NCBI RefSeq assembly: GCF_000472905.1
Contig: NZ_AXAR01000003.1
Coordinates: 3,054 to 67,053, forward strand
Source of the DNA: Alicyclobacillus pomorum DSM 14955
Lineage (GTDB): Bacteria; Bacillota; Bacilli; Alicyclobacillales; Alicyclobacillaceae
Direction: 5' to 3'
Length of the DNA stretch: 64,000 nucleotides
A model generated the notes under the pieces. That model was not told where the DNA came from, searched no databases, and saw only the letters and a list, made by a program, of their open reading frames with translations. The position numbers and the translations under genes are program-made. The stretch's first letter is position 1. The number at the start of each line of letters is the position of its first letter. Shown here piece after piece: positions 1 to 64,000 of this stretch.

Positions 1-196
1 AGAACTCCCAAGGGGACTTTGGTAGCATTAGGCTAGTCATGTCGCGATGCGTCGCTTTTTCGGGAATCTCGCAATATTATGTGGAATCATGTAACGTTTC
101 TGTTGCACTGTTCGTCCATGTCAGGTGTGGGACTGCCGCCTTAGCAGCATCGCTGGAGACACACGTGAACTTACGTCCAGTTAAGGAGGCGCCAGT
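1..196. other. Upstream stretch without a recognised gene
   Basis: No recognisable gene is seen. A short open frame ends at about base 36 and could be the last residues of a gene outside the window. A second frame is open from base 3 to 200, but its translation is Cys-rich, resembles no family I know and has no ribosome binding site. A strong AAGGAGG lies at 183-189 and serves the GTG at 197 of the broken glucosaminidase gene. Confidence 0.4.
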
Positions 197-2153
197 GTGA
201 AGGGAAGGAAGTTCATCGCGTTAATGACGGCCCCGGACGGAAGATTCGGCAACACCACCGCTGCAGCAGTAAGGAAAAGATCGCCCAACATTTACCCGTC
301 GATGGCGTCGTAGGTTCAGCGACGTGGACTGCACTGGGTGTGAAGGACACCTCACTCGCTTCCGGGGGAACCAGTGGCGGACCTACCTCTTCATCCTCCA
401 GTCCCTCTCAACGCAATCTCAAGCAAACAGAGATTTGGTTGAATGGCAAGCTCGTTTCAAGCCCTATGGCGTTTGCGTGGAATCATACAACCTATATGCC
501 CATTTGGTACGTCATGGAGGTTCTTCAACGCATTGGCGTGACCCAGCCGCGTCCGTGGGACGGCACGCACTGGTCTATGGCGACCAAGAACGGCCTGTTT
601 ACAGCGTACAAGATGGACGGAACAAAGCTGCAAGACTACGCGACGCTCTCCGACGCGGAAGCCGCGGTTTCCAATGTTCCCGGGGCGGACGTGAAAGATG
701 GCTCGGGAACTGTCGTCCATCAAGTGCCAGATTACCGGGCGTTTGCGTCTCCAACGAAAATCGTGGGGGATTTCACCAGCGTGCAAACGGCGGCATCCGC
801 GTTGCAAGCCAGTAACGGATATGTCATCAACGTGAAGACAAATACAGTGGCTCAGTATCCGGAATATTACTATTATTTAAATAACGACGGGCAATGGACA
901 AGCAAGAAGTCTGGGCCGACAGGGACAGCAGCGCCGTCGTTCGCGAAGTTGGGGGAAACGTATTACGTGGTTGCCGCTTCCACCACACAGTACTACCTGT
1001 TGAGCCCGGCGGACAACCAATATAGCGGGAAACTGTTGAACCCCAATTCGTCGGAAAATCCGTTGCAGAATGTAGATCTCCGTTTCCCGGCACCGAGCAG
1101 TGTCACGCCGGCACAGATTGACAACTGGCTGTCGCAACATCAATCACCGTTGACCGGGCTGGGCACTTCCTTCGTGAGTGCGCAAAATAAGTACGTGGTG
1201 GACGCCACGTACTTGGGGAGTCACGCTGTCCTTGAAACATACTGGGGAACGAGCCAGATTTACAAGGCAAAGAACAACCTGTATGGATGGGGGGCATACG
1301 ACAGCAATCCCGGCAACTACGCAGGTTCGTTTCCTTCGTCAGACTACGCAATTCAGTACGAGGCGTACATCGTACGGCAAGTGTACTTGGAACCCGGCGG
1401 GACTTTTTACGTTTCGCCGACACTGGATGGGATGCAAAAGCACTATGCGACAGATACGAGCTGGGCAAATAGCATTGCGCGGATTATGAACCAATACGTG
1501 TCTGAGAACAACGGAACCGTGAGTGCGTACCCACAGTTTCCGCAGAGCACTTTACCGCCTGTGTCCCTGATCAGTGACGAACCGGTGTATCGAATGAATC
1601 GCGCGACAGCCAAGGTGCTGTCCAATCCTTGCGGAAACCTGCCGGTCTTTTCCGATCCGGGATCTGGCGCGTCTCAGATGTTTCCAGGTACCCTCAAGTA
1701 CGGCAGCAGCGGCTCTGCTGTGAAGCAATTGCAGAAAGCGCTGGGCGTTACTGCGGATGGAGTGTTCGGGCGGATGACACAAAGCGCCTTGACCGCTTAC
1801 CAACGCAACCACCCTGGGACAGCGGGGTGTGTGACGGGGCTACGTGGGTCAGCCTATTTCCACCGCCGAAGGCGTTGCCAGTGGGCACCCCGGTGGTGGC
1901 GGATGCCATGAAACAGGGCATGGTGGCTAACACCGTGACGGAATGGTGTGACGTGACGGGAAACGGCATCTCCGGTTGGGTGGATGAAAACGACCTCGCT
2001 TTTACGAACGTGTATCGCGTTCAAATCCGTCGCGGATATCATGCGAACGTGTACGCCGCCGACAGTAGAAGTTCGACTCGCGTCGGAACCGTACACGTGG
2101 GTGACTACATCGTCACCAATACGCCTTCCCCGGATGGATTTGAATTCGTCTAG
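197..2153 (+). pseudogene. Broken cell-wall glucosaminidase (GH73) with peptidoglycan-binding and SH3-like ends
   Basis: The intact enzyme would hydrolyse glycan-strand bonds in peptidoglycan outside the cell. A GTG at 197 sits behind AAGGAGG and reads a peptidoglycan-binding fragment (DGRFGNTTAAAV) that stops at 311. The next frame, free of stops before 340, continues with a second binding-domain half (VDGVVGSATWTAL), then a region with the GH73 pattern ETYWGTSQIYKAKNNLYGWG (about 1230-1300) and LDGMQKHYATDTSWA, then another PG_binding_1 repeat. Near 1800-1840 the homology moves to a third frame carrying SH3-like sequence (GISGWVDENDL) to the stop at 2153. Two frame changes are therefore needed. 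No signal peptide is visible, although the family is secreted. It is a decayed gene unless the shifts are sequencing errors. Confidence 0.75.
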
Positions 2154-2180
2154 GTCCAGTTCCTCACGGATGCCACTCAA

Positions 2181-2211
2181 AAAGGCGAGATCCACATTGG
2201 ATCTCGCCTTT
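2181..2211. terminator. Hairpin between the broken glucosaminidase and menA
   Basis: A perfect 14-bp stem (AAAGGCGAGATCCA, 2181-2194, with 2198-2211) has a 3-base loop. There is no long T-run, but both genes point toward it, so it can act as a shared terminator. Confidence 0.6.
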
Positions 2212-2304
2212 CATCACGTTGAGATATCCTTCGATGAACTTGGCTTTGGCCATCGTGGTGCGGGTTTCATCCATCACCGTGACATAGAAACACCGCGATT
2301 TATG

Positions 2305-3213
2305 TTAGTGCACTGTGGTAAACGCTGAACAGAGGAAACCAACAAACATCAGGGCACCGAATCTGAACAGAAGTTTTGAAGTACCTTTGACTGCGGGATG
2401 CAGTTGTTTCGGCTCTGTATACCGATAGTACAGTTTCACGACATAGATGGCCGAAGGAATGGTGAGAAAAACCAACAAGGCCCACGGTGTCAAATAACCG
2501 AGTACGACGAGTGCGAGGACCACCACATAGGAGACGACAAACACGCTGGCAAACAGGACGCGGCCACGTTCGCGACCGAGCAAGATGACTAATGTTCGAC
2601 GGCCACCCTCGCGGTCCTGATCCATATCGCGTATGTTGTTTCCGAGCAGGATGGCTCCAATCAGCAGGCCGATTGGAATCGATGTCACGACGGATTCCGC
2701 GGTAATGGTGCGGGTCTGCACGTAGAACGACAACAAGACAATGGCTGGCCCCATGGCGACAGCGGCTGCCAATTCACCGAATGGCGTGTACGCCAGAGGT
2801 TTCGGGCCCCCGGAGTAGCAATAAGCAACACATAGGCACAGCGTACCCACGGCCGCAATCCACCACGTCGTGGATGCACAGATGTATACGCCGAGCAGGA
2901 CGGAAATCGCCACGCAGATCCAAGCCAATCGAATCACGGTGCGTGGACTCACGCCATCTCGCACGATGGTGCCGGCGATGCCCACCATGTTGTGGTCATC
3001 GAGACCCCGCTTGTAGTCGAAGTATTCATTGAACATGTTTGTCGCCACTTGTATGAGAAGCGATGCGATGAGAAAACTTAAGAATAACAGTGCATGAAAA
3101 CGACCCTGCGACAGAGCCATGCCTGTGCCAATGAGCACCGGGACCAGCGATGCCGTGAGCGTGAACGGGCGCAGAAGTCGCCAGCCAATGGAAAAACGTT
3201 CGCGGAAGCTCAT
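2305..3213 (-). CDS. menA: 1,4-dihydroxy-2-naphthoate polyprenyltransferase
   Basis: MenA is an integral membrane UbiA-family prenyltransferase that joins a polyprenyl chain to 1,4-dihydroxy-2-naphthoate, the first membrane step of menaquinone synthesis. The 302-residue product has about eight or nine hydrophobic segments. The first aspartate motif is NMFNEYFDYKRGLDD (about residues 59-73) and the second is NNIRDMDQDREGG (about 190-202); both bind Mg-diphosphate in UbiA enzymes. The frame is open far upstream, to 3636, but ATG 3213 follows GGAGG and matches the normal family start, so the 141-residue extension is rejected. It faces away from menB, as is common for a separate men transcription unit. 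Confidence in function is high. Confidence 0.92.
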   Translation of the reverse strand: MSFRERFSIGWRLLRPFTLTASLVPVLIGTGMALSQGRFHALLFLSFLIASLLIQVATNMFNEYFDYKRGLDDHNMVGIAGTIVRDGVSPRTVIRLAWICVAISVLLGVYICASTTWWIAAVGTLCLCVAYCYSGGPKPLAYTPFGELAAAVAMGPAIVLLSFYVQTRTITAESVVTSIPIGLLIGAILLGNNIRDMDQDREGGRRTLVILLGRERGRVLFASVFVVSYVVVLALVVLGYLTPWALLVFLTIPSAIYVVKLYYRYTEPKQLHPAVKGTSKLLFRFGALMFVGFLCSAFTTVH

Positions 3214-3396
3214 CCCCGCACACCTCCGTTTCAACAGACTATCTACCACCCACCGATCATAGCAAACCCGGCCTGCGCCGACAACGCGCACATCTTGGTC
3301 AACTTTCCGGCTAGTTGCGAGTTTGCTATACTTGTTGTGGTGTTTTTGAGGGTCATGGTTGCGTAGGATTGAATTCGCAGAATCGGAGGTTTGTCC

Positions 3397-4212
3397 ATGC
3401 TGGACTGGCAAATTGTTAAACCATATGAGGACATTATTTATGAGAAGGCGGAAGGCATTGCGAGAATTACCATCAACCGCCCTGAAGTACGTAACGCGTT
3501 CCGTCCAGAGACGGTCAAGGAACTTATCGATGCGTTCGCACATGTACGCGACGACGCGGAGACTGGTGTGGTGCTGCTCACCGGAAAGGGAGACAAGGCG
3601 TTCTGCTCCGGCGGCGACCAACGAGTCCGTGGGCACGGCGGCTACGTTGGCGGCGACAACGTACCTCGCTTGAATGTGCTGGATTTACAACGGCAAATCC
3701 GGGCATTGCCGAAGCCGGTGATTGCGGTCGTGGCCGGGTATGCCATTGGCGGCGGTCACGTGTTGCACTTGGTCTGCGACCTGACGATTGCTGCGGACAA
3801 CGCGCGGTTTGGGCAAACGGGTCCAAAGGTCGGGAGCTTTGACGCTGGCTATGGAGCCACCTTATTGGCTCGCACAGTCGGTCACAAGAAAGCCAAAGAA
3901 ATCTGGTTCCTGTGCCGTCAATACACTGCGCAGGAGGCTCTGGAAATGGGGCTTGTCAACGCTGTGGTGCCGCTCGACAAGCTGGAAGAAGAGTCCATTA
4001 AATGGGCGCGTGAAATACTTGAAAAGAGTCCGATTGCGCTGCGGTTCCTGAAGATGGCGTTCAACGCAGACACCGATGGACTGGCCGGTCTGCAGATGCT
4101 GGCCGGGGATGCAACCATGCTGTATTACATGACCGACGAAGCGAAAGAAGGCATGCATGCGTTTCTCGAAAAGAGGAAGCCTGATTTCAGCAAGTTCCCG
4201 CGCCTGCCATAA
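3397..4212 (+). CDS. menB: 1,4-dihydroxy-2-naphthoyl-CoA synthase
   Basis: MenB is a crotonase-fold enzyme that cyclises o-succinylbenzoyl-CoA to 1,4-dihydroxy-2-naphthoyl-CoA in the cytosol. The 271-residue protein carries the MenB signature [14 protein letters not shown] (about residues 70-83), the oxyanion-hole segment [13 protein letters not shown] and the diagnostic SFDAGYG loop. ATG 3397 is chosen because CGGAGGT ends six bases upstream; the TTG at 3391 touches the ribosome binding site. A TATACT at 3327-3332 is a possible -10 for this gene, with only a poor -35. It is first of the plus-strand men genes. Confidence 0.93.
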
Positions 4213-4229
4213 CCTTTTTCACCTCGGCG

Positions 4230-4260
4230 CGCCCCTCCTGGCAAGGTGGGGCGGTTGTAT
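4230..4260 (+). terminator. Possible intercistronic hairpin between menB and menE
   Basis: CGCCCC (4230-4235) pairs with GGGGCG (4248-4253), with an inner CC/GG pair, followed by a T-rich stretch (gttgtattttt). It may partly terminate or process the transcript between menB and menE. Alternatively it is a chance GC hairpin. Confidence 0.4.
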
Positions 4261-4281
4261 TTTTGGGGAAGGAGGAGGCGC

Positions 4282-5790
4282 ATGGCGACGACGAGAGACT
4301 TCCAACCTGTATTGCCTGACTGGCTTCATCGGCGGGCCGCCGATGTACCGAACAACGTGGCCCTGGAATCGCCGGACCAACGGTTGACCTATGCGGAATT
4401 GTTGCAGGCAGCGACGGGACTGGCTTCTAAGCTGCGCGATGTCGGCTTAGTCCCTGGAGACACCGTCGCGCTGTTGTGCAAAAAAGGCCTGGTGTTTGCA
4501 GTCGGGCTGCATGGCGTGATGCAGGCTCGCGCGGTGGCTGTACCGCTCAACGTGCGGTTAACGACTGCAGAGTTGTCGTGGCAATTGCGCGATGCCGGTG
4601 TCAAGGCCATAGCGCACGACAACTTTTTTGCGGACGTTGCGCACCGGCTTCAGGAAGAGCTCGGCGCAGGCGTGGTCGCTCTGAACCTTGAATCGGTCCA
4701 GGCCGATGGCCGTACACACACAGAACGGTTGCACATTGACCTCGGAGAAACGCTCGCCATCATGTATACATCGGGTACCACGGGCCATCCGAAGGGTGCC
4801 ATCATTACGTACGGAAACCAGTGGTGGTCAGCCATCAACTCTGCGTTATTATTGGGGTTGCAAAAAGGGGATCGGTGGTTGGCGCCGATGCCGTTGTTCC
4901 ATATGGGCGGATTATCGGTGCTCATGAGGAGCTTGATCTATGGTACAACGGCAGTGATTCACGATAAGTTTCACCCGGATGTGGTCAATCGAACGATTGA
5001 CGAACAGCACATCAACCTGGTCTCCGTCGTTCCGGTCATGTTGCAGCGCATGCTGGAAGGTCGCACGAGGCCTTACCCAGAGCAGTTGCGGTGCGTGTTG
5101 CTGGGTGGCAGTGCCGCACCCAAAGCGCTCTTGGAACAGTGTCAGGCGTTGCAGGTTCCAGTGGCCCAATCGTACGGTTTGACGGAAGCCAATTCGCAGG
5201 TGACTACACTGCGGCCGGAGGAAGGGCTACGGAAGCTGGGCTCCTCTGGTAAGCCGTTGCCAGCCACAGAGGTGGCCATCTGGGTGGATGGCAAACCGGT
5301 GGGAGCCCACGTGCCTGGAGAAATCGTGGTGCGGGGGCCGACCATTGTACCCGGGTATTTTCATCGGCCGGATGCCACAGCAGCGGCGATGGAAAACGGC
5401 TGGTTCAAAACGGGGGACATCGGCTACATCGATGAAGAAGGCTATTTGTACGTGTTGGACAGACGCAACGACTTAATCGTCTCTGGCGGTGAAAACGTCT
5501 ACCCCGCAGAGGTGGAAAGTGTGCTCTCGACCCACCCCGGCGTGATTGAGGCGGGTGTGACAGGCAGAGAGGATGCAACTTGGGGGCAGATACCCGTTGC
5601 TTTCATCAAGGCCGTGTCACCTGGGCCGGATTTGTCGGCGGAATTGGAGGAGCACTGCCGCAAGTACCTGGCAGGATACAAAGTTCCAAAGGCGTTTTTC
5701 TTCGTCGATGACTTGCCGCGGAATGCGTCTGGAAAGCTCATGCGAAGGAAGTTACGAGAATGGCTCACCCACACATTGCAACAAAGCTAG
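4282..5790 (+). CDS. menE: o-Succinylbenzoate-CoA ligase
   Basis: MenE is an acyl-adenylate-forming (ANL) enzyme that activates o-succinylbenzoate with ATP and CoA, providing the MenB substrate. The 502-residue protein has the P-loop-like motif YTSGTTGHPKGAI (about residues 160-172), SYGLTEANSQ in the substrate region, GWFKTGDIGY, the hinge DRRNDLIVSGGENVYP and the C-terminal catalytic Lys in NASGKLMRRKL. ATG 4282 follows GGAGGAGG; the open frame starts slightly earlier, at 4246, without a ribosome binding site. Its 3' end overlaps menF by 31 bases, which suggests translational coupling. Membership in the men cluster favours MenE over other acyl-CoA ligases. Confidence 0.9.
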   Translation: MATTRDFQPVLPDWLHRRAADVPNNVALESPDQRLTYAELLQAATGLASKLRDVGLVPGDTVALLCKKGLVFAVGLHGVMQARAVAVPLNVRLTTAELSWQLRDAGVKAIAHDNFFADVAHRLQEELGAGVVALNLESVQADGRTHTERLHIDLGETLAIMYTSGTTGHPKGAIITYGNQWWSAINSALLLGLQKGDRWLAPMPLFHMGGLSVLMRSLIYGTTAVIHDKFHPDVVNRTIDEQHINLVSVVPVMLQRMLEGRTRPYPEQLRCVLLGGSAAPKALLEQCQALQVPVAQSYGLTEANSQVTTLRPEEGLRKLGSSGKPLPATEVAIWVDGKPVGAHVPGEIVVRGPTIVPGYFHRPDATAAAMENGWFKTGDIGYIDEEGYLYVLDRRNDLIVSGGENVYPAEVESVLSTHPGVIEAGVTGREDATWGQIPVAFIKAVSPGPDLSAELEEHCRKYLAGYKVPKAFFFVDDLPRNASGKLMRRKLREWLTHTLQQS

Positions 5791-7238
5791 AATACGACTT
5801 GGATTCACTGTGCGGCCGGTTGCGTGCAGCGGTTGACGCTGCCATGCAGACGTTCAAGGACCGGCCCACTCGTGCGGTCGTCAGTGCGACGGCGGATGTC
5901 GCGGTGCCGTGGTCTTTGATCCGCCGCTTGGCCGGAACCTGTCCGACTGCCAGTGAGCGGATGTATTGGTGTCTGCCGAGTGAACGAACCTGTCATCTGG
6001 CGCTCGGCGCAGCTGCCGTCATCCTGGCAGACGGCGAGAACCGTTCGGCCGACGTTCGCCGTCAGATGCATCAGTATGGTGTGGTTTTGGAAGCAACGGA
6101 CACAGTCGGCAGTGTTGTACAGGAATCCCGTGACGCGACTGCCGTGTGGTTTGGAGGCATGTCGTTTGACATTGGTGAGCGACGGAGTCCGTGGGTGAAC
6201 TGGCCAGAAGCGAAATTTGTGTTGCCACACCTGTGGATTTGCCGCACAGACGCTGGATGTCGGGTGACGGCGATGGTGGTCATCGGGGACGGCCAGGATG
6301 TCGAGGCCCAGTGGATGGGTCTGCAGCGCCAAGTGCAGTCGCTGACTCGACTCAATCAGCGCGATGCCGACGGACAACGTGTCGTGCAGAGCCACGGAAC
6401 AACGGCCGAACCCGGCGTGGATCGTAAGCAGTGGGAATGGGCTGTCGCGCGCACTGCAGAAGACATTCGGCACGGGCGTTATGAAAAGGTCGTTTTGGCG
6501 CGTTACGAATTGGTGGAGGGAATCCGGAAGCCACTGTCTCGGGTGCTGGAAACGCTGGAGGCCACCTATCCAGACAGCCAGGTTTTCGCCATCTGGAACC
6601 AAGGACAATGCTTCTTGGCAGCCAGTCCCGAGCGCTTGGTGTCCGTCAGTGGAAGCCGCGTGGACGTCGACTGCCTGGCAGGGACGATTGGCCGCGGGAG
6701 CACGCCCGACGAGGATGCGGCCTTGGAACGGAAATTGTTGGCGAGTGCGAAGGACAGACATGAACACGAAGTGGTGCGCGCATGTATCACCGAACAGTTG
6801 CAGGCTGCGAGGGTTCGCTCTATTGATTATCCAAAGCAACCATTGATCAAGAAACTGGCCAACGTACAGCACTTACACACGCCAATAGTGGCCGTGCGGA
6901 ATCCAGAGCAGACTGTGCTCGATTTGGTGGAACGGCTTCACCCGACACCGGCGGTTGCGGGAATGCCGAGAGACCAGGCGCTGCAGGTTATCCGGCAGCG
7001 GGAAGGCATGGACCGCGGTTGGTACGCGGGCCCCGTAGGGTGGATGAACGCGCGTGGAGAAGGGCAGTTTGCAGTGGCACTACGGTGTGCGTTGGTCATG
7101 GAAGACAACGCGTATCTCTTCGCAGGTGCAGGTATCATGGGGGATTCTGAACCTGCTTCGGAGTGGCAGGAGACGAAAATGAAACTGCGCGCCGTACAAT
7201 CCGCCCTCATGGCGAATAACGGAGGCGTAGCTGAATGA
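5760..7238 (+). CDS. menF: Isochorismate synthase
   Basis: MenF converts chorismate to isochorismate, the entry reaction of the classical menaquinone route. The 492-residue protein is of the chorismate-binding family. Its conserved C-terminal half includes VLARYELVEG, FLAASPERLVSV, VDCLAGTIGRG, the segment around LHPTPAVAGMPR and DRGWYAGPVGWMN. The N-terminal half is variable, as usual for this family. AAGGAAG lies eight bases before the ATG, inside the menE 3' end. The stop overlaps the menD start in an ATGA junction. PabB/TrpE homologues share the fold, but the LHPTPAV-type motif and the gene order support an isochorismate synthase. Confidence 0.9.
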   Translation: MAHPHIATKLEYDLDSLCGRLRAAVDAAMQTFKDRPTRAVVSATADVAVPWSLIRRLAGTCPTASERMYWCLPSERTCHLALGAAAVILADGENRSADVRRQMHQYGVVLEATDTVGSVVQESRDATAVWFGGMSFDIGERRSPWVNWPEAKFVLPHLWICRTDAGCRVTAMVVIGDGQDVEAQWMGLQRQVQSLTRLNQRDADGQRVVQSHGTTAEPGVDRKQWEWAVARTAEDIRHGRYEKVVLARYELVEGIRKPLSRVLETLEATYPDSQVFAIWNQGQCFLAASPERLVSVSGSRVDVDCLAGTIGRGSTPDEDAALERKLLASAKDRHEHEVVRACITEQLQAARVRSIDYPKQPLIKKLANVQHLHTPIVAVRNPEQTVLDLVERLHPTPAVAGMPRDQALQVIRQREGMDRGWYAGPVGWMNARGEGQFAVALRCALVMEDNAYLFAGAGIMGDSEPASEWQETKMKLRAVQSALMANNGGVAE

Positions 7239-8986
7239 CTGAAAATCCAGCGTTATATATTGTAACAGCGTTTATGACTGAACTTCGCAGAGCTGGAGTT
7301 CGCAACGTGTGCATCTCACCCGGTTCCAGGTCCACGCCGTTAACGATGGCTGTCGCTCGCCACGGCGAATTTGCCACGTGGACACTTTTGGATGAACGAT
7401 CCGCGGCCTTCTTTGCCCTCGGCGTAGCACGCGCCAGCGGGGAACCCGTGGCATTGATTTGCACGTCCGGCACTGCGACCGCCAATTACCTACCAGCCGT
7501 TATGGAAGCCCGGCAGTCGAATGTGCCGCTCATTGTACTGACGGCCGATAGGCCGCCGGAACTGCACGGCATCGGCAGCAATCAGACCATCCGGCAGGAC
7601 TACATGTACAACGATTACGTCAAGTGGTCGTTCAGTATGCCGGTCCCGGAGGAGAACCCTGCACTGGTGCGTCACGCACGCTCCGTCGCGTGGCGGGCTG
7701 TCGCGCACGCCACAGCGGTCCCGCAAGGCCCCGTGCACCTCAACTGGCCGCTTCGCGAACCACTCGTTCCACCGAAGAATCCGCCTGCATGGGCAACGGC
7801 GGAGGCGAGCGGTGGGCTTCGTCACTGGTTTGAGGGGCGGTTGACGGTGGCCGACGAGGTGACAACCACAATGTCACACTGGCTGAAGTCTGCGGAACGT
7901 GGGCTCATCGTCTGCGGTCCGCAAGATGATCCGAGCCTCGCCAGCCCCATCATGCGGCTGGCGGAACGGTGGAACGTGCCGATTCTGGCAGATCCGCTTT
8001 CACAACTTCGTACAGGTTTACACATCAACGACCTTGTCATTGACACGTATGATCTATTTTTGCGCAACAGGCAGTTGTGGTCGGCGTTCACGCCAGATGT
8101 GGTGGTGCGTTTCGGCAGGACGCCGACGTCGAAAGTGCTTGGGCAGTTCTTGGCGGCCTGTGACGATGCTCACCAGGTTGTTGTCACCGACGACGTGGGT
8201 TGGAAGGACCCGTTTTTCACGGCGTCGGCAGTGGTGCAGGCGGATCCTGCGTCGTTGTGCGAGGCGCTCTTAGAGACACTGGATGGGTCGCTGCAGCGCG
8301 AGCGCCAGTGGACCCGCATGTGGACAGCGACAAACCGCGCAGCCGCTGGCGTGGTGGAGCGCATGGGGCAGAACGAGGTATGGTCAGAAGGACGAATCTT
8401 CTATGAGCTTTCGCATCTCTTACCGGACGGTGCAACGTTGTTTGCAGGGAACAGCATGCCGGTGCGTGACTTGGACGATTTCTACTTGAAACAACGACAT
8501 CGCGTGCGATTTTTGGCCAACCGCGGTGTGAGCGGCATCGATGGTGTCGTCTCATCTGCGCTCGGCGTTGCCGCGGTCAGCCCAGAACCTGTCGTCTTGG
8601 TGATTGGGGATGTCTCGTTTTTCCACGATTTGAACGGACTCTTGGCGGCAAAGATGCACAACCTGAACCTGCTTGTCATTCTCGTCCACAACGACGGGGG
8701 TGGCATCTTCTCGTTTCTGCCGCAGGCTGCGCATCCGGATACATTTTCGTACTTTCGCACGGAACATGGATTGGACTTCCAACGCGCTGTGGAAATGTAC
8801 GGAGGTTGTTTTGAGCGAGCTGAGGACTGGCCTGCCTTCCGTACAGCAGTTGGCCGATTGTTGTCTCGTGGTGGGCTCAATGTCCTCGAAGTCCGCACCG
8901 AGTCATATGAGAACGTGCGCCTACACGAAGACGTGTACCATCAAGTGGCAGAGGCAGTGGAGGAATTGGCATGGCCGAGCAGATGA
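7235..8986 (+). CDS. menD: SEPHCHC synthase (MenD)
   Basis: MenD is a thiamine-diphosphate enzyme that adds decarboxylated 2-oxoglutarate to isochorismate, forming SEPHCHC. The 583-residue protein shows the N-terminal MenD motif CISPGSRSTPL (residues about 24-34), the pyrimidine-domain Glu in LLDERSAAFFALG, and TSGTATANYLPAVMEA. The C-terminal ThDP domain has ANRGVSGIDGVVSSALG, GDVSFFHDLNGL and NDGGGIFSFLPQ. GGAGG precedes the ATG by nine bases, and the start overlaps the menF stop by four bases. The menH start lies inside its 3' end, so menF-D-H form a tightly coupled set. Confidence 0.94.
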   Translation: MTENPALYIVTAFMTELRRAGVRNVCISPGSRSTPLTMAVARHGEFATWTLLDERSAAFFALGVARASGEPVALICTSGTATANYLPAVMEARQSNVPLIVLTADRPPELHGIGSNQTIRQDYMYNDYVKWSFSMPVPEENPALVRHARSVAWRAVAHATAVPQGPVHLNWPLREPLVPPKNPPAWATAEASGGLRHWFEGRLTVADEVTTTMSHWLKSAERGLIVCGPQDDPSLASPIMRLAERWNVPILADPLSQLRTGLHINDLVIDTYDLFLRNRQLWSAFTPDVVVRFGRTPTSKVLGQFLAACDDAHQVVVTDDVGWKDPFFTASAVVQADPASLCEALLETLDGSLQRERQWTRMWTATNRAAAGVVERMGQNEVWSEGRIFYELSHLLPDGATLFAGNSMPVRDLDDFYLKQRHRVRFLANRGVSGIDGVVSSALGVAAVSPEPVVLVIGDVSFFHDLNGLLAAKMHNLNLLVILVHNDGGGIFSFLPQAAHPDTFSYFRTEHGLDFQRAVEMYGGCFERAEDWPAFRTAVGRLLSRGGLNVLEVRTESYENVRLHEDVYHQVAEAVEELAWPSR

Positions 8987-9804
8987 TCCAACTGGATGAG
9001 CGGGCGTGGTATGCGTCCGTGCAGGGCCGAGGCCATCCCATCTTGATGCTGCACGGCTTTACGGGAAGCGCTGACTCGTGGACACACGTTGCGAAGGCAT
9101 TGGCAAACCGATTTCAGTGCATTGCGGTCGATATTACGGGCCACGGTCGAACTTCTGCACCGATGGACATTTCCGCCTACACGATGGAGAACGTGTGTGC
9201 TGACCTCCTGCAGGTGATGTCGAAGCTGGGGCATGACAAGTTCCACGTCCTCGGCTATTCTATGGGTGGTCGGCTGGCGCTCTGTCTCGCGCTGACTGCC
9301 CCTTGGCGCGTTCTCAGTCTCTGCCTAGAAAGTGCCTCGCCGGGCCTGCAGACAGAACAGGAGCGGGCACTACGCAGGGCGAGTGACGAGCGATTGGCCG
9401 ATGAGATTGAACATTACGGCGTCGAAGTGTTTGTGAAGAAGTGGGAGCAGCTGCCGCTGTTTGCGACGCAGGCTCGATTGCCAGAGTCCGTGCGGCTTGC
9501 CCAGCGGAACATTCGCCTGTCTCAGCGAAAAGTGGGGTTAGCCAACAGCCTCCGCGGGATGGGAACCGGTGTGCAACCGAATCTCTGGGGGCGACTCGGG
9601 GAACTGAACATGCCGGTGTTGCTAGTGACCGGCGCGCTGGATGAAAAGTTCTGTCACATCGCAGAGCGCATGCTGCGAGAGATGCCCGTAGGGCGTCATA
9701 TCACCATTGCCGATGCGGGGCACACGGTCCACATGGAGCAAACGGCGGCCTACGTGGACGCTGTTGCCGCGTTTTTTGCACAAAGCGAACGAGGGGAAGT
9801 GTGA
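8971..9804 (+). CDS. menH: SHCHC synthase, alpha/beta hydrolase
   Basis: MenH eliminates pyruvate from the MenD product to give SHCHC. The 277-residue alpha/beta-hydrolase fold protein has LHGFTGSADSW at the oxyanion region, the nucleophile elbow GYSMGGRLAL (Ser near residue 92), a late Asp in TGALDEKFCH and the catalytic His in ADAGHTVHMEQ. It begins inside the menD 3' end, with GGAGG upstream. Its stop lies two bases before the next gene's ATG. Position in the cluster makes MenH more likely than a generic hydrolase. The following gene in the pathway, menC, is not in the window. Confidence 0.88.
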   Translation: MAEQMIQLDERAWYASVQGRGHPILMLHGFTGSADSWTHVAKALANRFQCIAVDITGHGRTSAPMDISAYTMENVCADLLQVMSKLGHDKFHVLGYSMGGRLALCLALTAPWRVLSLCLESASPGLQTEQERALRRASDERLADEIEHYGVEVFVKKWEQLPLFATQARLPESVRLAQRNIRLSQRKVGLANSLRGMGTGVQPNLWGRLGELNMPVLLVTGALDEKFCHIAERMLREMPVGRHITIADAGHTVHMEQTAAYVDAVAAFFAQSERGEV

Positions 9805-9806
9805 CG

Positions 9807-10364
9807 ATGCGTGGAAAGGCTCTGTTCGCAGTTATCGTGTTGACGTCGCTTTTGACAGGGTGCGGAGGGGCCACGTCGACCACGTCGGGAGCCAACGACG
9901 TCAAGAGTTCAACAAATCCGGCACCGGTGGTCGGAAAACAGGCGCCTTCCTTTTCCTTGCCGCAGTTAAACGGGAACGGGACCGTGTCGTTGCAGACCAT
10001 CCTTGCGCATCATCAACCTGTCATTCTCAACGTCTTTGCGTCCTGGTGCGAACCTTGCAACAATGAGGCCCCCGATTTTGTGCAGGCAGCGCACAAATAC
10101 CGCGGTAAAGTGCAGTTTGTCGGCATCGATATGACCTCGACGGAAATGAACGAGAGAGGTCCCCAGGATTTTGTCGACAAGTACAAGATCCCTTATACAG
10201 TGCTCAAGGATCCTCACGCTGCGTTCATGAATGCGTACGGCGTGTACGCGGCGCCACAGACGTTTGTCCTGTCTCCCACCGGACGGATTATCGATATTGA
10301 GCCTGGTATGTTAACAGCCAGCAAACTGGATGCAGTCGTTCAAAAGGCGCTGAATCCATCCTGA
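9807..10364 (+). CDS. Thioredoxin-fold lipoprotein, ResA/TlpA-like
   Basis: This is a predicted membrane-anchored extracytoplasmic thiol-disulfide oxidoreductase. The 185-residue product starts with a lipoprotein signal peptide (hydrophobic run, then lipobox LLTGC, Cys near residue 19), a low-complexity linker and an AhpC/TSA-thioredoxin domain with the active site WCEPC (about residues 75-79) and the cis-Pro region YAAPQTFVLSP. ATG 9807 lies eight bases after GAGGGGAAG; the GTG at 9801 is too close to it. It follows menH almost without gap, so it is probably co-transcribed. Proteins of this type reduce apocytochrome c or other exported thiols; the actual partner is unknown here. Confidence 0.85.
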   Translation: MRGKALFAVIVLTSLLTGCGGATSTTSGANDVKSSTNPAPVVGKQAPSFSLPQLNGNGTVSLQTILAHHQPVILNVFASWCEPCNNEAPDFVQAAHKYRGKVQFVGIDMTSTEMNERGPQDFVDKYKIPYTVLKDPHAAFMNAYGVYAAPQTFVLSPTGRIIDIEPGMLTASKLDAVVQKALNPS

Positions 10365-10384
10365 TGGATTGTACGGAAAACACG

Positions 10385-10414
10385 AAGGCGACGAGGCTGC
10401 GGCCCCATCGCCTT
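10385..10414. terminator. Hairpin between the convergent ResA-like and sulfocyanin genes
   Basis: AAGGCGA (10385-10391) pairs with TCGCCTT (10408-10414), with further GC pairing inside the loop and a short T-run after it. It lies between converging genes and could stop transcription from both. Confidence 0.5.
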
Positions 10415-10446
10415 TGTTCATCATGCATCCAATGTCGCGTCGAAGT

Positions 10447-11100
10447 TTACGCGGTCTTGCTGACTGTGACAGTTCCCTGATCCGTGGTGATGGTAGGGGC
10501 TTTCGCGTTTGCAACGACGTCGAATTCATCCCACATGCCGCCAGCTGCGTGGCCGGGAACGCCGCAGACCAGGGCATACTTTCCAGCCTGATTCGCCACA
10601 AAGGAGAATTTATACGGTTGGTTTTGTGGAACGCCCGACTGGAACTTGTCAGATGGGCCCGTGGATCCCTTGAAGGCTGCGGTGAATTGTCCATTTGGCG
10701 TCTCACGCTCGGACCACGGTACAAAGCCGACACTGTGATTCACGGACTGCTGATTGTTGTAGGTTACGTTCACCGTCCAGCCTGCAGGTACGGTGATTTT
10801 GAGTGCGCCCTTACTGTATCCGTTGAAGTTCATTGGGTCATCGCCATTCTTGGAAGTGATACTCAGATCCAGCGTTTTCGGCACTTTGTCCAGCGCGTAC
10901 CAAGCAGCCTGACCTTGCCCCGTCGCGCCTTGTCCTGTAGATCCGCTGGTTGGACTGACGGACGTTTGGATCTTCGGGTTTGCGGCGAAATTACGGTGCG
11001 TGACTTGGTTCGGAAGTACAAAATAACCTACAATCCAAAACACGATGGCAGAGCAGGCACCGAGCGCGACAACCAGTGCGCCGAGAGGTGAAATCTTCAT
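10447..11100 (-). CDS. Sulfocyanin-like blue copper protein
   Basis: This is a predicted membrane-anchored electron carrier on the outer face of the membrane. The 217-residue protein has one N-terminal hydrophobic segment (residues about 7-29), a Ser/Thr/Gly/Gln linker (about 48-64), then a cupredoxin domain with type-1 copper ligands readable as His122 (VNHSVGF), Cys179 and His184 (LVCGVPGH) and Met189 (GGMW). The segment MNFNGYSKGALKITVPAGW resembles sulfocyanins, known as SoxE in Sulfolobus terminal oxidase chains. GGAGG precedes ATG 11100. It lies next to menaquinone and ResA-like genes, consistent with a respiratory role, but no oxidase gene is in the window. Confidence 0.82.
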   Translation of the reverse strand: MKISPLGALVVALGACSAIVFWIVGYFVLPNQVTHRNFAANPKIQTSVSPTSGSTGQGATGQGQAAWYALDKVPKTLDLSITSKNGDDPMNFNGYSKGALKITVPAGWTVNVTYNNQQSVNHSVGFVPWSERETPNGQFTAAFKGSTGPSDKFQSGVPQNQPYKFSFVANQAGKYALVCGVPGHAAGGMWDEFDVVANAKAPTITTDQGTVTVSKTA

Positions 11101-11316
11101 GACGCATCCTCCAATCCATCTGAGCGTTCATCCGCATTCGCGAAGAGCATGTACAGGCATAGCCCTGCCCACCACCTAGGCTTCTGGGATGACCCACTAC
11201 TTTCAAGTATATCTTGTATATCAGGCGGTGAAATAGACCTGCCGGCGACAAATATACAAAAAAACCTGAAAAGTGTCACATATTTGACACAATGTTTCGT
11301 CTGGATTGTCTAACGG

Positions 11317-12009
11317 TCAAAAATAAAGGGAAGCGCCATGCTGTTTCAACCACTGCTGACTCTCCTGATACGCTGGGAAGGCCTTGGCAACGTGTGCCCA
11401 GAACCGCGCCGAGTGGTTCATCTCAAGCAGGTGGCACAACTCGTGGACCACGACGTAATCGATGATCTCTGGCGGCGCCTGAATGAGTCGCCAGTTCAAA
11501 TTGATGTTGCCGGTGCTGCTGCAGCTTCCCCAGCGCGTGCGTTGGTCTTTCACGCGGAATCCCTGATACGATACGCCGAGTTGGTGGCTCCAATGCTGCA
11601 GACGATGTTCAAAGTCAGTTTTGGCAGCCTGTTTATACCACCGCGTCAAGATGTCGTAGATCTTGTCTACGGGTGGTGAAACGTCTGGACCTGTGATGTA
11701 GAATCGGTTGTCGCGGTACGCGCAACGCCAATGCCCGGCCGTATATTCGTATTCCACTGGGGTCGGCTTCCCATGCAACCAGAATGTTGTATCCGTCCAG
11801 TGTTTGCGCGCCTGGGTATCAGACGGTGACTGCCGCAATCGCTCTTCAATCCAATCCCGGCGCGTTTCCAATATCCTTCGGATCTCATGCTCAGGGGTAT
11901 CTGCGGGGGCGAGGATTCGGACTTGACCGCTCCGAACCATCACGGTGATGGTTTTTTTACGCTTTGCACTGCGGATGACTTCCAGTTTCCCTGAAAACGG
12001 TAAGGCCAT
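11317..12009 (-). CDS. YgjP-like zinc metallopeptidase (DUF45/WLM-type)
   Basis: A 230-residue protein of the YgjP-type metallopeptidase-like family. It has the zinc motif VVHELCHLLEMNHSARFW (about residues 188-205), where HELCH gives two histidines and the glutamate, and MNHS supplies the third ligand. Upstream is the family hallmark RTRWGSCSSTGNINLNWRL. No signal peptide is seen, so it is cytosolic. ATG 12009 follows GGAGAAG. The biological substrate is unknown for this family. It diverges from the antiporter gene. Confidence 0.85.
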   Translation of the reverse strand: MALPFSGKLEVIRSAKRKKTITVMVRSGQVRILAPADTPEHEIRRILETRRDWIEERLRQSPSDTQARKHWTDTTFWLHGKPTPVEYEYTAGHWRCAYRDNRFYITGPDVSPPVDKIYDILTRWYKQAAKTDFEHRLQHWSHQLGVSYQGFRVKDQRTRWGSCSSTGNINLNWRLIQAPPEIIDYVVVHELCHLLEMNHSARFWAHVAKAFPAYQESQQWLKQHGASLYF

Positions 12010-12106
12010 GGTTCCGCTTCTCCTTTATTTCGATGGGCCTCTGACCCTCATGATATACTAGGCTGGTACTTTTGGGAATCGTGTCAGAAGGCGAGGAGGA
12101 ATGCGC

Positions 12107-13351
12107 GTGCTTCACATGGAGCATTGGGAGAGTGCCTTGTTGGTGTTGGTCGTGGTGTTTGGAGGCAGTCTCATCGCCGGAAAACTGACGGAGAAGCCGC
12201 GCATCCCGGACGTGGCTGCGTACCTGCTGCTCGGTATTTTGATTGGGCCGGCCGTGTTGAATCTGGTTTCGGAACCGATAGGATCGCAAGTGAACTTATT
12301 CATTCTCAATATCGGAGCCACCCTCATCGTGTTTGATGGAGGGCGCGCAGTGCGGTTTTCCATCCTGCGGCAAGTCTGGGTCAGCATCGGATTGCTCGCC
12401 ACCCTTGGTGTGCTGGTCTCTGCCATCGTGGTAGGTGTGGTGGCACATTGGTTGGTAGGCACACCGTGGGTGTTTTCGCTGTTGCTCGCGGGCGTCATCG
12501 CGTCTACGGACCCTGCGACGCTGATTCCTGTGTTTAAACGGGTGCCCATCTTGCCTCGACTGCAGCAGACGGTGGAATCTGAATCGGCTTTTAATGACGC
12601 GACCGCCTCTGTACTGGTCATGACGCTGCTCAGCTTGGTGACAGCGAAAGGTGCATTCCACTGGTACGCACCCATTGTGGGCTTTGTGAGTTCGTCCGTC
12701 ACGGGTCTCGTGGTGGGATTTGTATGCGGTTTGCTTGCGTTGTGGTTGGTATCCGAACGAGGGTGGGGGCTATTTCGCGACTACGGATCGATGGTCATGC
12801 TGGTGTTGGCACTGGGTGCCTATGAGCTGGCGGAAGTGTTCCAAGCCAGCGGTCTGATGGCGGCTTTCACGGCGGGCGTCGTGACCGGAAACGGCGCGTC
12901 GTTTGGGTGGCCGTTGTCCAAGCACACGGAAGCTAACGTGAACCACTTTGGAAACTCCATCACTTTGATTATGCGCATGCTCATCTTTGTCTTTCTCGGC
13001 ACTCAGGTCGACTTCTCGGAGGTCCGGCACTACCTGTGGGTAGGCATTTTGTTGGTGGCTGTCCTGATGTTTGTCGCGCGACCGCTGTCCGTGCTGTCGT
13101 CTGTCCTTGTGGACGGGCGAGCACGATGGAACTGGCGCGAAATTTTGTTCATGTTCTGGGTGCGCGAAACCGGCGTGATCCCCGCGGCACTGGCCGGGAT
13201 GATTGCTGCAGAGCAAGTGCCTTTTGCAAAGCTGATTGGCGCGGTCACATTTCTGGCGATTCTGGCCACGATTTTGGTACAAGCCAGTACAACGCCGTTT
13301 GTCGCAAACCACTTGAGGGTTGCCGTAGAAGGGGAGGAATTGGATGTCTAA
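12107..13351 (+). CDS. Na+/H+ antiporter, CPA1/NhaP-type
   Basis: A 414-residue membrane protein with about 11-13 hydrophobic segments and the cation/proton antiporter fold. Supporting motifs are RIPDVAAYLLLGILIGP at the first core helix, FDGGRAVRF, and the ion-site stretch ASTDPATLIPVFKR, followed by SESAFNDATASV, which is characteristic of CPA1 exchangers (the FND Asp is expected to bind the ion). It would exchange cytoplasmic Na+ or K+ for protons. GTG 12107 is preferred because GAGGAGG lies seven bases upstream; ATG 12101 is only one base from it. It forms a monocistronic unit ending at a perfect hairpin. Confidence 0.85.
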   Translation: MLHMEHWESALLVLVVVFGGSLIAGKLTEKPRIPDVAAYLLLGILIGPAVLNLVSEPIGSQVNLFILNIGATLIVFDGGRAVRFSILRQVWVSIGLLATLGVLVSAIVVGVVAHWLVGTPWVFSLLLAGVIASTDPATLIPVFKRVPILPRLQQTVESESAFNDATASVLVMTLLSLVTAKGAFHWYAPIVGFVSSSVTGLVVGFVCGLLALWLVSERGWGLFRDYGSMVMLVLALGAYELAEVFQASGLMAAFTAGVVTGNGASFGWPLSKHTEANVNHFGNSITLIMRMLIFVFLGTQVDFSEVRHYLWVGILLVAVLMFVARPLSVLSSVLVDGRARWNWREILFMFWVRETGVIPAALAGMIAAEQVPFAKLIGAVTFLAILATILVQASTTPFVANHLRVAVEGEELDV

Positions 13352-13365
13352 ATGCCGAGACTGCG

Positions 13366-13399
13366 CAATCGGCGTCTTGTTCAGGCAAGACGCCGATTG
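13366..13399. terminator. Perfect hairpin between the antiporter and flavin reductase genes
   Basis: A 14-bp perfect stem, CAATCGGCGTCTTG (13366-13379) with 13386-13399, has a 6-base loop. There is no long T-run on either side. It sits between convergent genes, so a bidirectional terminator is likely. Confidence 0.7.
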
Positions 13400-13423
13400 G
13401 ATCTCTGCAGACACGTCGGTCGC

Positions 13424-13900
13424 TTACTTCGCGAGCTCCCGGTATTTTCCGTGGAAATACAGGAGAGGTTCTTTGCTTTCGTCCACCGACGAGTGTTCCA
13501 CTTGTCCTATGTAGATAAAGTGGTCTCCGCCATCTACCTCTTGGGTCACTTTGCACTCCAGATGCGCCAAAACGCCTTCGAGAACAGGAACACCAAGTGT
13601 TCCGATGCGGTAGGATACGCCTGCGAACTTGTCCTCTCGACGTGAAGCAAAGTGGTTGGAGACATCCGACTGATCACTGCTCAAAATGTTCACTCCGAAT
13701 ACGCGGCTGGTCCGGAGCAGTGGAATCACGGACGAGCGTTTATCGATACAAATCAAGATATACGGGGGATCAAGCGATACAGAACTGAACGCCGATACCG
13801 TCAATCCTCCGAGTTTACCGTCAACGGCAGTGGTCACTACGGTGACACCGCTGGCGAACCGACCCAGCGCATGCCGGAAATCATCTGCACTCACTGGCAC
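13424..13900 (-). CDS. Flavin reductase family protein
   Basis: A 158-residue protein of the flavin reductase domain family (split-barrel FMN-binding, HpaC-like). Typical features are FASGVTVVTT near the N-terminus, GLTVSAFSSVSLDPP, the FMN-site CIDKRSSV and FGVNILSSDQSDVSNHFA. Such enzymes use NAD(P)H to reduce free FMN/FAD for a partner monooxygenase. No oxygenase partner is adjacent, so its role is open. The start is the GTG at 13900, behind GAGAGGGGG. It is transcribed in the same direction as the CoA-transferase genes but separated from them by about 175 bases. Confidence 0.82.
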   Translation of the reverse strand: MPVSADDFRHALGRFASGVTVVTTAVDGKLGGLTVSAFSSVSLDPPYILICIDKRSSVIPLLRTSRVFGVNILSSDQSDVSNHFASRREDKFAGVSYRIGTLGVPVLEGVLAHLECKVTQEVDGGDHFIYIGQVEHSSVDESKEPLLYFHGKYRELAK

Positions 13901-14010
13901 AGCGGTAACCCCCTCTCGAAAGTTCCAAAAGTTTCAATACGCATACTGTTCTATTGTATCAGAAGCGGCATCCAAAGCGGAATGACGCAAGGGGACACAA
14001 GAAGGCCGTC

Positions 14011-14042
14011 GGCGGTCAACGAAACCTGCCAACGGCTCTCTC
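14011..14042 (-). terminator. Weak hairpin after scoB
   Basis: GCCGTCGGCGGT pairs imperfectly with ACCTGCCAACGGC, with one G-T pair and one bulge. It lies just past scoB on the minus strand and is followed by a mixed pyrimidine stretch rather than a clean T-run. Confidence 0.4.
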
Positions 14043-14076
14043 CATGCGCATATGAGAATGATTGACCCGATGTCGG

Positions 14077-14745
14077 CTACCCGCGTTGGGTAGGGATGGG
14101 CTTCACGCCTTCTGGGGGAATGATGAGATCGGCAGCAGTCAGACGTTTGACTTCTTCAATGCTGTGTCCATCTGCGACTTCGCGCAGCACGAGTCCTTTG
14201 TCCGTGACGTCCATCACGGCGTAGTCGGTAATGATGCGGTGAACCACGCGCTTTCCGGTGAGTGGCAACCGACATTCCTTGAGAATTTTGGGTTCACCTT
14301 GTTTGTTGACATGCTCCATGGTGACGATGACACGTTTGGCGCCGTGAACAAGATCCATGGCCCCGCCCATGCCTTTGACCATTTTTCCTGGAATCATCCA
14401 GTTTGCCAAGTCGCCCTTTTCTGACACTTCCATTGCACCTAAGATAGCGACGTCAATGTGGCCGCCGCGAATCATCGCGAAAGATTCAGCGCTGTTGAAG
14501 TAGCAGGCTCCGGGCAACACAGTGACCGTCTCTTTGCCTGCATTAATCAAGTCCGGGTCTTCCTCCCCTTCGTAGGGGTACGGTCCTGTACCTAACAACC
14601 CGTTCTCTGAATGTAAAATCACAGTGATGTCCTCAGGAATGTAATTCGCCACCAGTGTCGGCATCCCAATCCCCAGGTTGACGTAGTGGCCGTCATCAAT
14701 TTCAAGTGCAGCCCGTTGGACGATTTCATCGCGCGTCAAAGGCAT
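14077..14745 (-). CDS. scoB: 3-oxoacid CoA-transferase, subunit B
   Basis: The 222-residue beta subunit of a succinyl-CoA:3-ketoacid (acetoacetate-type) CoA-transferase. It has the family pattern [17 protein letters not shown] at the N-terminus and [12 protein letters not shown], which holds the catalytic glutamate that forms the CoA thioester. [14 protein letters not shown] and the terminal [14 protein letters not shown] region match the family length and end. It lies 42 bases after scoA in the same direction; the two subunits are encoded as a pair. The substrate is inferred from family membership; adipate- or butyrate-type transferases are related alternatives. Confidence 0.88.
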
Positions 14746-14787
14746 GTTTTCATCGCTCCTCCCGCATACAGTTTGAGCTACTCACGG

Positions 14788-15489
14788 TCACGATGGACGT
14801 GGGCGTGTGGTCCTGCGTTCAATCCGTTTCTCGTAAGAAGGGCCTACCACAATGCGCTGGACGTAGATGCTCGGGGTATGGATCTCGTGGGGATCCAGTT
14901 CGCCTGGCTCTACGAGTTCTTCCACTTCAACAATCGTAATTTTTCCAGCGGCCGCCATCATCGGATTGAAGTTTTGGGCGGTTTTACGGTAAATGACATT
15001 ACCCAACGTATCCGCCTTCCAGCCCTTGATGAGGGCGTAATCTCCACGGATTGGCATCTCCAGGACGTATTCACGCCCGTCAATGACGCGTGTTTCTTTA
15101 CCTTCCGCCACGACGGTCCCCACGCCGGCCGGTGTGTAAAAGCCGCCAATGCCAGCTCCGCCAGCGCGAACGCGCTCGGCCAACGTTCCTTGCGGAACCA
15201 GTTCCACTTCTAGCTCGCCGCTCAAAAACTGTCTTTCAAACGTTTTGTTTTCACCGACGTAGGAAGAAATCATTTTCCGGATCTGTCGGGTCTGCAGTAG
15301 CAGTCCCAGCCCCCAGTCGTCAACACCACAGTTGTTGCTGACACAGGTGAGATCTTTCGTGCCTTGGTCGCGCAGCGCGATAATCAGATTTTCTGGAATG
15401 CCTACGAGTCCAAAGCCGCCGACTAATAGAGTAGATCCATCCGGAATGTCGCGGACAGCATCCGCAGCGGACGCAAAGACCTTGTTCAA
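14788..15489 (-). CDS. scoA: 3-oxoacid CoA-transferase, subunit A
   Basis: The 233-residue alpha subunit of the CoA-transferase, working with the neighbouring subunit B to move CoA from succinyl-CoA to an acetoacetate-type acid. Motifs are the glycine loop [44 protein letters not shown] and the C-terminal [20 protein letters not shown] 15489 is chosen because AGGAGGG lies seven bases upstream. The longer frame to 15558 adds unrelated residues and has no ribosome binding site. It diverges from the LysM-NlpC gene; the intervening 300 bases hold that gene's promoter and riboswitch. Confidence 0.88.
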
Positions 15490-15612
15490 ACCCAATCCCT
15501 CCTGCCACCGAAGACCTGTTTTCAATCCTATTACCGCACAGTCATCGCGGTTATGCAAGCGTTTTCGCGGACATCCCCCCCGTTTTCGCCCTCAAATTCT
15601 ATGAATCTTCGA

Positions 15613-15640
15613 TTGCTGGTTCAAGAGCCGCTGATATAAT
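15613..15640 (+). promoter_or_regulatory. Sigma-A-type promoter for the LysM-NlpC/P60 gene
   Basis: TTGCTG (15613-15618), a 16-base spacer and TATAAT (15635-15640). Transcription would begin near 15647, giving a leader of about 150 bases that coincides with the riboswitch-like region. Confidence 0.7.
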
Positions 15641-15644
15641 GTAC

Positions 15645-15795
15645 ATGGCGCATAAAAATACATATCCGAACTCCGTTGCGCCGGAGGCGGGGGATTCATG
15701 GATTGGTGCGAATCTGTACGTGAGATCACTGCTCAGGGCAACCCCCATATTCAGAGCCCGTCAACGAACCCCGCAGGAAGAAAAGGGGCTGTATC
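15645..15795 (+). promoter_or_regulatory. c-di-AMP (ydaO/yuaA) riboswitch-like leader
   Basis: Between the promoter and the signal-peptide GTG lies sequence with the ydaO pattern in the right order: GGAGGCGGGGGATTCA near 15684-15699, GGTGCGAATCTG near 15704-15715, AGGGCAACC near 15736-15744, GCCCGTCAACGAACCCCGC near 15756-15774, and AGGAAGAAAAGGGG to 15788. Outer pairing GGCGCA/TGCGCC is possible at the 5' side. The ydaO class binds c-di-AMP and often controls cell-wall hydrolases and osmolyte transporters in Firmicutes. The gene here is a LysM-NlpC/P60 hydrolase, a typical target. Confidence 0.75.
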
Positions 15796-15796
15796 A

Positions 15797-16540
15797 GTGA
15801 ACCGCTTGGCCAAGCTGTTTCTTTCAGCTGCCCTTGTCACCGTCGCAGGGCCTTCGGTGAGCTTTGCGGCCACCGCACACACATACGGTCAGAAGCAGGG
15901 TGTGAAGAACGCCCCGTCACATGCTATCGTGCGTGAAGAATTTTCGGACATCCACTTCACGACGAACCAGCAGAGAACCACCACGTACATAGTGAAGTCC
16001 GGAGACACTTTGTGGGGTATCGCAACGCGCTTTCACACGACCGTCTCGAATTTGGCAAGTCTGAATCATCTCAACAGTAAGGCCATATTGAAGGTGGGGC
16101 AACATTTGAAGGTGCCTTTGAGCCAGAGGACCAGTAGCCGTTCGGGCAGTGGGTTGCTCAGTATGGCGATTGACCTGAAAGGGCAACTCGTTGCCCAGTA
16201 CGCAAGAACTTTCGTCGGTGCACCGTATCAGTGGGCGGGCACGACACCGAACGGATTTGATTGCTCTGGGCTGGTCTTCTACGTGTACAGGGATTTCGGG
16301 TTCAGTCTGCCGCGTTCAAGTTACGGAATGTACGGCATCGGATCTCCTGTACGGTCCAACGACTTGGCACCGGGTGACCTGGTGTTTTTCAACACGGATG
16401 GGCCTGGGGCATCACACGTCGGTATTTTCTTGGGTGGAGGTCAATTCATCAGCGCCGAGCGGAACGGCGTCAATATTGCGTCACTGTTTGACTCCTATTG
16501 GGGATTGCACTATCTTGGCGCACGCGATGTGTTACATTGA
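15797..16540 (+). CDS. Secreted LysM and NlpC/P60 cell-wall endopeptidase
   Basis: This is an exported peptidoglycan hydrolase that would cut stem peptides. The 247-residue protein has a signal peptide (residues 1-24, ending SVSFAA), one LysM domain (about 57-102: TYIVKSGDTLWGIATRFHTT) and a C-terminal NlpC/P60 domain. Catalytic residues visible are Cys in NGFDCSGLVFYVY, His in GASHVGIFLGGG, and a following polar residue near FISAERNGV. GTG 15797 gives the signal peptide directly; the in-frame ATG 15698 lies inside the riboswitch-like leader and adds 33 unlikely residues. The gene is monocistronic, with a hairpin terminator after it. Expression is probably tuned by c-di-AMP. Confidence 0.9.
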   Translation: MNRLAKLFLSAALVTVAGPSVSFAATAHTYGQKQGVKNAPSHAIVREEFSDIHFTTNQQRTTTYIVKSGDTLWGIATRFHTTVSNLASLNHLNSKAILKVGQHLKVPLSQRTSSRSGSGLLSMAIDLKGQLVAQYARTFVGAPYQWAGTTPNGFDCSGLVFYVYRDFGFSLPRSSYGMYGIGSPVRSNDLAPGDLVFFNTDGPGASHVGIFLGGGQFISAERNGVNIASLFDSYWGLHYLGARDVLH

Positions 16541-16559
16541 TCACGTATCCAAGAAAGAA

Positions 16560-16594
16560 CCGTAAAAAGGGCACAGGGTGTGCCCTGTTTACGG
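16560..16594. terminator. Strong hairpin after the LysM-NlpC gene
   Basis: CCGTAAAAAGGGCACA (16560-16575) pairs with TGTGCCCTGTTTACGG (16579-16594), with one mismatch. It sits 20 bases after the stop and also lies downstream of the small minus-strand gene ending at 16641. Confidence 0.75.
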
Positions 16595-16640
16595 TTGCTT
16601 AGAAAGAAAACAGGCGCCATGTGCGCCCGGCACGATTGCA

Positions 16641-16778
16641 TTATGTGAGTGCATGTAGGGACACGTAACCAATGGTCCCGCTGACAATCATCACCGCTGT
16701 AAACACTGCAATTCGCTCGCCGATTCTCCACAGTTTCTCTAACCCAGCGATGGGATTCGCCATGTCGTGATTTTTCAT
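16641..16778 (-). CDS. Small single-pass membrane protein (45 aa), unknown
   Basis: No family is recognised. ATG 16778 follows GAAGGTG with good spacing. The 45-residue product has an amphipathic N-terminal half (NPIAGLEKLWRIGERI) and one hydrophobic segment (residues about 23-42: AVFTAVMIVSGTIGYVSLHA). It ends in TAA just before the shared hairpin at 16560-16594. Codon use looks native. A small membrane protein is plausible; no function can be assigned. Confidence 0.55.
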   Translation of the reverse strand: MKNHDMANPIAGLEKLWRIGERIAVFTAVMIVSGTIGYVSLHALT

Positions 16779-16950
16779 GAAGATCACCTTCTTCAAATGG
16801 GCATCCACCCTTGCTTGGAGTTAGTTTATCATGTCCGCCTGTCCGCAGTACAGCGATGCGCTCGGCCATTTGTGAAGCTTCTGTCACGGTTTTCTCGAAT
16901 TTTCACTCATTTTGCAGTGCCGTGTCGTCACCACGGCTTTCGGATCATTG

Positions 16951-16980
16951 GACACGGGCGCCGCGAAGGGCGCCTGTGTC
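16951..16980 (-). terminator. Hairpin after the 64-aa ORF
   Basis: GACACGGGCGCC (16951-16962) pairs with GGCGCCTGTGTC (16969-16980), with one G-T pair and a 6-base loop. It is 15 bases beyond the stop of the 64-residue minus-strand ORF, without a T-run. Confidence 0.55.
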
Positions 16981-16994
16981 GATGATGCGGGACG

Positions 16995-17189
16995 TCATTT
17001 CAGGGGAGATTGGCTGCCGGGGGTGTTGATTCGCTCTGCGTCTTCGGGCCTGGCGGTGCGAACTGCGATGCCAGGCGTACCGTCGCCATGTGCATTGAAC
17101 TTGCGCAGGAACTCCGTTGCATCATTTCGCAGCTTTTCGGGTGCGATATAGCGAAAAGGGTAGCCTGGAGTGCGAGGCGATGTTTTCAT
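16995..17189 (-). CDS. Small hypothetical protein (64 aa)
   Basis: Not recognised. The ATG at 17189 is preceded by GGGGAGG with nine-base spacing, which is strong support for translation. The 64-residue product is polar and basic, with a central helix-like stretch (PEKLRNDATEFLRKFNAHGD) and a Pro/Gly-rich C-terminus, and no signal or membrane segment. The hairpin at 16951-16980 follows it. It could be a small sporulation or regulatory protein, but nothing in the sequence shows that. Confidence 0.55.
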   Translation of the reverse strand: MKTSPRTPGYPFRYIAPEKLRNDATEFLRKFNAHGDGTPGIAVRTARPEDAERINTPGSQSPLK

Positions 17190-17300
17190 GCTCGATTCCT
17201 CCCCGAAAGATGGTGTACCGCACGCTTAGCGTGGCCCTGCTGCTCCAGATTATGAAGGGGAACGATGGCATATTGAAGAACACGCTTCAAGCGGGAGAGA

Positions 17301-17462
17301 TCAGATCATTTCCCCGATGGTTGCGTGGTCGGAGGCGGTGACGCGAAAGAGGCGGTAGACCAAGGTCTCCGCCTCTTCGTTGTAAGGTGCGTACTGACGT
17401 ACTGTCGCAACCACATCCCTTACCGATGTTTCAATCAGAAGGTTTGAGTCACCATGACACAT
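17301..17462 (-). CDS. Small hypothetical protein (53 aa)
   Basis: Not recognised. TAAGGAGG stands three bases before ATG 17462, a short but usable spacing. The product reads SNLLIETSVRDVVATVRQYA then NEEAETLVYRLFRV, predicted largely helical and without a membrane segment. The frame is open further upstream, to 17681, but that part lacks a ribosome binding site and overlaps the 61-residue plus-strand ORF. Real status is uncertain. Confidence 0.45.
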   Translation of the reverse strand: MCHGDSNLLIETSVRDVVATVRQYAPYNEEAETLVYRLFRVTASDHATIGEMI

Positions 17463-17679
17463 CAGCCTCCTTACATGACGTAGTATGTGCATCGAGTTCA
17501 GTAGTATTCGTCGAACTTGATGAATACTTGGAATGGAACGTGGAACTTGTTCCGAAGCGTCCGACGTTTTGTTGGATGAATTTTTTGATTGCGACATGAT
17601 TCGACACAAACAGTCAGGTCCATCGTGGTATTTTGTTGGCATTCGACACCAGGCGAAAGGTTGGGGGGGTGTTACGGAC

Positions 17680-17865
17680 ATGGTTGACTACCGAAATAGA
17701 CCCCAGGAAAGTCCGCTTGCGTGGTGCCCTCACTGCGGACGACTGATTGGCGCGCAATGGGTGGATACGATGATGAAGACAGTCTTTCATGTATGCATCA
17801 GTGGCGTCTACCCATACGCTGTCTGCGTGAAGCACAAAGGAAAAACGCAAAGTCAAACGGCTTGA
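17680..17865 (+). CDS. Small protein with a CPHC zinc-ribbon-like motif (61 aa)
   Basis: No known family is assigned. ATG 17680 follows GGGGGGGTG. The 61-residue product has WCPHCGRLIGAQWVD (a CxxC pair, about residues 15-29) and two further Cys, in FHVCISG and YAVCVKH, so a four-Cys zinc site is possible. A strong T-tailed hairpin follows at 17890, which supports transcription on the plus strand. It partly overlaps the weak upstream extension of the 53-residue minus-strand ORF. Confidence 0.5.
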   Translation: MVDYRNRPQESPLAWCPHCGRLIGAQWVDTMMKTVFHVCISGVYPYAVCVKHKGKTQSQTA

Positions 17866-17889
17866 TAATCTGATTGACGTTCATCTCTC

Positions 17890-17917
17890 GCCACGACATC
17901 GTGGCGTCTTTTTTTTC
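17890..17917 (+). terminator. Rho-independent terminator
   Basis: CGCCACGA (17890-17897) and TCGTGGCG (17900-17907) form a perfect stem, followed by a run of nine T after one C. It terminates the 61-residue plus-strand ORF. Confidence 0.85.
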
Positions 17918-17996
17918 TCTTTGGCGGTGTTCCAACGTAAAGGTGAACGGAGCGTACACAGTGATTCGGGTGTGTCACTTTCACCAGTTGCCATGT

Positions 17997-18218
17997 TTAT
18001 TCGTGGTCATCAGGATTATCCACCTTCACCCACGGCACCTCATTGTCCGTTGACTGAATCGCAGAGTATTTGCCCTCGTCCCTGAAATCGTCGGGACTGT
18101 CCACGTCGACGAGTGAGTTCACGGGGGCCGTCTGTTTCGTGACTCGACGGTGTTCAGGATGTGTTGTCTTCGTTTTATCGTCGTTGGGTTGCGGCGACGG
18201 CTGCATGGGCTTCACCAT
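17997..18218 (-). CDS. Hypothetical acidic low-complexity protein (73 aa)
   Basis: Weakly supported. The ORF encodes a 73-residue polar protein rich in Asp, Pro and Thr with the acidic C-terminus VKVDNPDDHE; no membrane segment or known motif is seen. The ribosome binding site before ATG 18218 is poor (only GAAAG). It fills an otherwise empty stretch and has no stronger ORF on the other strand, which is the main reason to list it. Confidence 0.35.
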   Translation of the reverse strand: MVKPMQPSPQPNDDKTKTTHPEHRRVTKQTAPVNSLVDVDSPDDFRDEGKYSAIQSTDNEVPWVKVDNPDDHE

Positions 18219-18415
18219 CTTTCGTCCAAGGATTGTGTCATCGAGTGATTTGTCACTCCTTACACTTCCCGGCGATTGGACGCACTATGCCAGCCGTCTC
18301 TCGGGAGCGTTGATTTCGGACCATGAACCATCTCTTGAAACGTAGCAGAGTTCTTGTGAAGGGATACGAACGGACACAAACGAGTCTGACAACGCTGGTG
18401 ATGTTGAATACGAAA

Positions 18416-18445
18416 AACGGCTACGCGACACATCGCGTAGCCGTT
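18416..18445 (-). terminator. Terminator of the first tRNA-Leu gene
   Basis: AACGGCTACGCGA (18416-18428) pairs perfectly with TCGCGTAGCCGTT (18433-18445). On the minus strand the stem is followed by a T-run (TTTTCG), placing it directly after the tRNA. Confidence 0.8.
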
Positions 18446-18460
18446 GCTATTTGCATGATT

Positions 18461-18547
18461 TGGTGCGGTCGAGAGGACTTGAACCTCCACGAGCTTGCGC
18501 CCACAAGAACCTGAATCTTGCGCGTCTGCCAATTCCGCCACGACCGC
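18461..18547 (-). tRNA. tRNA-Leu, anticodon CAG (copy 1)
   Basis: An 87-base class II tRNA on the minus strand with 7-bp acceptor stem GCGGTCG/CGACCGC, anticodon stem CAAGA/TCTTG enclosing loop TTCAGGT (anticodon CAG), a long variable arm, T-arm GGTTCAAGTCC and encoded CCA. It is identical to copy 2 at 23776-23862. A promoter-like TTGTTT-17-TACAAT lies upstream (18618 down to 18590 on the minus strand) and a terminator follows. Confidence 0.97.
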
Positions 18548-18879
18548 GTGTAACTGACTGCCCTGCAGTGAGCAGAACACCCAAGCGATATTGTACATGG
18601 AAGGTGCAAGATAAACAAGGGCCAAGTTTCACCAATAACACAATGCTCAAAACTTGCACTCTGTCAAGCTGCTGCTATAATATTATTAGCAGCCGAGGTT
18701 TGTGAGTGCTAACAGTCAGTTCTTTTGCTAACACCTGACATGTTTGCAGGTGGGCATATCCGCGGAATGTCCATGTCATGCCAAAAATGTCAGATGTTCT
18801 TTCATGAGCCATTCGTCTATTGGAATGACACCGAGCAATTTGCTCGCTGGACATCAAGAGACCAATGGGGGGATGAGAA
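18548..18879. promoter_or_regulatory. Divergent promoter region between tRNA-Leu and the glycan operon
   Basis: On the minus strand TTGTTT-17-TACAAT (18618-18590) serves tRNA-Leu. On the plus strand TTGCAC (18654-18659), a 16-base spacer and TATAAT (18676-18681) serve the glycan operon. The plus -10 lies inside an inverted repeat, GCTGCT...AGCAGC (about 18671-18693), a possible operator. The remaining 190 bases before the first gene form a leader in which I see no recognised element. Confidence 0.65.
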
Positions 18880-19917
18880 ATGAAGGCACTGTTGTTAGCT
18901 GGGGGATTAGGAACGCGCTTGCGACCACTGACAGAGAACCTTCCTAAGCCGATGGCGCCGGTTGCAAACCGCCCATGGCTTGAACACCTCATTTTACACC
19001 TCAAGGAACAGGGTATTGAGCAGTTTGTCATCGCCGTGAAGCATCACGCGGATACCATTCGCAATCATTTTGGTGACGGGCGCTCTTTGGGCGTTGAAAT
19101 CGAGTACGCGGTGGAGCGTCAGTTGATGGGAACCGCAGGTGCTATCAAGAACGCAGAATCCATGTTATCCGATAGGTTCTTGGTACTCAATGCCGACATC
19201 ATTCATCAGATTCAGTTAATCCCTTTGCTTGACTTTCATGCTAAACACGGTGGCCTTGTGACCATTGGCCTCACAGAAGTGGATGACCCGACACAGTACG
19301 GAGTCGTCGAACAGACAGCGTCGGGCAGGATTGTACGGTTTGTGGAAAAACCGCCTCGTCACGCGGCACCTTCCAATCGTGTGAATGCGGGTATTTACGT
19401 GATGGAGAAGCAGGCCTTGCGCTGGATACCTGCGGACCGAGAGACCTCGATTGAACGGGAAACTTTCCCAACGTTGATCCAGCAAACAGGCCGTGTGTAC
19501 GGAACGGTCATTCGCGGCTACTGGCTCGACATGGGGACGCTTGATAGGTACCTACAATTGCATCGGGATGTATTGGATGGACGTTTTCGTGCTCAGCTTC
19601 CTTATACAAAGAAGGAACCAGGAATTTGGATAGGGCGCGGCGTCCGCATGGCCACCGACGTCCAGTTGGTACCGCCTGTCATTATTGGCGATGATGTGGT
19701 GCTTGAACGTGGGTGCACGGTGGGCCCTTACGCGGTCGTGGGGGACCGGGCCGTACTTGGTCGGAACGTACATTGCTCGAGATCTGTGATATGGCCAGAC
19801 ACACGTTTAGAAGTATCGCATGATCTGAACGGAGTCGTGGTAAGTCCACACTTTATCGCAGACTGTGAACCGGATCACAATCGTTCGACACAGTCCGTGG
19901 AGGTGTTACAAGGATGA
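18880..19917 (+). CDS. Sugar-1-phosphate nucleotidyltransferase (GDP-mannose pyrophosphorylase-like)
   Basis: A 345-residue nucleotidyltransferase that would make an NDP-sugar from a sugar-1-phosphate in the cytosol. The N-terminal domain has LLAGGLGTRLRPLT and LPKPMAPVANRPWLEH (residues about 5-36), VLNADIIHQ for metal and sugar binding, VEKPPRHAAPSNRVNAG and GYWLDMGT. The C-terminal part is a left-handed beta-helix, with repeats such as IGRGVRMATDVQLVPPVIIGDD. This architecture is seen in mannose-1-phosphate guanylyltransferases and glucose-1-phosphate nucleotidyltransferases; the base is not decidable here. Its stop overlaps the next gene by four bases (ATGA). Confidence 0.85.
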   Translation: MKALLLAGGLGTRLRPLTENLPKPMAPVANRPWLEHLILHLKEQGIEQFVIAVKHHADTIRNHFGDGRSLGVEIEYAVERQLMGTAGAIKNAESMLSDRFLVLNADIIHQIQLIPLLDFHAKHGGLVTIGLTEVDDPTQYGVVEQTASGRIVRFVEKPPRHAAPSNRVNAGIYVMEKQALRWIPADRETSIERETFPTLIQQTGRVYGTVIRGYWLDMGTLDRYLQLHRDVLDGRFRAQLPYTKKEPGIWIGRGVRMATDVQLVPPVIIGDDVVLERGCTVGPYAVVGDRAVLGRNVHCSRSVIWPDTRLEVSHDLNGVVVSPHFIADCEPDHNRSTQSVEVLQG

Positions 19918-21104
19918 CTCAAATTGCGTACATCAGCACCTACGTTCCGAAAAAGTGTGGTCTCGCTACATACACGCACCATTTGCGGCAGGCCGTGGAG
20001 GGTGCGAAAGGGACCTCAGTTCAGGATAAAGTGATTGCGGTTGTTAGCCCAGGTGAGGACAACACCCGATACCATCCTTCCGTTTGGACGCTGCGGCGCG
20101 ATGTGCGTCAGGACTACCGCAACCTCGCGGCACGTATCAACGACAGCGCCGTTGCGGCGGTGTCTCTGCAACATGAGTTTGGCATCTTCGGTGGCAATGC
20201 TGGCGAGTATGTACTCGACTTCGCACGAGCCTTGCGAAAGCCGCTCATCACGACGTTCCACACAGTATTTGAACACCCGAAGGAGCCGTACCGCTCCATT
20301 CAAGATGAGTTGTGCGCGCTGAGCCGCCGTATTGTCGTGATGAACCGACGAGCAGTGACCTTTTTGAACAACGCCTTTGGAGTGCCTGAGGATAAAATCT
20401 TTTACCTCCCACATGGGACGCCGACGCCGATGCCGGAGCAGCGGGCAGCCATTCGAGAGCGCTTCGGCTGGGCTGACAAGAAGGTTGTGCTGACGTTTGG
20501 CTTGCTTGGTCGCGGCAAAGGCATTGAGTTAATTCTGAAGGCACTGCCTAAGGTTGTCCAGCGGGTACCGAACGTGGTATATGCGCTCGTCGGTCAGACG
20601 CACCCAGATGTTCTGCGTCACGAAGGCGAGGCGTACCGCAACGAGCTGCTTGAAATGGTCCATGATCTCGGTTTGGATGAACATGTGCAAATGGTGAATC
20701 GGTACCTCACTGAAGAGGAACTGGTGGAAGTCATCACAGCGTGCGATCTTTACGTCACCCCTTATCCTGGCATGGAACAGATCACCAGCGGAACGTTGGC
20801 ATACGCGGTGGGTCTCGGTCGGCCGGTGTTGAGTACGCCGTACGCGTATGCGCGGGACTTGTTGGCTGGGCTTGATGAATTGCTGATTCCGTACGGGGAC
20901 GTGGACACCTGGGCGGATACAATGGTCCGTATGTTGTCGGATGCGTCACTGCACGCAACGTGGGAACACCGGATTCGCGAGATTGGTCAGCACATGCAAT
21001 GGCCAAATGTTGGGGCCACCTATTGGCACTTGGTTCAGGATGTGCTGCACACGGAGAAAGGTCGTGTTGCGGGAGGGAGTGCACTTGCGTCCATTTCCCG
21101 TTAA
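19914..21104 (+). CDS. Glycosyltransferase family 4 protein
   Basis: A 396-residue GT-B glycosyltransferase. The N-terminal glycine loop appears as STYVPKKCGLATYTHHL (residues about 8-24), the acceptor-domain QHEFGIFGGNAGEY follows, and the C-terminal donor domain has LTFGLLGRGKGIE and the EX7E-type segment YPGMEQITSGTLAYAVGLGRPV. It probably uses the NDP-sugar made by the preceding gene. Its start is fused in an ATGA junction to that gene and its end overlaps the following gene by about 20 bases. The acceptor is unknown. Confidence 0.85.
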   Translation: MTQIAYISTYVPKKCGLATYTHHLRQAVEGAKGTSVQDKVIAVVSPGEDNTRYHPSVWTLRRDVRQDYRNLAARINDSAVAAVSLQHEFGIFGGNAGEYVLDFARALRKPLITTFHTVFEHPKEPYRSIQDELCALSRRIVVMNRRAVTFLNNAFGVPEDKIFYLPHGTPTPMPEQRAAIRERFGWADKKVVLTFGLLGRGKGIELILKALPKVVQRVPNVVYALVGQTHPDVLRHEGEAYRNELLEMVHDLGLDEHVQMVNRYLTEEELVEVITACDLYVTPYPGMEQITSGTLAYAVGLGRPVLSTPYAYARDLLAGLDELLIPYGDVDTWADTMVRMLSDASLHATWEHRIREIGQHMQWPNVGATYWHLVQDVLHTEKGRVAGGSALASISR

Positions 21105-22245
21105 GTTGGAGCACCTGCGACGACTGACCGATGACACGGGATTGATAGAACATTGTTTAGGAAAGATTCCTCGCCGGAACGAGGGATATTCGACAGACGA
21201 CAACGCGCGTGCGCTGTGGCTGTGTGTCGAGTGGATGCGCTACGCGGAGCGCACGCAGGCGGCGGAACAACTGCGTACACTCTCGCCGCTGGTTGACACC
21301 TATCTCGCCTTCTTGCTGTGGGTGCAACGCGACGATGGACAATTCCACAACAACGTGTTCTACAATCGTACGTTCGAACCAGAGACTCCGTCCGACGACT
21401 GCCAGGGGAGATCCATTTGGGCCACCGCGTTCGCAGCGATTCACTTGCGTGACCAAGACCGGAAAACTGCGGCACAGCAGATGTGTTATCGGGGATTCCG
21501 CACGGTTTCGCGCTTGCAGTTTCCGAGGGGTCGCGCCCACGCTTTGGCAGCTGCCTGTCTGTTGCTTTGCGCAATGGAAAGTGGGCAAGGAGAGCAGAAC
21601 TGGTTTTCTGACTGGGTCAAGGCAGAATTGCCGCAGGTCGCCCGAAATCTGGCGGACCATCTCATCCAACAGTACAGGCGAAACCAGCAACCCGGTTGGC
21701 GTTGGTTCGAGCCAATGATGACGTACGGAAACGGAGTGTTTCCGTGGGCTTTATTCCACGCGTACAGCGCGCTGAAAGACGCGTCCGTACTTGCGGTCGC
21801 CACTGAGAGCCTGGAGTTCTTGATGGAAAAAATGACAGCTCCCCAAGGGCACATTCGTCCCATCGGAAACCAAGGGTGGTGCTCTCCAAGTTCCATCAGC
21901 CAGTGGGACCAGCAGCCACTGGAGGTCATGAAGTTGGCGGTCGCTTGTGCGCAGGGGTACCGCGTCACTTCCAATCCTGATTATTTGAAAGCTCTGGAGA
22001 ATTGCGTCGCCTGGTTTCACGGAAAGAACGACCTGGGTGTTGCGGTGGCGGATCCGTCGGATGGTGGTTGCTGCGACGGGTTAATGGAGAACGGTCCAAA
22101 CCGCAACCAGGGCGCTGAGTCAACGATATCCTACCTATTGACAGAAGCGGTTTACCATAATTTGGTGACGGAGGGGTGTGATAACGATGACACAGATGGT
22201 TTCTCAAACAGCACAGTTGCCGAAACACGTGTTTCGCGAGTATGA
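21085..22245 (+). CDS. Predicted alpha/alpha-barrel carbohydrate-active protein
   Basis: A 386-residue protein that resembles six-hairpin (alpha/alpha toroid) glycosidase-like proteins often found beside GT4 enzymes; I cannot name its exact family. Recurrent helical pairs with aromatic residues are visible: GYSTDDNARALWLCVEWM near residue 30, DDCQGRSIWATAFAA, PGWRWFEPMMTYGNGVFPWALFHAY and GNQGWCSPSSISQWDQQPLEVM. Acidic residues in the first two motifs and in GWRWFEP are candidates for catalysis. TTG 21085 is chosen because GGAGGG lies seven bases upstream. Its 3' end overlaps the phosphohexomutase start by about 60 bases. It has no signal peptide. Confidence 0.65.
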   Translation: MRPFPVKLEHLRRLTDDTGLIEHCLGKIPRRNEGYSTDDNARALWLCVEWMRYAERTQAAEQLRTLSPLVDTYLAFLLWVQRDDGQFHNNVFYNRTFEPETPSDDCQGRSIWATAFAAIHLRDQDRKTAAQQMCYRGFRTVSRLQFPRGRAHALAAACLLLCAMESGQGEQNWFSDWVKAELPQVARNLADHLIQQYRRNQQPGWRWFEPMMTYGNGVFPWALFHAYSALKDASVLAVATESLEFLMEKMTAPQGHIRPIGNQGWCSPSSISQWDQQPLEVMKLAVACAQGYRVTSNPDYLKALENCVAWFHGKNDLGVAVADPSDGGCCDGLMENGPNRNQGAESTISYLLTEAVYHNLVTEGCDNDDTDGFSNSTVAETRVSRV

Positions 22246-23605
22246 CGTTCGGGGTGTGGCCAACACGGAGATCAACGAGCGGTTTGCTTACTTGCTCGGC
22301 CGTGCATTTGCGCGTCGATTGAAGGCAGCCGGAGAGGACACGATGGTTGTCGGCAGGGATAACCGCGCTTCTTCACCCGCGTTGCACCGTGCACTGGTAG
22401 CGGGGGCGACTGCGGAACATTGCCGAGTCCGGGACATTGGTGAAGTGACGACACCGATGTTCTACTACAGCCTGGAACACCTTCAAGTACCCAGTGGCAT
22501 TATGGTCACAGCGAGCCACAATCCACCCAACGAAAATGGATTTAAAATCGCCATGGGCAACACGACCATCCACGGTGAAGCCGTACGCAGCCTGTATGAC
22601 GAAATGATGGCTGTGGAACGTAGCATCGAGATGCCCGAAGTGCTGAGCGCTGACTCCGCATGGGTTGACCGTGTCGATGTGAAAGAGGCCTACTTTGAGA
22701 TGCTGGAGGACAAGATTCAACTGGGGCGTCGGCTGAAAGTGGTGGTCGATTGTGGAAATGGTACGGCGTCCTCGTTTGCTCCTGAGATGCTCAAGCGGTG
22801 GGGGTGTGACGTCATTCCGCTCTACTGTGAGTCAGATCCCACCTTCCCGAACCACCATCCAGATCCGGTCGATCCGGAGAATCTCCGCGACTTGATTGCC
22901 ACGGTGAAAAAGGAAAAGGCAGACCTTGGAATCGCTTTTGACGGAGACGGGGACAGACTCGGCGTCGTCGACGACAAGGGTACTATTCGCTGGGGCGACG
23001 AATTGATGATCTTATACTGGCGTGAGATTCTGCCCAAGTATCCAGGGTGCGAGGCGCTGGTGGAAGTCAAGTGCTCGCAGGCGTTGATTGACGAGATTGT
23101 GAAACTCGGCGGGAAGCCGCGCTTTCACCGCACGGGGCATTCCCACATCAAGGCGACGCTGCGGGCCACGAACGCGCCGTTTACCGGAGAAATGTCTGGC
23201 CATTTGTTCTTCAACGATGAGTACTATGGATACGATGACGCGCTCTACGCTGCGGGCCGCTTGTTGCGTTTGCTGTCCAGACAGGAACGCAACCTGTCCG
23301 CGCTGTTTGAGGATGTGCCACAGTACTACTCGACCCCAGAGACTCGCGTTCCATGTCCGGAGTCACAGAAACAAAACGTCATTGAGGCTGTCAAGAAGTA
23401 CTTCGCTGAGCGTTTCAATATCGTGACAGTCGATGGCGCCCGGGTTGAGTTCCCTTCAGGATGGGCGCTCATACGCAGTTCCAACACACAGCCGATTCTC
23501 GTGCTTCGCGCGGAGGCGAATACACCGGAGCACCTAGCGGCGATTCAACGGGAAGTGGAACAGGCGCTGCATCGCGCCGGTCTCGAGTCCACCATTCCGT
23601 GGTAA
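22187..23605 (+). CDS. Phosphomannomutase/phosphoglucomutase
   Basis: A 472-residue alpha-D-phosphohexomutase that interconverts hexose 6- and 1-phosphates, feeding the nucleotidyltransferase at the head of this operon. It shows the catalytic phosphoserine loop VTASHNPPNENGFK (Ser near residue 105), the metal loop FDGDGDRLG (about 246-254), the sugar-specificity loop GEMSGHLFF and the phosphate-binding loop RSSNTQPILVLR. The FREYDVRG start is typical of AlgC/ManB-type bifunctional enzymes. ATG 22187 is about ten bases after GGAGGGG; GTG 22178 is too close. It is last in the operon and is followed by a bidirectional hairpin. Confidence 0.9.
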   Translation: MTQMVSQTAQLPKHVFREYDVRGVANTEINERFAYLLGRAFARRLKAAGEDTMVVGRDNRASSPALHRALVAGATAEHCRVRDIGEVTTPMFYYSLEHLQVPSGIMVTASHNPPNENGFKIAMGNTTIHGEAVRSLYDEMMAVERSIEMPEVLSADSAWVDRVDVKEAYFEMLEDKIQLGRRLKVVVDCGNGTASSFAPEMLKRWGCDVIPLYCESDPTFPNHHPDPVDPENLRDLIATVKKEKADLGIAFDGDGDRLGVVDDKGTIRWGDELMILYWREILPKYPGCEALVEVKCSQALIDEIVKLGGKPRFHRTGHSHIKATLRATNAPFTGEMSGHLFFNDEYYGYDDALYAAGRLLRLLSRQERNLSALFEDVPQYYSTPETRVPCPESQKQNVIEAVKKYFAERFNIVTVDGARVEFPSGWALIRSSNTQPILVLRAEANTPEHLAAIQREVEQALHRAGLESTIPW

Positions 23606-23728
23606 GGCGTCCATTCGGTGTGCCTGACGGTACGCAGACTTGCACCATCGCGCAAACGAGCGCGTTTGCGCGAATTCGCCGTCAGGCGGCCACCGGCGGT
23701 GCATGGAAGCGGCGAGGGCGACACACAG

Positions 23729-23769
23729 AAAAACCGGCACATGAGACAATGTCCCATGTGCCGGTTTTT
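23729..23769. terminator. Bidirectional terminator between the phosphohexomutase gene and tRNA-Leu copy 2
   Basis: A 15-bp stem, AAAAACCGGCACATG (23729-23743) with CATGTGCCGGTTTTT (23755-23769), has A/T tails on both sides, so it can end the glycan operon on the plus strand and the tRNA on the minus strand. Confidence 0.85.
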
Positions 23770-23775
23770 CGCATT

Positions 23776-23862
23776 TGGTGCGGTCGAGAGGACTTGAACC
23801 TCCACGAGCTTGCGCCCACAAGAACCTGAATCTTGCGCGTCTGCCAATTCCGCCACGACCGC
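23776..23862 (-). tRNA. tRNA-Leu, anticodon CAG (copy 2)
   Basis: Base-for-base the same 87-base tRNA as at 18461-18547, including the encoded CCA. Upstream on the minus strand is an excellent promoter, TTGCAT (23914-23909), 17 bases, TATAAT (23891-23886). The flanking sequences of the two copies differ, so only the tRNA itself is duplicated. Confidence 0.97.
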
Positions 23863-24150
23863 ATGAGTCAGAAGCGACAGTGGTTATTATAACAACGCCA
23901 TCTGATTTATGCAAGTAGGTAATATCGGGAATTTACACGGTTGTCGTAGCGGTTGCTTCTCAATGGATGAAGGGCATCGCGAACGGCGGCAAATGGCAAA
24001 GGGGCGGATTCGTGCACGTGACGTTGTGATGTAGTGTGCAGTGGGTGTGATAGACTGTGAGAGTGGAAAGATTGTCGGTTATTATGAAGGCATGCTCGCA
24101 ACCCCGCACATCTTGTTCTGAGCGGGACGGTATGAAGGGAGAATGGCGAA

Positions 24151-25005
24151 TTGCAGATTACAAAGATGCACGCCCTCGGCAATAACTACATCTACGTGAG
24201 TGAGTTCGAAGAGTCATTGGACGATGCTTCGCTGGCTGATCTGGCAGTGGCAGTCAGCGATATTCGCAGAGGTATTGGTTCGGACGGACTGATTCTCATC
24301 GGGCCATCGAATGTAGCGGATGTGCGCATGCGGATTTTCAACGCGGACGGTTCAGAAGCGGAGAACTGCGGGAACGGCTTGCGGTGTGTAGCGAAATACG
24401 CGTATGAACACAAGTACGTGTCAGATACGCGGATGCGGATTGAAGTGAAGACAGGCGTCGTGGAGGCGGAAGTCCACACGGGGGCAGATGGCAAGGTTCA
24501 CTCCGTGACCGTGGACATGGGTGTCCCGCAGTTTGGTGCACAGCACGTTCATTACCAAGGGCCGCCCACGTCAGGGGACGACGTCACCCTCGCGGTCGGC
24601 GACGCGACCTTTACAGGGACGTTGGTGTCGGTTGGAAACCCTCATTTTGTCACTTTCGTTGAGGATGCGCTGACTGCCCCGGTCGCTGAAGTGGGGCCGC
24701 TGATTGAACGGCATCCGTATTTTCCGCAGCGGCTGAATGTTGAGTTTGTCACGCCGAGGCATCGCAACGAACTTGACTTCCGCGTGTGGGAACGGGGCTC
24801 TGGAATTACCTACGCCTGTGGCACAGGGGCGTGCGCGAGCGTGGCGGCCGGTGTCCGACAAGGTCGCTTGGACAACCGCGTTACCGTGCACCTGCTCGGA
24901 GGCGATTTGCACATTGAGGTCAGCGATGGACGCGTGTATATGACCGGTGAAGCGGTCGAAGTCATGCGTGGCGAGTACCTGTGGCCGCGCGTCAGTGGTG
25001 CGTAA
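24151..25005 (+). CDS. dapF: Diaminopimelate epimerase
   Basis: DapF converts LL- to meso-diaminopimelate for lysine and peptidoglycan synthesis. The 284-residue protein has the two catalytic cysteine motifs in their usual places: ENCGNGLRCVAKYA (Cys near residue 71) and YACGTGACASVAAGVR (Cys near 225). KMHALGNNYIYV at the N-terminus and GNPHFVTFV are also diagnostic. The start is TTG 24151 behind AGGGAGA. It is probably monocistronic; its 3' end overlaps the convergent membrane-protein gene by 14 bases. Confidence 0.94.
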   Translation: MQITKMHALGNNYIYVSEFEESLDDASLADLAVAVSDIRRGIGSDGLILIGPSNVADVRMRIFNADGSEAENCGNGLRCVAKYAYEHKYVSDTRMRIEVKTGVVEAEVHTGADGKVHSVTVDMGVPQFGAQHVHYQGPPTSGDDVTLAVGDATFTGTLVSVGNPHFVTFVEDALTAPVAEVGPLIERHPYFPQRLNVEFVTPRHRNELDFRVWERGSGITYACGTGACASVAAGVRQGRLDNRVTVHLLGGDLHIEVSDGRVYMTGEAVEVMRGEYLWPRVSGA

Positions 25006-25663
25006 AGAGTCGCAGCAGCACCAACATGAAAAACGACAGGACGGCGAATGTCACGGCAATGCCCAGTGCGCCGATGCAGAGGACAAACCATGTCACGAGG
25101 GTACCCCCCATGAACAGCCAAAGTCCCCCCGCGCCGCGCTTGTGGAAGATGACGTTGTACGTCCTACTGTGCAACCAGACGATATAGAGGATGACCATTG
25201 CCGTGAGAGCAGCGCTAAGCCAGTGCAGGTAAGGCCAGATGTCGTACGCGATGGCGAGCGGAACGGAGAGCGGTAAGATAGAACCGTAGAAATTCAGTAA
25301 CCGCAACCGCTGTCCACGACACTTGAAGATATTGGTGACCATCACGTGGTGGACTAGAGTGTATAGACGAAGGAAGCCATAGGTGACACAAAGGCCGAGC
25401 ACTGTCAGGGCGACAGTCAGTACCGAGGTCTCGAAGCGATGGAGCCGAACGTGTACCCCAGAAGCTGCAAGGGATGATGTCACTACGTTTGGATGGCGCA
25501 GCACAATGGCGAGGGCAGCCACCAGTCCGGTCCAGGCGGTCGCCCACTTGCATCGCACAATGGCGAGTTCCAACTTGATGTCCAGGTTCGGGATGACCAC
25601 GTCTCGAAACAAGATGAGTTGAGCGAGTGCTCTCCAGTAATTGAATGCTGGGTGCTCCGCCAT
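24992..25663 (-). CDS. Yip1-like multi-pass membrane protein
   Basis: A 223-residue membrane protein with about five hydrophobic segments, resembling bacterial Yip1-domain proteins of unknown role. The hydrophobic runs include WTGLVAALAIVL, VLTVALTVLGLCVTYGFL, LSAALTAMVILYIVWLH, GLWLFMGGTLVTWFVLCI and TFAVLSFFMLVLLRLF. ATG 25663 follows GGAGG by nine bases; the ORF extends 12 codons further without support. The last bases overlap dapF tail to tail. Confidence 0.7.
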   Translation of the reverse strand: MAEHPAFNYWRALAQLILFRDVVIPNLDIKLELAIVRCKWATAWTGLVAALAIVLRHPNVVTSSLAASGVHVRLHRFETSVLTVALTVLGLCVTYGFLRLYTLVHHVMVTNIFKCRGQRLRLLNFYGSILPLSVPLAIAYDIWPYLHWLSAALTAMVILYIVWLHSRTYNVIFHKRGAGGLWLFMGGTLVTWFVLCIGALGIAVTFAVLSFFMLVLLRLFTHH

Positions 25664-25828
25664 TGAACGCGGCCTCCATTTCCGTGGTGTCCGTCCCATT
25701 ATACACGCTCTGACTCGGATTTCAGTAGCTTACAAAGGATTCGTGGATTCAGATATAAAGGCGACACCAATGTAAAAACATTAGAATGCTAGCGTTTCGT
25801 GCCTGTGTTTAGGGAGAGGAGAGAAACT

Positions 25829-26530
25829 GTGTCAGAGATAAACAAGCCATCAGGCACCAAGGTGATTCGGCCAGCAGCATCACTCATAATTGTTCGCGAC
25901 GGCGTGGAGGGCGTTGAAGTGCTGGTTATGAAGCGGTCCCGCGAGATGCGCTTCTTGCCAGGCTACTTAGCGTACCCGGGTGGAAGTTTGGACAGTCGCG
26001 ACTGGATGGAGAACGCCGCTTGGTGGACAGGCTCCATCATTGGGCAAAACCGACACGATGATTCCGCCTACGCCATCGGAGCCCTTCGCGAGTGTGCAGA
26101 GGAAGTCGGTTGGCTGTGTGCGCTGCAAAGCGACAGCGGTGTGTACGCCCTGTCGGAACAAGAACAGAGGGACCTGTTGACCGGAGAATGCACGCTGGAC
26201 CACCTCTTAGCGGCGCACGGGTTCAAGCTGGACGGATCTTCTCTCCGATTTGTTGGTCGGTGGGTCACACCACCGCATATGCCGGCCCGGTTTGACACCC
26301 GCTTCTTTTTATACGTCATGCGCGTCGAAAGCCCGGAGCCGCGCTTACATACCACCGAAAATGAGTGGGTGCGGTGGTGTCGGCCAGTGGACTTGCTGTC
26401 GAGCATTCGTGCGGGAGCCCACAACGCAGTTTCACCGACGATTGCAATGCTGAAGGGTATCGCCGAGTACGCGTCCGCAGACGATTGTTTGCAGTCATTG
26501 TCCGTACCTGGACCAGAGAGCCGCGCCTAG
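25829..26530 (+). CDS. Nudix hydrolase
   Basis: A 233-residue protein with a Nudix fold. The Nudix box is split by a long insertion: PGGSLDSRDW, then about 30 residues, then AIGALRECAEEVGW, where the RE..EE metal-binding glutamates are present. Such extended boxes occur in the NUDT7/8/19-like group that acts on CoA or acyl-CoA derivatives; that assignment is tentative. GTG 25829 is preferred because a GGAGAGGAGAG ribosome binding site precedes it; the earlier GTG at 25799 has none. It ends 16 bases before the convergent MBL gene. Confidence 0.82.
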   Translation: MSEINKPSGTKVIRPAASLIIVRDGVEGVEVLVMKRSREMRFLPGYLAYPGGSLDSRDWMENAAWWTGSIIGQNRHDDSAYAIGALRECAEEVGWLCALQSDSGVYALSEQEQRDLLTGECTLDHLLAAHGFKLDGSSLRFVGRWVTPPHMPARFDTRFFLYVMRVESPEPRLHTTENEWVRWCRPVDLLSSIRAGAHNAVSPTIAMLKGIAEYASADDCLQSLSVPGPESRA

Positions 26531-26546
26531 GGTCATCCATCATGCA

Positions 26547-27425
26547 CTACACGGTACCCGTTGGCGATGACAAGGGACTGCGGGTATAAACAAATTGACC
26601 AGTGGCTGCTGCATACTTACGTGTGATGGCCCCGCCGCTGAGGAGATGTTGCAGATGTGCTTGAACGGTTTTGCGGGCGACCCACAGTGCGGCATCCGGA
26701 ACAATCCCGTCGTACAACAAGCTCACCAGTTCTTGCAGGGTACGTGGCGCCTGTGCAATCAACTGAACAATCTCCTGTTCGCGCTGTTGACGACGTTTCA
26801 AAAGCGCTGTTGCGGCCTCTGCGGGATTTGGTAATGCTTTGCCGTGGCCCGGTCCCGCTATCTCGCAACCGCTGTGCTCAATCGCTCGAAGCGCGTCGAA
26901 GTACGGTGCCATGTGTCCGTCGGGCGGGCCAATCCATACGGAACCGTCACCTGTCATGTGGTCACCGACGAGAACCACCTTGTCTGCCGGAATGCGGATG
27001 TGGACGTGGCCATGCGTGTGACCCGGATGATGGTCGACGTGCACAGTCAGGCCGTTGACATCGTACGTTGACTGGATGGGCTTTACGTCCCAGTTGAAAC
27101 CTATCTGCTGAATGACTGCAGGCTGATCCAGGCGATGGACGTGGATGGGGGCATGATATGCCCTCTGGAAGAACGGCAGTCCTTGTGTGTGGTCACGGTG
27201 ATAGTGCGTGGCGAGCAGCGTGGTAACACGCTCGATTCCCTCTGCCTTGAGCGTATCCACCAGTTCCTGCAGCACGGCTTCGTCTTCGCTGCCGGCATCC
27301 ACGAGCAGCGCGGTACTCCCGTGATGAATGACGTATGTATTCGTTTCATAGGAAGGGGGAAGCGTGGGCGTCGGGACAGCCACTTGCAACACGTGCTCCG
27401 ACAACCGCACTGCGTTCACTTGCAC
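26547..27425 (-). CDS. MBL-fold metallohydrolase (LACTB2-like)
   Basis: A 292-residue metallo-beta-lactamase-fold hydrolase. The metal motif THYHRDHTQG (HxHxDH, about residues 73-82) and further ligands PGHTHGHVHIRI (His), VGDHMTG (Asp) and GPGHG (His) are all present. The C-terminal part (about 200-275) is a helical winged-helix-like extension, as in LACTB2-type enzymes. The substrate could be a nucleic acid or a thioester. The GTG start at 27425 follows GGAGTGAGG. It is divergent from the cobalamin adenosyltransferase gene. Confidence 0.82.
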   Translation of the reverse strand: MQVNAVRLSEHVLQVAVPTPTLPPSYETNTYVIHHGSTALLVDAGSEDEAVLQELVDTLKAEGIERVTTLLATHYHRDHTQGLPFFQRAYHAPIHVHRLDQPAVIQQIGFNWDVKPIQSTYDVNGLTVHVDHHPGHTHGHVHIRIPADKVVLVGDHMTGDGSVWIGPPDGHMAPYFDALRAIEHSGCEIAGPGHGKALPNPAEAATALLKRRQQREQEIVQLIAQAPRTLQELVSLLYDGIVPDAALWVARKTVQAHLQHLLSGGAITRKYAAATGQFVYTRSPLSSPTGTV

Positions 27426-27568
27426 GTTGCCTCACTCCTGTACGCAAATTTTGTGTCTCGAGTGTCAACCGCAGATGACAGCCTGTGTACCTCCCATAGT
27501 ACAATAAGTCGTGACAGAATGGTGTTGACTCGGAAAGCCATGAACGGTGTGCGTCTGGAGGGGAATGT

Positions 27569-28147
27569 ATGAAAATCTACACAAGATCTGGTGACGAAGG
27601 ACAAACGAGCTTGATTTACGGTCGGCGCGTTGGTAAGGACTCTCTGAGAGTGACGGCGTACGGGACCGTCGACGAAGCCAACTCCACCATCGGTGTGGCT
27701 GTCGCACACATCTCGTCGGACCCTCAATTTGCCGACGTTGTTCGGTTTTCAGAGCGTGTACAGCGCGATTTGTTTGACGTCGGACGCGACCTTGCCACGC
27801 CGGAGGACAAGCGCGACGGATTTTACATTAACCAGGCGGATGTGGATCTGCTGGAGCGAATGATTGACACACTGGACGCCGAGACGCCACCGCTCAAGCA
27901 ATTCGTTTTACCTGGAGGCCATCCTGCGGCTGCGGCGTTTCATCTTGCGCGAACCGTTGTACGGCGCGCTGAGCGGTGCATCGTCGCGTTGGAAAAGCAG
28001 GATACGGTCCAACCCATGATCCGCAAGTATCTCAATCGCTTGTCTGACCTGCTTTTCATCATGGCTCGAGTTGTCAACACCCGAACCGCCGTTGCGGAAC
28101 CGGGCGTCGATTTCCACGCAGCCAAGCCAAATCCATTCACGGAGTGA
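27569..28147 (+). CDS. Cob(I)alamin adenosyltransferase, PduO type
   Basis: This enzyme transfers the adenosyl group of ATP to cob(I)alamin, making adenosylcobalamin. The 192-residue protein has the PduO ATP motif YTRSGDEGQTSLIYG at the N-terminus, VTAYGTVDEANSTIG, and the C-terminal RTVVRRAERCIVAL with RLSDLLFIMARVVN. A GGAGGGG ribosome binding site precedes ATG 27569. The product is the cofactor of NrdJ, encoded 1.7 kb downstream. A HAD phosphatase gene follows within a few bases. Confidence 0.92.
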   Translation: MKIYTRSGDEGQTSLIYGRRVGKDSLRVTAYGTVDEANSTIGVAVAHISSDPQFADVVRFSERVQRDLFDVGRDLATPEDKRDGFYINQADVDLLERMIDTLDAETPPLKQFVLPGGHPAAAAFHLARTVVRRAERCIVALEKQDTVQPMIRKYLNRLSDLLFIMARVVNTRTAVAEPGVDFHAAKPNPFTE

Positions 28148-28152
28148 ACCGC

Positions 28153-28968
28153 ATGAACCACACACAACGTCGTTGGAAAGCGGCTCTCCTCGATTTGGAC
28201 GGGACGTTGTATCGAGGAGAGACCGTCATTCCCGGAGCAGTCGAGTTTGTACAAAGACTGCGCAAACGAGGGATTCAGCCTGTGTTTTTTACGAACAACG
28301 CCACGAGGACGCCGGGCGATGTTTGTCTCAAGTTGAAGCGGCTTGGATTTGACGCTTTCCCGAACGAGGTCTGCACGTCGGCGCAGGCAGCCGCTCGGTA
28401 TCTGCAGCGCGAGGTGGCCGAAGGTAGCAAGGTGGGGTACCTGGGCCAATCTGGACTGTCCTTCGCGCTAGAAGAGGCGGGACTGGTGCCAGTTTCCGTA
28501 GCAGCAGATGATGCAGACGTGATAGAATGTTCGGCGGCTGTGCTCGGACTGGATCCCACAGCCACATATCAGTCGTTGGCACGGTTTTGCAACCTCGTCG
28601 GACGTCTTGGCGCATTTGTCCTGACAAACGCGGACGTACGCCTTCCTGCGGATGATACGTTTCTCCCAGGCAATGGAGCACTTGGAAGCTTCGTCAGTAC
28701 CGCAACCGGCGTGTCTCCATACGTCGCGGGCAAACCAAATCCCGACTTTGTGCAGTACGTACTGGAACGATTCCAAGTATCTGTAGAGGACGTCCTGGTC
28801 ATCGGCGACAATCTCGAGACGGATGTCGCGAGCGGTGTGTTGAGTGGGGTATATACCATTCACGTTCAGACCGGTGTGGTCTATTCGGAAGCGCAAAACG
28901 GCGAAGTGCGCGGACAATGGCAGCCAAATGAGACGTGGCCGTCTGTCGCCTCGTTGTTTCAGGCATAA
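28153..28968 (+). CDS. HAD-IIA family phosphatase (NagD/AraL-like)
   Basis: A 271-residue HAD hydrolase with a C2 cap. Motif I is LLDLDGTLYRG (nucleophile Asp near residue 13), motif II is FFTNNATRTP, and the late motifs are GKPNPDFVQY and IGDNLETDVASG. NagD-type enzymes dephosphorylate sugar or nucleotide phosphates, often as housecleaning. ATG 28153 follows GGAG at the end of the adenosyltransferase gene, and the two appear to be co-transcribed. The substrate is not predictable. Confidence 0.88.
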   Translation: MNHTQRRWKAALLDLDGTLYRGETVIPGAVEFVQRLRKRGIQPVFFTNNATRTPGDVCLKLKRLGFDAFPNEVCTSAQAAARYLQREVAEGSKVGYLGQSGLSFALEEAGLVPVSVAADDADVIECSAAVLGLDPTATYQSLARFCNLVGRLGAFVLTNADVRLPADDTFLPGNGALGSFVSTATGVSPYVAGKPNPDFVQYVLERFQVSVEDVLVIGDNLETDVASGVLSGVYTIHVQTGVVYSEAQNGEVRGQWQPNETWPSVASLFQA

Positions 28969-29331
28969 ACGCTGGATAACCACGTTTTCTCCGAGTGTCG
29001 AAAAATATTCCCCCCAATTTTTTGCCCCTCGGCTGTGGCTGATTCTCTTAAAGCCCTGATGGGACGCGGAAAAATGAGAGATTTGCGGCGTTTTTTCATA
29101 GCCTTGATAACCACATATGTAGTGTGTATAATGAGCGATGTACGAATCGTGAACACTATATATATGGTGTGCACATTGCGGGTGCAGGATTCTCTGATGG
29201 TGAAGAGGTTGACTTGTGAGGCGTACCTCCATACATAACACGTCCAAACTGAACATGATAGGCCTTTGTGGCATCTATGTTTGACGATTTTTGTCGAATG
29301 TATAAGGTCGAGAAATGAGGCGGATGAAGGC
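28969..29331 (+). promoter_or_regulatory. Intergenic control region of nrdR-nrdJ with NrdR-box-like sites
   Basis: TTGATA (29104-29109), a 17-base spacer and TATAAT (29127-29132) form a promoter. The spacer is occupied by an NrdR-box-like palindrome (ACCACATATGTAGTGT, 29110-29125), and a second (ACACTATATATATGGT, 29153-29168) lies just after the -10. The NrdR consensus is close to acaCwAtATaTwGtgt. The centres are about four helical turns apart. This points to repression of nrdR-nrdJ by its own product. No gene is seen in the remaining sequence. Confidence 0.7.
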
Positions 29332-29808
29332 GTGAGATGTCCTTACTGTAGTACAGACAACTCCCGCGTTGTGGAGTCTCGCGCGGGGGACGACGGCAAC
29401 ACCATCCGGCGCCGCCGGGAATGCACCAACCCGGAATGTGCACGACGATTCACAACGTACGAACGCGTGGAGCAGCGGCCTCTGATGGTCATAAAGAAAG
29501 ACGCGAAGCGCGAAGAGTTTTCTTACGAAAAGCTGTATCGAGGCGTCATGAAGGCCTGTGAAAAGCGCCCCATTCCCGCCGAGAAAGTAGAAGAAGTCGT
29601 CGCTGGCATCGAGCGGTCGCTGCACCTTGAGTACGAGCGCGAAGTGCCATCTACCGTCATTGGCGAAAAAGTCATGGAGGCACTGCGCGAGCTCGACGGT
29701 GTCGCTTACGTTCGGTTCGCGTCTGTGTACCGTGAGTTCCGGGACGTGGAGACACTGGCTCAGGAGGTTCTTTCTCTGTTGACGGAATCCTCTGACAAGG
29801 GGAAGTGA
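29332..29808 (+). CDS. nrdR: Transcriptional regulator NrdR
   Basis: NrdR is a zinc-ribbon/ATP-cone repressor of ribonucleotide reductase genes that senses (d)ATP. The 158-residue protein starts with the zinc ribbon RCPYC...CTNPECARRFTTYERVE (residues 2-43) and continues with the ATP-cone MVIKKDAKREEFSYEKLYRGV (about 49-69). GTG 29332 is the family start (VRCPYC); the 22 upstream codons of the ORF are rejected. The next gene, nrdJ, starts 12 bases after its stop, so regulator and target form an operon. Confidence 0.95.
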   Translation: MRCPYCSTDNSRVVESRAGDDGNTIRRRRECTNPECARRFTTYERVEQRPLMVIKKDAKREEFSYEKLYRGVMKACEKRPIPAEKVEEVVAGIERSLHLEYEREVPSTVIGEKVMEALRELDGVAYVRFASVYREFRDVETLAQEVLSLLTESSDKGK

Positions 29809-29820
29809 GGAGTGAAAAGC

Positions 29821-32800
29821 ATGGAACAGACCATGGGTCAAAGCATGTTGCCTTTTACCGATGAAGACCGGCTGGGTAGCACCGGTGAGCGAATTGTTGC
29901 CGATAGGTACTTGTTGAAAGACGTGAAGAAAGACAGTCTCGCCGTCGGCTCGCTCGTGGTAGCGGTTTTAGATAAAAAGCGCGCTTATCACGAATTAGCG
30001 CGTGTCGTTGAGATTCACGAGGAAGACAAGACGGCGACCGTCGAGTTGAAAGACGGAGTCCGTGAGGTGCTGCCGTTTCACCAAATTGACGTGTTGCTGG
30101 AGACGGCTCCTCGCGACATGTGGCGTCGAGTGGCGCGTGGAGCGGCCGAAGTGACGAATGACCCTGAACTTTGGGCGGAAAAGTTCTACCAACTGCAGAG
30201 TCGATGGAAGTACGTTCCGGGCGGTCGCATTAACGCCTCCATGGGCACGGGGATGCAGACCACGAGTTACAACTGTTTCGTCATCCCGAGTGTGGGTCCA
30301 ACCATGCGCGATTACGCGGAGTCGTTTGGACAGACCCTGGAAATTCAAGCTCGGAGTGGCGGCGTTGGGATGAACCTGTCGCGCATCCCGCCACAGGGCA
30401 CGTACATTCCGGTCTCAGAAGGCTCTCGCGTGTCCGAACTGCACCTCGTGTTGGATGTATGGCACGCGGACCTGCCTGACTTTTTGACGACGACGTATCC
30501 GCACAGCACAAAGGTGGTTCGTCTCAATCGCGAGTTCTTGCGTGCGGTTGAAGAAGACGCACAGTGGCAGTTTGTGTTTCCAGAAACGTCCGTGGAAGGG
30601 TACGACGACCTTTGGAACGGAAAAATCGAGGATTGGATGGCTGCGGGTCTCCCGGTCAACTTCTCCGATCCGGTTTCCGCCCGCGAACTGTACGACCAAA
30701 TTCTACAGAGCGGCTCCCTCGTCATGACCGATTTGGTGGGCACCGTGTTGTATCCGGGAGACCGGCGAAGCACGATTGCCTCCACCCTGGGGGATATGTG
30801 GGAGCGCATGGCCGAGAAGAAGCGCGTCTCGGTGGTTCTGTCGTCGCTGCGTCCACGGTATAGTTACGTGCGGGGCGTGAACGGGCGGAGCTCTGGCGCG
30901 TATTCCTGGGGCATGCTCTACGACAAGGGCAACCAGGTCTTTGGGGACGGCTTCGGACCGGTCGGGGTCGGTGAAATTATGAGTGTTGGCTGTCAGTTGA
31001 CGCTGCAGGGCGGATCGCGCCGCGGTGCATTAATGTTGATTTTGAATGATAGGCACGCGGATGTCCTGAAGTTCATTCGCTGCAAACAGGTGGACGGCGT
31101 GATTACTGGTGCCAACATCTCTGTGGGTATTTCCGAGCGGTTCATGGAGGCGAAAGAAAACGACGAGCCTTGGGAAATCGGGTTTGTCCCGCAGACCGCA
31201 GTCTCGGAGTTTGACGGCGACTTTGATAAATGGACGGGCAGTGGACAACCCTTCGAAGTGACGGAGGTCCTGCCTGCGCGCGAACTGTGGGACGAATTGG
31301 TGACGTCCGCATGGAAATCGGCTGAGCCCGGTGTCGTGTTCTTGGGGCGGGCCAACCGGATGTCGAATTCATGGTATTTTAACCCGCTTGTGGCAACGAA
31401 CCCTTGCGGCGAGCAGCCACTCCCGGCAAACGGCATTTGTAACCTCGGCGCTGTCGTCTTGAGCCGCTTTGCGACCGGGTTCGAAGACTCCGGGCAACGT
31501 GTGGAGTTCCAGGACAAAGCGAAAGAAGCGTACATTCGCAGTTGGCTGCGGAAGCACTTTGACGAAGAGCGAACGGAGTTTTTGCTACACCACGTAAAGT
31601 GGGAAGAACTCGAGGAAACCACGCGGACAGGCATTCGATTCCAGGATGCGGTCATCGACGCCACATATTATCCGTTTGAAGAGAACCGGATCAACCAGAT
31701 GAGTGAACGCCGCGTTGGGCTTGGCATCATGGGCTTGCACGATTTGCTCTTGTACTGTGGTATTCGGTATGGTTCCGAAGAATCCGTGAAGTTTATCGAT
31801 GTGCTGATGGGCATGATGGCCGAGTGGGCCTACTTGGAATCTGTGGAATTGGCGAAGGAAAACGGCCCGTTCCCGAAATTTGACGCGGATCTCTTCCTGC
31901 AGTCTGGCTATATGCAACAAATGGCTGCGGAGCGCCCGCATGTGGTGGAGGCGATTCGTCAACACGGTGTGCGGAACGTCACAACCATGACCATCGCTCC
32001 AACGGGTACCACGGGTACGATGGTTGGTTGCTCGACCGGGTGTGAACCCTACTACGCGTGGTCGTACTTCCGCAACTCGCGCCTGGGCATGTTCGAAGAG
32101 CACGCGAGCATCGTTCAGGAGTATTATGAGACGCACCCTGGCGCAGAGCTTCCAGACTACTTCGTGACGGCAATGGACTTAGCGCCGGAGGATCACGTGC
32201 GGGTGCAGGGTGCGCTTCAGAAGTGGATTGACAGTTCGATATCGAAGACCTGCAACGCCCCGAATTCGTACACCGTGGAAGACACCAAGCGCTTGTACGA
32301 CTTGGCGTATGAACTGGGGTGCAAGGGGATTACCATCTACCGCGACGGCTCTCGTTCAGAACAAGTGTTGTCGCTGAAGAAGGAAGACGAGCAGAAAGAC
32401 GCCGCAAAGTCGGCAGAAGCCGCGAAGATGGTGGATGTGGCAGCTACAGTTGCACCGCAAACGGGACACCAGACGTACGTGAAACGTCGCCGTCCAGACG
32501 TGTTGTACGGCGCCACGTACAAAAAGGACACGCCGCTTGGAAAAGCGTACATCACCATCAACGACGATCCAGAGGAGCACCTGGCCCTCGAGATGTTTGT
32601 CAACATCGGCAAGGCGGGCAGCGACGTGTACGCCGCAAACGAAGCGCTCGGCCGCGCCATTACCCTGTATCTCAGAGATTCGCACAATCCGAACAAGGAA
32701 GCGGAATTGGTGAAGCACTTCGCGGGCATTGGCGGGTCCAACTCGGTCGGCTTCGGCGACCGCCGCATTACCTCCGTGCCGGATGCCATCGCCAAGGCTT

Positions 32801-33009
32801 TGATTGAGCACTCGGAAACGTTCCCGATGCGCAAGGCCGCTTTCAACGAATGGGCGAGCAGCCAGGAGACTGCGGCTGAGGAACCGGAACGCCCGACATT
32901 GCGCAACTATTCCATCGCGAAGGACTTGTGTCCGAATTGCCACCAAACCAGCTTGGTGCGCACCGGTGGCTGTTACGAATGCGAAGCGTGCGGTTATAGT
33001 AAGTGCTAA
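29821..33009 (+). CDS. nrdJ: B12-dependent (class II) ribonucleotide reductase
   Basis: NrdJ reduces ribonucleotides to deoxyribonucleotides with adenosylcobalamin as radical source and needs no oxygen. The 1062-residue protein has the redox Cys motif TSYNCFVIPS, the radical-site NPCGEQPLPANGICNLG (Asn-Cys-Glu), and the phosphate loop APTGTTGTMVGCSTGCEP. After residue about 860 comes a long family-typical extension, ending in a four-Cys motif, CPNCHQ then CYECEACGYSKC, which serves as zinc site or shuttle cysteines. ATG 29821 has GAGGAG eight bases upstream; GTG 29812 is too close. A terminator follows. Confidence 0.96.
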   Translation: MEQTMGQSMLPFTDEDRLGSTGERIVADRYLLKDVKKDSLAVGSLVVAVLDKKRAYHELARVVEIHEEDKTATVELKDGVREVLPFHQIDVLLETAPRDMWRRVARGAAEVTNDPELWAEKFYQLQSRWKYVPGGRINASMGTGMQTTSYNCFVIPSVGPTMRDYAESFGQTLEIQARSGGVGMNLSRIPPQGTYIPVSEGSRVSELHLVLDVWHADLPDFLTTTYPHSTKVVRLNREFLRAVEEDAQWQFVFPETSVEGYDDLWNGKIEDWMAAGLPVNFSDPVSARELYDQILQSGSLVMTDLVGTVLYPGDRRSTIASTLGDMWERMAEKKRVSVVLSSLRPRYSYVRGVNGRSSGAYSWGMLYDKGNQVFGDGFGPVGVGEIMSVGCQLTLQGGSRRGALMLILNDRHADVLKFIRCKQVDGVITGANISVGISERFMEAKENDEPWEIGFVPQTAVSEFDGDFDKWTGSGQPFEVTEVLPARELWDELVTSAWKSAEPGVVFLGRANRMSNSWYFNPLVATNPCGEQPLPANGICNLGAVVLSRFATGFEDSGQRVEFQDKAKEAYIRSWLRKHFDEERTEFLLHHVKWEELEETTRTGIRFQDAVIDATYYPFEENRINQMSERRVGLGIMGLHDLLLYCGIRYGSEESVKFIDVLMGMMAEWAYLESVELAKENGPFPKFDADLFLQSGYMQQMAAERPHVVEAIRQHGVRNVTTMTIAPTGTTGTMVGCSTGCEPYYAWSYFRNSRLGMFEEHASIVQEYYETHPGAELPDYFVTAMDLAPEDHVRVQGALQKWIDSSISKTCNAPNSYTVEDTKRLYDLAYELGCKGITIYRDGSRSEQVLSLKKEDEQKDAAKSAEAAKMVDVAATVAPQTGHQTYVKRRRPDVLYGATYKKDTPLGKAYITINDDPEEHLALEMFVNIGKAGSDVYAANEALGRAITLYLRDSHNPNKEAELVKHFAGIGGSNSVGFGDRRITSVPDAIAKALIEHSETFPMRKAAFNEWASSQETAAEEPERPTLRNYSIAKDLCPNCHQTSLVRTGGCYECEACGYSKC

Positions 33010-33017
33010 TACGTTAT

Positions 33018-33043
33018 GCGGGGGCTGCGGCCCCCGCTTTGTT
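33018..33043 (+). terminator. Terminator of nrdR-nrdJ
   Basis: GCGGGGGC (33018-33025) pairs with GCCCCCGC (33030-33037), loop TGCG, followed by TTTGTT. It lies nine bases after the nrdJ stop. Confidence 0.85.
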
Positions 33044-33106
33044 AATGTACAATACGGACGTTTTTCGACCGTTAAATGATCAAGTTTTGTGAAGGAAAGC
33101 TTCTAA

Positions 33107-33643
33107 TTATAAATTCCGCTCCAACAATATCCCCACTTGTTCTGCCATGACATGAGGTGGATAAGGCATTCCATTCTTAATCCACCATTCCACTACCCCT
33201 ACGTAAGACGCCACAATAAATTGAAGGACAACATCTTCACTTAAACCGCGATTTTTTCCTTTTGTTGTATCCACTTCATCTTTGAACTCTTCGATGAGAA
33301 ACTCAACGAACCGATTACGAAAATAAGGGGCACCTTTGCTGGCTAACATCGTCGAAAAGAATAAATAATTACGTTCAAGGTATTCGAACCAGGGCAGATT
33401 CGCATCTTTATAATCCAAGTCAGCTGCCGATTCGCACATTTCCCGTAGTTTATTCATGTGTTCTTCAATAAGCTTATCCAGTAGATCGAATTTATCCACG
33501 TAATGAAGATAGATGGTTCCTCGGCTAACGTTAGCCCGATCGGAAATATCCTGTATCGTAATGTCATCAAAGTTTTTTTCAGACATCAGTTCAATAACAG
33601 CCTTTTTTAACGCTTCTTGAGTTTTGAGTATTCGTCTATCCAC
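33107..33643 (-). CDS. TetR/AcrR family transcriptional regulator
   Basis: A 178-residue repressor. The N-terminal DNA-binding domain has the helix-turn-helix ITIQDISDRANVSRGTIYLHYVDKFDLL (about residues 28-55); the C-terminal helical domain, for ligand and dimerisation, is of unrecognised type. The start is GTG 33643 with AAGGAAG rather far upstream. It is divergent from the ADH gene, and a 26-base near-perfect palindrome at 33689-33714 lies between them. It marks the edge of a lower-GC block. It probably represses the ADH-cupin and SDR-AKR units; the inducer may be an aldehyde or another electrophile, which is inference only. Confidence 0.88.
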   Translation of the reverse strand: MDRRILKTQEALKKAVIELMSEKNFDDITIQDISDRANVSRGTIYLHYVDKFDLLDKLIEEHMNKLREMCESAADLDYKDANLPWFEYLERNYLFFSTMLASKGAPYFRNRFVEFLIEEFKDEVDTTKGKNRGLSEDVVLQFIVASYVGVVEWWIKNGMPYPPHVMAEQVGILLERNL

Positions 33644-33688
33644 TTTGGGTCACCAAACTTCCTTCAGGATTATGAACAATTATAATAC

Positions 33689-33714
33689 ATTTGTTCATTA
33701 ATGAACGAATGTGC
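33689..33714. promoter_or_regulatory. Palindromic operator between tetR and the ADH gene
   Basis: A 26-base inverted repeat with one mismatch; the core TGTTCATTAATGAAC is at 33694-33708. It overlaps the likely tetR promoter and lies just upstream of the ADH -35 (33727). The same core, TGTTCACTAATGTACA, recurs at 35465-35480 before the SDR promoter. Confidence 0.7.
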
Positions 33715-33726
33715 TCTGTTTAACCA

Positions 33727-33754
33727 TTGAAAGCATCCTGCATCTGTTTATAAT
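33727..33754 (+). promoter_or_regulatory. Promoter of the ADH-cupin operon
   Basis: TTGAAA (33727-33732), 16 bases, TATAAT (33749-33754). Sequence from 33720 to about 33805 is closely similar to 35494-35580, which holds the SDR promoter TTGCAA-16-TATAAT (35500-35527). Confidence 0.75.
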
Positions 33755-33836
33755 ACTACACAGATGTACATTAAAATATCAATGTCCATTATATGTGGCA
33801 GCTTGGCTTTACCAGTGCTAAGGAGTGAGAAAAAAC

Positions 33837-34877
33837 ATGACGATGACCCGTGTGCTAAGTGTCCCAAGCGCAAAAGCACCATTTGAAAAGACCACAATTG
33901 AGCGGAGAGAATTACGACCACACGACGTCTTCATCGATATTAAGTATTGCGGTATTTGCCACTCCGACATTCACAGTGCATTCGATGAATGGGGTGGCGG
34001 AATCTTTCCGATGGTTCCCGGTCACGAAATCGCCGGAGTCGTGGCAGCAGTCGGATCAGAAGTTACAAAATTTGCTGTCGGTGATCGCGTGGGCGTTGGT
34101 TGCTTTGTTGACTCCTGCGGAGAATGCGAATACTGCCTCAGTGGCGAGGAGCAATATTGTACGAAGGGCGTTATCTCAACATATAACGCATTGGATTACG
34201 ACGGCAATCCGACATACGGCGGGTATAGCCAAAAAATCGTTGTAACGGAAAACTTCGTTGTCCGTATTCCAGACGGTCTGGAACTGGATGTTGCAAGCCC
34301 GCTCTTGTGCGCAGGCATCACCACATACTCTCCTTTGAAGCACTGGAACGCCGGTCCAGGTAAAAAGATTGCCATTGTGGGGATGGGTGGTCTTGGTCAC
34401 CTGGCGATCCAATTTGCGCATGCCATGGGTGCTGAAGTAACGGTTTTGAGTCGGTCTACGAATAAGAAAGATGAAGCCCTCGGTTTTGGCGCAAATCATT
34501 ACTTTGCAACCAGTGATCCCGCTACATTCACTACGCTCGCTGGTCGTTTCGACCTCATCTTAAACACAGTGTCAGCAAATCTTGACGTTGATGCGTATTT
34601 ATCGATGCTTCGCGTAGATGGAACGCTTGTAAATGTCGGTGCACCAGCCGAGCCAGATAAGTACAGTGTGTTTTCCTTAATTATGGGTCGGCGTAGCATT
34701 GCCGGTTCACTCGTTGGTGGAATTCGGGAAACGCAAGAGATGCTTGATTTCGCCGCAGAGCACGGCATTGCCCCTAAAATTGAGGTGATCCGTGCTGACC
34801 AAGTCGACGAAGCATATCAGCGTGTTCTCCGTAGTGATGTGCGTTATCGATTCGTGATTGACATCTCGACTTTGTAA
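33837..34877 (+). CDS. Zinc-dependent NAD(P) alcohol dehydrogenase (CAD/YahK-like)
   Basis: A 346-residue medium-chain dehydrogenase/reductase that would reduce aldehydes or oxidise alcohols. The catalytic zinc ligands are in CGICHSDIH and PGHEIAG; the structural zinc uses [15 protein letters not shown] (about residues 95-109). The Rossmann motif is [19 protein letters not shown] and [10 protein letters not shown] follows, a Ser-Arg pair after the second strand that favours NADP. ATG 33837 is chosen, behind AAGGAG. It is the first gene of the TetR-controlled unit. Similarity of pattern to CAD-type AdhA/YahK proteins suggests aldehyde detoxification. Confidence 0.9.
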
Positions 34878-34929
34878 CTTGTAGAGATTCTCTTTGGTTC
34901 ACTAAATTGTTATACGAGGAGAAGAAAAT

Positions 34930-35346
34930 ATGGATAAATCAATTCATTTAAGTGAAAGTGTCATCTTTCCGAAGGGTCAAAAAATAACAAATGACTATTT
35001 CATAGGGGCAGCATGGCTTGAAATGCTTGTTCCTTATGACTCGACTTTTAATTGCCCAATAGGCAATGTCACGTTTGAACCAGGATCCAGAAATAATTGG
35101 CATAAGCATGCAGGTGGTCAGATTCTGCTGGTTACCGGCGGTAAAGGATATTATCAGGAAGAAGGCAAACCGGTACAGGTGCTTCATGAAGGGGATGTAG
35201 TAAAGATCCTTCCGGATGTAAAACATTGGCATGGTGCTACACCGGATAGCTGGTTTACACATATCGCGATAACTACTAATCCTCAAAAGGGAGACACCGA
35301 ATGGCTGGAACCCGTAACCGATGAAGAATATAACAAGTTAAAATAG
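34930..35346 (+). CDS. Cupin domain protein
   Basis: A 138-residue single-domain cupin. Cupin motif 1 is GSRNNWHKHAGGQILLVTGGKGYYQ (about residues 52-76) with two metal-binding His; motif 2 is GDVVKILPDVKHWHGA. Proteins of this size and pattern resemble carboxymuconolactone-linked or quercetinase-like cupins found beside SDR and AKR genes; no reaction is established. GAGGAG precedes ATG 34930. It follows the ADH gene by 52 bases and is closed by a terminator, so the two likely form an operon. Confidence 0.82.
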   Translation: MDKSIHLSESVIFPKGQKITNDYFIGAAWLEMLVPYDSTFNCPIGNVTFEPGSRNNWHKHAGGQILLVTGGKGYYQEEGKPVQVLHEGDVVKILPDVKHWHGATPDSWFTHIAITTNPQKGDTEWLEPVTDEEYNKLK

Positions 35347-35371
35347 CATTCCTGATCTTCTTTGATACACC

Positions 35372-35412
35372 ATGGGTTATCCAATTCAATTGGTTGACCC
35401 ATCTTTTGTTTT
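35372..35412 (+). terminator. Terminator of the ADH-cupin unit
   Basis: ATGGGTTATCCAATT (35372-35386) pairs with AATTGGTTGACCCAT (35388-35402) with one mismatch and a one-base centre, followed by CTTTTGTTTT. Confidence 0.75.
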
Positions 35413-35464
35413 CTGGAATGGTGACTCCGGGACACTGAGGTTTAATGAACTATTATTATTCGTC

Positions 35465-35545
35465 TGTTCACTAATGTACAAATCGTGTTTACTTAACCAT
35501 TGCAAGCATCATGCACTTGTTTATAATAATGTACAATTGTACATT
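35465..35545 (+). promoter_or_regulatory. SDR promoter with flanking palindromes
   Basis: TTGCAA (35500-35505), 16 bases, TATAAT (35522-35527). Upstream is TGTTCACTAATGTACA (35465-35480), like the tetR-ADH operator. Directly after the -10 is a perfect 18-base palindrome, AATGTACAATTGTACATT (35528-35545). Both are candidate sites for the TetR regulator. Confidence 0.72.
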
Positions 35546-35639
35546 AATTTATCAACGTTCATTATGTGCCGGAAGCTGGATATGGGGAAGTCGATTACTG
35601 TGCATTCAGTATGCGCCAGAAAGGATGGTGTCATCTGTT

Positions 35640-36380
35640 ATGTCCAATATTCAAGGGAAAGTTGTCATCATTACCGGTGCCTCCAGTGGGATTGGAGAAG
35701 CTACTGCAATAGAACTTGCTTCGAAAGGGGCGAAGGTGGTTCTTGCAGCGCGTCGCGAAGATCGTTTGAAGAAACTGCAAGAAGAAATTCAAAACAAAGG
35801 CGGTGAAGCCATTTACAAAGTGACCGATGTGACTTCGTACGAGCAAGTGGAAGAGCTCGCTCAGTATGCCCTTGAAGAGTTTGGAAAAATCGATGTGTTA
35901 GTCAACAATGCCGGCATCATGCCACATTCATTCCTCTATAAGAAAAGAGTGGATGATTGGAACCGGATGATTGACGTCAACATCAAAGGCGTTCTTTATG
36001 GCATTGCGGCTGTGCTTCCTTCGATGAGAGAACGGAAAGAAGGGCATATCATCAATGTTTCTTCCGTGGCTGGACACGTTGTCGGAGCCGGAAGTACTGT
36101 CTATGCCGGAACGAAGTTTGCTGTGCGCGCAATTTCTGAAGGTCTGCGTAAAGAAGAGCTTGGCAACAACATACGCTCAACGATCATCTCGCCGGGGGCG
36201 GTTGCTACGGAATTAACGAATTCAGTGACAGATCCGGACCTAAAACCTAGCATTGATGAAATTTATAAAGGTGCGATCGATGCCGACAGTATTGCTCGTG
36301 CCATTGTTTTTGCAATTGAACAACCATCTGACGTCGCGATAAATGAGATCATTATTCGTCCTACGCGTCAAGAGCGGTAA
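35640..36380 (+). CDS. Short-chain dehydrogenase/reductase
   Basis: A 246-residue classical SDR. Cofactor motif ITGASSGIGEATA (about residues 11-23), AARREDRLKK (the Arg pair suggests NADP), NNAGIMPHS, catalytic Ser in INVSSVAGH and the YxxxK pair in VYAGTKFAV are all present. ATG 35640 is chosen because AAGGATGG lies upstream and the family start matches; the 43-codon upstream extension overlaps the promoter. It is followed after 30 bases by the aldo-keto reductase gene, in the same transcript. Confidence 0.9.
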   Translation: MSNIQGKVVIITGASSGIGEATAIELASKGAKVVLAARREDRLKKLQEEIQNKGGEAIYKVTDVTSYEQVEELAQYALEEFGKIDVLVNNAGIMPHSFLYKKRVDDWNRMIDVNIKGVLYGIAAVLPSMRERKEGHIINVSSVAGHVVGAGSTVYAGTKFAVRAISEGLRKEELGNNIRSTIISPGAVATELTNSVTDPDLKPSIDEIYKGAIDADSIARAIVFAIEQPSDVAINEIIIRPTRQER

Positions 36381-36407
36381 ATTGGCTGTCAAGAGAAAGG
36401 AAGATAA

Positions 36408-37395
<988 letters not shown>

Positions 37396-37459
37396 CGTTG
37401 ATTTATTGAAAGAGCCCTATTTTCGATGTGGAGATAGGTCCACAAATGGATTGTTGTCC

Positions 37460-37489
37460 AGCGGACACCCAAAACGGATGTCCGCTTTT
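37460..37489 (+). terminator. Terminator after the aldo-keto reductase gene
   Basis: AGCGGACA (37460-37467) pairs with TGTCCGCT (37479-37486), followed by TTT. It ends the SDR-AKR unit. Confidence 0.7.
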
Positions 37490-37522
37490 CATTTGCAAAA
37501 TCGTGAAGAGGGATAGGAGACA

Positions 37523-38290
37523 ATGAGCAACACCTGGAAAAATTACATGCTCACCCTGATCAGCTTCTTGGTTGGCACGTCACAATTCGTCATCGTAGGT
37601 ATTTTGGACAAAGTCGCTGCTTCCGTCGGCGTATCGGTATCGGCGGCGGGACAGCTAATCAGCGTATCCGCGCTTGCCAACGCAATCGGAACGCCCGTCG
37701 TCATGGTGGCGACGGCGAAGATGGACCGGCGAAAGCGATTGCTATTGGCTCTCGCCATCATATTACTAGGCATCGCTTCGACGGTCGCCTTTCCGGGCTT
37801 CGGCTTCCTGATGGCCTCGTACGTCGTACTCGGGGTGGGAACGGGCGTCTTCGTCGTCACCGCCTATGCCACCGCTGCGAATCTGGCGCCTCCCGGGCGG
37901 CAGGGGCGAGCGATGTCCAACGTCTCACTGGGCTTTAGTGCGTCCCAAGCCCTCGCTCTCGCGTTGCTGTCCATCGTCGCCCGGACGACCGTCGTCGCCA
38001 TCCCGTGGCTCATGCTTTGGGCCATCGCTGCATGGACGTTCGGACCGACTCAGAACTTCAACTTACTCTCACTCGCTCCGGAAGCCTGCGGCATCGTGCT
38101 TAGTCTGAACAGCTCCTTCGTGCAGCTCGGCTTTGCCACAGGCGCCGCCATCGGGGGAATCGCCGTGGGTGGCTCGTCGATAACGGTCATCTGTTGGATC
38201 GGCGCCGCTGCGGTCGCCATCGCTCTCTTCATCGCGACCGTCTCCTTCGGGCTTACCCGTACGTTCTCAAAGCGCGTGGCGACGAAGTGA
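37523..38290 (+). CDS. MFS transporter remnant with an internal deletion
   Basis: The 255-residue product starts like a drug/sugar-efflux MFS protein (about four hydrophobic segments; motif A-like ATAKMDRRKRLLLALA, GVGTGVFVVTAYATAANL). After GFSASQALALALLSIVARTTV it reads WAIAAWTFGPTQNFNLLSLAPEA, which belongs to the last third of such proteins, and ends normally. Related transporters have about 390 residues and twelve membrane spans, so some 130 central residues are missing in frame. AGGAG precedes ATG 37523. The gene looks more GC-rich than its neighbours on the left. Transport function is doubtful. Confidence 0.7.
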   Translation: MSNTWKNYMLTLISFLVGTSQFVIVGILDKVAASVGVSVSAAGQLISVSALANAIGTPVVMVATAKMDRRKRLLLALAIILLGIASTVAFPGFGFLMASYVVLGVGTGVFVVTAYATAANLAPPGRQGRAMSNVSLGFSASQALALALLSIVARTTVVAIPWLMLWAIAAWTFGPTQNFNLLSLAPEACGIVLSLNSSFVQLGFATGAAIGGIAVGGSSITVICWIGAAAVAIALFIATVSFGLTRTFSKRVATK

Positions 38291-38301
38291 CGGTAGTTGA
38301 T

Positions 38302-38409
38302 AATGAACAGTTGTAATTCGACTGTTCATTAAATCAATATCTACAGCTAATAGATTGTTTTTAGTCTTCGAAATAACCCCGTCAGTCTCATCCATGTACA
38401 AAGTACATG
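38302..38409. promoter_or_regulatory. Two palindromes downstream of the MFS remnant
   Basis: AATGAACAGT (38302-38311) and ACTGTTCATT (38321-38330) are perfect 10-base arms. CATGTAC-AAA-GTACATG is at 38393-38409. The half-sites TGTTCATT and TGTACAT are the same as in the operators at 33.7 and 35.5 kb, suggesting the same TetR protein or related elements at this end of the block. Confidence 0.5.
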
Positions 38410-38476
38410 TTTTTCGTCACAGGTGAAACACTGACCCTAGAAGTGGAATTTGTTCTGCAAAGGGGTCAGTTGGGAC

Positions 38477-38740
38477 GTGATCTTTCAAATTGACAATCGG
38501 AATGATCCCGCGGCGTATGCCAAGGAGTTGAAATTCGGGAATCTGTTGCTGAAGCGAGCGAAGCGGGAATTAAGTCGTTTGGACTTACAGATCAAACAGG
38601 CTCATGAATACGGTACAGATAGTGCCGCCTTGCAGGTTCAGTTCGAACAACTTCAACAGTCCATAGCGGTGTTTGAACAAGAGTTAACGATGTTTGAATT
38701 GCAGTACGGAGATGGCATGGTGGACGCATCACAAGCGTAA
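38477..38740 (+). CDS. Small coiled-coil protein (87 aa), unknown
   Basis: No family is recognised. The 87-residue product is mostly one long amphipathic helix (LLLKRAKRELSRLDLQIKQA and FEQLQQSIAVFEQELTMFEL) with heptad-like spacing, so a coiled coil is likely. GTG 38477 is a guess, supported by AGGGG upstream; the frame is open from 38450. It stands at the left edge of the P-type ATPase locus and converges on the next small gene. Confidence 0.5.
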   Translation: MIFQIDNRNDPAAYAKELKFGNLLLKRAKRELSRLDLQIKQAHEYGTDSAALQVQFEQLQQSIAVFEQELTMFELQYGDGMVDASQA

Positions 38741-38762
38741 GCGTCCACCTCCCAGCCTCTCT

Positions 38763-39080
38763 TCAGTTAAAGTGGTCATCGACTTTTTCAGTACCATCGA
38801 TATTCTCGCTATTTTTCTCGGTATGAAGTTCCGTCACGGAAGCCTGCTCGTCGTGCGCTGGTTGATCCAATTGCCCGTCTGACTTCCAGGTAACGGTTGG
38901 TTGTTTCACCATACCAGCAGTGACTCCTCCCACTTGTTCGACCATATCCATCACACCAGCTGTACCTTTCACCATGCACCGGCGGATGGCCCTCCTTGCA
39001 TCGGGTGAAAGCGCGAGAATGACTCCCGCTGCCATCAGCGCAATGCCAAGTGGCGAGGAGATGTTCATTTTTTTAAACAC
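38763..39080 (-). CDS. Small membrane-anchored protein of the P-type ATPase locus (105 aa)
   Basis: A 105-residue protein with one hydrophobic segment near the N-terminus (SSPLGIALMAAGVILALSP, about residues 8-26), a basic patch (DARRAIRRCMVKG) and a long polar acidic tail. This layout resembles YtxH-type or DUF5132-type small proteins found near P-type ATPases; no activity is known. The GTG start at 39080 follows AGGGGGGC; the extra N-terminal ORF residues are not supported. It is transcribed away from the ATPase gene. Confidence 0.6.
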   Translation of the reverse strand: MFKKMNISSPLGIALMAAGVILALSPDARRAIRRCMVKGTAGVMDMVEQVGGVTAGMVKQPTVTWKSDGQLDQPAHDEQASVTELHTEKNSENIDGTEKVDDHFN

Positions 39081-39238
39081 GTTCAGCCCCCCTGTATCGT
39101 TTACCGTATATATGTAAACCACCTTTTCAGATTCTATACATTTCCTTTACATTTACCCGCTGACCGCGTATGCAACGTGCACCAGATGCACATAGTAACC
39201 CTTATTCGTGTTCGTGCGTAAGTGAGAGGGGGTTGCCT

Positions 39239-42200
39239 ATGGACGTGGAAATTACACATCAGTTGCCGGGGCGACTTCGGGTCATCGTCAAAGGACTACA
39301 AAACCAAGCCGTCCTTGCTTATCGTCTACAGGTGATGCTGAAACAAATCGACGGAATCAGGGACGTGCAGTGTAATCCGGATACAGGGCGTGCACTCATC
39401 TGTTTTGACGAACGCCGTCTGACTCCGGAGCGGGTGGTTCAAGCTATATGCTCCTGGACAGTGAAGGTTGCAGATACCGATGGTCGGGAAGCCGTTGCAG
39501 CCACCATTGAGGCCGATTTACAGCATGACCCGGCTGTGACAAAGGGCCAACAGGTCTCTCTGGCAAATCCCTATCTAGTACCAACGATTGCCTCGTCGGC
39601 TTTACTTGGTGGGCTATCGCTGAAACGGCTTTTCATGGGGCGCTCGGTACTCGCGACTTCTCCCGTGACGTTTTGGGCGAGCGCTGCCGTGTCGGTGGCG
39701 GCAGGCTATCCAGCTCTGCGGAGGGGTATGGAACATCTCATCCATCACCGCAAGGCATCACCTGACCTATGGATTGGACTCGGTACCCTCGCGATGGCAG
39801 CCGTTCGCGAAAACCTGGTTGCCTTATCTGTCATTACTGCGCTCAATTATGCCATGTATCGTCGTTACAACGTATTGTCTGCACCCGAGGACACGCACTT
39901 GCCCCCGGAGATTGAGCACCATAGCCGGCGACTGAGTCGTCTGAGCTTATGGCTGGCACCACTTTCGTTATTGCTTACGCGCAGTCCGTTACGAGCGATA
40001 GGTGTGGCGCTGGCGGCGAATCCGCGTCCCGTCATTTTGTCGCACAAGTACCGCTGGGCACAGGCGGAACGGGAAGCATATGAAAAGAATCTCCTTGTCT
40101 CCACACGGTGCGGGCTTTCGGCTTTGGCTTCGGCGAAGACGATTGTGTTGTCCGACGAGAACTTGATTCTCGGTAGTGAAGAAGAATGGCGCATTCAGCC
40201 CGTCAATGAAAAATTTGACGCTGGAAAAGCCACCGCCATCGCAGCATCCCTTGTTCAAAAATGTGACAATCACCCTTGGCGCTACGCCCTAGTACAAAGA
40301 GCACTCCGAGAGCAACGAACATTCCGTACTGCCTTTGACGTTGAATGTCAATCCGAGGGCATACGGGGCTCTATACAAGGGCACGAAATCCTTTTGGGGA
40401 CACGTGAATTTATCAAGAAGTACGGCGTTGACACGACCCCCATCCTCATGGAAGAGCGCCGCATGCGCCGTCAAGGTTTTTTCACGCAAATCCTAGTGGT
40501 AGAGAGCCACCCGGTCGCCATCTTTGGATGTAAGCGAGACATCGATTCGGAATGGAAGCGTATGTTCGACGAGTGGCAGAAGTACGGGTACTCTGTACGG
40601 AGCTTGCAAAAAGATCCATATGCCACAACCTTGTTAGAGCCGATGACGATGGATCAGTTGTCAAACGAACTTGAAATGGGCAATACCACCATTGTCATTG
40701 GGGATGAAGGTCAACTTTCCACGGATCATCCCTGCTTCATCCCCATCTCTCCACAAGATGGGAAGCGGTTGTCGGAAACTTTAGCATTTTGTCGCGAAAC
40801 AGGGCAGCGTTCACAGCGTGATGTCGCCATTGTGAAGGCATGGAACTTTGTTGGTGTAGGACTTGCTCTGGCTGCGCCTGTCACGGCACCTTTGATTGCC
40901 CTGACCGGTGATGTCGTTTCTATGTTCCTCATTGCGGCACAGGACTGGACAGGCCGTATTCGTGCCCGCATTCGTGAGAGACTTGATACATCCGATAAAA
41001 CGGTTTGTCAGGATGGTTCTCGCGGTCGCCGTTCCGGTGGTGGTCATTCCGAGCCATTTCATGCGCTGGAAGTGTCTGAGTTGTTGGATAAACTCGGATC
41101 AAGCATCAGCGGCCTTACGAGTCAACAGGTCTCGGAACGCCTTCAGATGTGGGGAGCCAACGTGTTGGCATCCCCTGAGCCACCGAGTTCAGTCCGTATC
41201 TTTTTGAACCAGTTCAAAGACCTTTCGATGTTGATTTTGCTCGGTACCGCGGGTCTTTCGTTTGTCATGGGAGAGCGATTTAGCGCCTTGTGCATGGGCG
41301 GTATCCTCGTGGTTAACGCATTGGTTGCCACTTGGCAGGAACTGAGGTCCACGACTGTCATCCAGGCGTTAAAAATGGAAGACAATTCACAAACCAAAGT
41401 GATCCGGGATGGAACGGAACAGTTGGTGTCCACGAAAGAATTAGTTCCCGGAGATGTTGTGCTGCTCGAATCGGGAGACAAGGTGCCCGCTGACATTCGG
41501 GTCATGGAGGCGTGGAATCTTGAAGTAAACGAAGCCATGCTCACGGGTGAATCTGTCCCTGTGGTGAAGGATACCGTGTTGCTTCCCCTGGACACGCCGG
41601 CGGGGGATCGATCAAACTCACTGTTCATGGGTACTGTGGTCACACGCGGTCGTTGTAAGGGAGTTGTCGTTGCAACGGGCAAAGCCACGGAGATTGGGCA
41701 ATTGGACTTGCTCATCAATGAACAGGAGGAAGAACCAACGTTCCTCCAACAGAGGGTCACACAAATTAGTAAACGCTTTGTGATTGGCGCCATCGTAGCA
41801 GCAAGTGTCGTCGCTGTTGCGGGGTTGTTGCGGGGGATACCGCCGGTGCAACTGCTCATTTCCTCCGTCACATTGGCAGCCTCGGCGATTCCGGAAGGTT
41901 TGCCGTTAACCATCACCGTGGCGCTCACCGCCGGCGTCTTGACGATGTCCAAGCGACGCGCGGTGATTAAAAAACTCGCCAATTTAGAATCGCTCGGAAG
42001 GGTTACGGTCATTTGTTGCGATAAAACCGGAACGTTAACGAAGAATGAAATGACGGTTAAAGAACTTGTGACCGTCAGGCACCGGATCCGTGTGACTGGA
42101 GACGCTCAAAGTGGGAAATTCTGTTTAAGTGATCAACCCGATGTGGCATTTCCGGTGCTCGACGATGCAGATACTCGGCAGTTGTTGACGATTGGGATGT

Positions 42201-43768
42201 TGTGTAACAACGCGCGTATTGGGGATGAAGGTACGGAACCAACGGGTGATCCGACGGAAGCCGCTTTGCTGACTGTGGCAGAAAAGGCGAACCTGCATCC
42301 AGAGATTTGGAAACGACAGCGGGAGATTCCATTCGATTCAGCGACGCGCAGCATGAGCGTCATTTGCGAAGAGGACCAACAGGCGCATGTCGTTTGCGAA
42401 GAGGGAGAGCGTTTACAAAGATGTACCATCTTTTCAAAAGGGGCGCCCGAGGAGATTTTACAAAAATGTACACATTACCTGGCTGAAGGCGAAGTTCGCC
42501 CGATGACGGAAGAGGTCAACCGACAGATCCGGGAAGAGAACTTGCGGATGGCAGATCAGGCACTCCGTGTCCTAGCGTGTGCGTATCGGAACGTGAATGA
42601 TGACGAAGATCCATTGCAAGTCGTCGACAATGACCTCATTTACGTAGGGTTAATGGGCATGATGGACCCACCGAAGGAGGGAGTCGCTACTGGCATTCAG
42701 GAAGCACGGAAGCTTGGAATTAAACCCGTCATGATCACCGGTGACCACCCCTTCACGGCTCGTGCGATTGCTGCCGAAATCGGGATTTTTCAACCGGGAG
42801 ACCGTATTTTGACGGGTATAGAATTGGACCAGTTGTCTCAGGAAGATTTGGATCGATTGATAGTTGACACGTCCATTTTTGCGCGAGTCTCTCCGGAGCA
42901 CAAATTGCGCATTGTAGAGGCATTTCAGCGGATTGGCGAAGTCGTCGCCATGACGGGGGATGGAGTGAACGATGCACCAGCCATCCGCAAAGCGGATGTT
43001 GGCATTGCAATGGGATTGAAAGGAACGGATATCACGAGAGGGACTGCTGGAATTGTCCTCTTGGAAGATCACTTTCACTCAATTGTGGATGGCGTGAAAG
43101 GTGGGCGTGCGATTATTGGCAACATCCGAAAGGCCATGGGGTGTTTGCTGGCAGGGAATCTTGCAGAAGTCTTGGTGACAGCCGTGTCCATCATCGTTGG
43201 CTTGCCGATGCCGTTGATTCCGCTGCAAATCTTGCTGATGAACATCCTGACGGACGCCATACCTGCAATGGTTCTCGCGACAGGACCACAAAATGACATC
43301 CCGGAAAAGCCCTACAAGGATGTAATTGACCGAGAACTCTACAGGACGTTCGCGACGCGAGGGTGCGTCCTCGGGCTTGGGGCTGTCGCTGTCTTCGCAG
43401 CGGCACTGGCGGCTGGGATGCCACTACCTTTAGCCCAGACGATGACGTATGCATCGCTGGTCGTGGGACAATTGATGCAAACCGTCGCCTGGCGGAGGTA
43501 TGGAACCGCAGGGAAGGGTTCCTTGAAGAAAGATAGAGTGTTACTCACGGCTACCATCGGTTCCTGGTTGGCTTTGGCTGCCACCATTTACGTCCCTGGG
43601 CTTAGAACCGTGTTTGCCACTGTACCACTTGGGATTCCGCATTGGGGCATGGTCTTCGCGGTGACCGGTACCTTGACGTGGATGGCACAACGGTGGATTG
43701 ATTGGTTTTCAAATCGGGAACGTTCGATGTCGCCCATGTTGAGACCCACTTATTGCTCTTCCATGTAA
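39239..43768 (+). CDS. Giant P-type ATPase: degenerate ATPase half fused to an active P2-type half
   Basis: A 1509-residue membrane pump. Residues about 1-75 form an HMA-like domain lacking CxxC (LPGRLRVIVKGLQ). Residues about 100-590 resemble a P-type ATPase core, but the DKTGT site is replaced by VLSDENLILG (about 303-312), so it cannot be phosphorylated. From about 600 a complete P2-type ATPase follows: MLTGESVPV, AIPEGLPLTITVAL in M4, CCDKTGTLTKNE (phospho-Asp near 928) and GDGVNDAPAIRKADVGIAMG. PEGLP resembles Ca2+/Mn2+ pumps; the ion is unproved. ATG 39239 follows GAGAGGGGG. The layout is like mycobacterial CtpI-type giant ATPases. Small genes on both sides form a locus. Confidence 0.88.
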   Translation: MDVEITHQLPGRLRVIVKGLQNQAVLAYRLQVMLKQIDGIRDVQCNPDTGRALICFDERRLTPERVVQAICSWTVKVADTDGREAVAATIEADLQHDPAVTKGQQVSLANPYLVPTIASSALLGGLSLKRLFMGRSVLATSPVTFWASAAVSVAAGYPALRRGMEHLIHHRKASPDLWIGLGTLAMAAVRENLVALSVITALNYAMYRRYNVLSAPEDTHLPPEIEHHSRRLSRLSLWLAPLSLLLTRSPLRAIGVALAANPRPVILSHKYRWAQAEREAYEKNLLVSTRCGLSALASAKTIVLSDENLILGSEEEWRIQPVNEKFDAGKATAIAASLVQKCDNHPWRYALVQRALREQRTFRTAFDVECQSEGIRGSIQGHEILLGTREFIKKYGVDTTPILMEERRMRRQGFFTQILVVESHPVAIFGCKRDIDSEWKRMFDEWQKYGYSVRSLQKDPYATTLLEPMTMDQLSNELEMGNTTIVIGDEGQLSTDHPCFIPISPQDGKRLSETLAFCRETGQRSQRDVAIVKAWNFVGVGLALAAPVTAPLIALTGDVVSMFLIAAQDWTGRIRARIRERLDTSDKTVCQDGSRGRRSGGGHSEPFHALEVSELLDKLGSSISGLTSQQVSERLQMWGANVLASPEPPSSVRIFLNQFKDLSMLILLGTAGLSFVMGERFSALCMGGILVVNALVATWQELRSTTVIQALKMEDNSQTKVIRDGTEQLVSTKELVPGDVVLLESGDKVPADIRVMEAWNLEVNEAMLTGESVPVVKDTVLLPLDTPAGDRSNSLFMGTVVTRGRCKGVVVATGKATEIGQLDLLINEQEEEPTFLQQRVTQISKRFVIGAIVAASVVAVAGLLRGIPPVQLLISSVTLAASAIPEGLPLTITVALTAGVLTMSKRRAVIKKLANLESLGRVTVICCDKTGTLTKNEMTVKELVTVRHRIRVTGDAQSGKFCLSDQPDVAFPVLDDADTRQLLTIGMLCNNARIGDEGTEPTGDPTEAALLTVAEKANLHPEIWKRQREIPFDSATRSMSVICEEDQQAHVVCEEGERLQRCTIFSKGAPEEILQKCTHYLAEGEVRPMTEEVNRQIREENLRMADQALRVLACAYRNVNDDEDPLQVVDNDLIYVGLMGMMDPPKEGVATGIQEARKLGIKPVMITGDHPFTARAIAAEIGIFQPGDRILTGIELDQLSQEDLDRLIVDTSIFARVSPEHKLRIVEAFQRIGEVVAMTGDGVNDAPAIRKADVGIAMGLKGTDITRGTAGIVLLEDHFHSIVDGVKGGRAIIGNIRKAMGCLLAGNLAEVLVTAVSIIVGLPMPLIPLQILLMNILTDAIPAMVLATGPQNDIPEKPYKDVIDRELYRTFATRGCVLGLGAVAVFAAALAAGMPLPLAQTMTYASLVVGQLMQTVAWRRYGTAGKGSLKKDRVLLTATIGSWLALAATIYVPGLRTVFATVPLGIPHWGMVFAVTGTLTWMAQRWIDWFSNRERSMSPMLRPTYCSSM

Positions 43769-43790
43769 TCGGGCAAGGGAGGACGAATCA

Positions 43791-44036
43791 ATGAACTGGA
43801 AGGCAGAGCAATGGGTAGCCAGCGTCGGACTGATGTTCGCCGCTTCCGTTCTGGTACCCAAACTGAAAACCGTCGCAAAACCGGCGATATCAGGAGGCTT
43901 CACGGGGGCATCCCTGGCAGGGAATGAAGTGCGAAAAAGATTTTCACTCGTCCGTGAAGAACTTGAGGATTTCATGGCGGAAGTTCAGTTTGAACGCTTT
44001 AAGAAACGAATTGACAGTGAAATGGAAGTGAAATGA
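43791..44036 (+). CDS. Small membrane-associated protein (81 aa), ATPase locus
   Basis: An 81-residue protein with an N-terminal hydrophobic stretch (VASVGLMFAASVLVPKL, about residues 9-25), a Gly/Ala-rich region and a charged helical C-terminus (RKRFSLVREELEDFMAEVQF). It resembles small DUF5132-like partners of HMA/P-type ATPase clusters, an assignment made by pattern only. GGGAGGA precedes ATG 43791, which is 22 bases after the ATPase stop, so it is part of the same operon. Confidence 0.7.
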   Translation: MNWKAEQWVASVGLMFAASVLVPKLKTVAKPAISGGFTGASLAGNEVRKRFSLVREELEDFMAEVQFERFKKRIDSEMEVK

Positions 44037-44043
44037 TTTCACA

Positions 44044-44271
44044 ATGAACGAGCAGATTTCGGAACACTTGGAACAAGCACTGCGACATTTAAGTGAAGCG
44101 TTGAACATCAGTGTTCACGCTGTTTTACAAGACACCAAGCTGAAGGCTCCGATTGGTCGCTTATGGGAACAATTCCTGGGTCGATTTTTCGATGCCATTC
44201 GGACCAAGAGCCGAGAAAGCAAATTAAATATACTGTCTTGGATATCGTTTGCGAAGATGTGGAGAGGTTAA
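44044..44271 (+). CDS. Small helical protein (75 aa), ATPase locus
   Basis: Not recognised. The 75-residue product is predicted helical (SEHLEQALRHLSEALNISVH, then IGRLWEQFLGRFFDAIRTKS) and has no clear membrane span. It starts eight bases after the preceding small gene, with a weak ribosome binding site (GGAAGTG about 13 bases upstream), so translational coupling is likely. The conserved neighbourhood, not its own sequence, ties it to the ATPase. Confidence 0.6.
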   Translation: MNEQISEHLEQALRHLSEALNISVHAVLQDTKLKAPIGRLWEQFLGRFFDAIRTKSRESKLNILSWISFAKMWRG

Positions 44272-44335
44272 GCGAAATCAGATTGGTCTCACTACGGGGT
44301 GGGTACACTAACGAAAACGAAAGGGGGTGACCCTA

Positions 44336-44701
44336 ATGTTTGAGCAGGTATGGAGAAACATGTTCGAAGGTGGATCGCTTTGGGCCGGTGTCATCAACGG
44401 TGGATTCGCGCAGTTGCAGGATACCATCGCGCTAACGAACGGGAAAATCAAGGCGGAAGATTACGCTGCGAATTCGACGAAGAACGTCTCCATGGCGATT
44501 GGAACCATGGCGGGCGTTGAATGTGGAGCCTTAGTCGGTACCGCCGTGATGCCCGGTTTTGGAACGATGATTGGCTCCATTGTAGGGGGCTATGTCGGAG
44601 ACCGGCTGGGAACCTACGCAGGCCAACAAGTGGGGAATATCGCATTTAAGGGTTCAAATCCAGGCGGAGGAACTTCTCCTTCGGTATCCGTTTCACAGTA
44701 A
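44336..44701 (+). CDS. Glycine-zipper protein (121 aa), ATPase locus
   Basis: A 121-residue protein with a C-terminal glycine-zipper region (ALVGTAVMPGFGTMIGSIVG then GYVGDRLGTYAGQQVG, about residues 66-101), a pattern that packs small-residue helices in membranes. The N-terminal half is amphipathic. ATG 44336 has GGGGGTGA six bases upstream; the open frame three codons earlier is not supported. It is last of the locus before a long hairpin terminator. A membrane scaffold or pore-like role is possible but unproved. Confidence 0.7.
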   Translation: MFEQVWRNMFEGGSLWAGVINGGFAQLQDTIALTNGKIKAEDYAANSTKNVSMAIGTMAGVECGALVGTAVMPGFGTMIGSIVGGYVGDRLGTYAGQQVGNIAFKGSNPGGGTSPSVSVSQ

Positions 44702-44709
44702 AGAGCACC

Positions 44710-44758
44710 AAGAGGCTGTCCCAAAAGCCATCTTCAGATGGCCTTGGGGCAGCCTCTT
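44710..44758. terminator. Long double-stem terminator
   Basis: AAGAGGCTGTCCCAA (44710-44724) pairs with TTGGGGCAGCCTCTT (44744-44758), with an inner stem GCCATCT/AGATGGC, then TTGAGTTTT. It ends the ATPase operon and may also serve the convergent gene. Confidence 0.85.
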
Positions 44759-44765
44759 TGAGTTT

Positions 44766-45536
44766 TCACGGGCCCGCAGACGGTAATCGCTCCTGGTAGC
44801 TGGAGGGAGGGGCGCCTGCGTGAATCTCATATTTTTTTACGAGAAGATAAATGTCTTCCGGACTCACATTCGGGCTTAATTTTGGGCCCCACTTCGCCGC
44901 TGAAAAGTACTGCACCACGAGTGAAGTGCATATCTTCTTATTTCGTTCCTCTGCTTGTACGAATCCCACCGGTAAATGAATCACATCATGCGTAACATAC
45001 CGCAAAATGTCGTCCGTCACGAGCCACCAATCGTAGGGCTCACCCGCGAGGCGCTTCATGTAGTCAATCCCGGAATTCCGTTGTTGTGGTGGGATTGGTG
45101 GTCGAAACACATCACACTGTTCATCGTTTACCGGTTCAATGGTGACGACTTTACCGTTTGCTTCAATCTTGGATTGCTTGTCCAATGCAATCGCCACGTG
45201 ATAATACTCGCGAACATGCGGGCCATCTTTTAGCCGCTGAATAAATTTGATGGATTCCGTTTTCCTGTTGCGGAGTTTCCGATAGAGAAGAATATCACCG
45301 GGTTCTACGATTTGGTTGCCTTCTGTTTTCTGATTCCCGATATACTTGCCGTAGGTGTATGTATCTCCCCCCTGAAGTGGTCCGTTTTTTTCCTCTCGTC
45401 CTCCGGAGATGCTCAAGACAAATATGGAAGAAACAATGACCATCCCCGTTATGTAAAGCTTTAGGATGAACGTGGGCTTGTGCACACGAGTCACGACGAC
45501 GAGAGTCAAAACGGCGAGCGTAATCATAAACGACAT
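44766..45536 (-). CDS. YiiX/YaeF-like NlpC/P60 superfamily hydrolase with membrane anchor
   Basis: A 256-residue protein with two N-terminal hydrophobic segments (about residues 3-15 and 24-43) and a permuted papain-fold domain. EPGDILLYR (about 77-85), YYHVAIALD with the catalytic His, IEANGKVVTIEP and the late CTSLVVQYF with the catalytic Cys give the YiiX pattern. Members are thought to be amidases or peptidases acting on lipids or peptides; the substrate is unknown. The ribosome binding site before ATG 45536 is weak. It lies between the ATPase locus and the sigma-54 regulatory genes, with no obvious link to either. Confidence 0.72.
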   Translation of the reverse strand: MSFMITLAVLTLVVVTRVHKPTFILKLYITGMVIVSSIFVLSISGGREEKNGPLQGGDTYTYGKYIGNQKTEGNQIVEPGDILLYRKLRNRKTESIKFIQRLKDGPHVREYYHVAIALDKQSKIEANGKVVTIEPVNDEQCDVFRPPIPPQQRNSGIDYMKRLAGEPYDWWLVTDDILRYVTHDVIHLPVGFVQAEERNKKICTSLVVQYFSAAKWGPKLSPNVSPEDIYLLVKKYEIHAGAPPSSYQERLPSAGP

Positions 45537-45664
45537 AAAGCCATCGCCCCGTTTGCCATAAGAAATCTCGTCTTCACGGTGACCATAATGCCCTTCAATT
45601 ATTCATCCTGAAAACAGCCCATCTCGATGCTGAATACTCCGAACGAGGAAGACCGTCCGAGTCT

Positions 45665-47092
45665 CTACTTCTCGTTGAGGATGTAACGCAGAATTCGCGG
45701 TGTGACGTTCCACTTCTTGCTCAACAGCTGCCTGTTTCCATCCGTCTCGGCGAGCCCTTTTTCAATCACTTTCTTCCCAACGGCGGACTCTAATTTCTTC
45801 ATTTTCTTCATCAAGTCCACAAAATCGAGGTCGTCAATGGACTCTATGCAGTTCACGACGTTTTCAACAAACTGTTGTATCTGTCGCTCAAGGCGCGCTT
45901 CCAGGCTGGACGAAGACGGTGACTCTTCGGATGGGTGAACAGGTCTGGTCGTGATCCAGCGAGGAAGGTGTTCTTCTCGGATCATTTTGCAGTCGTGAAT
46001 GGCAATCGTTTGATTGAGCGCGTTGAGAAGCTGTCGTACGTTTCCTGGCCACTCGAACGCCTTCAACGCCTCGATGGCTTGGTCGTCAATGTCCACGTGG
46101 AATTTCGTGTTCACATAATAGCGGGCAATCCAAGGTATATCGTCGGGGCGATCTCGCAATGCAGGGATGGTCAACTTAACCCCTTCCAAACGATATAGCA
46201 GATCCGCACGAAACCGATTGGCTTCAATTTCTAACTCCAGATTCCGATTCGTAGCGGCAATCACGCGAATGTTCGTTTTTATGGGGGCCTCACCGCCCAC
46301 CCTGATGAATTCTCCGGTTTCCAGAACGCGAAGGAGCTTCACTTGGATGGGTAACGGAGCCTCTCCGATTTCATCAAGAAACAGCGTGCCGTTGTTGGCC
46401 AATTCGAAGAATCCTCTACGCGGTTTCACCGCTCCCGTAAAGGCTCCCTTTTCATGCCCAAACAGTTCGCTTTCCAACAGGGATTCCGAAATGGCACCAC
46501 AGTTTATGCCCACGAAAGGGCACGTCGAGCGCATGCTCAATCCATGAATGAACCGAGCCATGAGTTCCTTACCCGTGCCGGTCTCGCCTTCGATGAGGAT
46601 GTTAAGGGATTTGCCTGCCACCTTGCTTGCGATGGCGAGGAGATTCTTGATGGGACTGTTTGGAGAGCAGATGATTCCGTAGTGGGCCGCCTGATTACAC
46701 AGGCTATCCTCATTTGTGGAATCGCGACTCAGAAGGGAATCCACGAGTGCTTCCAATTGAGTAATATCGTCAAATGGCTTTTCGAGATAATCTTTGGCGC
46801 CTGCTTGAATCGCCGCGACGGCCGTTTTGACGGTACTATATCCCGTCATCACGATGACTTCACACGCCGCTCGTTGCTTTTTGATTCTGGACAGTAATTC
46901 CAATCCGCTCGCATCAGGCAGTTTTAAATCCACCAAAGCCAGGTCGAACGGGACCTGTTGTGAGAGCAGGCGGTCCACTTCGACTGCATCGTTGGCGATG
47001 TATACCTCGCAATCCCTGCCGGCTAAGAGGTGTTTGAAAAACGTAGTGACTTCCTTTTCATCATCCACGACAAGGACCTTTTTTGCAGTCAT
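45665..47092 (-). CDS. Sigma-54-dependent response regulator (NtrC family)
   Basis: A 475-residue activator. The receiver domain (1-120) has VLVVDDEKEV, the phospho-Asp in LALVDLKLPD and the Lys in LEKPF. The AAA+ domain has Walker A GETGTGKE (about 169-176), the sigma-54 contact motif GAFTGA and Walker B TLFLDEIGE. An atypical C-terminal stretch ends in a helix-turn-helix (NRQLLSKKWNVTPRILRYIL). Its start abuts the stop of the kinase gene (TGAATG on the minus strand). The nearest sigma-54 promoter is upstream of the Zn-ADH gene at 49709, which is its likely target. Confidence 0.93.
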   Translation of the reverse strand: MTAKKVLVVDDEKEVTTFFKHLLAGRDCEVYIANDAVEVDRLLSQQVPFDLALVDLKLPDASGLELLSRIKKQRAACEVIVMTGYSTVKTAVAAIQAGAKDYLEKPFDDITQLEALVDSLLSRDSTNEDSLCNQAAHYGIICSPNSPIKNLLAIASKVAGKSLNILIEGETGTGKELMARFIHGLSMRSTCPFVGINCGAISESLLESELFGHEKGAFTGAVKPRRGFFELANNGTLFLDEIGEAPLPIQVKLLRVLETGEFIRVGGEAPIKTNIRVIAATNRNLELEIEANRFRADLLYRLEGVKLTIPALRDRPDDIPWIARYYVNTKFHVDIDDQAIEALKAFEWPGNVRQLLNALNQTIAIHDCKMIREEHLPRWITTRPVHPSEESPSSSSLEARLERQIQQFVENVVNCIESIDDLDFVDLMKKMKKLESAVGKKVIEKGLAETDGNRQLLSKKWNVTPRILRYILNEK

Positions 47093-48376
47093 TCACAACA
47101 CCTCACATCGAGCTTTCGGAAGAGTCAGCGTAAATTTGCTGAACTCGCCTTCTTTACTCTCCACCAGCAACTTGCCACCGTGCGTTTCGGCGATGCCATG
47201 GCTGACGGAGAGTCCGAGCCCTGTGCCTTTGAATTTTTCTTTGGTCGTGAAAAATGGATTGAAAATTTGGGGTAAATGCTCTTCCTTGATCCCCGTTCCG
47301 TTGTCCAAAACAGAAACGTACACGTAGCCCACGGCGTCCGTATCCACTGTACCGGTCTCCACCGTAATACGGGCGTCCTCCCTCTCTTGCGTGGCATCTC
47401 TCGCGTTGAGCAGCAGATTGATCAACACCTGTTCAATTTGGTGACGGCTGCCCTCAAAACGAGGGACATCATCGCTCAATCGAGTTTGAACGGTAATTCC
47501 GGACACCTGTAGTTGATACCCTATCAAACCCAACACATCTTCCACTACATCGTTCAGACTCAGGGTTTCGTACTGATACTCGTCTTGTCTGGAGAACGTC
47601 AGTAAGTTTTGGATGATCTTTTTGCATCGAAGTCCACACTGGAAAATATCATTCAGCATTTGATTTGCCGGCTCGTCCCGGATAGCTCTCAGGAGCAACT
47701 GAACATTGCCGAGAATAGCGGTGAGAGGGCTATTTAACTCATGAGCGACCCCTGCCGCCATCTCACCGACTGCCGCGAGTTTCGCAGAGTGAATGAGTTG
47801 AGCCTCCAAGTTGACCTTCTTACTCAGGTCCTTAAATAAGAAGATGTTTTCAATCGCAACGCTGACATAATCGGCGATGCCTTGAAAAAAGTGGTTCTCC
47901 TCATCCGAGTACTCAACCGGGGAATGATTCAGGAATGTCAAGAATCCAAACACCTGGTTCATTTGATTGGTTAAAGCGACGGATGTGTGGTGGGTTCGGG
48001 GCATATACCGGGAAAGAATTCCGTGAATTTGCTCCGCGTCCATGGCTTGACCCGCGACAGCAGTTCCTGTTTTCGCCTGACAATTCCACTTGTCGCTTTC
48101 AAACCAGCAAATATAGCTGAACACCGTGGCTCCTTCCATCAAGGACAGCACGAAAAAATCAAACCGGAACGCCTGATGCAATTGCCCTGCGAGATACTTG
48201 CTGATCTCCTCCCAGGATTTGTTCACCTGAATCTTGGTCAGTTGATTGAGGATCCTCAGTTGGTTGCTCTTCTTTTTCATCTGTTCCATTGCGAGGGTCA
48301 ACTCGGCGTAGTAGCTCAAACGAGAAGATTGAATGCCGGTTAACTTTTCGATGATTTCCTGCTTTTGGTTCACCAC
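47093..48376 (-). CDS. GAF-domain sensor histidine kinase
   Basis: A 427-residue kinase without membrane segments, so it senses a cytosolic signal. An N-terminal coiled coil is followed by a GAF-like domain (about residues 45-180), HisKA with the phospho-His in GEMAAGVAHELNSPL (about 206-220), then HATPase_c with NLLLNARDA (N box), VLDNGTGI and FTTKEKFKGTGLGLS (G boxes). The GTG start at 48376 follows AAGGAGG. It lies 13 bases after the Fe-ADH gene and directly before the sigma-54 activator, forming an operon Fe-ADH, kinase, regulator. Sensing of an alcohol or aldehyde, or of redox state, is inference. Confidence 0.9.
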   Translation of the reverse strand: MVNQKQEIIEKLTGIQSSRLSYYAELTLAMEQMKKKSNQLRILNQLTKIQVNKSWEEISKYLAGQLHQAFRFDFFVLSLMEGATVFSYICWFESDKWNCQAKTGTAVAGQAMDAEQIHGILSRYMPRTHHTSVALTNQMNQVFGFLTFLNHSPVEYSDEENHFFQGIADYVSVAIENIFLFKDLSKKVNLEAQLIHSAKLAAVGEMAAGVAHELNSPLTAILGNVQLLLRAIRDEPANQMLNDIFQCGLRCKKIIQNLLTFSRQDEYQYETLSLNDVVEDVLGLIGYQLQVSGITVQTRLSDDVPRFEGSRHQIEQVLINLLLNARDATQEREDARITVETGTVDTDAVGYVYVSVLDNGTGIKEEHLPQIFNPFFTTKEKFKGTGLGLSVSHGIAETHGGKLLVESKEGEFSKFTLTLPKARCEVL

Positions 48377-48389
48377 AGGTCACACCTCC

Positions 48390-49538
48390 TTACAGCGCCT
48401 GACGGAGGAGCGTGGACACGTCTTCAGCCGACATGTCTCGGGGATTGGTGAACATGCATACATCCTGTACCGCGTTCCGGCTGAGCATTGGAATTTGCTC
48501 GTCGTTCAGTCCCAGATTGGACAAGGATGTCGGGATGTCCAAATCTCTGGCCAACTCTCGAACGGCCTGAATGGCCAGCTTAGAAGCGCGATGCGGGCTC
48601 ACATCGACGACCTGTTCACCCAGGGCTTCGGCAATGTCTTTGTATTTTTCGGGGCAGGCAATGTAGTTGTACTGCATGACATAAGGAAGCAAGATGGCAT
48701 TGACTTCACCGTGGGGGGTGTCGAGCAATCCTCCGAGTTGGTGCGAGATGGCATGCACTGCGCCAAGAATCGCGTTCGAAAATGCAATGCCTGCCTGCAG
48801 ACTGGCCATGGCCATCGCCTCTTTGGCTTCTCGATTGGATTGGCTTGCCGTAGAGGGCCTGAGATATTGTGCCACCAGCCGCGCGGCCTGCAGCGAGTAC
48901 ACTTCGGTTAGAGGCGTTGCGGCTACCGAAACATAGGATTCAATGGCGTGTGTTAGAACGTCCATCCCTGTATTGGCTGTCAATCGGCTGTCCTTCGTCG
49001 TCAAGGTGTCGGGATCCACAATGGCGATGTCCGGGATTAACGACTTCGACACAATGGTCATTTTTACTTTGCGGTGTGTATCCACGATGATGGAAAACTG
49101 GGATACTTCCGATCCAGATCCCGCCGTGGTAGGAATCATCACCATGGGGGGGAGAGGACGTGTAATTTTGTCAACGCCTTCATATTGATGAATGGTACCA
49201 CGGTTTGTCGCTAGGAGGGCGATTGCCTTCGCTGCGTCGATGGCGCTCCCGCCACCAATGCCAAGCACGGCGTTGCAATGGGCCGACAAGTACTCCTCCA
49301 CGCCGGCGTGCACTTCAAAGTCCTTGGGATTCGGAGATGTATTCGTCCACAAATGATAGTCCAGGCGATTTTGCTTCAAATAGTGGATGACCTTGTCCGC
49401 CCACCCGTGTTGAACGACCCCGGTATCACTGCCGATGAAGACCTTCTTGGCCCCAAGTCTCAACAGACTTTCTCCAACCTGAGAAATGGAACCGACTCCA
49501 AAGATGATTTCCGGCGCCATGAATTTTGTAATCCGCAT
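48390..49538 (-). CDS. Iron-containing alcohol dehydrogenase
   Basis: A 382-residue group III (iron) alcohol dehydrogenase. The NAD motif GIGGGSAIDAAKAIA (about residues 92-106), PTTAGSGSEVSQFSII, and metal-binding histidines in HAISHQLGGLLDTPHGEVNA are present. It oxidises primary alcohols or reduces aldehydes with NAD(P)H. ATG 49538 is preceded by GGAGG. It is first in the operon with the kinase and sigma-54 regulator. A sigma-A-like promoter TTGAAA-17-TATACT on the minus strand (49695-49667) would give a leader of about 120 bases that crosses the inverted repeats of the divergent gene. Confidence 0.93.
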   Translation of the reverse strand: MRITKFMAPEIIFGVGSISQVGESLLRLGAKKVFIGSDTGVVQHGWADKVIHYLKQNRLDYHLWTNTSPNPKDFEVHAGVEEYLSAHCNAVLGIGGGSAIDAAKAIALLATNRGTIHQYEGVDKITRPLPPMVMIPTTAGSGSEVSQFSIIVDTHRKVKMTIVSKSLIPDIAIVDPDTLTTKDSRLTANTGMDVLTHAIESYVSVAATPLTEVYSLQAARLVAQYLRPSTASQSNREAKEAMAMASLQAGIAFSNAILGAVHAISHQLGGLLDTPHGEVNAILLPYVMQYNYIACPEKYKDIAEALGEQVVDVSPHRASKLAIQAVRELARDLDIPTSLSNLGLNDEQIPMLSRNAVQDVCMFTNPRDMSAEDVSTLLRQAL

Positions 49539-49776
49539 TTTCTTTCCTCCGTATTTGGGGTCTGCCCTAGCGGATACCTCAGACCCAGATGACGAAAAAA
49601 CGTCCGCGTTGCCGATTTTTCGTCGAATGAGCCGAAATTTCGTCCCACAATCAGTGCTGTCTCGGGAGTATACTATGATTTTTCCGAGATTTCAAATGGG
49701 TTTATGATTGGCATCATTATTGCTAATTCATTAGTTGCGTGAAAAACGAAACACACATTGTCAGGAGGCGTTGTGC
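49539..49776. promoter_or_regulatory. Divergent control region with a sigma-54 promoter
   Basis: On the plus strand TGGCATCATTATTGCT (49709-49724) matches the -24/-12 consensus with GG and GC exactly ten bases apart. Upstream are TTCGTC half-sites: GACGAAAAA (49591-49599), TTTTTCGTC (49616-49624) and TTTCGTC (49638-49644), candidate binding sites of the adjacent NtrC-type activator. On the minus strand TTGAAA-17-TATACT (49695-49667) serves the Fe-ADH operon. A short stem, GGGTCTG/CAGACCC (49558-49586), lies near the Fe-ADH ribosome binding site. Confidence 0.8.
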
Positions 49777-50790
49777 ATGAAGGCTGCAGTTGTCAATGCG
49801 TTTCATCAGAAACTCGAGATCAAAGAGGTTCCGGTTCCAGAGATTGACCATGGTGAAGTACTGGTGAAGATTAAAGCCTGTGGCGTATGTCACACGGATC
49901 TCCATGCGGCTCACGGGGACTGGCCCGTCAAACCGAAACTCCCGCTCATTCCCGGTCATGAAGGCGTCGGCACGGTCGTCAAGGTGGGCGACGGGGTCAA
50001 GTCTTTGAAAGTGGGAGACAGGGTCGGAATCCCTTGGTTGTATTCCGCCTGCGGCGAATGTGAGTATTGTCTCACCGGTAACGAAACGCTTTGCAAGGAT
50101 CAGTTGAATGCCGGCTACTCCGTGGACGGCGGCTACGCAGAGTATTGCAAGGCACCTGCCGCCTACGTGGCGAAGGTACCGGATTCATTGTCGTTTGAAG
50201 AAGCAGCCCCCATCTTTTGCGCGGGAGTTACCACGTATAAGGCGCTGAAAGTGACGAATGCCAAACCTGGAGAATGGGTGGCTATCTACGGTATTGGCGG
50301 ATTGGGCCACGTCGCTCTGCAATACGCCAGGGCCATGGGACTCAACGTGATTGCCGTGGATATTCAGGACGAAAAATTGAATCTCGCAAAAGAGCTGGGA
50401 GCCGATTTGACGGTGAACAGCAGCCGGGTGGACCCCGTTGAAGAAATCGAACGCTTGGTCGGCGGTGCGCATGCCGCGGTCAGCGTTGCCGTGACGCCAA
50501 AAGCCTTCGAACAGGCGTACCGTTCGATTCGGCGTGGCGGAACACTGGTGGTCGTAGGACTCCCGACCGGAGAAATCCCCATTCCGATTTTCGACACGGT
50601 GCTCAATGGAGTGACCGTGAAGGGGTCCATCGTGGGAACGCGTAAAGACCTTCAAGAAGCGCTGGAATTCGCAGCCCGTGGCAAAGTAAAGACCATCATC
50701 GAGACGCAGCCCCTGGACAACATCAATGATGTGTTCGACCGCATGACGAAAGGTCAAATCAACGGACGCGTCGTGCTGACTCTGGAGTAA
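49777..50790 (+). CDS. Zinc-dependent alcohol dehydrogenase (AdhP/AdhT type)
   Basis: A 337-residue tetrameric-type NAD alcohol dehydrogenase. Zinc ligands: [15 protein letters not shown] and PGHEGVGT (catalytic site), [15 protein letters not shown] (structural site, about residues 92-106). The Rossmann motif is [17 protein letters not shown] and the following DIQDEKLN has an Asp, favouring NAD. It resembles AdhT of Geobacillus stearothermophilus. ATG 49777 follows AGGAGG. Its only evident promoter is the sigma-54 one at 49709-49724, so it should depend on the adjacent NtrC-type regulator. A terminator follows. Confidence 0.94.
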
Positions 50791-50827
50791 ATTCGCTCGA
50801 GGTAGTGGGGCGATATAGCAAGACTGG

Positions 50828-50861
50828 CGTGAGGTGGCTCTCTTTCGGGAGCCACCTCACG
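50828..50861 (+). terminator. Terminator of the Zn-ADH gene
   Basis: CGTGAGGTGGCTC (50828-50840) pairs with GAGCCACCTCACG (50849-50861); outer AGACT/AGTCT bases can extend the stem. It lies 37 bases after the stop. Confidence 0.8.
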
Positions 50862-51008
50862 TAGTCTAGACTTCCGGCGGGGATTGGCGGCTCAAACCGA
50901 CATTCCATAGACTGCTGATGAAGTTCGGTATACATTGACCCGCATCGGGAAATATAACCTTAACATAGCGATTTGGAGCGGCAATCAGAGTAAGACGGTG
51001 GTCAAACG

Positions 51009-51788
51009 ATGCCAGTGACGGATATTCACGGGGTTCAGATGTATTACGAGACTGCGGGACAAGGAACGCCAATCATTTTCATTCACCCACCAGTACTCAG
51101 CAGCATCAGTTTTGCCCATCAATTGGATGGGCTATCATCGCATTTTCAGACCATCAGATTTGATATTCGGGGACATGGAAGAAGCCATTCATCACCGAAA
51201 CCTCTCACATATTCCTTGATTGTGGACGACATGAAACGGCTGCTTGACTTCCTCAACATCGAAAAAGCATACCTGTGTGGTTATTCAACCGGCGGTTCCG
51301 TTGTACTCGAGTTTTTATTAACGTATCCTGAAAAAGCATTTGGTGGGATTGTCATTGGAGGTATGTCAGAGGTACACGATTTGCGTTTAGCTTCTCGCAT
51401 TCGATTGGGCATTGCTCTGGCTAAAATGAAGGCGATGCGGCCTCTTGCACTGTCTTTAGCCTGGAGTAATTCAGATTCAAAACAGTTGCTATGGAAAACA
51501 TATGAAGATGCGATACATGGTAGCCCTCAAAATGTGGAGCAGTACTATCGGTGTAGCTTGAACTACAATTGCACAGAGGGGCTATCGGCCATTCATTTGC
51601 CTGTTTTACTTGTCTACGGAGCCAAGGATAAGGGATTTCATTCGTATGGACGCCTTCTATATGAACGCTTACCCCATAGTGAGCTGTCGTTCATACCGCA
51701 TGTGAAGCATCAAATTCCAACCAAAGCGAGTGACGAATTAAATGACCGCATAACACGGTTCATTCAGACACACACGAACACAGAATGA
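51009..51788 (+). CDS. Alpha/beta-fold hydrolase
   Basis: A 259-residue single-domain hydrolase. HPPVLSSISF at the oxyanion region, FDIRGHGRS, the nucleophile elbow LCGYSTGGSVVLEF (Ser near residue 96) and a C-terminal VKHQIPTKAS, with the likely catalytic His, are visible; the acid is probably in VYGAKDKGF. No substrate can be assigned. The start ATG has a weak ribosome binding site. It has no evident operon partner. Confidence 0.82.
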   Translation: MPVTDIHGVQMYYETAGQGTPIIFIHPPVLSSISFAHQLDGLSSHFQTIRFDIRGHGRSHSSPKPLTYSLIVDDMKRLLDFLNIEKAYLCGYSTGGSVVLEFLLTYPEKAFGGIVIGGMSEVHDLRLASRIRLGIALAKMKAMRPLALSLAWSNSDSKQLLWKTYEDAIHGSPQNVEQYYRCSLNYNCTEGLSAIHLPVLLVYGAKDKGFHSYGRLLYERLPHSELSFIPHVKHQIPTKASDELNDRITRFIQTHTNTE

Positions 51789-51932
51789 TGACCGCGACGC
51801 ATACCGCAATGTCCCACACGATTGATTTCATCTACGCCTACACTTTCTGAATCCATTTCTGATTGAGTTTGTCTTGCACGCCTTTGTATATAATACGCTC
51901 TGAATCCGCTTGAGACAGGGGGTATCCAATTG

Positions 51933-52637
51933 ATGGTCCGGTTCACACGGGGCCAAGTCATGGAATATACCTATGTTTTGCTGGCTTTCTTCATTGGTGA
52001 TTCGTTATTTGTTGAGAGTTATGAGCCGAATCAAAAAAACGGAAGCTTGAGGGACTACATCCACAGCATAGTTTGGAGGTCATGTGACGCACTGGTTCGG
52101 GCGGCGGCGAGAATCAAACATGTAGAACAGGGAGACTCACAGTACATTTTTTGTGTTGCCAAGCACAGATATCTAGGACGTCCGTTTTCAGTCGACGGGG
52201 TCTGTGTGCGCCGATTTGATCCTGTCATCGAAATTCACATGAACAATAAATTCTTAGCTCAAATCCTGCTTGAAGAGGACTCCGTGGTGAGCCTAGCAGC
52301 CAGACTCATCAAGGAGGCAAAACGGTCTTTGCCCGCTCTTGCGCATTGCGTAGCTTCTCAAAAGTTTCAAAAGGCAAAAATCGTGTATGGTACAACGTTC
52401 ATCCACCGGGGTGTACAACGGTTTGGCTTTAGCACCTATCCCATTCATAGCCCGACGGCACGTCGTTTCTTAGCCTGGTATTTACGAAACATTTTGCGTG
52501 TCTCGAATCCCAGCGCATATGTTTGGGCTAAAGCACACCCAGATATATTCACTCCCAAAATTGTTGCGATTTCGAAGCAGCGACTGATCCAATCATATGG
52601 AGAAAACCGTGCTGCAGAAAATGCAAACAGTGGCTGA
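51933..52637 (+). CDS. YkoP-like protein, unknown function
   Basis: A 234-residue protein whose central part (YLGRPFSVDGVCVRRFDPVI, EIHMNNKFLAQIL, about residues 80-115) resembles the YkoP domain of Bacillus, which has no known activity. GTTFIHRGVQRFGFSTYPI (about 150-168) is also typical of that group. ATG 51933 has AGGGGG upstream. No signal peptide is clear. It is convergent with the YmaF-like gene. Confidence 0.62.
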   Translation: MVRFTRGQVMEYTYVLLAFFIGDSLFVESYEPNQKNGSLRDYIHSIVWRSCDALVRAAARIKHVEQGDSQYIFCVAKHRYLGRPFSVDGVCVRRFDPVIEIHMNNKFLAQILLEEDSVVSLAARLIKEAKRSLPALAHCVASQKFQKAKIVYGTTFIHRGVQRFGFSTYPIHSPTARRFLAWYLRNILRVSNPSAYVWAKAHPDIFTPKIVAISKQRLIQSYGENRAAENANSG

Positions 52638-52674
52638 AGTGTCATCTTGCGAATGGAGATGAGTACATGAATGG

Positions 52675-52706
52675 GTAGGGGATACGGGGGAGACCGTATT
52701 CCCTAC
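52675..52706. terminator. Hairpin between the YkoP-like and YmaF-like genes
   Basis: GTAGGGGATACGG (52675-52687) pairs with CCGTATTCCCTAC (52694-52706), with one G-T pair. It lies between convergent genes. Confidence 0.65.
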
Positions 52707-52753
52707 TTGAGATGACCGAACAGCGTAACACTTGAAAAATGATGACTTTGTGA

Positions 52754-53149
52754 TTATTGGATTTCGTTTCCTGTTCGTCCGCTGTATGAATGGCTGTGCG
52801 GAATCCTCCCATCCACAGTGGTTACGCCTTCAAAGAAATGATAGTGTCCTCCCCCGGGTAAAGGAATCGCGGGTCCTGTTCTGCCGCTGATTCGATGCGT
52901 ATGCCCATCGTTTAAGGAGGTTATGGTCGAGTATGCATGAGTGTGTGGGACCCCGCTTGGTGCTGGCATCGAAACTCCAGCATAGCTGTGGCGATGGCCC
53001 ACATCTAACGAAGTGACACCGGAAAATCCGTGCGTATGAAGTTGTCTTCCGTCCCAAGTCATTAAATACAGTTCGTGAGCGTGTGTCCCGTTTTCCTCAG
53101 CGTCGGGGGACTCATAGACAATCCCGAATACCTTCTGTTCCTCTTCCAT
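52754..53149 (-). CDS. YmaF-like histidine-rich repeat protein
   Basis: A 131-residue protein of the YmaF type, made of repeated segments with regularly spaced histidines and Ser/Gly-aromatic turns: HTHGFSGVTSLDVGHRHSYA, HTHAYSTITSLNDGHTHRIS, GHYHFFEGVTTVDGRIPHSH. The repeat resembles phage tail-fibre-like H-x-H beta segments that can bind metal. No signal peptide or membrane segment is seen. The function is unknown; metal binding is inferred from the histidines only. ATG 53149 has AGGAGA-type sequence upstream. Confidence 0.75.
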   Translation of the reverse strand: MEEEQKVFGIVYESPDAEENGTHAHELYLMTWDGRQLHTHGFSGVTSLDVGHRHSYAGVSMPAPSGVPHTHAYSTITSLNDGHTHRISGRTGPAIPLPGGGHYHFFEGVTTVDGRIPHSHSYSGRTGNEIQ

Positions 53150-53405
53150 GCCACGGTCTCCTTCAGGTCCTGTTCTGCGCCTGGGGGACGCCGCGCTCAG
53201 ACATGAGTTCTACCACAAATGCCCGGTGGCCTAACGAATCGTTGCACAGCCAACGAGCATGCTTCCGGCACAGCCCTGTTCACCCCATCACGTATTACCA
53301 AAGTAGTTCGCGAGCCATATCGGAGGAAACGGACAGGTGCACAGATGATTGTTGTGTAGACAACAAAGTAACGGGATATGCGGCGGATTCTAGAAAGGCG
53401 AGGCA
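53150..53405. other. Intergenic stretch with no recognised element
   Basis: No convincing gene, hairpin or promoter was found here. A 108-residue open frame on the plus strand reads against the YmaF-like gene and has no ribosome binding site. Confidence 0.4.
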
Positions 53406-54800
53406 TTAAACAAGTGGTAAATGGGTGATTCGGGCGACGTCTGGGTCCCACGCAACGAGGTCTTCGCGAGTCAGGTCGCGAATCGACGTTTTCCCAAGAG
53501 CACGAATCCCTGTTTCCAGTTCCAAGGAACTGCTTTTCAAGAAATGAGCCAAACTTTGGGCCCCTTTTTGTACATCATACTTGCTCCGGGACACTCCATC
53601 CGCCCACGCAATTTGCGTTGGAGGCTGAAACGGCAACGTTTCAACCAGTTGTGCATGCGTGGCTGCAAAGAGTGCCGCTGAGCCTAGGTAGACCGCATTG
53701 GCGCCCAGTGCTAACGCCTTTAAGATGTCACCTGGCGTACGGATGCCACCAGATATGACTAAATCCACGTCTTTACCATAGCCGTTCTCTTTGAGAAACC
53801 GAACGGCTCTGCAAAGGGCTGACAATGTTGGCAAACCAAAGTCATCGGTCAAAATGGCTGGAGAGCTATGCGTTCCGCCTTGTGCGCCGTCGATGACAAT
53901 GACATCGACGCCTGCCTTTAAAGCGATTTCCAGCTCGAATTCCAAGTAGTGGCTGGCTGCCAATTTCAGCGCAATCGGAACGCCATGACTCATGAAACGC
54001 AATGTCTCGACGAGGCGTTTCAGATGGCGAGCTCTATGAATTCCCGGGATGCCAGCAGGAATATACACGAATTCGTCTATATCACGTGAAGAGAGTCCCA
54101 TATCGTCCAACACTTCTGGGGGAAGTGTTGCTGTCGGAATCAAGTGCCCATTGCCACCATTGGCGCCCTGCCCGAAACGAATTTCTACCATATCCGCTTG
54201 TTTTATGACATCCTCCTTTGGGCTCCATGGCGCTGCATGATATTGGATGATCATCCGATGCGCGAACTCCCGGTGTTCCGAGAGGACCGGACCTTCCCCC
54301 GTATTGAACGCGGTACCAACTAAGGCTGTGCCTTTCGCAAGGGCGAAACTAAAGGGCTTACTTAATGCGATTCCATACCCCATCGCTGAAACCATCATTG
54401 GCATGGTGAGAACTAAAGGACGTTTCGACTTCTTTCCCAGCACTGTTTTCAGATCCACGTGTTTGAATTCCTCGACTGGACGACGGTGTAATTGAACTGG
54501 ATTCAGGAGAAGACCGTCGAAATGCGGAAAGGGACGATGCGTGCCTATCGGTTTTGGAAGCGCCTCCGCTTTTGTAGAGCGGAGTTCATTTTCCATCATC
54601 CACTGGATTCCCATGTGCCGAATGCCAGTGATCCCTTCCCATAAGTTTTTACCGTAGGGCTCGGTTACGAGGCGCTTCATCATCGCGTCAAACTGTCGGT
54701 GAAGATACCGACGCATGATATGAGTCAAGAGGAGCAACATCATGATTGCAAGTAGCAGGATTTCCAATCCGATGCAAAACACCATACGGTAGGTAGACAA
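53406..54800 (-). CDS. Membrane-anchored FMN-binding glutamate-synthase-domain protein
   Basis: A 464-residue protein with one N-terminal transmembrane segment (about residues 7-28) and a TIM-barrel domain like the FMN domain of glutamate synthase large subunits. Motifs are MMVSAMGYGIALSKP, RFGQGANGGNGHLIP, VIVIDGAQGGTHSSP, LVISGGIRTPGDILKALALGA and the C-terminal IRALGKTSIRDLTREDL. It lacks the amidotransferase and the Fe-S cysteine domain, so ammonia-dependent glutamate synthesis is not assured. These stand-alone proteins are usually annotated as FMN-binding glutamate synthase family. The TTG start at 54800 follows AGGGAAAA; the ATG five codons later is an alternative. Confidence 0.85.
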   Translation of the reverse strand: MSTYRMVFCIGLEILLLAIMMLLLLTHIMRRYLHRQFDAMMKRLVTEPYGKNLWEGITGIRHMGIQWMMENELRSTKAEALPKPIGTHRPFPHFDGLLLNPVQLHRRPVEEFKHVDLKTVLGKKSKRPLVLTMPMMVSAMGYGIALSKPFSFALAKGTALVGTAFNTGEGPVLSEHREFAHRMIIQYHAAPWSPKEDVIKQADMVEIRFGQGANGGNGHLIPTATLPPEVLDDMGLSSRDIDEFVYIPAGIPGIHRARHLKRLVETLRFMSHGVPIALKLAASHYLEFELEIALKAGVDVIVIDGAQGGTHSSPAILTDDFGLPTLSALCRAVRFLKENGYGKDVDLVISGGIRTPGDILKALALGANAVYLGSAALFAATHAQLVETLPFQPPTQIAWADGVSRSKYDVQKGAQSLAHFLKSSSLELETGIRALGKTSIRDLTREDLVAWDPDVARITHLPLV

Positions 54801-54933
54801 GTCCGTTTTCCCTCACTAAACTGCCATTGCCCAGAATGTAAATTCACGTTCTGGTTTAATGCCTTGTTCTTCCGAAACGTGGCTATTCGTCAGCTTGACC
54901 GTTCGGGGAATCGTTTAATCGTACAACTTGAGG

Positions 54934-54966
54934 ATAAAAAAACGGCGAGCCATTGCGCTCGCCGTG
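54934..54966 (-). terminator. Terminator of the malic enzyme gene
   Basis: ACGGCGAGC (54942-54950) pairs with GCTCGCCGT (54957-54965); on the minus strand the stem is followed by seven T. It lies 26 bases after the stop. Confidence 0.9.
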
Positions 54967-54990
54967 TCATCGATGGATGGTCGTATCTTG

Positions 54991-56436
54991 TTACAGCGGC
55001 AGGCTCACAGTGCCCATGTCTGGGGACTGACTGAATTCTTTGCGGGCTGTGCCAGTGCGAATGGCCGCTTCCATGACGGCCTTACTGACCGCTTTCACCA
55101 CGTCTTGGTTAAACACACTCGGAACGATGTACTGCTCATTCAGTTGGTCCGACGGTACGCAATCAGCAATCGCATGTGCTGCGGCCAGCTTCATCGCTTC
55201 GTTAATCTCTTTTGCGCGTGCATCCAGCGCACCGCGAAAGATACCAGGAAAACACAGAACATTATTAATTTGGTTGGGGTAATCAGACCGCCCGGTAGCC
55301 ATGATTCGGACGTACGGCTCGGCTTCTTCAGGTGCAATCTCAGGCGTCGGGTTGGCCATCGCGAATACAATTGGATCCCTGGCCATGGTTTTCAAGTGCT
55401 CGACAGTCAGGACGCCCGGACCGGACACACCGATGAACACGTCGGCGCCGCGAATGGCGTCACTCAAGCTCCCTCGCTCGTTCTCAAAATTGGTGTGACG
55501 ACTGTACCACTCCTTGACGGGATTTTGATAGTGCCTTGACCTTTCAATAATGCCTGCGCGGTCGACGCCGATAATATTCCGTACACCCGAAGACAGGAGT
55601 ATCTTTGTACACGCCACGCCGGCGGCTCCGACGCCGCACACCACCACTCGCAAGTCCTCCATCTTCTTGCCAACAATTTTGAGTGCATTCAGGAGTCCAG
55701 CGAGCATCACGACTGCCGTGCCATGCTGGTCATCGTGGAAAACGGGGATATCCAGCTCGTTTCGAAGCCGGTCTTCAATCTCGAAGCATCGAGGCGATGA
55801 AATGTCCTCCAGATTGATACCCCCAAAAACAGGTGCCATGGCTTTCACAATCTGCACGATTTCATCCACACTCTGCGTTGACAGGCAGATGGGAAACGCG
55901 TCGAGATCCGCAAATTGCTTGAACAGCATCGCCTTTCCTTCCATCACAGGAATCGCTGCTTCGGGGCCAATGTCGCCAAGTCCGAGTACCGCTGATCCAT
56001 CCGACACCACCGCAATGGTGTTTCGTTTGATGGTCAACTGGAACACCTTCGACTTGTCTTCGTGGATGGCTTGACACACTCGGGCGACTCCCGGGGTGTA
56101 GACCTTCGACAGGTCGTCCCTGTTCTTCACTGGTATCTTCAATTGTGTTCCGATTTTTCCACCCAGATGGACCAAAAAGGTGCGATCGGACATGTGTACA
56201 ATCTGTACCCCGTCCTGCTGTTTGAGTTCGTGGACCACTTTGTCGAGCACGTCAGGACCAGGCACATTGACCGTCAGGTCGCGCGTGGAGTTGTCCTTCT
56301 CGACGTGGATGACATCCACCGCGACAATGTCCCCTCCTGCCTCGCTAATCGCGTGGTACGCGGTACTGAAGGGAATGCCTGATGCAATTTTCAACCGAAA
56401 GGTGACGCTCAACGTTCCTACATGTGATCCTGCCAT
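54991..56436 (-). CDS. NAD(P)-dependent malic enzyme with N-terminal ACT domain
   Basis: A 481-residue malic enzyme that decarboxylates malate to pyruvate. Residues about 8-85 form an ACT-type regulatory domain (VTFRLKIASGIPFSTAYHAI). The catalytic core has VYTPGVARVCQAI, SDGSAVLGLGDIGPEAAIPV, the metal segment FHDDQHGTAVVML and the nucleotide fold VVCGVGAAGVACTKIL. This is the length and plan of the MalS/YtsJ-like short bacterial enzymes. GAGGAGG precedes ATG 56436. Single-gene unit with a strong terminator. Cofactor choice cannot be read with certainty. Confidence 0.9.
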   Translation of the reverse strand: MAGSHVGTLSVTFRLKIASGIPFSTAYHAISEAGGDIVAVDVIHVEKDNSTRDLTVNVPGPDVLDKVVHELKQQDGVQIVHMSDRTFLVHLGGKIGTQLKIPVKNRDDLSKVYTPGVARVCQAIHEDKSKVFQLTIKRNTIAVVSDGSAVLGLGDIGPEAAIPVMEGKAMLFKQFADLDAFPICLSTQSVDEIVQIVKAMAPVFGGINLEDISSPRCFEIEDRLRNELDIPVFHDDQHGTAVVMLAGLLNALKIVGKKMEDLRVVVCGVGAAGVACTKILLSSGVRNIIGVDRAGIIERSRHYQNPVKEWYSRHTNFENERGSLSDAIRGADVFIGVSGPGVLTVEHLKTMARDPIVFAMANPTPEIAPEEAEPYVRIMATGRSDYPNQINNVLCFPGIFRGALDARAKEINEAMKLAAAHAIADCVPSDQLNEQYIVPSVFNQDVVKAVSKAVMEAAIRTGTARKEFSQSPDMGTVSLPL

Positions 56437-57020
56437 AGCCGATGCCTCCTCAAGTACAATCGTCCGCGGACGGTCGTCCAGTGATGCTTTGGTGGCGAGC
56501 CACTCACCAGCGAAACACTGGCTTGTGTGGCGCAGCGTGAATGGTGTTCCAACCCGACAAAGCTGCTGTAATTCTCAAACGTTAGACAATACGAAATACG
56601 TTGCAATCATTGATTTTCCTCTTTCGGGTGAGGAGTTTACACAGAATTTTTTATACACTCTCTCCAGCGCTAACATTCACGTTTGCATGTACTCTATTGG
56701 ACACTTGACCGCGAGCTTGCTAAACTTGTTTCGAATAGAACTGTACCGCATGGGGACGTGTAGCGGGGGGCCAACCCTCAGGTAGGCGTGTGATTTCGCA
56801 TGCCATTTTCCCCTCATCCTACGAAGAACCAATCCGCGTTTTTGTTCACCACAGTAGGGCATGCTGACTGGGGTGGACTTTCTTCGCGTCGCTGCGCCGG
56901 TACCTTGACACCGGATAGAGGAACGGCGCGTTCTTCGCAGGATACGCGTAAAGCCCCACGGAACCGATGTAATGCGGTTCCGCGGTACAACATGTGAATA
57001 ATATTAAGGAGGAATGACTT
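56437..57020 (+). promoter_or_regulatory. Long structured leader of the OPT transporter gene
   Basis: No gene fits this 584-base stretch. A promoter-like TTGGAC (56697-56702), 18 bases, TAAACT (56721-56726) would give a leader of nearly 290 bases. From 56869 it is rich in pairing: TGGGG (56869-56873) with CCCCA (56954-56958), GCGCCG with CGGCGC, CCGGT with ACCGG, CGCGT with ACGCG, and a terminal stem CGGAACCG/CGGTTCCG (about 56959-56982) 23 bases before AAGGAGG. It matches none of the riboswitch consensuses I know, including T-box, lysine, TPP and SAM. Confidence 0.45.
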
Positions 57021-58901
57021 CTGCAGTCCAAGCAATCTTCAGACTTTCAACCGTTCATTTCTCCAGACGAGCGTCCCAGGGAACTCACTCTGACTGCGGT
57101 CATTCTCGGCGTGGTGCTGGCGATTGTCTTTGGCGCGGCAAACGCCTACCTCGGTCTGATCATCGGCATGACCATCAGTGCGTCCATCCCTGCATCGGTG
57201 ATATCGATGGCGATTATTCGAGGCTTGCTTCGGAGAAACTCGATTCTGGAAAACAACATTGTACAAACCATGACCACTGCCGGCGAAGCATTGGCTTCAG
57301 GTGCGATTTTTACGTTGCCCGCCTTGTTCCTGTGGCGAGCAAACCCCAAGATGTTCACCATTACGCTGATTGTTCTTACGGGCGGCGTGCTAGGTGTCCT
57401 GTTCATGATTCCGCTCCGGCGGATGCTGATTGTTCGTGAACACGGCAAGTTACCTTATCCGGAAGGTACAGCCTGCGCACGTGTGTTGATGGCGGGAGAG
57501 GAAGGCGGCCGGAAGGCGCGACTCGTCTTCGGTGGTCTTGCACTCGGGGGAGTGTTCAAATTTCTCGAAGACGGACTAACGCTCTTTCCGTCTGAAATTT
57601 CCACAAGAGTAGCTGGATTTCGTCAAGGTATGCTTGGCATGGACACACTGCCCTCGCTCCTCGGAGTCGGGTTTGTAGTCGGGCCGCGGATTGGCGCCTT
57701 GATGGCGGCAGGGGGAGTCTTTGCGTGGCTCGTGTTGATTCCGATGATTGCTTACTTCGGGCAACACGGCGTAGTGTCCCCAGCCACAGATGCCATCAGC
57801 GGTATGGATGCCTCGGACATTTGGGACCACTACATCCGCTATATTGGTGCAGGCGCAGTGGCTGCAGGCGGAATTATTAGTCTAGCCAGAACGCTCCCAA
57901 CCCTCTGGGGGACACTTCGAGGTGCAGTTGCTGGCTTGCGGATTGGTGGAGACATTGGGAACTTTGGTCAACTGCGTACCGAGCGCGACATTCCCCGCGT
58001 CTTCAGCATTGTTCTGGCAGTCGTTGCGCTGTTGGTCATCGCGTTCGCGCCACAGTTGAGCGTTGGTGTCATCGGCGCGCTTGGCGTCGTCGTTGTCGGA
58101 TTTCTATTTGTGACGGTGTCTTCGCGCATTGTCGGCATTGTCGGATCTTCTTCTGATCCGGTGTCTGGCATGACCATCGCGACGCTTCTGATTGTTGCCA
58201 CGGTCTACCGAGCGGCCGGGTATACCGGTATGAAGGGTATGGTTGCTTCCCTCATCGTCGGCGCTATTATCTGTACTGCAACTGCCGTTGCCGGTGACAT
58301 TTCGCAAGATTTGAAGACCGGCTACCTCGTTGGCGCTACGCCAAGAAATCAGCAGTTTGCTATGCTCATCGGGACGCTGGCGTCTGGTGTCACCATCGGT
58401 TGGGTGCTGCTGTTGTTGAACCATGCGTACGGTTTTGGCAGTAAGGCACTCCCGGCGCCAAAGGCTGTCATGATGAAGATGATTGTGGAAGGTATAATGA
58501 ACGCAAATATGCCATGGGATTTGATATTTATCGGTGCTGCATCTGCCATCGTCATGGAGTTGCTGGGCGTCGAGTCGCTTGCCGTCGCGGTTGGTATTTA
58601 CTTGCCTGTCTTTACGAGTATGTCGGTGTTTCTCGGCGGCCTGGTACGGTGGATTGTCACTAGAAAGCGGCGGGAGGACGCACAGGCGGATGGGGATGAG
58701 ATTGCAGAACGCGGCATTTTGGCGGCGTCTGGACTCATCGCTGGCGAATCGCTGATCGGTATTTTGCTCGCGGTCCTTGCTGGGGCAAAAATCCAATTGC
58801 CCACGGTCCAGATCTTTGGCAACACTGGATCGCTCATTCTGTACTTGTTGTTGGCTGTATGGCTGGGCTGGATAGCGCGGCGCTTGCGCAAGTCCGCATA
58901 A
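57021..58901 (+). CDS. OPT-family oligopeptide/metal-complex transporter, probable CTG start
   Basis: A 626-residue membrane protein with about 14-16 hydrophobic segments of the oligopeptide transporter (OPT) family. FGAANAYLGLIIGMTISASI near the N-terminus and KLPYPEGTACARVLMAGEEG (about residues 145-164) are hallmark segments. The conserved N-terminal region PDERPRELTLTAVILG is in frame only from 57018 on, where the single usable codon is CTG 57021, eight bases after AAGGAGG. The ATG at 57014 is one base from that site and in another frame; GTG 57111 would remove the conserved part. Either CTG initiates or an indel is present. A strong terminator follows. Confidence 0.88.
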   Translation: MQSKQSSDFQPFISPDERPRELTLTAVILGVVLAIVFGAANAYLGLIIGMTISASIPASVISMAIIRGLLRRNSILENNIVQTMTTAGEALASGAIFTLPALFLWRANPKMFTITLIVLTGGVLGVLFMIPLRRMLIVREHGKLPYPEGTACARVLMAGEEGGRKARLVFGGLALGGVFKFLEDGLTLFPSEISTRVAGFRQGMLGMDTLPSLLGVGFVVGPRIGALMAAGGVFAWLVLIPMIAYFGQHGVVSPATDAISGMDASDIWDHYIRYIGAGAVAAGGIISLARTLPTLWGTLRGAVAGLRIGGDIGNFGQLRTERDIPRVFSIVLAVVALLVIAFAPQLSVGVIGALGVVVVGFLFVTVSSRIVGIVGSSSDPVSGMTIATLLIVATVYRAAGYTGMKGMVASLIVGAIICTATAVAGDISQDLKTGYLVGATPRNQQFAMLIGTLASGVTIGWVLLLLNHAYGFGSKALPAPKAVMMKMIVEGIMNANMPWDLIFIGAASAIVMELLGVESLAVAVGIYLPVFTSMSVFLGGLVRWIVTRKRREDAQADGDEIAERGILAASGLIAGESLIGILLAVLAGAKIQLPTVQIFGNTGSLILYLLLAVWLGWIARRLRKSA

Positions 58902-58931
58902 TCAGATCCGAGGTCTGTACAACCAATCGTT

Positions 58932-58971
58932 GCCCGCAAAGCGTATAGGAGAGGCTTTGCGGGCTTTTTTT
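58932..58971 (+). terminator. Rho-independent terminator of the OPT gene
   Basis: GCCCGCAAAGC (58932-58942) and GCTTTGCGGGC (58954-58964) form a perfect stem, followed by seven T. Confidence 0.95.
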
Positions 58972-59042
58972 ATAAACTCACGAATCTACTCAACCACAAA
59001 GCTTCTTGCAGTGGTGGCAGGGTTTACGCCAGCAAGTGAGTT

Positions 59043-60221
59043 TTACCCCTTCACGATTTCCACGACGGACGCGGCTTCTGTTGCGCGTTGTCGCGCGGTT
59101 TCCACATCTTCTGCCGCACTCAGTGTGACGGCCAGTCGCCGTCCGATGGTGGCAGTCGGCTTTCCAAAGAACCGCACTTGTGTGCGCGGTATTGCGAGCG
59201 CTTTGTCTAGGCCTGAAATCCGATATTCGCTGGACTCCAGCGGAGACTTCACTGCATGGCTTGCACCCGGGTTCAAGAGTGTGATGCTTGGGATGGGGAA
59301 TCCGAGAATGGCACGCACATGTAACGCGAATTCCGAAAGGTCCTGGGTCACCAAAGTCACCAGCCCCGTGTCGTGTGGGCGAGGAGATACCTCGCTGAAG
59401 TAGACCATGTCTTGAGTGACGAATAGCTCAACCCCGAATACGCCATAACCACCAAGGGCATCTGTCAACGATTGGGCAATGTGTTCTGCCTGGCGTCGTT
59501 GTTCCTCGGTCAAGTTGTGAGGCTGCCAAGACACGATGTAATCTCCGTCTTTTTGCTGGTGTCCGATGGGGGCGCAAAAACGAGTGCCAGATACCGACCG
59601 GACCGTTAACAGCGTAATTTCCGAATCAAAAGGGATAAATTCTTCGACGATGACACGTGTGTTTTGGACGCGTCCCCCTTGCATGGCGTAGTTCCAGGAT
59701 GGTTCGACTTCGTCAAGTGACCTGCAGACGCTTTGTCCTTTTCCGGATGAACTCATCAGCGGTTTCACTACGCAGGGTGTGCCGATGTCTTGGACGGCCT
59801 GTTGCAGTTCAGTAAGGGAATTCGCGAACGCGTATCGAGCCGTGGGGAGCCCCAGCTCTTCTGCAGCCAGCCGTCGGATGCCCTCTCTATCCATGGTGAG
59901 CCGGGTTGCCGTCGCATTCGGGATCACGCGAAACCCTTCTCGCTCGAGTTCCTCGAGTGTAGCGGTGGCAATGGCCTCAATTTCGGGCACAATCACATCC
60001 GGGCGCTCCTGTTCGATGATGGAGCGCAGCTGTGCAGCGTCAAGCATGTTGATGACATGAGCCCGGTGGGCCACTTGCATGGCTGGGGCATGCGCATATC
60101 GGTCGACCGCAATGGTTTCGACACCCAACCGCTGTGCCTCAATGATGATTTCCTTTCCTAGCTCTCCTGAACCCAGTAACATCAGTTTGGTCGCGTTTTG
60201 AGACAATGGCGATCCGTACAT
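59043..60221 (-). CDS. purT: Formate-dependent phosphoribosylglycinamide formyltransferase
   Basis: PurT makes formyl-GAR from GAR, formate and ATP, a folate-free version of the third step of purine synthesis. The 392-residue ATP-grasp protein has [14 protein letters not shown] at the N-terminus, the Lys/Gly loop [15 protein letters not shown] (about residues 143-157), [17 protein letters not shown], and the metal-binding [19 protein letters not shown] 60221 is preceded by AAGGAGG at 11 bases; the frame runs 15 codons further, into the leader. It is controlled by the ZTP riboswitch directly upstream, which fits its purine/one-carbon role. Confidence 0.94.
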
Positions 60222-60266
60222 ATTTTGTGGTACCTCCTTCATCGCATCGCAGTCGGATTGACGCAC

Positions 60267-60309
60267 AAAAAAGACCGCCTGGGATTCTTGTCAGAATGCC
60301 CAGGCGGTC
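60267..60309 (-). terminator. Regulatory terminator of the ZTP riboswitch
   Basis: GACCGCCTGGG (60309-60299 on the minus strand) pairs with CCCAGGCGGTC (60283-60273), with an inner ATTCT/AGAAT extension, followed by six T (60272-60267). ZTP binding should compete with this stem and permit purT transcription. Confidence 0.93.
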
Positions 60310-60375
60310 GGCTCGCGTAACGACTACACTCCCTTGTGGTTATCCACTGATCCGCCAGTCATGTAATCGTGCGTT
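60267..60375 (-). promoter_or_regulatory. ZTP (pfl) riboswitch upstream of purT
   Basis: On the minus strand the leader reads GACTGGCGG (60360-60352), GTGGATAACCAC, AGGGAGTG, then CCGACCGCCTGGGC (60313 to about 60298). These are the conserved blocks of the pfl motif in order and spacing, with the invariant CCGCCUGGGC that binds ZTP/ZMP. That last block is also the 5' arm of a terminator, giving the expected ligand-controlled switch. A weak TTGTAT-17-TACGCT further upstream may be the promoter. Known pfl targets are purine and one-carbon genes, which fits purT. Confidence 0.92.
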
Positions 60376-60603
60376 GATATTTTCGTTCGAATGAAGCGTA
60401 GCACATCGCGCACGGACATACAAGGGTTTCCGTCGACCATTTGTGTTCTCTGAACTCATGTGATTTTCATCGCAAGAAAGGCTAAACTTTTCTAAACGAA
60501 GTCAATTTTGAGGACGCTCAAAGTGAAAAGATCTGATTGCCACTGCGGGTATTCAAACAGTGTGTCCAGAATCCGAGGGACAGGAAACGGAGGTAACCGA
60601 AGT

Positions 60604-61164
60604 ATGCAACATACATCATCGGTCGTTGTCATTGTGCTGCTCGTTCTATTCGGGTTGTATCGACGGACTCGGAGAACCATCGGATTTCAAAAGTTCGTTA
60701 AAAGGCGTATGATCACGAGAATGGCGCTGTTGGCTGTCGTTGGCGTCCTTGTCTTGGTCATAGGATTCTTGCATCCGATGGTGTACATCTTTGATGCTAT
60801 TGGGATTGTCCTGGGCGGTATCATCGCGTACTACGCGATTCGTACGACATCGTTCGAGTGGCGTCAAGGCGCGTGGTTCTATCGGCCAAATCCATGGATT
60901 GGTGTGCTCCTTGTCGTGTTATTCATCGGGCGCATCGCCTACAGGGTGTATCAAGACTATGCGATGTTCGGTGCCACAGCCTCAGCCAACGGGCAATCTG
61001 CAGCCCAAGCGCAGTGGACCGTCTACTCTCATGAGCCGTTTACAGCCATCATTTTATTCACGTTAATTACCTACTACGTCGCATACTATACGTTCCTGAT
61101 TCGACGAGAACGGCATTTGGAAGCGAAGGGGGAAGCAAGCAACCGCGATTTTGAGAATGTATAA
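60604..61164 (+). CDS. CcdC-like (DUF1453) membrane protein
   Basis: A 186-residue membrane protein with about five hydrophobic segments (SVVVIVLLVLFGLYRR, ALLAVVGVLVLVIGFLHP, IFDAIGIVLGGIIAYYAIR, WIGVLLVVLFIGRIAY, FTAIILFTLITYYVAYYTFL). The pattern with RTTSFEWRQGAWFYRPNPW after the third span matches CcdC/DUF1453 proteins; Bacillus CcdC lies beside cytochrome c maturation genes but has no proven role. ATG 60604 follows GGAGGT; earlier codons of the ORF are unsupported. It is a single gene with a terminator. Confidence 0.78.
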   Translation: MQHTSSVVVIVLLVLFGLYRRTRRTIGFQKFVKRRMITRMALLAVVGVLVLVIGFLHPMVYIFDAIGIVLGGIIAYYAIRTTSFEWRQGAWFYRPNPWIGVLLVVLFIGRIAYRVYQDYAMFGATASANGQSAAQAQWTVYSHEPFTAIILFTLITYYVAYYTFLIRRERHLEAKGEASNRDFENV

Positions 61165-61185
61165 AGTCTGTAGAATCCGTGAAAG

Positions 61186-61211
61186 CACCTGCTGTGCAGC
61201 AGGTGTTTTTT
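61186..61211 (+). terminator. Rho-independent terminator of the CcdC-like gene
   Basis: CACCTGCTG (61186-61194) and CAGCAGGTG (61197-61205) form a tight stem, followed by TTTTTT. Confidence 0.88.
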
Positions 61212-61263
61212 GATGCAGCTCATGAGGTATCGATGGTTCCGAGCAAACATTTTCATCTGAATA

Positions 61264-61329
61264 TTGACAATAGTGTTCATTGAGTTTATATTACAAATAA
61301 ATACGATGTATATTGAAAAATGTAATATA
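61264..61329 (+). promoter_or_regulatory. paa operon promoter with a large inverted repeat
   Basis: TTGACA (61264-61269), 17 bases, TATATT (61287-61292). A perfect 9-base inverted repeat, TATATTACA (61287-61295) and TGTAATATA (61321-61329), begins on the -10 and ends just before the ribosome binding site. It is a likely operator for PaaX, encoded downstream, or for another phenylacetate regulator. Confidence 0.75.
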
Positions 61330-61343
61330 TCGAGGTGGGGCGC

Positions 61344-62282
61344 ATGGCTGTTGACTCGAGGGAGTTGCTCGTCGACAAGATTCGAAAGGGGTTCGTTGTC
61401 GAAAGTATCGACGACATGACAGAGGAGTACCTACACGCCTTGAAGCAAACGCTCATCATCACAGGAGACACGGAACTGGTCAGTGTTCCGGCTCTGCTCA
61501 CGGTGTACAAAGAAGCACCGTCGCTAAACCGGAAAATTACCACTTTGGCGATTATGCAAGATGAACTTGGCCACGCGCACATCGCCTATATATTGTTACA
61601 GCAACTTGGAGTAGATACGGTAGAGTTGTTATACAACCGCCCGGCACATCGTTGGAAAAACCCGTACGCGTTTGACTTCAAACTGAACAACTTTGTGGAG
61701 TTAGGCGCGTTTAACGCGTTGTACGACCGGGCTGGCTACACGCTATTGTCTGACGTTGGACAAAACACGTCCTATGGACCATGGCGGCGCGCGCTGGTCA
61801 AGGTCGACAAGGAGGAACTGTTTCACTTGCGGAACGGCGAATCCATTCTTCGCGAGGCAATGAAAGATCCAAAGAAACGTAAGGAAGTGGAAAAGGCGTT
61901 CCGGTGGATGTTTATCATGGCTTTGGAGTTCTTCGGAGTGTCTGATGAGCTGAAGAGCCGGACCACACAGCTTGACCTTAAACTGAAAGGAAAGACCAAT
62001 GACGAACTTCGTCAGGACTGGCTGTCCAAAGTGGTTCCATTCTGTGAGTCCATCGGCATCGACGTCCCTGCGCATTACGACGAAGAAACCGGAAAATTTG
62101 TGTTGGACTTCCCGTTTCCATGTAAGTTTGACGTGGAGCGGCAGGAGTGGCTGATGGACCAGCCAGACACTTGGGACAACGTGATCAAGCGGTTTAAGGC
62201 CCGAGGTCCGGAAAATGAAGCGTTTATTCACCGCATTCAAAAAGGATTTCACGAGTACGAACGTCTGCGCCGTTCCTCCTAA
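61344..62282 (+). CDS. paaA: 1,2-phenylacetyl-CoA epoxidase, subunit A
   Basis: PaaA is the catalytic di-iron subunit that epoxidises the ring of phenylacetyl-CoA, with PaaC as partner. The 312-residue protein has the diiron ligand motifs LAIMQDELGHAHIAY (ExxH, about residues 72-86) and KVDKEELFHLRNGE, and WMFIMALEFFGVSDELK near the C-terminal side. ATG 61344 follows GAGGTGG; three upstream ORF codons are dropped. It is first of the paa operon. Confidence 0.94.
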   Translation: MAVDSRELLVDKIRKGFVVESIDDMTEEYLHALKQTLIITGDTELVSVPALLTVYKEAPSLNRKITTLAIMQDELGHAHIAYILLQQLGVDTVELLYNRPAHRWKNPYAFDFKLNNFVELGAFNALYDRAGYTLLSDVGQNTSYGPWRRALVKVDKEELFHLRNGESILREAMKDPKKRKEVEKAFRWMFIMALEFFGVSDELKSRTTQLDLKLKGKTNDELRQDWLSKVVPFCESIGIDVPAHYDEETGKFVLDFPFPCKFDVERQEWLMDQPDTWDNVIKRFKARGPENEAFIHRIQKGFHEYERLRRSS

Positions 62283-62332
62283 ACTGGAGGCTTGTGTGCG
62301 TGTGGCAATGGGTCAGGAAAGGAGGCGACAGC

Positions 62333-62647
62333 ATGGGGGTTGACCGCTATTGGCGCGCTCTCCAGGAAGTGATGGATCCCGAGTTTCCCATTTCGGTGGT
62401 CGACATGGGGCTCATTCGTGGGATTCACCATTCGTCAGACGGTGAGGTATTGGTGACGATGACCTTTACGTCGGTATCTTGCGCCTGTATGCAGTGGATT
62501 GAATCCGACATCCGAGAACGATTGCTGCGATTGGACGGTGTACACAGCGTTCGCGTAGAGGTTATCTGGGATCCACCTTGGAATGCCAATCAAATGACCG
62601 ACAGGGGGAAGCAAACCTTGCAGAGTTGGGGGGTAGCTGTATCGTGA
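62333..62647 (+). CDS. paaD: PaaD N-terminal part (DUF59/MIP18 domain only)
   Basis: A 104-residue DUF59 protein thought to help iron-sulfur or metal-centre maturation of the epoxidase. It contains EVMDPEFPISVVDMGLIRGI (residues about 9-28), VTMTFTSVSCACMQWIESDI with two Cys near the expected cluster site, and VEVIWDPPWNANQMTDRGK. Typical PaaD proteins are about 160 residues and end in a zinc-ribbon; that part is missing here and is found as a separate gene at 63448. AAAGGAGG precedes ATG 62333. The stop overlaps the paaB start (GTGA). Confidence 0.88.
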   Translation: MGVDRYWRALQEVMDPEFPISVVDMGLIRGIHHSSDGEVLVTMTFTSVSCACMQWIESDIRERLLRLDGVHSVRVEVIWDPPWNANQMTDRGKQTLQSWGVAVS

Positions 62648-62907
62648 GCAAAGACCACGTTACCAAGAGGTACGACGTGTTTGCACGAAGTCAGCGCGGT
62701 GGGCCGCTGTATCACATCGGGATGGTGGAAGCGTTTTCGGACGACCTCGCAAAAGTATATGCGCATACGACATACGACGAGGAAAGCTGGTTTGAGATGT
62801 GCGTAGTACCTGCTGAACAAATGCGGTGGGTCATTGAACCGAAAGCGTTGTATCCGAGGGAGGGGGTGAATGGACGTGGACACGTGGTCGTGGGTCAACG
62901 TTCTTGA
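62644..62907 (+). CDS. paaB: 1,2-phenylacetyl-CoA epoxidase, subunit B
   Basis: PaaB is the small structural subunit that bridges PaaA/PaaC dimers in the epoxidase. The 87-residue protein has the family pattern RYDVFARSQRGGPLYHIGMV at the N-terminus and ARVY-like DLAKVYAHTTYDEESWFEMCVVP. GTG 62644 overlaps the paaD stop, suggesting coupled translation. The gene end overlaps paaC by 38 bases. Confidence 0.9.
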   Translation: MSKDHVTKRYDVFARSQRGGPLYHIGMVEAFSDDLAKVYAHTTYDEESWFEMCVVPAEQMRWVIEPKALYPREGVNGRGHVVVGQRS

Positions 62908-63481
62908 AGCGCTGGCGGACAACAAGTTTGTGCTCGGAGATCAGCTGGTGGAAGTCGGCATCAGCGCTCCGGAACTGCAATCGGCGTTGGCAGCGGTGGC
63001 CATTGCGCAGGGCGAATTGGGACACGCGCGCCATTTATACCACTGGTCTCACGAACTTCAGGGGATTGACAAGGATGTCGCCGAGGAGTCGGGAAACTCT
63101 TTGCCCATCTTACAGTTCCATGAGAATTGGATAGAACTGATGGTCTCCGTTCTTGGGCTGAATGTTGCCACAAAAGTCGTCCTGGACTATTTGCGCCAAG
63201 TTGGTGGAGCCGCAGTCGTGCAAAAAACCACAAAGATGTTGGATGAAATGGACGAACACATCACCTTTGCCACGGAGTGGTGTCGCCGGTTTCGACACGA
63301 AACGGGAGCCATACCCAGACTGTACGAGGAGTCCGTGACGAGACTGGTAAGGGAATTCAGCACATGGCTTCACAAGATTGAACAGCAATTGAGGGACGTG
63401 GAGCCACCTGACCTGACAGGGTTGTTTTGCAAGGAGATGGAGTCCAAATGCAGTCCCTTAACCACAGGCCATCCCGCGTGA
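62870..63481 (+). CDS. paaC: 1,2-phenylacetyl-CoA epoxidase, subunit C
   Basis: PaaC is the ferritin-like partner subunit of PaaA. The 203-residue protein resembles PaaC in LADNKFVLGDQLVEVGISAP at the N-terminus and AIAQGELGHARHLYHW (about residues 44-59). It is shorter than the usual 240-250 residues, mainly in the middle and C-terminal part. GGGAGGGGGTGA stands directly before ATG 62870. The next gene, the PaaD-like zinc-ribbon, overlaps its end by 34 bases. Confidence 0.88.
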   Translation: MDVDTWSWVNVLEALADNKFVLGDQLVEVGISAPELQSALAAVAIAQGELGHARHLYHWSHELQGIDKDVAEESGNSLPILQFHENWIELMVSVLGLNVATKVVLDYLRQVGGAAVVQKTTKMLDEMDEHITFATEWCRRFRHETGAIPRLYEESVTRLVREFSTWLHKIEQQLRDVEPPDLTGLFCKEMESKCSPLTTGHPA

Positions 63482-63624
63482 AAGCCACTCCGTTTCTAGC
63501 TGTCAAGTGTCCATTTTGCGGTTCCCGTACGGTGCGACGGGTGTCACAGTTTGGCAAGGTGCAGCTGGTCAGTCAGTTTCTCTGCAGCGACTGCAGAAGC
63601 GTGTTCGAGCGCGTGCGTTGGTGA
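63448..63624 (+). CDS. Separate PaaD C-terminal zinc-ribbon protein (58 aa)
   Basis: A 58-residue protein with KCPFCGSRTVRRVSQFGK (CxxC, about residues 20-37) and a second pair in FLCSDCRSVFERVRW. This is the motif order of the C-terminal domain of PaaD (CPxCGS, then VSxFG, then CxxC), but encoded alone. AAGGAGATGG lies before ATG 63448, inside the paaC end. With the DUF59 protein at 62333 it would make up a complete PaaD function in two chains. Confidence 0.82.
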   Translation: MQSLNHRPSRVKATPFLAVKCPFCGSRTVRRVSQFGKVQLVSQFLCSDCRSVFERVRW

Positions 63625-63747
63625 CAGGAGAGCGCTGAGACGATCCTTGAAACGAGAGACATCAGTATCGGTCCCGTCGCCTCAGGATTTCTGAGGTTGA
63701 GTGGTAAGATATTGAGCAGAGTGACTTCGGGGAATTGAGGGATCGTC
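63625..63747 (+). other. Gap between the zinc-ribbon gene and paaX
   Basis: It holds a short stem, CCTCAG/CTGAGG (about 63680-63696), and AT-rich sequence before the paaX ribosome binding site (GAGGGA). No convincing promoter consensus was found, so paaX may be read through from the paa operon. Confidence 0.4.
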
Positions 63748-64000
63748 ATGAGGCCAGTTTCGCTGTGTTTCACTCTTTTTGGGGACTATTTTCGCGACTT
63801 GAATATGGAAGTCTGGGTAGGCAGCCTGATTCGGTACCTCGAGCCGTTTGGGATTACTTCTGGGGCAACCCGGGTCACGCTGTCGAGAATGGTCCAGCAA
63901 GAATTCGTCACGGCTCGCCGCATTGGGCAGAAGAGTTTCTATCGACTGTCTGATAAAGGCAAGCGGCGAATCCTGGATGGCGTCACCCGGGTGTACGACT
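63748..64000 (+). CDS. paaX: PaaX family transcriptional regulator (partial, cut by window end)
   Basis: The first 84 residues of a PaaX-type repressor, which in known systems is released from DNA by phenylacetyl-CoA. The family start RPVSLCFTLFGDYFRDLNM, then VWVGSLIRYLEPFGITSGA, TRVTLSRMVQQEFVTARR and GQKSFYRLSDKGKRRI form the winged-helix domain. ATG 63748 follows GAGGGA. The rest lies beyond the window. Its position after the paa genes and the inverted repeat at 61287-61329 suggest feedback control of this operon. Confidence 0.9.
   Translation, partial: MRPVSLCFTLFGDYFRDLNMEVWVGSLIRYLEPFGITSGATRVTLSRMVQQEFVTARRIGQKSFYRLSDKGKRRILDGVTRVYD

Follow-up and report, generated by a model that had tools for sequence, protein, structure and literature searches.

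The locus raises the question of what a P-type ATPase may gain from carrying, in front of a complete pump, a second half without the DKTGT site, and of what the small genes placed around it are for. The window analysed, a stretch of 64,000 nucleotides, comes from Alicyclobacillus pomorum DSM 14955, a member of the Bacillota with a genome of 3.4 Mb. Its close kin are A. contaminans and A. tolerans, the sole two true relatives found with a profile of three close rows and a scan of genome contigs. The first-pass annotation had described here a giant pump joined to an inactive half and accompanied by five small partner proteins. This observation is confirmed, and it holds more widely than was first claimed. 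The features of the locus are the following:

38477..38740, + strand: coiled-coil protein of 87 aa whose GTG start follows GGGA; accessory and lineage-limited
about 38763..39080, - strand: single-span membrane protein, PacL-like in plan, its tail acidic; gene divergent from that of the giant
39083..39238, no strand: divergent intergenic region with a candidate sigma-G-like promoter (suggestive), CGTATG-N18-CATAGTA, 72 nt upstream of the giant's start
39239..43768, + strand: giant fused P-type ATPase, 1509 aa, ATG 39239 preceded by GGGGG; one stop, single DKTGT
39239..39463, + strand: HMA_2 domain, residues 1-75, with an LPGRLRV motif and without CxxC
39569..40963, + strand: dead P1B-type half, residues about 111-575; membrane core and degenerate P/N domains, HP motif kept, no actuator domain
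41057..43765, + strand: intact P2A (Ca2+-ATPase-like) half, residues about 607-1509
43791..44036, + strand: 81-aa single-span protein with a conserved EExED.xAExQFER tail; DUF5132/DUF6110-like
44044..44271, + strand: 75-aa helical protein, of a phylum-wide family mostly adjoining HMA_2 ATPases
44336..44701, + strand: glycine-zipper protein, 121 aa from ATG 44336 (PF13488, 4e-7)

The giant ATPase and its live half

The giant is a real gene, a single open reading frame throughout, and the domain order that had been read from its letters is borne out. Its N-terminus matches the Pfam domain HMA_2 (PF19991) with 48 bits, CxxC being absent, and Pfam gives no match in the roughly 500 residues between this domain and the P2-type half. 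The latter is complete, as had been stated: TGES, PEGL, DKTGT, KGAPE, TGDH (the TGD motif), GDGVND (GDGxND) and a P2-type C-terminal membrane domain are all there, which places it among the P2A pumps.

By established SERCA chemistry, the Glu of PEGL in TM4, the Asn/Glu of TM5 and the Asn-Thr-Asp of TM6 are Ca2+ ligands. The live half carries this Ca2+ site in PEGL at 885 (TM4), GNLAE at 1306 (TM5) and MNILTD behind 1329 (TM6), and at TM8 a Gln seems, from a reading of the alignment, to occupy the position of SERCA's Glu. Against the PMR1-type Ca2+-ATPase model it scores 583 bits, under the NCBIfam equivalog cut-off of 798, and the closest solved structure in the PDB is the Listeria Ca2+ pump LMCA1 (lmo0841), with 511 bits. 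All the P2 motifs and the Ca2+-site residues are common to the live half, LMCA1 and the SERCA/SPCA Ca2+-ATPases, LMCA1 having Ala at TM5 where the live half has a SERCA-like Glu; unlike the giant, none of these pumps has a dead P1B half fused to it. The unfused HMA_2-P2 genes of a sister family in the same order adjoin, in two genomes, genes for a cation/Ca2+ exchanger (an antiporter of the Na/Ca-exchanger family), VTT and TerC. Ca2+ export is our best guess for the live half, and Mn2+ would be possible.

Ancestry and constraint of the dead half

The first half had been called dead, and its motifs agree. In the alignment with intact P1B pumps, VLSDENL (residues 303-309) stands where DKTGT is expected, the five motif positions reading SDENL; CPC has become NPR (residues 261-263), TGD is gone, and GDGxND is gone as well, with GDEGQL in its place. 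The N-domain retains its HP motif, and Pfam detects no E1-E2_ATPase domain in this half. When intact HMA_2-bearing P1B pumps of other Bacillota are aligned with the giant, their actuator domain faces a gap; this region having been deleted, TGES is absent too. The statement that the dead half was kept at full size is therefore incorrect. With the P1B catalytic site lost at every point (TGES, DKTGT, GDGxND, and CPC or an equivalent), the first half is best classed, on its motifs, as a pseudo-P1B pump and not as a P1B pump.

Its fold and its homology over the membrane core and the P/N domains are nevertheless those of a P1B pump. The AlphaFold2 model of the dead half (mean pLDDT 81, pTM 0.64) retrieves ATP7B, CopA and ZntA as top matches in Foldseek. 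VIA-align 2 superimposes the model on the ATP-binding domain of CopA with Z 18.6 and an rmsd of 3.5 over 215 residues, and on the CopA, CadA and ZntA structures with Z 16-18 over about 400 residues. An assignment of the half to the P2 type is ruled out by these structural matches and by those of blastp, which are to P1B pumps. Among the best plasmid-record matches to its HMA_2 domain and first helices are P1B pumps from Pseudonocardia and Rhodococcus whose genes immediately follow a DUF1490 gene and which thus belong to PacL-CtpC-type pairs. In blastp such DUF1490-paired pumps are about 40% identical to the intact P1B pumps that adjoin relatives of the window's system, and they match the dead halves with E-values, calculated for a small set, down to 3e-41 (2e-10 for the window's own). 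A P1B metal pump, akin to the CtpC/P1B6 pumps, has decayed into the dead half.

The decay has been uneven. When the five giants of the Alicyclobacillaceae are compared in pairs, the live half averages 61-64% identity. Within the dead half the average is 56% for the membrane core and 45% for the last helices; HMA_2 comes to 42%, and the remnant of the P/N domains, the former catalytic head, to 32%. The NPR at the old CPC site is invariant, and it is common to the fused dead halves and to the headless ones described below. On these figures the membrane core and HMA_2 are under retention, and the catalytic head drifts.

Partner genes and forms across the phylum

The five small genes all exist, and as partners they differ in constancy. 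Three of them, for the single-span, 81-aa and glycine-zipper proteins, accompany the giant in five of the five genomes of the family; the 75-aa and coiled-coil genes do so in two of five, and a homologous piece of the latter occupies the equivalent place only in A. tolerans (locus L036). The single-span gene, correctly reported beside the giant, is divergent from it and thus lies outside the operon; its start is most likely GTG 39080, after GGGGGG, where its homologues begin too. Members of the 75-aa family are encoded in 28 of the 398 genomes that make up the phylum sample. About 20 of these 28 matches lie near an HMA_2 ATPase, and the others are orphans or lie by a single-span gene; several orphan copies rule out the 75-aa protein as an obligate partner.

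Co-occurrence in other genomes had been named as the check on the set, and it came out decisively in favour of the small genes as true partners. The dead half is present in 18 of the 59 genomes of the order, and all 18 carry both the single-span and the 81-aa genes at the same locus. Each of these families is found in 19 of the 59 genomes, the additional occurrence among the 41 non-carriers being a match near a contig start for the single-span family and a weak match in an incomplete genome for the 81-aa family. The association, far beyond chance, has a Fisher exact p of 3e-14 for each gene, uncorrected for kinship. Of the five small proteins, only these two are constant partners in both of the order's families. 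The neighbours of the cluster vary: in A. tolerans they include the gene cluster for murein synthesis, in A. contaminans a gene resembling a transposase. The whole set therefore moves as one unit.

The loci read out from the phylum sample can be arranged in a graded series. In form (a), at loci L088, L092 and L093, a separate P1B pump with DKTGT present and TGES damaged has a divergent HMA_2-P2 pump alongside. In form (b) the two pumps make up one fused protein, each half having its DKTGT, at L099, in a single-contig genome, and at L094, where HMA_2 lies in another frame; the TGES of the first half is damaged in both. Form (c) is fused with a dead first half, either with an intact separate P1B gene alongside (L084 and L085) or with none (L087 and the window's family). 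In form (d), at L086, the dead first half is a separate gene of 609 aa in line with the P2 gene. Form (e), that of the sister family (13 genomes), consists of an unfused, headless dead half of 365-463 aa with the same two small genes, at a locus other than that of its P2 gene.

In the tree of P2 halves, whose deep branches are long, fused and unfused forms are intermixed. Fusion, fission or both have therefore happened more than once, and a single origin of the fusion is disfavoured. We tentatively suggest, at somewhat less than even confidence, that separate P1B and P2A pumps, both with HMA_2, may form a so far unrecognised two-pump machine of the Bacillota with shared small scaffolds, which would have been fused in several lineages and whose P1B head would repeatedly have turned into a non-pumping adaptor.

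Known systems and the role of the dead half

In plan the giant resembles family FUPA24 (TC 3.A.3.24), to which CtpH and CtpI of M. tuberculosis belong: about twice the normal length, with a long N-terminal part and all catalytic motifs in the P2-like C-terminal half (PMC3573892). CtpI and CtpH have been called uncharacterised and isolated (PMC10654040); the literature consulted neither identifies their N-terminal part as a dead P1B pump nor describes partner genes for them. A plasmid search for their relatives returned no record covering 80% of the giants. The likeness is by description, and in that sense the giant may be regarded as a FUPA24-like ATPase with PacL-like partners.

The partners recall the PacL-CtpC platforms, or effluxosomes (DUF1490 + P1B), in which an HMA-bearing P1B pump, homologous to the giant's dead half, is joined by single-span proteins with a charged helical tail. 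Both the single-span and the 81-aa proteins have, by a reading of their sequences, a single TM helix and such a tail, their genes are paired with an HMA-bearing P1B-type ATPase, and hhalign finds kinship between their two profiles (95%). The P1B pump of the platforms is live, however, whereas that of the window is a dead one, in one chain with a Ca2+-type pump, and the small proteins, weakly similar to PacL, are without its metal-binding His tail. The PacL profile reaches 3% in hhalign against the 81-aa profile and 32% against a wider set. All matches of the Pfam families DUF5132, DUF6110 and DUF1490 to the two proteins are under the cut-off, the best being DUF5132 at 2e-4 and DUF6110 at 0.006 in a distant homologue; direct membership in PacL is rejected on these grounds. 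The PacL-like DUF6110-P1B6 ATPase pairs of the Firmicutes share with the window the phylum and the kind of pump, and DUF6110 and DUF5132 are the families weakly matched by the window's small proteins, but their P1B6 pumps are live, and no fusion or pairing of them with a P2 pump has been described. The ferrosome (fez) system is composed of a live P1B-6 ATPase, Fez partners and iron granules; in the window's system a live P1B pump is absent. Among the papers that could be searched, none reports on a fusion of P1B with P2, on a half that is a pseudo-pump, or on the window's partner genes.

A structural or regulatory role had been suggested for the dead half; the conserved membrane core, the drifting head and the unfused headless version with the same partners speak for it. 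PacL1 scaffolds and stabilises CtpC and contacts its N-terminal end (PMC9374683), and PacL proteins assemble platforms of several pumps (PMC13043812). The N-terminal HMA-like domain and the membrane core are thought to be the parts where a P1B pump of this kind meets a PacL-type scaffold. Taking together that (i) these docking parts have been kept, (ii) the parts needed for pumping have been lost, and (iii) two PacL-like partners are present in every carrier, the simplest explanation is that of an adaptor, and we propose, with slightly more belief than doubt, that the giant is a Ca2+-type P2A pump to which a non-pumping P1B adaptor that docks PacL-like scaffold proteins has been fused. In the model, the P1B part, with no phosphorylation, no actuator domain and NPR at its metal site, would not pump. 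Its HMA_2 domain and helices would bind the single-span and 81-aa proteins, and these would stabilise the Ca2+ pump and gather it into platforms in the membrane, in the way of PacL1 with CtpC. The pump half would export Ca2+, perhaps Mn2+, from the cytosol. It could also be that the small proteins assist the dead half in a different task.

Regulation in cis is a rather unlikely alternative. The dead half, as a regulatory pseudo-pump, would then sense a metal or an ion and autoinhibit or gate the Ca2+ pump, and the small proteins would be regulatory subunits comparable to phospholamban or KdpF. The retention of HMA_2 and of the P1B membrane core in the same chain as the pump would suit such a sensor, and so would the invariant NPR in the old metal site, which the headless version shares; but HMA_2 is without CxxC, and the dead half of the sister family is unfused and lies apart from the P2 gene, so a strictly cis regulation is not general. 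That the dead half is only ballast left over from a two-headed pump, decaying and soon to be lost, seems very improbable to us. The graded decay across the phylum speaks for that reading, yet between genera the membrane core remains 56% identical and the head 32%, NPR does not vary, and 13 genomes keep the headless remnant as a gene of its own, with its partners.

The adaptor reading is compatible with a service to sporulation, in which the pump would be made in the developing spore and would move Ca2+ for loading of the core, an idea that we consider improbable. Sigma-G-like sites lie upstream of the giant in five of five family genomes, and none of 300 shuffles was as good in sum. The motif, however, was first spotted by eye and then scored against a consensus, the percentiles at single loci are 0.01-0.16, and no sigma-G-like enrichment is seen upstream of the sister family's genes. 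SpoIVA is encoded by 33 of the 33 carriers tested, but it occurs in 336 of the 398 genomes of the phylum sample (84%) regardless, and its presence in carriers alone is therefore no evidence for sporulation.

The giant ATPases of the CtpH/CtpI type have been listed for over a decade as unassigned, uncharacterised pumps. If their N-terminal part were likewise a dead metal-pump adaptor, their size would be explained and a testable role offered. The separate, two-headed, dead-headed and headless forms make up an unusually complete record of the passage from a pump to a scaffold, and the series would stretch the idea of the PacL platform to calcium pumps besides metal pumps, and to spore-forming Bacillota besides mycobacteria.

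Apparent two-headed ATPases and the sister-family module

At two loci of relatives the P-type ATPase appears to be two-headed, its P1B half and its P2 half each carrying DKTGT:
L099:2258-7141 (genome G081)
L094:1980-7006 (genome G206)
The HMA_2 domain of L094 is encoded in a different frame that overlaps the ATPase frame, an apparent frameshift or assembly error. In the sister family (L038-L050), the headless pseudo-P1B protein and two PacL-like single-span genes form a stand-alone module (for example L038:6498-9130), which often adjoins bshC/mraZ and the cell-division gene cluster.

Recurrent neighbours in the wider pump system

A helical protein of about 229 aa recurs at five loci, with 14-36% identity between them; a Pfam search with the L086 copy gave no match:
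L086:8894-9583
L087:9256-9945
L093:6143-6829
L094:10762-11511
L096:7384-8088
The HMA_2-P2 genes in L100 and L136-L140 have two more neighbours in which D[IV]KREV motifs are repeated, one of about 150 aa and the other of about 260 aa; the L139 pair had no match in Pfam.

Genes flanking the giant's cluster

36411-37395, aldo/keto reductase gene, split across two overlapping frames near 36900
37523-38290, MFS transporter of just 255 aa
44766-45536 (-), membrane-anchored protein of 256 aa
The split reductase gene is either a frameshifted pseudogene or a sequencing error, and the transporter looks internally deleted. The membrane-anchored protein, without match in Pfam and NCBIfam searches, resembles by eye permuted NlpC/P60-like enzymes.

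Free-standing HMA_2 clusters

Small free-standing HMA_2 proteins (110-220 aa) lie in clusters separate from the pump system, the same genomes carrying both:
G145:C17:675000-679000
G212:C19
G261:C1:907000-910000
In G145 and G212 these genes adjoin a P1B-size frame (about 720 aa) with an HMA_2 match, and in each of the two genomes an HMA_2 copy contains an in-frame TGA. The separate clusters of the three genomes are possibly of the ferrosome type.
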